This document shows, in pieces, positions 1 through 8,828 of a stretch of 8,828 nt of DNA (its first letter is position 1; the number at the start of each line of letters is the position of its first letter). Both the position numbers and the translations under genes were made by a program. The stretch comes from Negativicutes bacterium. Its GTDB lineage: Bacteria > Bacillota_C > Negativicutes > Acidaminococcales > Acidaminococcaceae. The notes below the pieces were generated by a model. It saw only the letters and a list, made by a program, of their open reading frames with translations. It was not told the origin of the DNA and searched no databases. The DNA lies in the NCBI GenBank assembly GCA_009930275.1, contig RZYP01000072.1:1-8828 (forward strand), given 5' to 3'.

Positions 1-20
1 CCGCTCTCCCAAAACCAAGG

Positions 21-91
21 TGGCCCCATTAGGGGTGCCCATGAGGTGGCTCCTTTAAGGGTGCCCCCGGATTGGCTCCATAGGGGTGCCC
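21..91. repeat. Three 26-bp-period tandem repeats (possible transposon end)
   Basis: Three copies of a unit of the form TGGCYCC-wTta-GGGTGCCC lie at 21-40, 47-66 and 73-91, with an exact 26-bp period. Each copy is itself an imperfect palindrome. The repeats stop within a few bases of the point where flagellin-like sequence begins. Arrays of short repeats just inside an element end are typical transposase-binding sites in IS21-, Tn7- and Mu-like elements, and the sequence after the last copy reads CTAACA, compatible with a terminal CA. The family assignment is inference; the repeats are directly visible. The array runs towards the left edge, so the rest of the element, if any, is outside the window. 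Confidence 0.7.
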
Positions 92-439
92 GCTAACATC
101 GACACAGATAAATTAACAAGCGAAGATCAAATTAATACTCTTACACAACAAAACTCACAAAGAATATTACCATTCATAGACAAAGCAATCACCAAGAAAG
201 ATAAAATCCGAGCATCCCTTGGAGCTACCCAAAACCGCCTTGAAAACACTATCACCAACCTTAAGATCCAGGCGGAGAACCTTCAGGCCGCTGAATCTCG
301 TATCTCTGACGCCGACATGGCAAAAGAGATGACCGAGTTTGTCAAAAGCCAGATCTTGACGCAGTCTGCGACTGCCATACTAGCCCAGGCCAACACATTA
401 CCTGAAATGGCGCTACAGCTAATCCAAGGACAGTCATAA
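86..439 (+). pseudogene. Flagellin C-terminal fragment (5' part lost)
   Basis: The reading frame encodes the conserved C-terminal D0/D1 helices of bacterial flagellin, the filament subunit exported by the flagellar type III system. Hallmarks are LGATQNRLENTITNL (about residues 45-59), ENLQAAESRISDADMAKEM (about 64-82), and the C-terminal ILAQANTLPEMALQLI. The wording is closest to Desulfovibrio-type flagellins. A complete flagellin is usually 270-500 residues; here only about 115 remain, and the N-terminal D0 domain needed for assembly and export is absent. The nominal GTG start at 86 lies inside the third tandem repeat, and the frame is closed upstream by a TAA at 56-58. The gene was therefore most likely cut by an insertion or deletion at about position 97. 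I see no ribosome binding site for the fragment, so it is probably not expressed. Confidence 0.85.
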
Positions 440-560
440 CCTGTATGCCCCAAAAAAACCGACGAGCAATCCAGACTACCCACCCATTAGGGGGATTTTG
501 TCGTCAGCCTAAATTCTTCGCCTTCACAAAGCTATTATTGTGGGATCTTTTACTTGTTTT

Positions 561-591
561 TTGACAATTTTTACCGACAAAGTGGTAAAGT
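561..591 (+). promoter_or_regulatory. Candidate promoter with operator-like inverted repeat
   Basis: A perfect -35 hexamer TTGACA lies at 561-566. The best -10 candidate is weak: TAAAGT at 586-591, with a 19-bp spacer. Between them is the inverted repeat TTTACC (570-575) / GGTAAA (584-589). TTGAC at 561 is also mirrored by GTCAA at 597-601. A good -35 with a poor -10 and a dyad in the spacer suits a regulated promoter. It would drive the gene at 928 with a leader of about 330 nt. Assigned by eye only. Confidence 0.35.
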
Positions 592-706
592 AAAAAGTCA
601 AACCCTACGATTTTCCGACATCCACACCTAAAAACAGCCCCTTCAGTGGAAATAGCAAGACAATTCCTTTGCGGTGCTAGCCGCCTAGACCAATCAGAAT
701 CCAACA

Positions 707-794
707 AAGACCAAAAATCTCCCACGACCCCACCGGAATCGTAAAATTAGTCAAAATTTCAGCCAGTTTCATCAAACTGGCCATTTTTGGTCTT
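707..794 (+). promoter_or_regulatory. Nested stem structure: 12-bp long-range stem enclosing a hairpin
   Basis: AAGACCAAAAAT (707-718) is the exact reverse complement of ATTTTTGGTCTT (783-794). Just inside its right arm sits a perfect 8-bp hairpin, GCCAGTTT (762-769), loop CATC, AAACTGGC (774-781). The hairpin is followed by ATTTTT (783-788). Alone, the inner hairpin plus T run resembles an intrinsic terminator. If the outer 12-bp stem forms, the T run is paired with A-rich sequence instead, which is the arrangement of an antiterminator or attenuator. The pairings are exact; the switching role is inference. Confidence 0.45.
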
Positions 795-809
795 ATTTTT
801 GCCGTCTCA

Positions 810-831
810 AATTCACAGACTCCTGTGAATT
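810..831. promoter_or_regulatory. 9-bp perfect inverted repeat (operator or hairpin)
   Basis: AATTCACAG (810-818), spacer ACTC, CTGTGAATT (823-831). The left arm plus two following bases recurs at 940-950 within the coding sequence of the next gene. A protein-binding dyad with a second half-site downstream is one explanation. Confidence 0.45.
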
Positions 832-855
832 CTGGATCTGAATTTCCGAATTCAT

Positions 856-892
856 TCAAATCTCATTGATTTGACGCTTGCCAACTTGGCAA
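856..892. promoter_or_regulatory. Two adjacent perfect inverted repeats
   Basis: TCAAATC (856-862) pairs with GATTTGA (868-874) across 5 nt. Directly after it, TTGCCAA (878-884) pairs with TTGGCAA (886-892) across a single base, giving a 15-bp palindrome. The one-base centre of the second cannot form a tight RNA hairpin of full length, so it is more likely a dimeric protein-binding site. Target of an unknown regulator. Confidence 0.4.
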
Positions 893-903
893 ACCCCTAT
901 TTC

Positions 904-920
904 CCTTGCTACGAGCAAGG
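904..920 (+). promoter_or_regulatory. Hairpin covering the ribosome binding site of the gene at 928
   Basis: CCTTGCT (904-910), loop ACG, AGCAAGG (914-920) is a perfect 7-bp stem. Its 3' arm contains AAGG (917-920), the only Shine-Dalgarno-like sequence ahead of the gene, 7 nt before the ATG at 928. If the hairpin forms in the mRNA, initiation would be hindered until it is opened by a protein, by RNA refolding or by translation. Confidence 0.45.
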
Positions 921-927
921 CATGGGC

Positions 928-1893
928 ATGAATCAGAAAAATTCACAGACCAAAGAGAAAATTGATGACGTTGAACGCATCAAACGTGTCGCCTTTTGGT
1001 ATTGGGAATACATGCGTCGAAACACATTATACAGACGATACTGCGACACGATTAACAAGTATGATGAATATTTCAGAGAAATTGACGTATATGACTACAT
1101 GCAGTCAAAAGAATATCTAGATGAAATGACAGAATATGTATCAACTCATGATGAAAAAGATGATTTGAAGAACACTCCATTTCGAAAATATCTTGAAAAG
1201 CATCATGGGAAAAAAGCAGGGTTAATTTTTTTCAAATATGGCTTTTTGGCTAACGGATACGATATTAAATTTGGAAGAATATATAAAGATTACTCGCTCG
1301 GACTTAATTCTTATGATGCCTTTGAAGATATATTAAATGGAAAAGATGTAAAGTTTTCAACTGACGATATAGCAGATATCTCTGCAATCAGCAAATTAAA
1401 CAAAAATTGGAGCATCACAATTGAAGACGAAGACCCCTCATTATTCTACTTCGACTATCAAAAATTCGATAATATAAAAATTAAACCTGAAGCACTACTC
1501 AATGATCCATCTCGGATTGGACTTGAGGCACATGCCTTACACCTGAACAATAAAGCAGTGAATAGCCTTTTTGAAAAACAAAACATCGATACCGACACAC
1601 TCAGCTCCGTTTACAAACTTAGCCTTGCTGGCAAACATATCAATAGCTCAGATGTGATGAGACTGGCCATGCTCTGGATTTGGGACCAAGCCGCCGAACA
1701 CGACAAGCAGAATTCTCATGAATTTTTCGAAGTCTATCCGTCCCTGAAAGCCAAGATCGAGGAATACTCGATGGCAGATGGAGTATGGGAAGAAATTCTG
1801 ACAAGGAAAGCCAGGGTTGCCGGATATTACCAGGCAACCAAAAATTGCATACAAAATCTGACAGTTACTCCCCTCGGAATCAAATCCGCATAA
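928..1893 (+). CDS. Hypothetical protein with transcriptional-regulator-like N-terminus
   Basis: I chose the ATG at 928 (321 residues) because AAGG at 917-920 is spaced 7 nt from it. An ATG at 922 and a TTG at 871 are also in frame, but a TTG start would put the 5' dyads inside the gene. The N-terminus, residues 23-39 (FWYWEYMRRNTLYRRYC), recalls the WEFLRRNPxYRxDY signature of the DUF6499/DUF2285-type regulator-like proteins found on proteobacterial integrative elements; this is a weak, short match. The rest is acidic, mostly helical and unrecognised, with no membrane segment or signal peptide. Its position directly after a long structured leader suggests its level is tightly set. Function unknown; a DNA-binding or maintenance role is inference only. 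Confidence 0.75.
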   Translation: MNQKNSQTKEKIDDVERIKRVAFWYWEYMRRNTLYRRYCDTINKYDEYFREIDVYDYMQSKEYLDEMTEYVSTHDEKDDLKNTPFRKYLEKHHGKKAGLIFFKYGFLANGYDIKFGRIYKDYSLGLNSYDAFEDILNGKDVKFSTDDIADISAISKLNKNWSITIEDEDPSLFYFDYQKFDNIKIKPEALLNDPSRIGLEAHALHLNNKAVNSLFEKQNIDTDTLSSVYKLSLAGKHINSSDVMRLAMLWIWDQAAEHDKQNSHEFFEVYPSLKAKIEEYSMADGVWEEILTRKARVAGYYQATKNCIQNLTVTPLGIKSA

Positions 1894-1929
1894 AGATTTT
1901 GCCCTCCTTTCGTTCTGCCAAAATCTTTT
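1892..1929 (+). terminator. Possible AT-rich terminator after the first gene
   Basis: AAAGATTTTG (1892-1901), overlapping the stop codon, is exactly complementary to CAAAATCTTT (1919-1928). The loop is 17 nt and the stem runs into TTTT at 1926-1929. The long loop and AT-rich stem make it weaker than the other terminators in this window. AGAAG-CCGA-CTTCT lies further on in the same intergenic region. Confidence 0.35.
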
Positions 1930-2043
1930 CTGAAATCTTGGCGAGATAGTAGAAGCCGACTTCTGAAATACGGTTTTCAACGGCCGGGTTGATGGACTTC
2001 CCAGCAGCCCCTTGTTCAAACCCTATTTCTAAAGGAGTCTTCC

Positions 2044-3192
2044 ATGTCTAATCTCAATCCCTTTGCCAAGAGTCCCGAATCGTCTGCAATCGTCGTCACT
2101 GAACCCAATGTATCCGCTTTTGCTGGTGCCACTGGTGGTCCAGGTCAAGCGCCTTCATTAGAGTCACACGTTCATCCTGACTCACATTCTTCGTACACTG
2201 ACCCTTTCAAGGAAGCACTGGAAAGGGAACTGCGCAACAACGACCGTGAAATCATGGAGGTAATGATTGGAGGTTCAGGCGGCATCGGCGGCATTCCTAC
2301 TAGCGTTGACGAAGCACTGACCAAGGAAGTGACTCCTGTCATGGCCATGCATCTTCTATATGAGTCTGTTTCCAAGATGAGCATGGATGAAAAGTACAAT
2401 AAATTTGTCGATGTTCACAACAAGACGCAGTTCAATATCACTAAGGCTCAAAAATTTATCGCCACGGTCGGTTTGCAGCTTGGTATAATTGTAAATTTAA
2501 TCAAAAAAGATGTGATTATGAACAACTTTGGCAAGAAAGCATGGGTAGATTATCGTCGCGAAAAATTCGATAAACATATTCACCCTAATACGCTTGCTGT
2601 ATATATGAAAGTTGCTCAAATTAATAACGTAGCATCATATCTTCATCTTGGAATTGACAGACTAGGAAAGCTCGCAGGTGTAATTGAAAAAAGGGGAATG
2701 ATTCATGACGAAGACCCTATCAAGGATATAATTGACGCTATTGACAATCAAACCATGGCAACAGGCGTGGCCCATGACTTCACTGAAAAATGTGAAGCAG
2801 CGATCTTGCACTATAGAATAAAAAAAGCTGGACTCGACGAAATTACAATGAACGACATCTTGTCTGTACTGGCAGAAGGCAGGTCAATTGACAAGAAGGA
2901 TATCGACAAGATGATCGAGATGAAAAATGGCGGCGTAGATTATCGCCAGTATATCGACAAAGATAGTGAATACAACAATCCAATCACTATTGAAGCCATC
3001 AGCGAGAGCAATAAACCAAAGATTCGGGACGTCAATGCAGAAATTACAAAGCTGAGTGAGACCGTGTCTAAAGCTTTAACCATCCCCCCTTCCAAGATCA
3101 ATCTTGACCTTGAAAAGCTTGATGCACTTATCAATACGCTGGCCGCTTTGCGCCAGAACTTTGCAGCATCTAAAGAAACACTGAAGCAGTAA
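2044..3192 (+). CDS. Hypothetical protein with DUF3102-like segment
   Basis: 382 residues, started at the ATG at 2044 behind a strong AAAGGAG (2031-2037, 6-nt spacing). Residues 1-90 are low-complexity (Ser, Pro, Gly, including GGSGGIGG), probably disordered. Residues about 130-215 follow the layout of DUF3102 proteins of phages and plasmids: a helix beginning FIATVGLQLGIIVNL, a tryptophan in KKAWVDYRREKF, then a helix-turn-helix-like segment HIHPNTLAVYMKVAQINN. The ending resembles the 'S.RTAQ.YM..A' pattern of that family. Residues 326-382 look like an amphipathic helix or coiled coil. No catalytic motif is visible. By family context it could be a nucleoid- or plasmid-associated DNA-binding protein, but the similarity is by eye. 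It is an independent unit, with a possible terminator before it and a strong hairpin after it. Confidence 0.8.
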   Translation: MSNLNPFAKSPESSAIVVTEPNVSAFAGATGGPGQAPSLESHVHPDSHSSYTDPFKEALERELRNNDREIMEVMIGGSGGIGGIPTSVDEALTKEVTPVMAMHLLYESVSKMSMDEKYNKFVDVHNKTQFNITKAQKFIATVGLQLGIIVNLIKKDVIMNNFGKKAWVDYRREKFDKHIHPNTLAVYMKVAQINNVASYLHLGIDRLGKLAGVIEKRGMIHDEDPIKDIIDAIDNQTMATGVAHDFTEKCEAAILHYRIKKAGLDEITMNDILSVLAEGRSIDKKDIDKMIEMKNGGVDYRQYIDKDSEYNNPITIEAISESNKPKIRDVNAEITKLSETVSKALTIPPSKINLDLEKLDALINTLAALRQNFAASKETLKQ

Positions 3193-3200
3193 CATAGAAT

Positions 3201-3226
3201 AGCCCTCCCGACAAATCGGGAGGGCT
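3201..3226 (+). terminator. 11-bp GC-rich intergenic hairpin
   Basis: AGCCCTCCCGA (3201-3211), loop CAAA, TCGGGAGGGCT (3216-3226), a perfect 11-bp stem between the stop at 3192 and the start at 3240. Only two T residues follow, so it is not a textbook intrinsic terminator; it may terminate weakly, protect the upstream mRNA 3' end or be a processing site. The true ribosome binding site CAGGAG (3229-3234) lies just outside it, so translation of the next gene is not blocked. Confidence 0.6.
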
Positions 3227-3239
3227 TCAGGAGACCAAA

Positions 3240-4127
3240 ATGAAAGTATATTTATCATCGCCTTCAGAGAGGCTTATGCGCGAGTTGATGTCAAGATGCG
3301 AAGGAATCAGGCTGAATATCCTTGTGAGCATGGCAATCTTGCCCAATCAATATGAGTCATTCTTGAAGAAATTTGAATCAATCATCAGCACAATCATTCT
3401 CGATAACGGGGCATTTTCTGCCTTGAATTCGAATATTGGAATGACAACAGATCAACTTTTGCACAAATTCAAAGAACACTGCACGAAGTATAAAGAACGT
3501 TATCTAATTATCTTCAGTCCAGACTTCGAATTTGGCCCTGATGGATTCGAGAAGAATTACGAACATTTTCTAGACATGGAAGAACTCGACATTGATGCGG
3601 CACCAGTGATTCACAACCTGAGAAAAAGTGAAATTGAAGCCTATCTATCTCATAACCCTGAATACATTGCTATCGGGCAGTGTAAAGGCCGAACGAATCC
3701 AAGTAATTTGTTTCCTACCGTATATTATCTTAACAATTATGGAGTGAAGGTACATCTGTTCGGCATCACGGAATTTGATTTGCTTGCTGGGTGTCCAGCC
3801 TATTCATGCGATTCAAAGTCTTGGCTTGATGATTCAACCACCGGGGTTGTTAGGTTTTGGAATCCTGAACGGCAGGAACAGAACAAGACTGATATCATCT
3901 ACTTCCCGGACTACCTCGATCAAAAACGGAATGGGACGATCTCCCGCTATGACTACAAGTATCTGGATGTTTTTGAATCATTCACAAAGGCACGCCTGGA
4001 CTTGACCATGGATGATTTCCTCGGACTGAAAGCCGGGCTCTCCCGCGAGCTGGCAAATGCCGTCTATTATAACGATTTGAGTCAGATCGTAACCAATATC
4101 CACATTTCAGATGGAATTGTCTTCTGA
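3240..4127 (+). CDS. TGT/DpdA-like base-exchange enzyme (tRNA-guanine transglycosylase fold)
   Basis: 295 residues; ATG at 3240 behind AGGAG (3230-3234). It matches the compact phage-borne branch of the tRNA-guanine transglycosylase TIM-barrel superfamily. TGT enzymes swap a target guanine for a 7-deazaguanine; DpdA relatives do this in DNA. Visible motifs: IILDNGAFSAL at 53-62, equivalent to the DSGGFQ loop, with D55 as the candidate catalytic acid; YIAIGQCKG at 142-150, in the place of the substrate-binding glycine loop; KVHLFGIT at 170-177; and YSCDSKSWL at 188-196, which matches the YSVDSTSWL motif of phage homologues and supplies D191 as candidate nucleophile. It is shorter than cellular bacterial TGT (about 370 residues). 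I do not see the zinc-binding CxCxxC cluster of those enzymes. No preQ0/preQ1 synthesis genes are adjacent. Substrate (tRNA or DNA) cannot be told from sequence. Confidence 0.8.
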   Translation: MKVYLSSPSERLMRELMSRCEGIRLNILVSMAILPNQYESFLKKFESIISTIILDNGAFSALNSNIGMTTDQLLHKFKEHCTKYKERYLIIFSPDFEFGPDGFEKNYEHFLDMEELDIDAAPVIHNLRKSEIEAYLSHNPEYIAIGQCKGRTNPSNLFPTVYYLNNYGVKVHLFGITEFDLLAGCPAYSCDSKSWLDDSTTGVVRFWNPERQEQNKTDIIYFPDYLDQKRNGTISRYDYKYLDVFESFTKARLDLTMDDFLGLKAGLSRELANAVYYNDLSQIVTNIHISDGIVF

Positions 4128-4138
4128 TCCTTGAAAGG

Positions 4139-4164
4139 AATTTCCAGACTGCTGGGAATTTTTT
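4139..4164 (+). terminator. Intrinsic terminator after the TGT-like gene
   Basis: AATTTCCAG (4139-4147), loop ACTG, CTGGGAATT (4152-4160): a 9-bp stem with one T-G wobble, running into six T residues (4159-4164). It starts 12 nt after the stop codon. Confidence 0.8.
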
Positions 4165-4178
4165 CTCACAAACGAACC

Positions 4179-4199
4179 GGGGGCCGAACACCGGCCCCC
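4179..4199. other. Second, very GC-rich hairpin ahead of the ATPase gene
   Basis: GGGGGCCG (4179-4186), loop AACAC, CGGCCCCC (4192-4199): perfect 8-bp stem, followed by CATTTATAGG. It lacks a T run, so it is a poor terminator on either strand. It lies 30 nt before the next start codon, outside its ribosome binding site. It could act as a backup transcription barrier or an mRNA 5'-end stabiliser. Confidence 0.55.
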
Positions 4200-4229
4200 C
4201 ATTTATAGGCAGTCAAGCCAAGGATAATC

Positions 4230-5726
4230 ATGAACTCAAATAATACGCCTATTCCGACACAGATTATGGCACCGGCACCCGGATCTTCCACAAAGTTAGA
4301 CAGCAATACAGTCTGCACGATCATTCAGCAGATGAATTATTGCTATGATCAGAATAAAAATGTGTATTGCGAAGTAGAAATTCAAAATAAGAAAAAATGG
4401 AGACAAATTGAATCAACAGACTTCATTGCCTACGTGCAAACATTTTTTCAAAAAACATATCACAAGGTCTTGAAACAGACAGATATCAAAAATCTTATCC
4501 CGATTCTTCATCTACATGCTCTAGAGAATTGCAAACAAGCAGAGGTTTATAATCGGATTGCTCGACTTGGTGATGAAATTTTCATTGAGACACAAAATAC
4601 CAGTGATGACATCATCAAAATTACACCAGCAGAATGGAGTGTTACTCAGACTAGTCCACTCATCTTCAAGCGGTTTACCCATCAAGCCAGTATTCCAAAT
4701 CCGGCAACGGGTGGAAGTCTTGATGAGCTGTTTTCAATCTTCTCCATAAACAATATCGATGAGCAAATCCTGATCGGCACTTGGTTGGTATCAAGTCTGT
4801 TTACGAACTTGCCCAGACCTCACCTCTGGTTCGTCGGAGAGAAAGGATCTGGAAAAACAACCCTGGCGCTGAGTCTCAAGAAACTGATCGACCCCGTTTC
4901 CAGGGGCAACTTCATGTACAGGAATACAAGCGAGATGGCCCAGGTCATTGACCATCACGCTATTCCGTTTTTCGACAACTTCACCAAGATCAACGTTGAA
5001 ATATCAGACTTGCTCTGCGCAACATTCACTGGAACAGACTTCACAAAAAGAAAACAGTACACTAATGACGATGACTTCACCTTCAGCATCAAAAAGCCTA
5101 TAATCCTTGCTTCAATCTCATTAGGCAATCCGGCTTCGGATCTTCTAGATCGGTGTATTGTCATTGAAAAAAGCAAAAATGCTAGAAAAACTATTCCTGA
5201 AGAAATGCTCATGAAGGCATTTGAGGATAAAAAGCCGAGGATCATTGGCGGAATTCTTGATGCTGCCGTTGAAACATTGAGAACATATCGAGATAACGAA
5301 GTTTCTGAATACATTAGACTTGCAGATTTCCAGAGAATAGGCATTGCCGCCGCTCAAGCACTCGGATTCACCAGGGTACAATTCGAAACAGCTTTGACCA
5401 ATAACTTAAAAAACAAAGGTATTTTGAAATTACAAAGCTTTCCTGTTGCTTCTCTTGTGATTAAATTCATGGAAAACAACGAATATTGGGAAGGAACTAT
5501 GTTTGAACTTCAAAATGAGTTGAGGGATATAGCCGAAGATCCTGATTTGGTGAATTCAAACCCTTCAATTTTGTCTAGAAACTTGAAGGATTGTAAAAAT
5601 ATCCTTGAACAAGCAAATCTTGAGGTTATTCCGGGCTCGAACGGCAGCAACGGCAGGAAGTACACCATTCGACGCATTACATCTAATGATTCGGCAGACT
5701 ATATCGACTACATTCTTGAAGATTGA
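4230..5726 (+). CDS. P-loop ATPase of phage/ICE primase-helicase type
   Basis: 498 residues; ATG at 4230 with AAGGA at 4220-4224. Domains in order: residues about 27-150, the N-terminal region of this family, with alternating strands and EWSVTQTSPLIFKR before the ATPase; residues about 160-350, an AAA+-like ATPase with Walker A GEKGSGKTT (203-211), Walker B-like IPFFDN (D249), TGTDFTKRKQYTNDDD (267-282), the sensor-like strand KKPIILASI (288-296) and DLLDRCIVI (304-312) carrying an arginine-finger candidate R308; residues about 400-482, a winged-helix-like end finishing GSNGRKYTIRRI. This arrangement is common in proteins of phages, plasmids and integrative elements that are annotated as ATP-binding or helicase/primase C-terminal proteins and are thought to unwind DNA for replication. 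It is the best evidence that the element replicates by itself. All key ATPase residues appear intact. The exact helicase superfamily is uncertain. Confidence 0.85.
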   Translation: MNSNNTPIPTQIMAPAPGSSTKLDSNTVCTIIQQMNYCYDQNKNVYCEVEIQNKKKWRQIESTDFIAYVQTFFQKTYHKVLKQTDIKNLIPILHLHALENCKQAEVYNRIARLGDEIFIETQNTSDDIIKITPAEWSVTQTSPLIFKRFTHQASIPNPATGGSLDELFSIFSINNIDEQILIGTWLVSSLFTNLPRPHLWFVGEKGSGKTTLALSLKKLIDPVSRGNFMYRNTSEMAQVIDHHAIPFFDNFTKINVEISDLLCATFTGTDFTKRKQYTNDDDFTFSIKKPIILASISLGNPASDLLDRCIVIEKSKNARKTIPEEMLMKAFEDKKPRIIGGILDAAVETLRTYRDNEVSEYIRLADFQRIGIAAAQALGFTRVQFETALTNNLKNKGILKLQSFPVASLVIKFMENNEYWEGTMFELQNELRDIAEDPDLVNSNPSILSRNLKDCKNILEQANLEVIPGSNGSNGRKYTIRRITSNDSADYIDYILED

Positions 5727-5738
5727 TCAAAATTACCA

Positions 5739-5765
5739 AAAAAGGGGTCTTTATGGCCCCTTTTT
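5739..5765 (+). terminator. Intrinsic terminator after the ATPase gene
   Basis: AAAAAGGGG (5739-5747) pairs with CCCCTTTTT (5757-5765); the stem can be extended inward by T-G and C-G pairs to a 5-nt loop. Because of the flanking A and T runs it could work in both directions. Confidence 0.8.
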
Positions 5766-6123
5766 CTTTGAGCATCCCATTTTTTCCTTCCCTTGGTCAT
5801 TATCGGCCCCAGCCTCTCCCCCTTTACAATGGTCAACGCAGGTGAAGCAGGCATCGAATGTGAAAAACAAGCTATTTATTTATTATCTTTGAAAAATATT
5901 AAAAAAATACATGAAAATTTAGCTGCTTTAGCTGCGCCACCTGCGAAGACTAAGTGAAAGTTCAATTCAAGTTTCGTTGATAATCATACTCTTTTGATTT
6001 TGAATAAATTTTGTGCCGTTCCAGTAACCAGACCCTTTGGCGATAAAGGGGAAGGCGAATCGCGACAATACTGAACAAATCAATGATTGATTCAAAAATA
6101 TCTATATTATTTTGACATTCATT
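5766..6123. other. AT-rich gene-free stretch
   Basis: I find no credible gene here. Visible structure is limited to a 9-bp tandem duplication TTTAGCTGC x2 (5918-5935) followed by a degenerate third unit (5936-5944), and the small hairpin CCCTTT (6033-6038) / AAAGGG (6045-6050). The AT richness next to a replication ATPase gene would suit an origin, but I see no clear iterons. Confidence 0.4.
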
Positions 6124-6208
6124 TCTTGATCAAGAGAAGAGTTTTCATTCGTTTGATACAGATATTTCTTTCATATAATGAGAAGTTTTGGCGTTTTGTT
6201 TGATCAAA
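6124..6208 (+). promoter_or_regulatory. Promoter flanked by two TTGATCAA palindromes
   Basis: A consensus -10 TATAAT lies at 6174-6179. The -35 candidate is TTGATA at 6153-6158 (5 of 6 matches), with a 15-bp spacer, shorter than the ideal 17. Palindromes centred on TGATCA lie on both sides: TCTTGATCAAGA (6124-6135) upstream, and TTTGATCAAA (6199-6208) where the start of the transcript would be. A third TTGATCAA (5723-5730) overlaps the stop of the ATPase gene. This looks like a repressor-controlled promoter for the non-coding transcript downstream; the protein that binds is unknown. Confidence 0.5.
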
Positions 6209-6304
6209 AGACCAGAAACATTATCTGAAAGACAATTTCAAACATCACAGACAGTATATTTGTCATGGGTGCCTTGCAGTTGATCCAGTCCAAGTGCCGC
6301 TGTT

Positions 6305-6890
6305 GTGCGGACCATTCGTATCTGAACGAATGGAAGTCAAAAAATACCAAGTTCTTTTTTGCGAAGAACTGCCAACCCGTTCTAGGAAACGATAACGGGG
6401 GAAGGGCTGAGACTGAGGAATTAGCCTACATCACGGTGGCGCATACATAAGACGAGACTCATGGCAAGTCGAAATCGTTGAATTTTTGATTCACACAGGA
6501 AAAGGTTCAGACCAATCCCTTTTACGGATGTATGCAAGCGATTATATGCTGGATGATTCTGAATGGATTCGACAATGACCAAGGGAAGCCCATTTTTAAT
6601 GGGTGGCTGAGTACTTGTAAGGAGTACACCGAAATAACAACCCTCGGAAAGATAAATGTAAGAAATAGACAATTAAGATAATGAAGAAGTATTTTAGAAC
6701 AAACAATATATACATTAAAATTTTGTAATTATAGATGCCCCTGAATTTGGGCTTAAACTAAATTCGACATATATTCACTCTTTCTTTCGAACAAATTGTT
6801 TTGGGGTTGTTATTTCGGGATAGCCGGATGCGGGAAAACCGCCTGTCCGGCTGTGATTCGGGGCTTGGGCTGGTGACAGACCATTCTATC
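6305..6890 (+). ncRNA. Probable ORF-less group II intron
   Basis: About 586 nt with no reading frame, but with helices in the order expected of a group II ribozyme. It opens with GTGCG (6305-6309), the consensus 5' end. Domain I-like helices: CCATTCGT/ACGAATGG (6312-6333); AGTTCTT/AAGAACT (6350-6370); a branched element GCCAACC (6371-6377) with GGTGGC (6435-6440) enclosing two hairpins (6376-6399 and 6405-6426); then GCATACAT (6441-6448) paired with ATGTATGC (6528-6535). Domain II/III-like hairpins lie at 6586-6608 and 6611-6627. A perfect 15-bp stem, 6629-6643 with 6804-6818, matches the domain IV base; its loop is AT-rich and has no reverse transcriptase. Two bases later comes domain V (6821-6853), then a domain VI-like segment ending TTCTATC at 6890, with an unpaired A at 6883, 8 nt from the end. 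Boundaries are approximate. I could not find a convincing EBS1-IBS1 pairing, so activity is uncertain. Confidence 0.6.
6821..6853 (+). ncRNA. Group II intron domain V (catalytic hairpin)
   Basis: The 9-bp lower helix pairs TAGCCGGAT (6821-6829) with GTCCGGCTG (6845-6853). It carries the catalytic triad AGC at 6822-6824. The upper helix is GCGG (6830-6833) with CCGC (6839-6842). The two-base bulge CT (6843-6844) falls exactly where domain V has its metal-binding bulge. Consensus domain V is GAGCCGUAUGCG..GAAA..CGCACGUACGGUUC. Deviations: the loop is GAAAA rather than a GNRA tetraloop, the upper stem is 4 bp, and the first pair is U-G. These may be drift or a subclass feature. Confidence 0.7.
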
Positions 6891-6963
6891 GATGCCCATG
6901 GTTTCCAAGGATGCTTATTCCTGGAGATTATGGGCGGCTGTCATGTTAGAATTGAATAACGGC

Positions 6964-6993
6964 AGCTCTCTGAGTGATCAGGGAGCTTTTTTT
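6964..6993 (+). terminator. Strong intrinsic terminator closing the non-coding transcript
   Basis: AGCTCTCTGA (6964-6973), loop GTGA, TCAGGGAGCT (6978-6987), a 10-bp stem with one T-G wobble, followed by seven T residues (6987-6993). With the promoter at 6153-6179 it bounds a transcript of about 800 nt, of which about 120 nt precede and 100 nt follow the intron. Confidence 0.85.
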
Positions 6994-7003
6994 GTGTCCA
7001 AAA

Positions 7004-7021
7004 TTTCCAGGTTCCTGGAAA
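7004..7021. promoter_or_regulatory. 18-bp palindrome downstream of the terminator
   Basis: TTTCCAGG (7004-7011), TT, CCTGGAAA (7014-7021). The two-base centre makes it a better protein-binding dyad than an RNA hairpin. It lies 11 bp after the T run of the terminator and 215 bp before the next gene. Confidence 0.4.
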
Positions 7022-7158
7022 AAAATCGAACTCCATATTTCGAATCTAAAGCCCGTCGACATGAAATTTGGATAGTTGACCTGCCCGCCGCCATAAAATC
7101 CCGTCCTGGGCCATTTCTGTGCAAATTCTCCGAAAAGCCTTCTTCAAGATTGGTGGAG

Positions 7159-7172
7159 CAGCTTCGAAGCTG
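7159..7172. promoter_or_regulatory. 14-bp perfect palindrome ahead of the AbrB-like gene
   Basis: CAGCTTCGAAGCTG is its own reverse complement and is followed by TCATTTTT. It could be an operator for autoregulation of the gene at 7236 or a short terminator hairpin (5-bp stem, TCGA loop). A weak promoter candidate, TTGAGG (7179-7184) with TATCCT (7201-7206), lies directly after it, which favours an operator. Confidence 0.4.
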
Positions 7173-7235
7173 TCATTTTTGAGGTCAAAATACAGATATT
7201 TATCCTTAATACACCAACATATAAGGAGAAATATC

Positions 7236-7595
7236 ATGGGCGAACCCAAAGCTGAAGAAACGACCAAGAAGAAGAGAATTGAAAGCAAGTACAATGCTGC
7301 AAAGCTCCGTGAAGCTATTAAAGGCGGAAATAATGCCGTTCAAATCATGAAGATTCTGGACATCAAGCACAAGCAAACTTTGAAGCAGTACGTTTTGAAG
7401 CTAATAAGCTCTGACAAGCAATTTTACGAAATTCCTGGTCTTTACATGAACAGTTCTTCCAAAGCGAAAGTATCAAAGTATGGAACAATCAAGCTAATTC
7501 TTAAGAATTACGATTTGGGTGATGTTGAATTCAAGGAAGATGATGAATTCTCTGTCTACTCTGAAGAGAACCGAATCATTCTTGAAAAGCTCTAA
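7236..7595 (+). CDS. Small HTH plus AbrB-like putative regulator
   Basis: 119 residues. The ATG at 7236 is chosen over a far upstream start because AAGGAG (7223-7228) sits 7 nt before it; an upstream extension would also cross the palindrome and promoter candidate. Residues 3-14 are Lys/Glu-rich. Residues 21-60 (AAKLREAIKGG..VQIMKILDIKHKQTLKQYV) look like a small helix-turn-helix. Residues 77-119 show the swapped-hairpin AbrB/SpoVT pattern: KVSKYGTIKLIL, then KEDDEFSVYSEENRIILEKL. AbrB-like proteins bind DNA as dimers, acting as transition-state regulators or antitoxins. No toxin gene follows (a terminator does), so a transcription regulator is more likely than an antitoxin. It is a candidate to bind the palindromes in this window. 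Domain calls are by eye. Confidence 0.7.
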   Translation: MGEPKAEETTKKKRIESKYNAAKLREAIKGGNNAVQIMKILDIKHKQTLKQYVLKLISSDKQFYEIPGLYMNSSSKAKVSKYGTIKLILKNYDLGDVEFKEDDEFSVYSEENRIILEKL

Positions 7596-7611
7596 TGTGG
7601 TCTTCTTTAAC

Positions 7612-7637
7612 ATGCCATGGTAAAACATGGCATTTTT
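7612..7637 (+). terminator. Intrinsic terminator after the AbrB-like gene
   Basis: ATGCCATG (7612-7619), loop of 6 nt, CATGGCAT (7626-7633), perfect 8-bp stem running into TTTTT (7633-7637). Confidence 0.8.
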
Positions 7638-7704
7638 CTTTTCCTTTATTGAGCAAGTTGTGGCCATGTTATTTTCAACAAAACATTAAAGATATAAAAA
7701 TTTA

Positions 7705-7734
7705 AATGTAAGATTTTCCATAAAAACTTACATT
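7705..7734. promoter_or_regulatory. 8-bp inverted repeat with 14-nt spacer
   Basis: AATGTAAG (7705-7712) and CTTACATT (7727-7734) are perfect inverted copies in an AT-rich, gene-free stretch upstream of the short recombinase. The half-site spacing, about two helical turns between arm centres, suits a dimeric protein or the paired arms of a recombination site. Confidence 0.4.
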
Positions 7735-7835
7735 CGATAAAATACAAGCTCGATCTTCAAGGATATTAAGCGGATAAGAAGTCCCAGAAATATGCTTGGT
7801 GATTGAGCTTTGTTTTGAATGTTAGATTTCGTTTG

Positions 7836-7851
7836 GTTTTCTTTAGAAAAC
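7836..7851. promoter_or_regulatory. 16-bp palindrome just before the recombinase start
   Basis: GTTTTCT (7836-7842), TT, AGAAAAC (7845-7851), ending 7 bp before the GGGAG ribosome binding site of the gene at 7871. The position fits a repressor site or a recombinase-binding site next to its own gene. Confidence 0.4.
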
Positions 7852-7870
7852 AATAATTGGGAGATTAAAC

Positions 7871-8428
7871 ATGAAAGTTGAAGCTATCACAGAACAGAAA
7901 GACATAAAACGTATCAAAAAGTTGTTACAAGACAATCCTCGTGATCGATTGCTGTTCATTTTAGGCATCAACACCGGACTACGTGCACAGGACATTCTCG
8001 CCTTGAAAATAGGCGACGTGCTTGAGTGCAAGGTTGGATCAAGAATTTCAATCAAGGAGAAAAAGACGGGAAAAGACAACGTCATCATCATTAACTCTGA
8101 AATTTACAGTGCACTTGAGGATTACCTGAATGATATTCCGAAAACACCAGAAAATTATCTGTTCAAGAGTCGAAAAGGAAAGAATGCTCCATTAACAACA
8201 TATGCTGTGATGAACTACATCAAAGATTGGTGCAGAAAGCTCAACATCAAAACTCATGTGGGAGCGCATACCTTAAGAAAGACGTTTTGCTACCAACAAA
8301 GGAAAATACACGGAACAAGTTGGGAGGTGCTCGCAAAGAGACTCAATCATTCTTCACCTGCAATTACTCGGCGTTATCTGGGCATAAAAGAAGAGGAAGT
8401 CGAGGAAATCCTGATGCATACAATTTAA
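7871..8428 (+). CDS. Short tyrosine recombinase (catalytic domain only)
   Basis: 185 residues, ATG at 7871 with GGGAG (7859-7863) at 7-nt spacing. The protein is essentially only the C-terminal catalytic domain of the phage integrase/XerCD family. It contains the full active site: R38 in NTGLRAQDILAL, the beta-hairpin lysine K65 in KEKKTGK, H133 and R136 in AHTLRKTF, H160 in RLNHSS, and the nucleophile Y169 in ITRRYLGI. The enzyme cuts and rejoins DNA through a 3'-phosphotyrosine. Ordinary integrases have 300-400 residues with an N-terminal core-binding domain, which is missing here. Because the start has a proper ribosome binding site and an upstream palindrome, this is likely a genuinely compact recombinase, not a truncation. 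Similar short enzymes occur on phages and plasmids and may resolve multimers or invert DNA. Confidence 0.9.
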   Translation: MKVEAITEQKDIKRIKKLLQDNPRDRLLFILGINTGLRAQDILALKIGDVLECKVGSRISIKEKKTGKDNVIIINSEIYSALEDYLNDIPKTPENYLFKSRKGKNAPLTTYAVMNYIKDWCRKLNIKTHVGAHTLRKTFCYQQRKIHGTSWEVLAKRLNHSSPAITRRYLGIKEEEVEEILMHTI

Positions 8429-8431
8429 ATC

Positions 8432-8458
8432 TGGGGCTGAACAGCCCCATTCTTTTTT
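8432..8458 (+). terminator. Intrinsic terminator after the short recombinase
   Basis: TGGGGCT (8432-8438), loop GAAC, AGCCCCA (8443-8449), then TTC and six T residues (8453-8458). It separates the two recombinase genes transcriptionally. Confidence 0.85.
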
Positions 8459-8481
8459 AAACTCATACTGATGGAGGTCTT

Positions 8482-8828
8482 ATGGGAGTTTACCAAAGAG
8501 ATGGACGTTGGCTTGTATACTGGTTTGAGGAAGGGAAAAGGCGGGATAAGTCTTTTGGAAGGGGAGAAGATGCGAAGGTTCAAGCTGAAAAGTTTGATCA
8601 AGCTGCACGTCAATGCACCGTTGAAGCGGGAATGGTTCTGGGCAACGCGATTGTTGCTCCAGAAACATCAGAACCGGAGGAGGAGATTGGAAAGACTGGT
8701 CCAACAGGAATTACGTTTGGGCGACTTGCCAGGATGCACCTGGATCATCTCCTGGCCTCCGGGAAAACCGAGAAGCACATCAAAAACGTTGCCGTCCTGC
8801 TGAAGAATTCATTCTTTGCCCTTCTGGG
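8482..8828 (+). CDS. Tyrosine integrase, N-terminal part (runs off the window)
   Basis: An open frame begins at the ATG at 8482, behind GGAGG (8473-8477), and is still open at the end of the window (115 complete codons). Residues 1-45 (MGVYQRDGRWLVYWFEEGKRRDKSFGRG...) have the three-strand-plus-helix pattern of the arm-type/AP2-like DNA-binding domain at the start of phage integrases, and this wording is one I associate with Desulfovibrio integrases. Residues 50-75 are an acidic linker. Residues about 76-115 (TFGRLARMHLDHLLASGKTEKHI...) begin the helical core-binding domain. The catalytic domain lies beyond the window, so activity cannot be judged. It is probably the element's main integrase, with its attachment site beyond the right edge. 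Confidence 0.85.
   Translation, partial: MGVYQRDGRWLVYWFEEGKRRDKSFGRGEDAKVQAEKFDQAARQCTVEAGMVLGNAIVAPETSEPEEEIGKTGPTGITFGRLARMHLDHLLASGKTEKHIKNVAVLLKNSFFALL

Follow-up and report, generated by a model that had tools for sequence, protein, structure and literature searches.

Positions 6305 to 6893 of the window (the whole 8828-base contig that was analysed) are best read as an ORF-less group II intron, lying on the coding strand in a gene-free stretch (~5727-7235) of an integrated element, probably that of a Desulfovibrio-like bacterium, a reading to which a probability of roughly 0.6 can be given. By weight of evidence it is highly probable that the segment is a real group II intron of one kind or another, and its best reading is that of a retroelement derivative without a protein of its own, which either needs a maturase in trans or has already decayed. 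This reading is preferred because the segment combines a match to the Rfam model RF00029, a perfect domain IV stem placed 3 bases before domain V, a fold with a z of -3.73, and no reverse transcriptase (RT). ORF-less group II introns are an uncommon but known form, and a length of about 590 nt fits them, since such introns are typically ~600 nt long according to a passage in PMC12350094. Against the reading stand a sub-threshold Rfam score, the lack of a match to the Rfam D1D4 models, a domain I that folds no better than shuffles, an improbable ID helix, weak EBS-IBS pairing, a G-C pair in the domain V triad, and flanks that hold no convincing interrupted gene. An ORF-less group II intron had also been proposed in the initial annotation of this DNA; the proposal survives as the best reading, with no other Rfam family matching at E<=1, but its RF00029 match stays below the cut-off.

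Domains IV to VI

The features that carry the identification are the following, all on the + strand:

6305..6893, +: putative ORF-less group II intron, 589 nt (from RF00029, the domain IV stem, GTGCG and the fold; 3' end tentative)
6629..6643, +: domain IV stem, 5' arm, pairing perfectly with 6804-6818
6644..6803, +: domain IV interior, 160 nt, with no RT remnant seen
6804..6818, +: domain IV stem, 3' arm, pairing perfectly with 6629-6643
6822..6852, +: domain V, AGCCGGAT / GCGG / GAAAA / CCGC / CT bulge / GTCCGGCT
6857..6893, +: domain VI from the Rfam alignment, with candidate branch-point A6888 and basal pairs 6859-6861/6889-6891

When the window is compared with 4227 Rfam families, the model of domains V-VI (RF00029) matches 6819-6895 on the + strand over all 77 model positions, with 35.0 bits and an E of 5e-4, and no further Rfam family reaches E<=1; re-scored on 801 nt, the same match reaches an E of 4.5e-5. 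The curated gathering cut-off of this family is 40 bits, so that the test set in the initial annotation, a domain V score exceeding the Rfam cut-off, is formally failed (35.0 vs 40 bits). A published survey accepted scores >24 bits with the RF00029 model, as stated in a passage of PMC8919778. Because the score is below the Rfam cut-off, filing the segment as a group II intron rests on domain V and the domain IV stem together.

The domain IV stem consists of 15 bp with no mismatch, as first described, and is followed by a linker to domain V that measures 3 nt when counted to the 8-bp helix, rather than the two bases given originally. An inverted repeat of 15 bp with arms <=250 nt apart is rare, arising in 1/2000 shuffles of 6200-7000 and in 1/200 shuffles of the whole window. 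The interior of the domain folds no better than shuffles (z 0.4). Domain V holds the AGC triad, the GCGG/CCGC upper helix, and the 2-nt bulge (CT) that had been recognised in it from the start, with pair probabilities of 0.86-1.0, and the features of domains IV and V follow each other in canonical order and spacing.

Domain VI is less distinct. Its fold is weak (z -1.47), and A6888 occupies the branch position in the RF00029 alignment. Following the AY rule for intron 3' ends, the intron more likely ends at 6893, between GAT and GCCC and five bases past A6888, than at 6890; the latter position, chosen in the initial annotation, is too short by the AY rule and by Rfam alike, the RF00029 match extending to 6895.

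The proposed folding check gave a divided answer. The fold of 6305-6895 beats 100/100 shuffles (z -3.73), but the reverse strand of the same segment comes close to it (z -3.3 against 40 shuffles), and fold energy by itself therefore names neither strand nor fold. It contributes little beyond the domain IV and V stems.

Domain I and exon pairing

Group II introns begin with the consensus GUGYG, at the head of domain I. In the 5' half of the putative intron the following features can be drawn:

6305..6540, +: domain I, tentative, its usual order drawable from a 5' GTGCG
6305-6309, +: GTGCG 5' end, fitting GUGYG; a 5-mer, weak alone
6312-6333, +: domain I hairpin, pair probability ~0.9
6350-6370, +: domain I hairpin, from the fold
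6371-6374/6437-6440, +: GCCA/TGGC enclosing IC1, pair probability 0.26-0.34
6376-6399, +: IC1, pair probability 0.8-1.0
6441-6448/6528-6535, +: ID helix GCATACAT/ATGTATGC
6456..6470, +: candidate EBS2 hairpin GACT[CATGGCA]AGTC, TGGCA at 6462-6466 against TGCCG at 6295-6299
6478..6510, +: candidate EBS1 hairpin, 10-bp helix with loop 6488-6500, ACAG at 6495-6498 against CTGT at 6300-6303
6541..6628, +: domains II and III, borders approximate, from their position between domain I and the domain IV stem and from the fold

The part of the original domain I model that holds is thus its GTGCG start and its drawable order of helices; as a fold, the region is not significant, since 6305-6628 alone has a z of -1.5, with 8/100 shuffles equally stable, and the Rfam D1D4 families whose use had been advised give no match at E<=10 in the 6200-7000 region (801 nt). 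The missing D1D4 match is not disqualifying, because 14 of 20 loci drawn from 60 fetched, all with RF00029 over the cut-off, lack one too, a D1D4 match at gathering score being present in 6/20 only. The long-range pairing claimed earlier, that of the ID helix, is complementary as described and does form when 6440-6536 is folded alone, but its probability is only 0.07-0.09 in the full-length fold.

As for the pairing with the exons, the candidate EBS2 could form 5 bp with TGCCG (-10 to -6; chance 0.077), and the candidate EBS1 only 4 bp with CTGT (-5 to -2; chance 0.44), in keeping with the earlier remark that an obvious EBS1-IBS1 match is lacking. The candidate EBS1 hairpin, moreover, competes with an alternative fold of similar energy. 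Over the flanks, EBS1 and EBS2 together have a joint chance of 0.034, a weak pairing, and the predicted exon recognition is suggestive only.

A likeness of IC1 and of the 5' end of the putative intron to those of Ll.LtrB and of cyanobacterial introns was considered and dropped. Neither a motif scan of the loci nor three cyanobacterial plasmid loci support any class, and none is claimed.

The host contig and the missing protein

All genes with family matches in the window are on the + strand, in the same orientation as the putative intron. The genes and signals around it are:

1-439, left end: flagellin C-terminal piece (PF00700), the remainder of the gene absent
871-1893, +: ORF, no convincing match
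2044-3192, +: ORF, no convincing match
3240-4127, +: queuine-transglycosylase-like gene (phrog_887, E 6.6e-27)
4230-5726, +: primase/helicase-like gene, by family match
6153..6179, +: promoter-like TTGATA - 15 nt - TATAAT upstream of the intron, proposed by eye
6964..6987, +: terminator-like hairpin of 10 bp followed by TTTTTT, 71 nt past the 3' splice site
7236-7595, +: small ORF, no convincing match
7871-8428, +: tyrosine recombinase, integrase-type, short and complete, 185 aa
8482-8826, +: start of a second integrase-type frame, with weak phrog_1 integrase and AP2-domain matches

The contig starts with AGGGGTGCCC-type motif repeats that lead into the flagellin C-terminal domain (1-439), and this piece perhaps marks an insertion, or the border of the element, at a flagellin gene. 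The protein of 3240-4127 resembles phage queuine tRNA-ribosyltransferases and 7-deazaguanosine inserting enzymes, sharing ~27% identity with phage proteins in alignments that cover up to 68% of it, and its gene is possibly a nucleic-acid base modification gene of the element. The two integrase-type genes (7871-8428 and 8482-8826, both +) stand in tandem. Among the best 120 of 817 integrase relatives, the closest reach 98% identity; those named to genus, at 62-69%, come from Fundidesulfovibrio, Solidesulfovibrio, Desulfovibrio sp. U5L, and Megalodesulfovibrio, and one relative, at 61%, comes from a Candidatus Dojkabacteria MAG. Three of these genera belong to the order Desulfovibrionales, and since the named integrase relatives are mostly from that order, the host probably belongs to it as well.

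The stretch that contains the putative intron, 5727-7235, yielded no gene with a family match, and reading frames across the exon junction of the joined flanks gave no convincing interrupted gene. The frame at 6943-7131 (+), which covers the terminator-like site, is conserved as a predicted protein of 70 aa (P0165; 79%, 50/63 residues). This is the sole relative found of the frame just 3' of the intron, and its alignment starts at query residue 18, short of the junction, being silent on the presence or absence of the intron. P0165 is encoded on a contig of 24,609 bases, a size equal to that of the contig (24,609 bases) holding P0003, which is a relative of the helicase-like protein at 85% identity. 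Plasmid relatives of the helicase-like protein are remote (best rows ~29% identity), and the patterns used on viral contigs detected no relative of this protein or of P0165.

As for the signals, terminator-like sites number 3 in 5600-7900, against 2.0 expected from shuffles, and the promoter scan tests spacers of 16-18 nt and does not list the TTGATA/TATAAT pair with its 15-nt spacer. The motif ATACAGATATTT occurs in three copies, at 6096-6107 (-), 6156-6167 (+), and 7190-7201 (+), one of them inverted and with a mismatch; 0.06 would be expected by chance, and three were seen in 0/200 shuffles. Since the motif precedes both the intron and the gene at 7236, it may be an operator of the element.

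The absence of an RT, noted at the outset for domain IV and the window, is borne out: none was found among the nine frames of the window scanned with Pfam, the best tblastn hit of three group II RT sequences against the window has an E of 1.1, and the 160-nt domain IV interior showed no trace of one.

Search for relatives

Among plasmids and phages, no match to the intron was found by blastn at 1e-5. At E<=10, blastn returned 51 plasmid records, and among the 40 listed most are short domain V matches, the others falling elsewhere in the query. In viral contigs, three domain V patterns and one domain I pattern gave 0 matches each, and a fifth pattern that leaves the triad partner free gave 6 loci. 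None of these six loci showed a domain I match at E<=0.4 with nhmmer, where in L123, L125, and one of the two L124 matches the sequence 5' of domain V is short or absent; L120 and L121 have a domain I of Rfam D1D4 families which the window does not match. One viral locus, L122, holds at 11286-11375 a domain V-VI match of 44.4 bits. It lacks a D1D4 match at E<=0.01, and its frames of >=120 aa in 8500-12500, inspected by eye, revealed no RT; to judge from its sequence, L122 is a further fragment or protein-less copy.

In genome contigs, the pattern ending in GGCT, a rare feature, found one contig, L001, which carries a fragment that is RT-like by its motif, together with a degenerate domain V-like hairpin. 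A blastn search of 398 genomes of the phylum of G001 gave 21 matches in 18 genomes, of which 12 fall in domains V-VI. Of the 9 that fall elsewhere, two (L012 and L016) lie beside or in protein genes and were rejected as chance matches, and the other 7/9 fall in the AT-rich domain IV interior, with E values of 0.001-0.008. The domain I pattern, with 2 mismatches allowed, occurs in 25/398 genomes, every listed match having 2 mismatches, and its reversed control occurs in about as many (34). Finally, nhmmer with 6291-6900 against 134 loci gave 25 rows at E<=1. Of these, 18 stay inside domains V-VI. The remaining 7 comprise L008/L113 and L049/L078, where each pair stands for a single place that spans the passage from domain IV to V, a match confined to domain IV (L013), and L012 and L016. 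Thus, no domain I homologue was found in plasmids, phages, viral contigs, the 398 genomes, or the 134 loci.

Other group II introns were encountered along the way. A short intron without an RT frame lies at 965-1649 of L011, between a D1D4 match (RF02003, 100 bits) and a domain V (42 bits), in a genome of 7.15 Mb, and a near-duplicate of its 5' part precedes it. Several genomes hold group II introns in multiple copies, with 15 matches in G106, 10 in G125, 14 in G062, and 8 in G007. The matches in G106 and G125 are often at contig ends, as would be expected if repeats break the assembly.

The domain V triad and the question of decay

The window's domain V was compared with 39 distinct, perfectly paired domain V sequences from the fetched loci. 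Its GAAAA loop, described as unusual in the initial annotation, recurs in 9/39, and 22/39 have an upper helix of 4 bp capped by a 5-nt loop, these loop counts being biased, as some loci were picked for likeness to the window's domain V (one such set with the pattern that leaves the triad partner free). A pentaloop, which the initial annotation took to indicate a divergent subclass, is thus common in this comparison. The CT bulge is found in 3/39. A feature absent from the initial annotation sets the window apart: the triad G is paired to U (GTT) in 39/39, and the window has C (GCT). The real oddity of this domain V is, on its predicted pairing, a triad G-C replacing the G-U wobble. L001 also has GGCT, having been found by the pattern requiring it, and its imperfect helices place it outside the 39. 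The wobble is a conserved feature of group II introns and not their definition. In another intron, too, the triad G forms a G-U wobble according to a passage in PMC3669008.

The triad bears on the alternative that fares best, unlikely as it is, namely that the segment is a decayed, non-splicing copy that lost its RT and drifts in a non-essential spacer. A G-C pair where all 39 others have G-U would suit such a copy, and the other domain V-like hairpin with G-C, in L001, is degenerate and sits on an RT-like fragment. The same can be said of the 4-bp EBS1-IBS1 pairing (chance 0.44), the sub-threshold score, the weak folds of domains VI and I, and the lack of an interrupted gene that would select for splicing. 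Drift, however, would spoil the helices of domain V and the 15-bp domain IV stem, which are perfectly paired, and without an RT remnant in domain IV the RT would have been cleanly removed, or the form would be old.

The preferred reading remains an ORF-less intron that may still splice, and the following course can be proposed for it. Transcription would start from a promoter upstream of 6200 and run to the terminator-like hairpin at 6964-6987, which would end the intron-carrying transcript; in this RNA a short 5' exon would precede the intron and ~100 nt of 3' exon would follow it. The RNA would fold into domains I-VI and be excised by the usual branching pathway, A6888 attacking at 6304/6305 and the exons joining at ~6893/6894. 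As no RT was detected in the 160-nt domain IV, the intron would depend on a maturase supplied by another intron of the cell for any mobility, and probably also for splicing efficiently.

Two further alternatives do without such a partner. It is improbable that the segment is an independent, maturase-free intron of a lineage missed by the models, kept by the mobile element as a spliced or regulatory RNA between its replication and integration genes; such a lineage would be marked by a domain I invisible to all Rfam D1D4 models and by the Watson-Crick G-C in the triad. Very improbable is an independent, maturase-free self-splicing intron like C.te.I1 of Clostridium tetani, for which the lack of a detected RT in the window and the C.te.I1 precedent itself can be cited, but that precedent is one among >1,500 copies in the part of the review that gives the count (PMC4424553), and the exon pairing is weak. 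Finally, the segment may be no group II intron at all, its domain V-like hairpin having arisen by chance next to an RNA or terminator of another kind. This would account for a score below the gathering cut-off, a missing D1D4 match, and a non-significant domain I, but it is exceedingly improbable given an E of 5e-4 when 8.8 kb are compared with all of Rfam and a 15-bp stem in the domain IV position of a kind seen in 1/2000 shuffles.

ORF-less introns are a minority in bacteria and are seen as steps from a retroelement to a splicing-only intron. Pipelines that demand both the RF00029 cut-off and a D1D4 match would miss this one. Should it splice with its triad G-C, the extent to which the G-U wobble is required would become apparent.

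Comparison with known systems

Circularly permuted group II RNAs are protein-less too, as the putative intron is, but have domains V-VI at their 5' end according to the text excerpted from PMC8637638; in the window the order is canonical, GTGCG at 6305 preceding domain V at 6822 on the same strand, and a circularly permuted RNA was rejected.

The RF00029-positive loci L007-L010, of the GCGG-GAAAA-CCGC type, have nearly the same domain V (AGCCGGATGCGGGAAAACCGC, 2-nt bulge, GTCCGG), which ends in GGTT whereas that of the window ends in GGCT, and this type has no domain I similarity to the window. Two loci of this domain V type (L107 and L113) have upstream frames with RT-like motifs.

Six group II introns of phages have been called ORF-less, with an RT in trans suggested for them (passage in PMC12350094), and as far as that passage goes the putative intron resembles them as a protein-less copy in a mobile element; it differs in that no phage relative of 6200-7000 was found.

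In bacteria at large, 888 of 13,041 introns are without a protein in the part of PMC8919778 that gives these counts. The corresponding passage of PMC4424553 describes bacterial ORF-less introns as rare and nearly always accompanied in the genome by a related intron able to act in trans, and gives C.te.I1 as the only bacterial example known whose genome has no related protein, a single exception in a count of >1,500 copies. Unlike both C.te.I1 and the ORF-less introns of a thermophilic cyanobacterium, the putative intron has a domain I missed by the Rfam models and a triad G-C, and is without a known partner intron or interrupted gene. With both, as far as they are described in the excerpted texts (PMC3919590 and PMC4424553 for C.te.I1, PMC2882425 for the cyanobacterium), it shares a domain V, a domain IV stem, a length of ~600 nt, and the lack of an RT.
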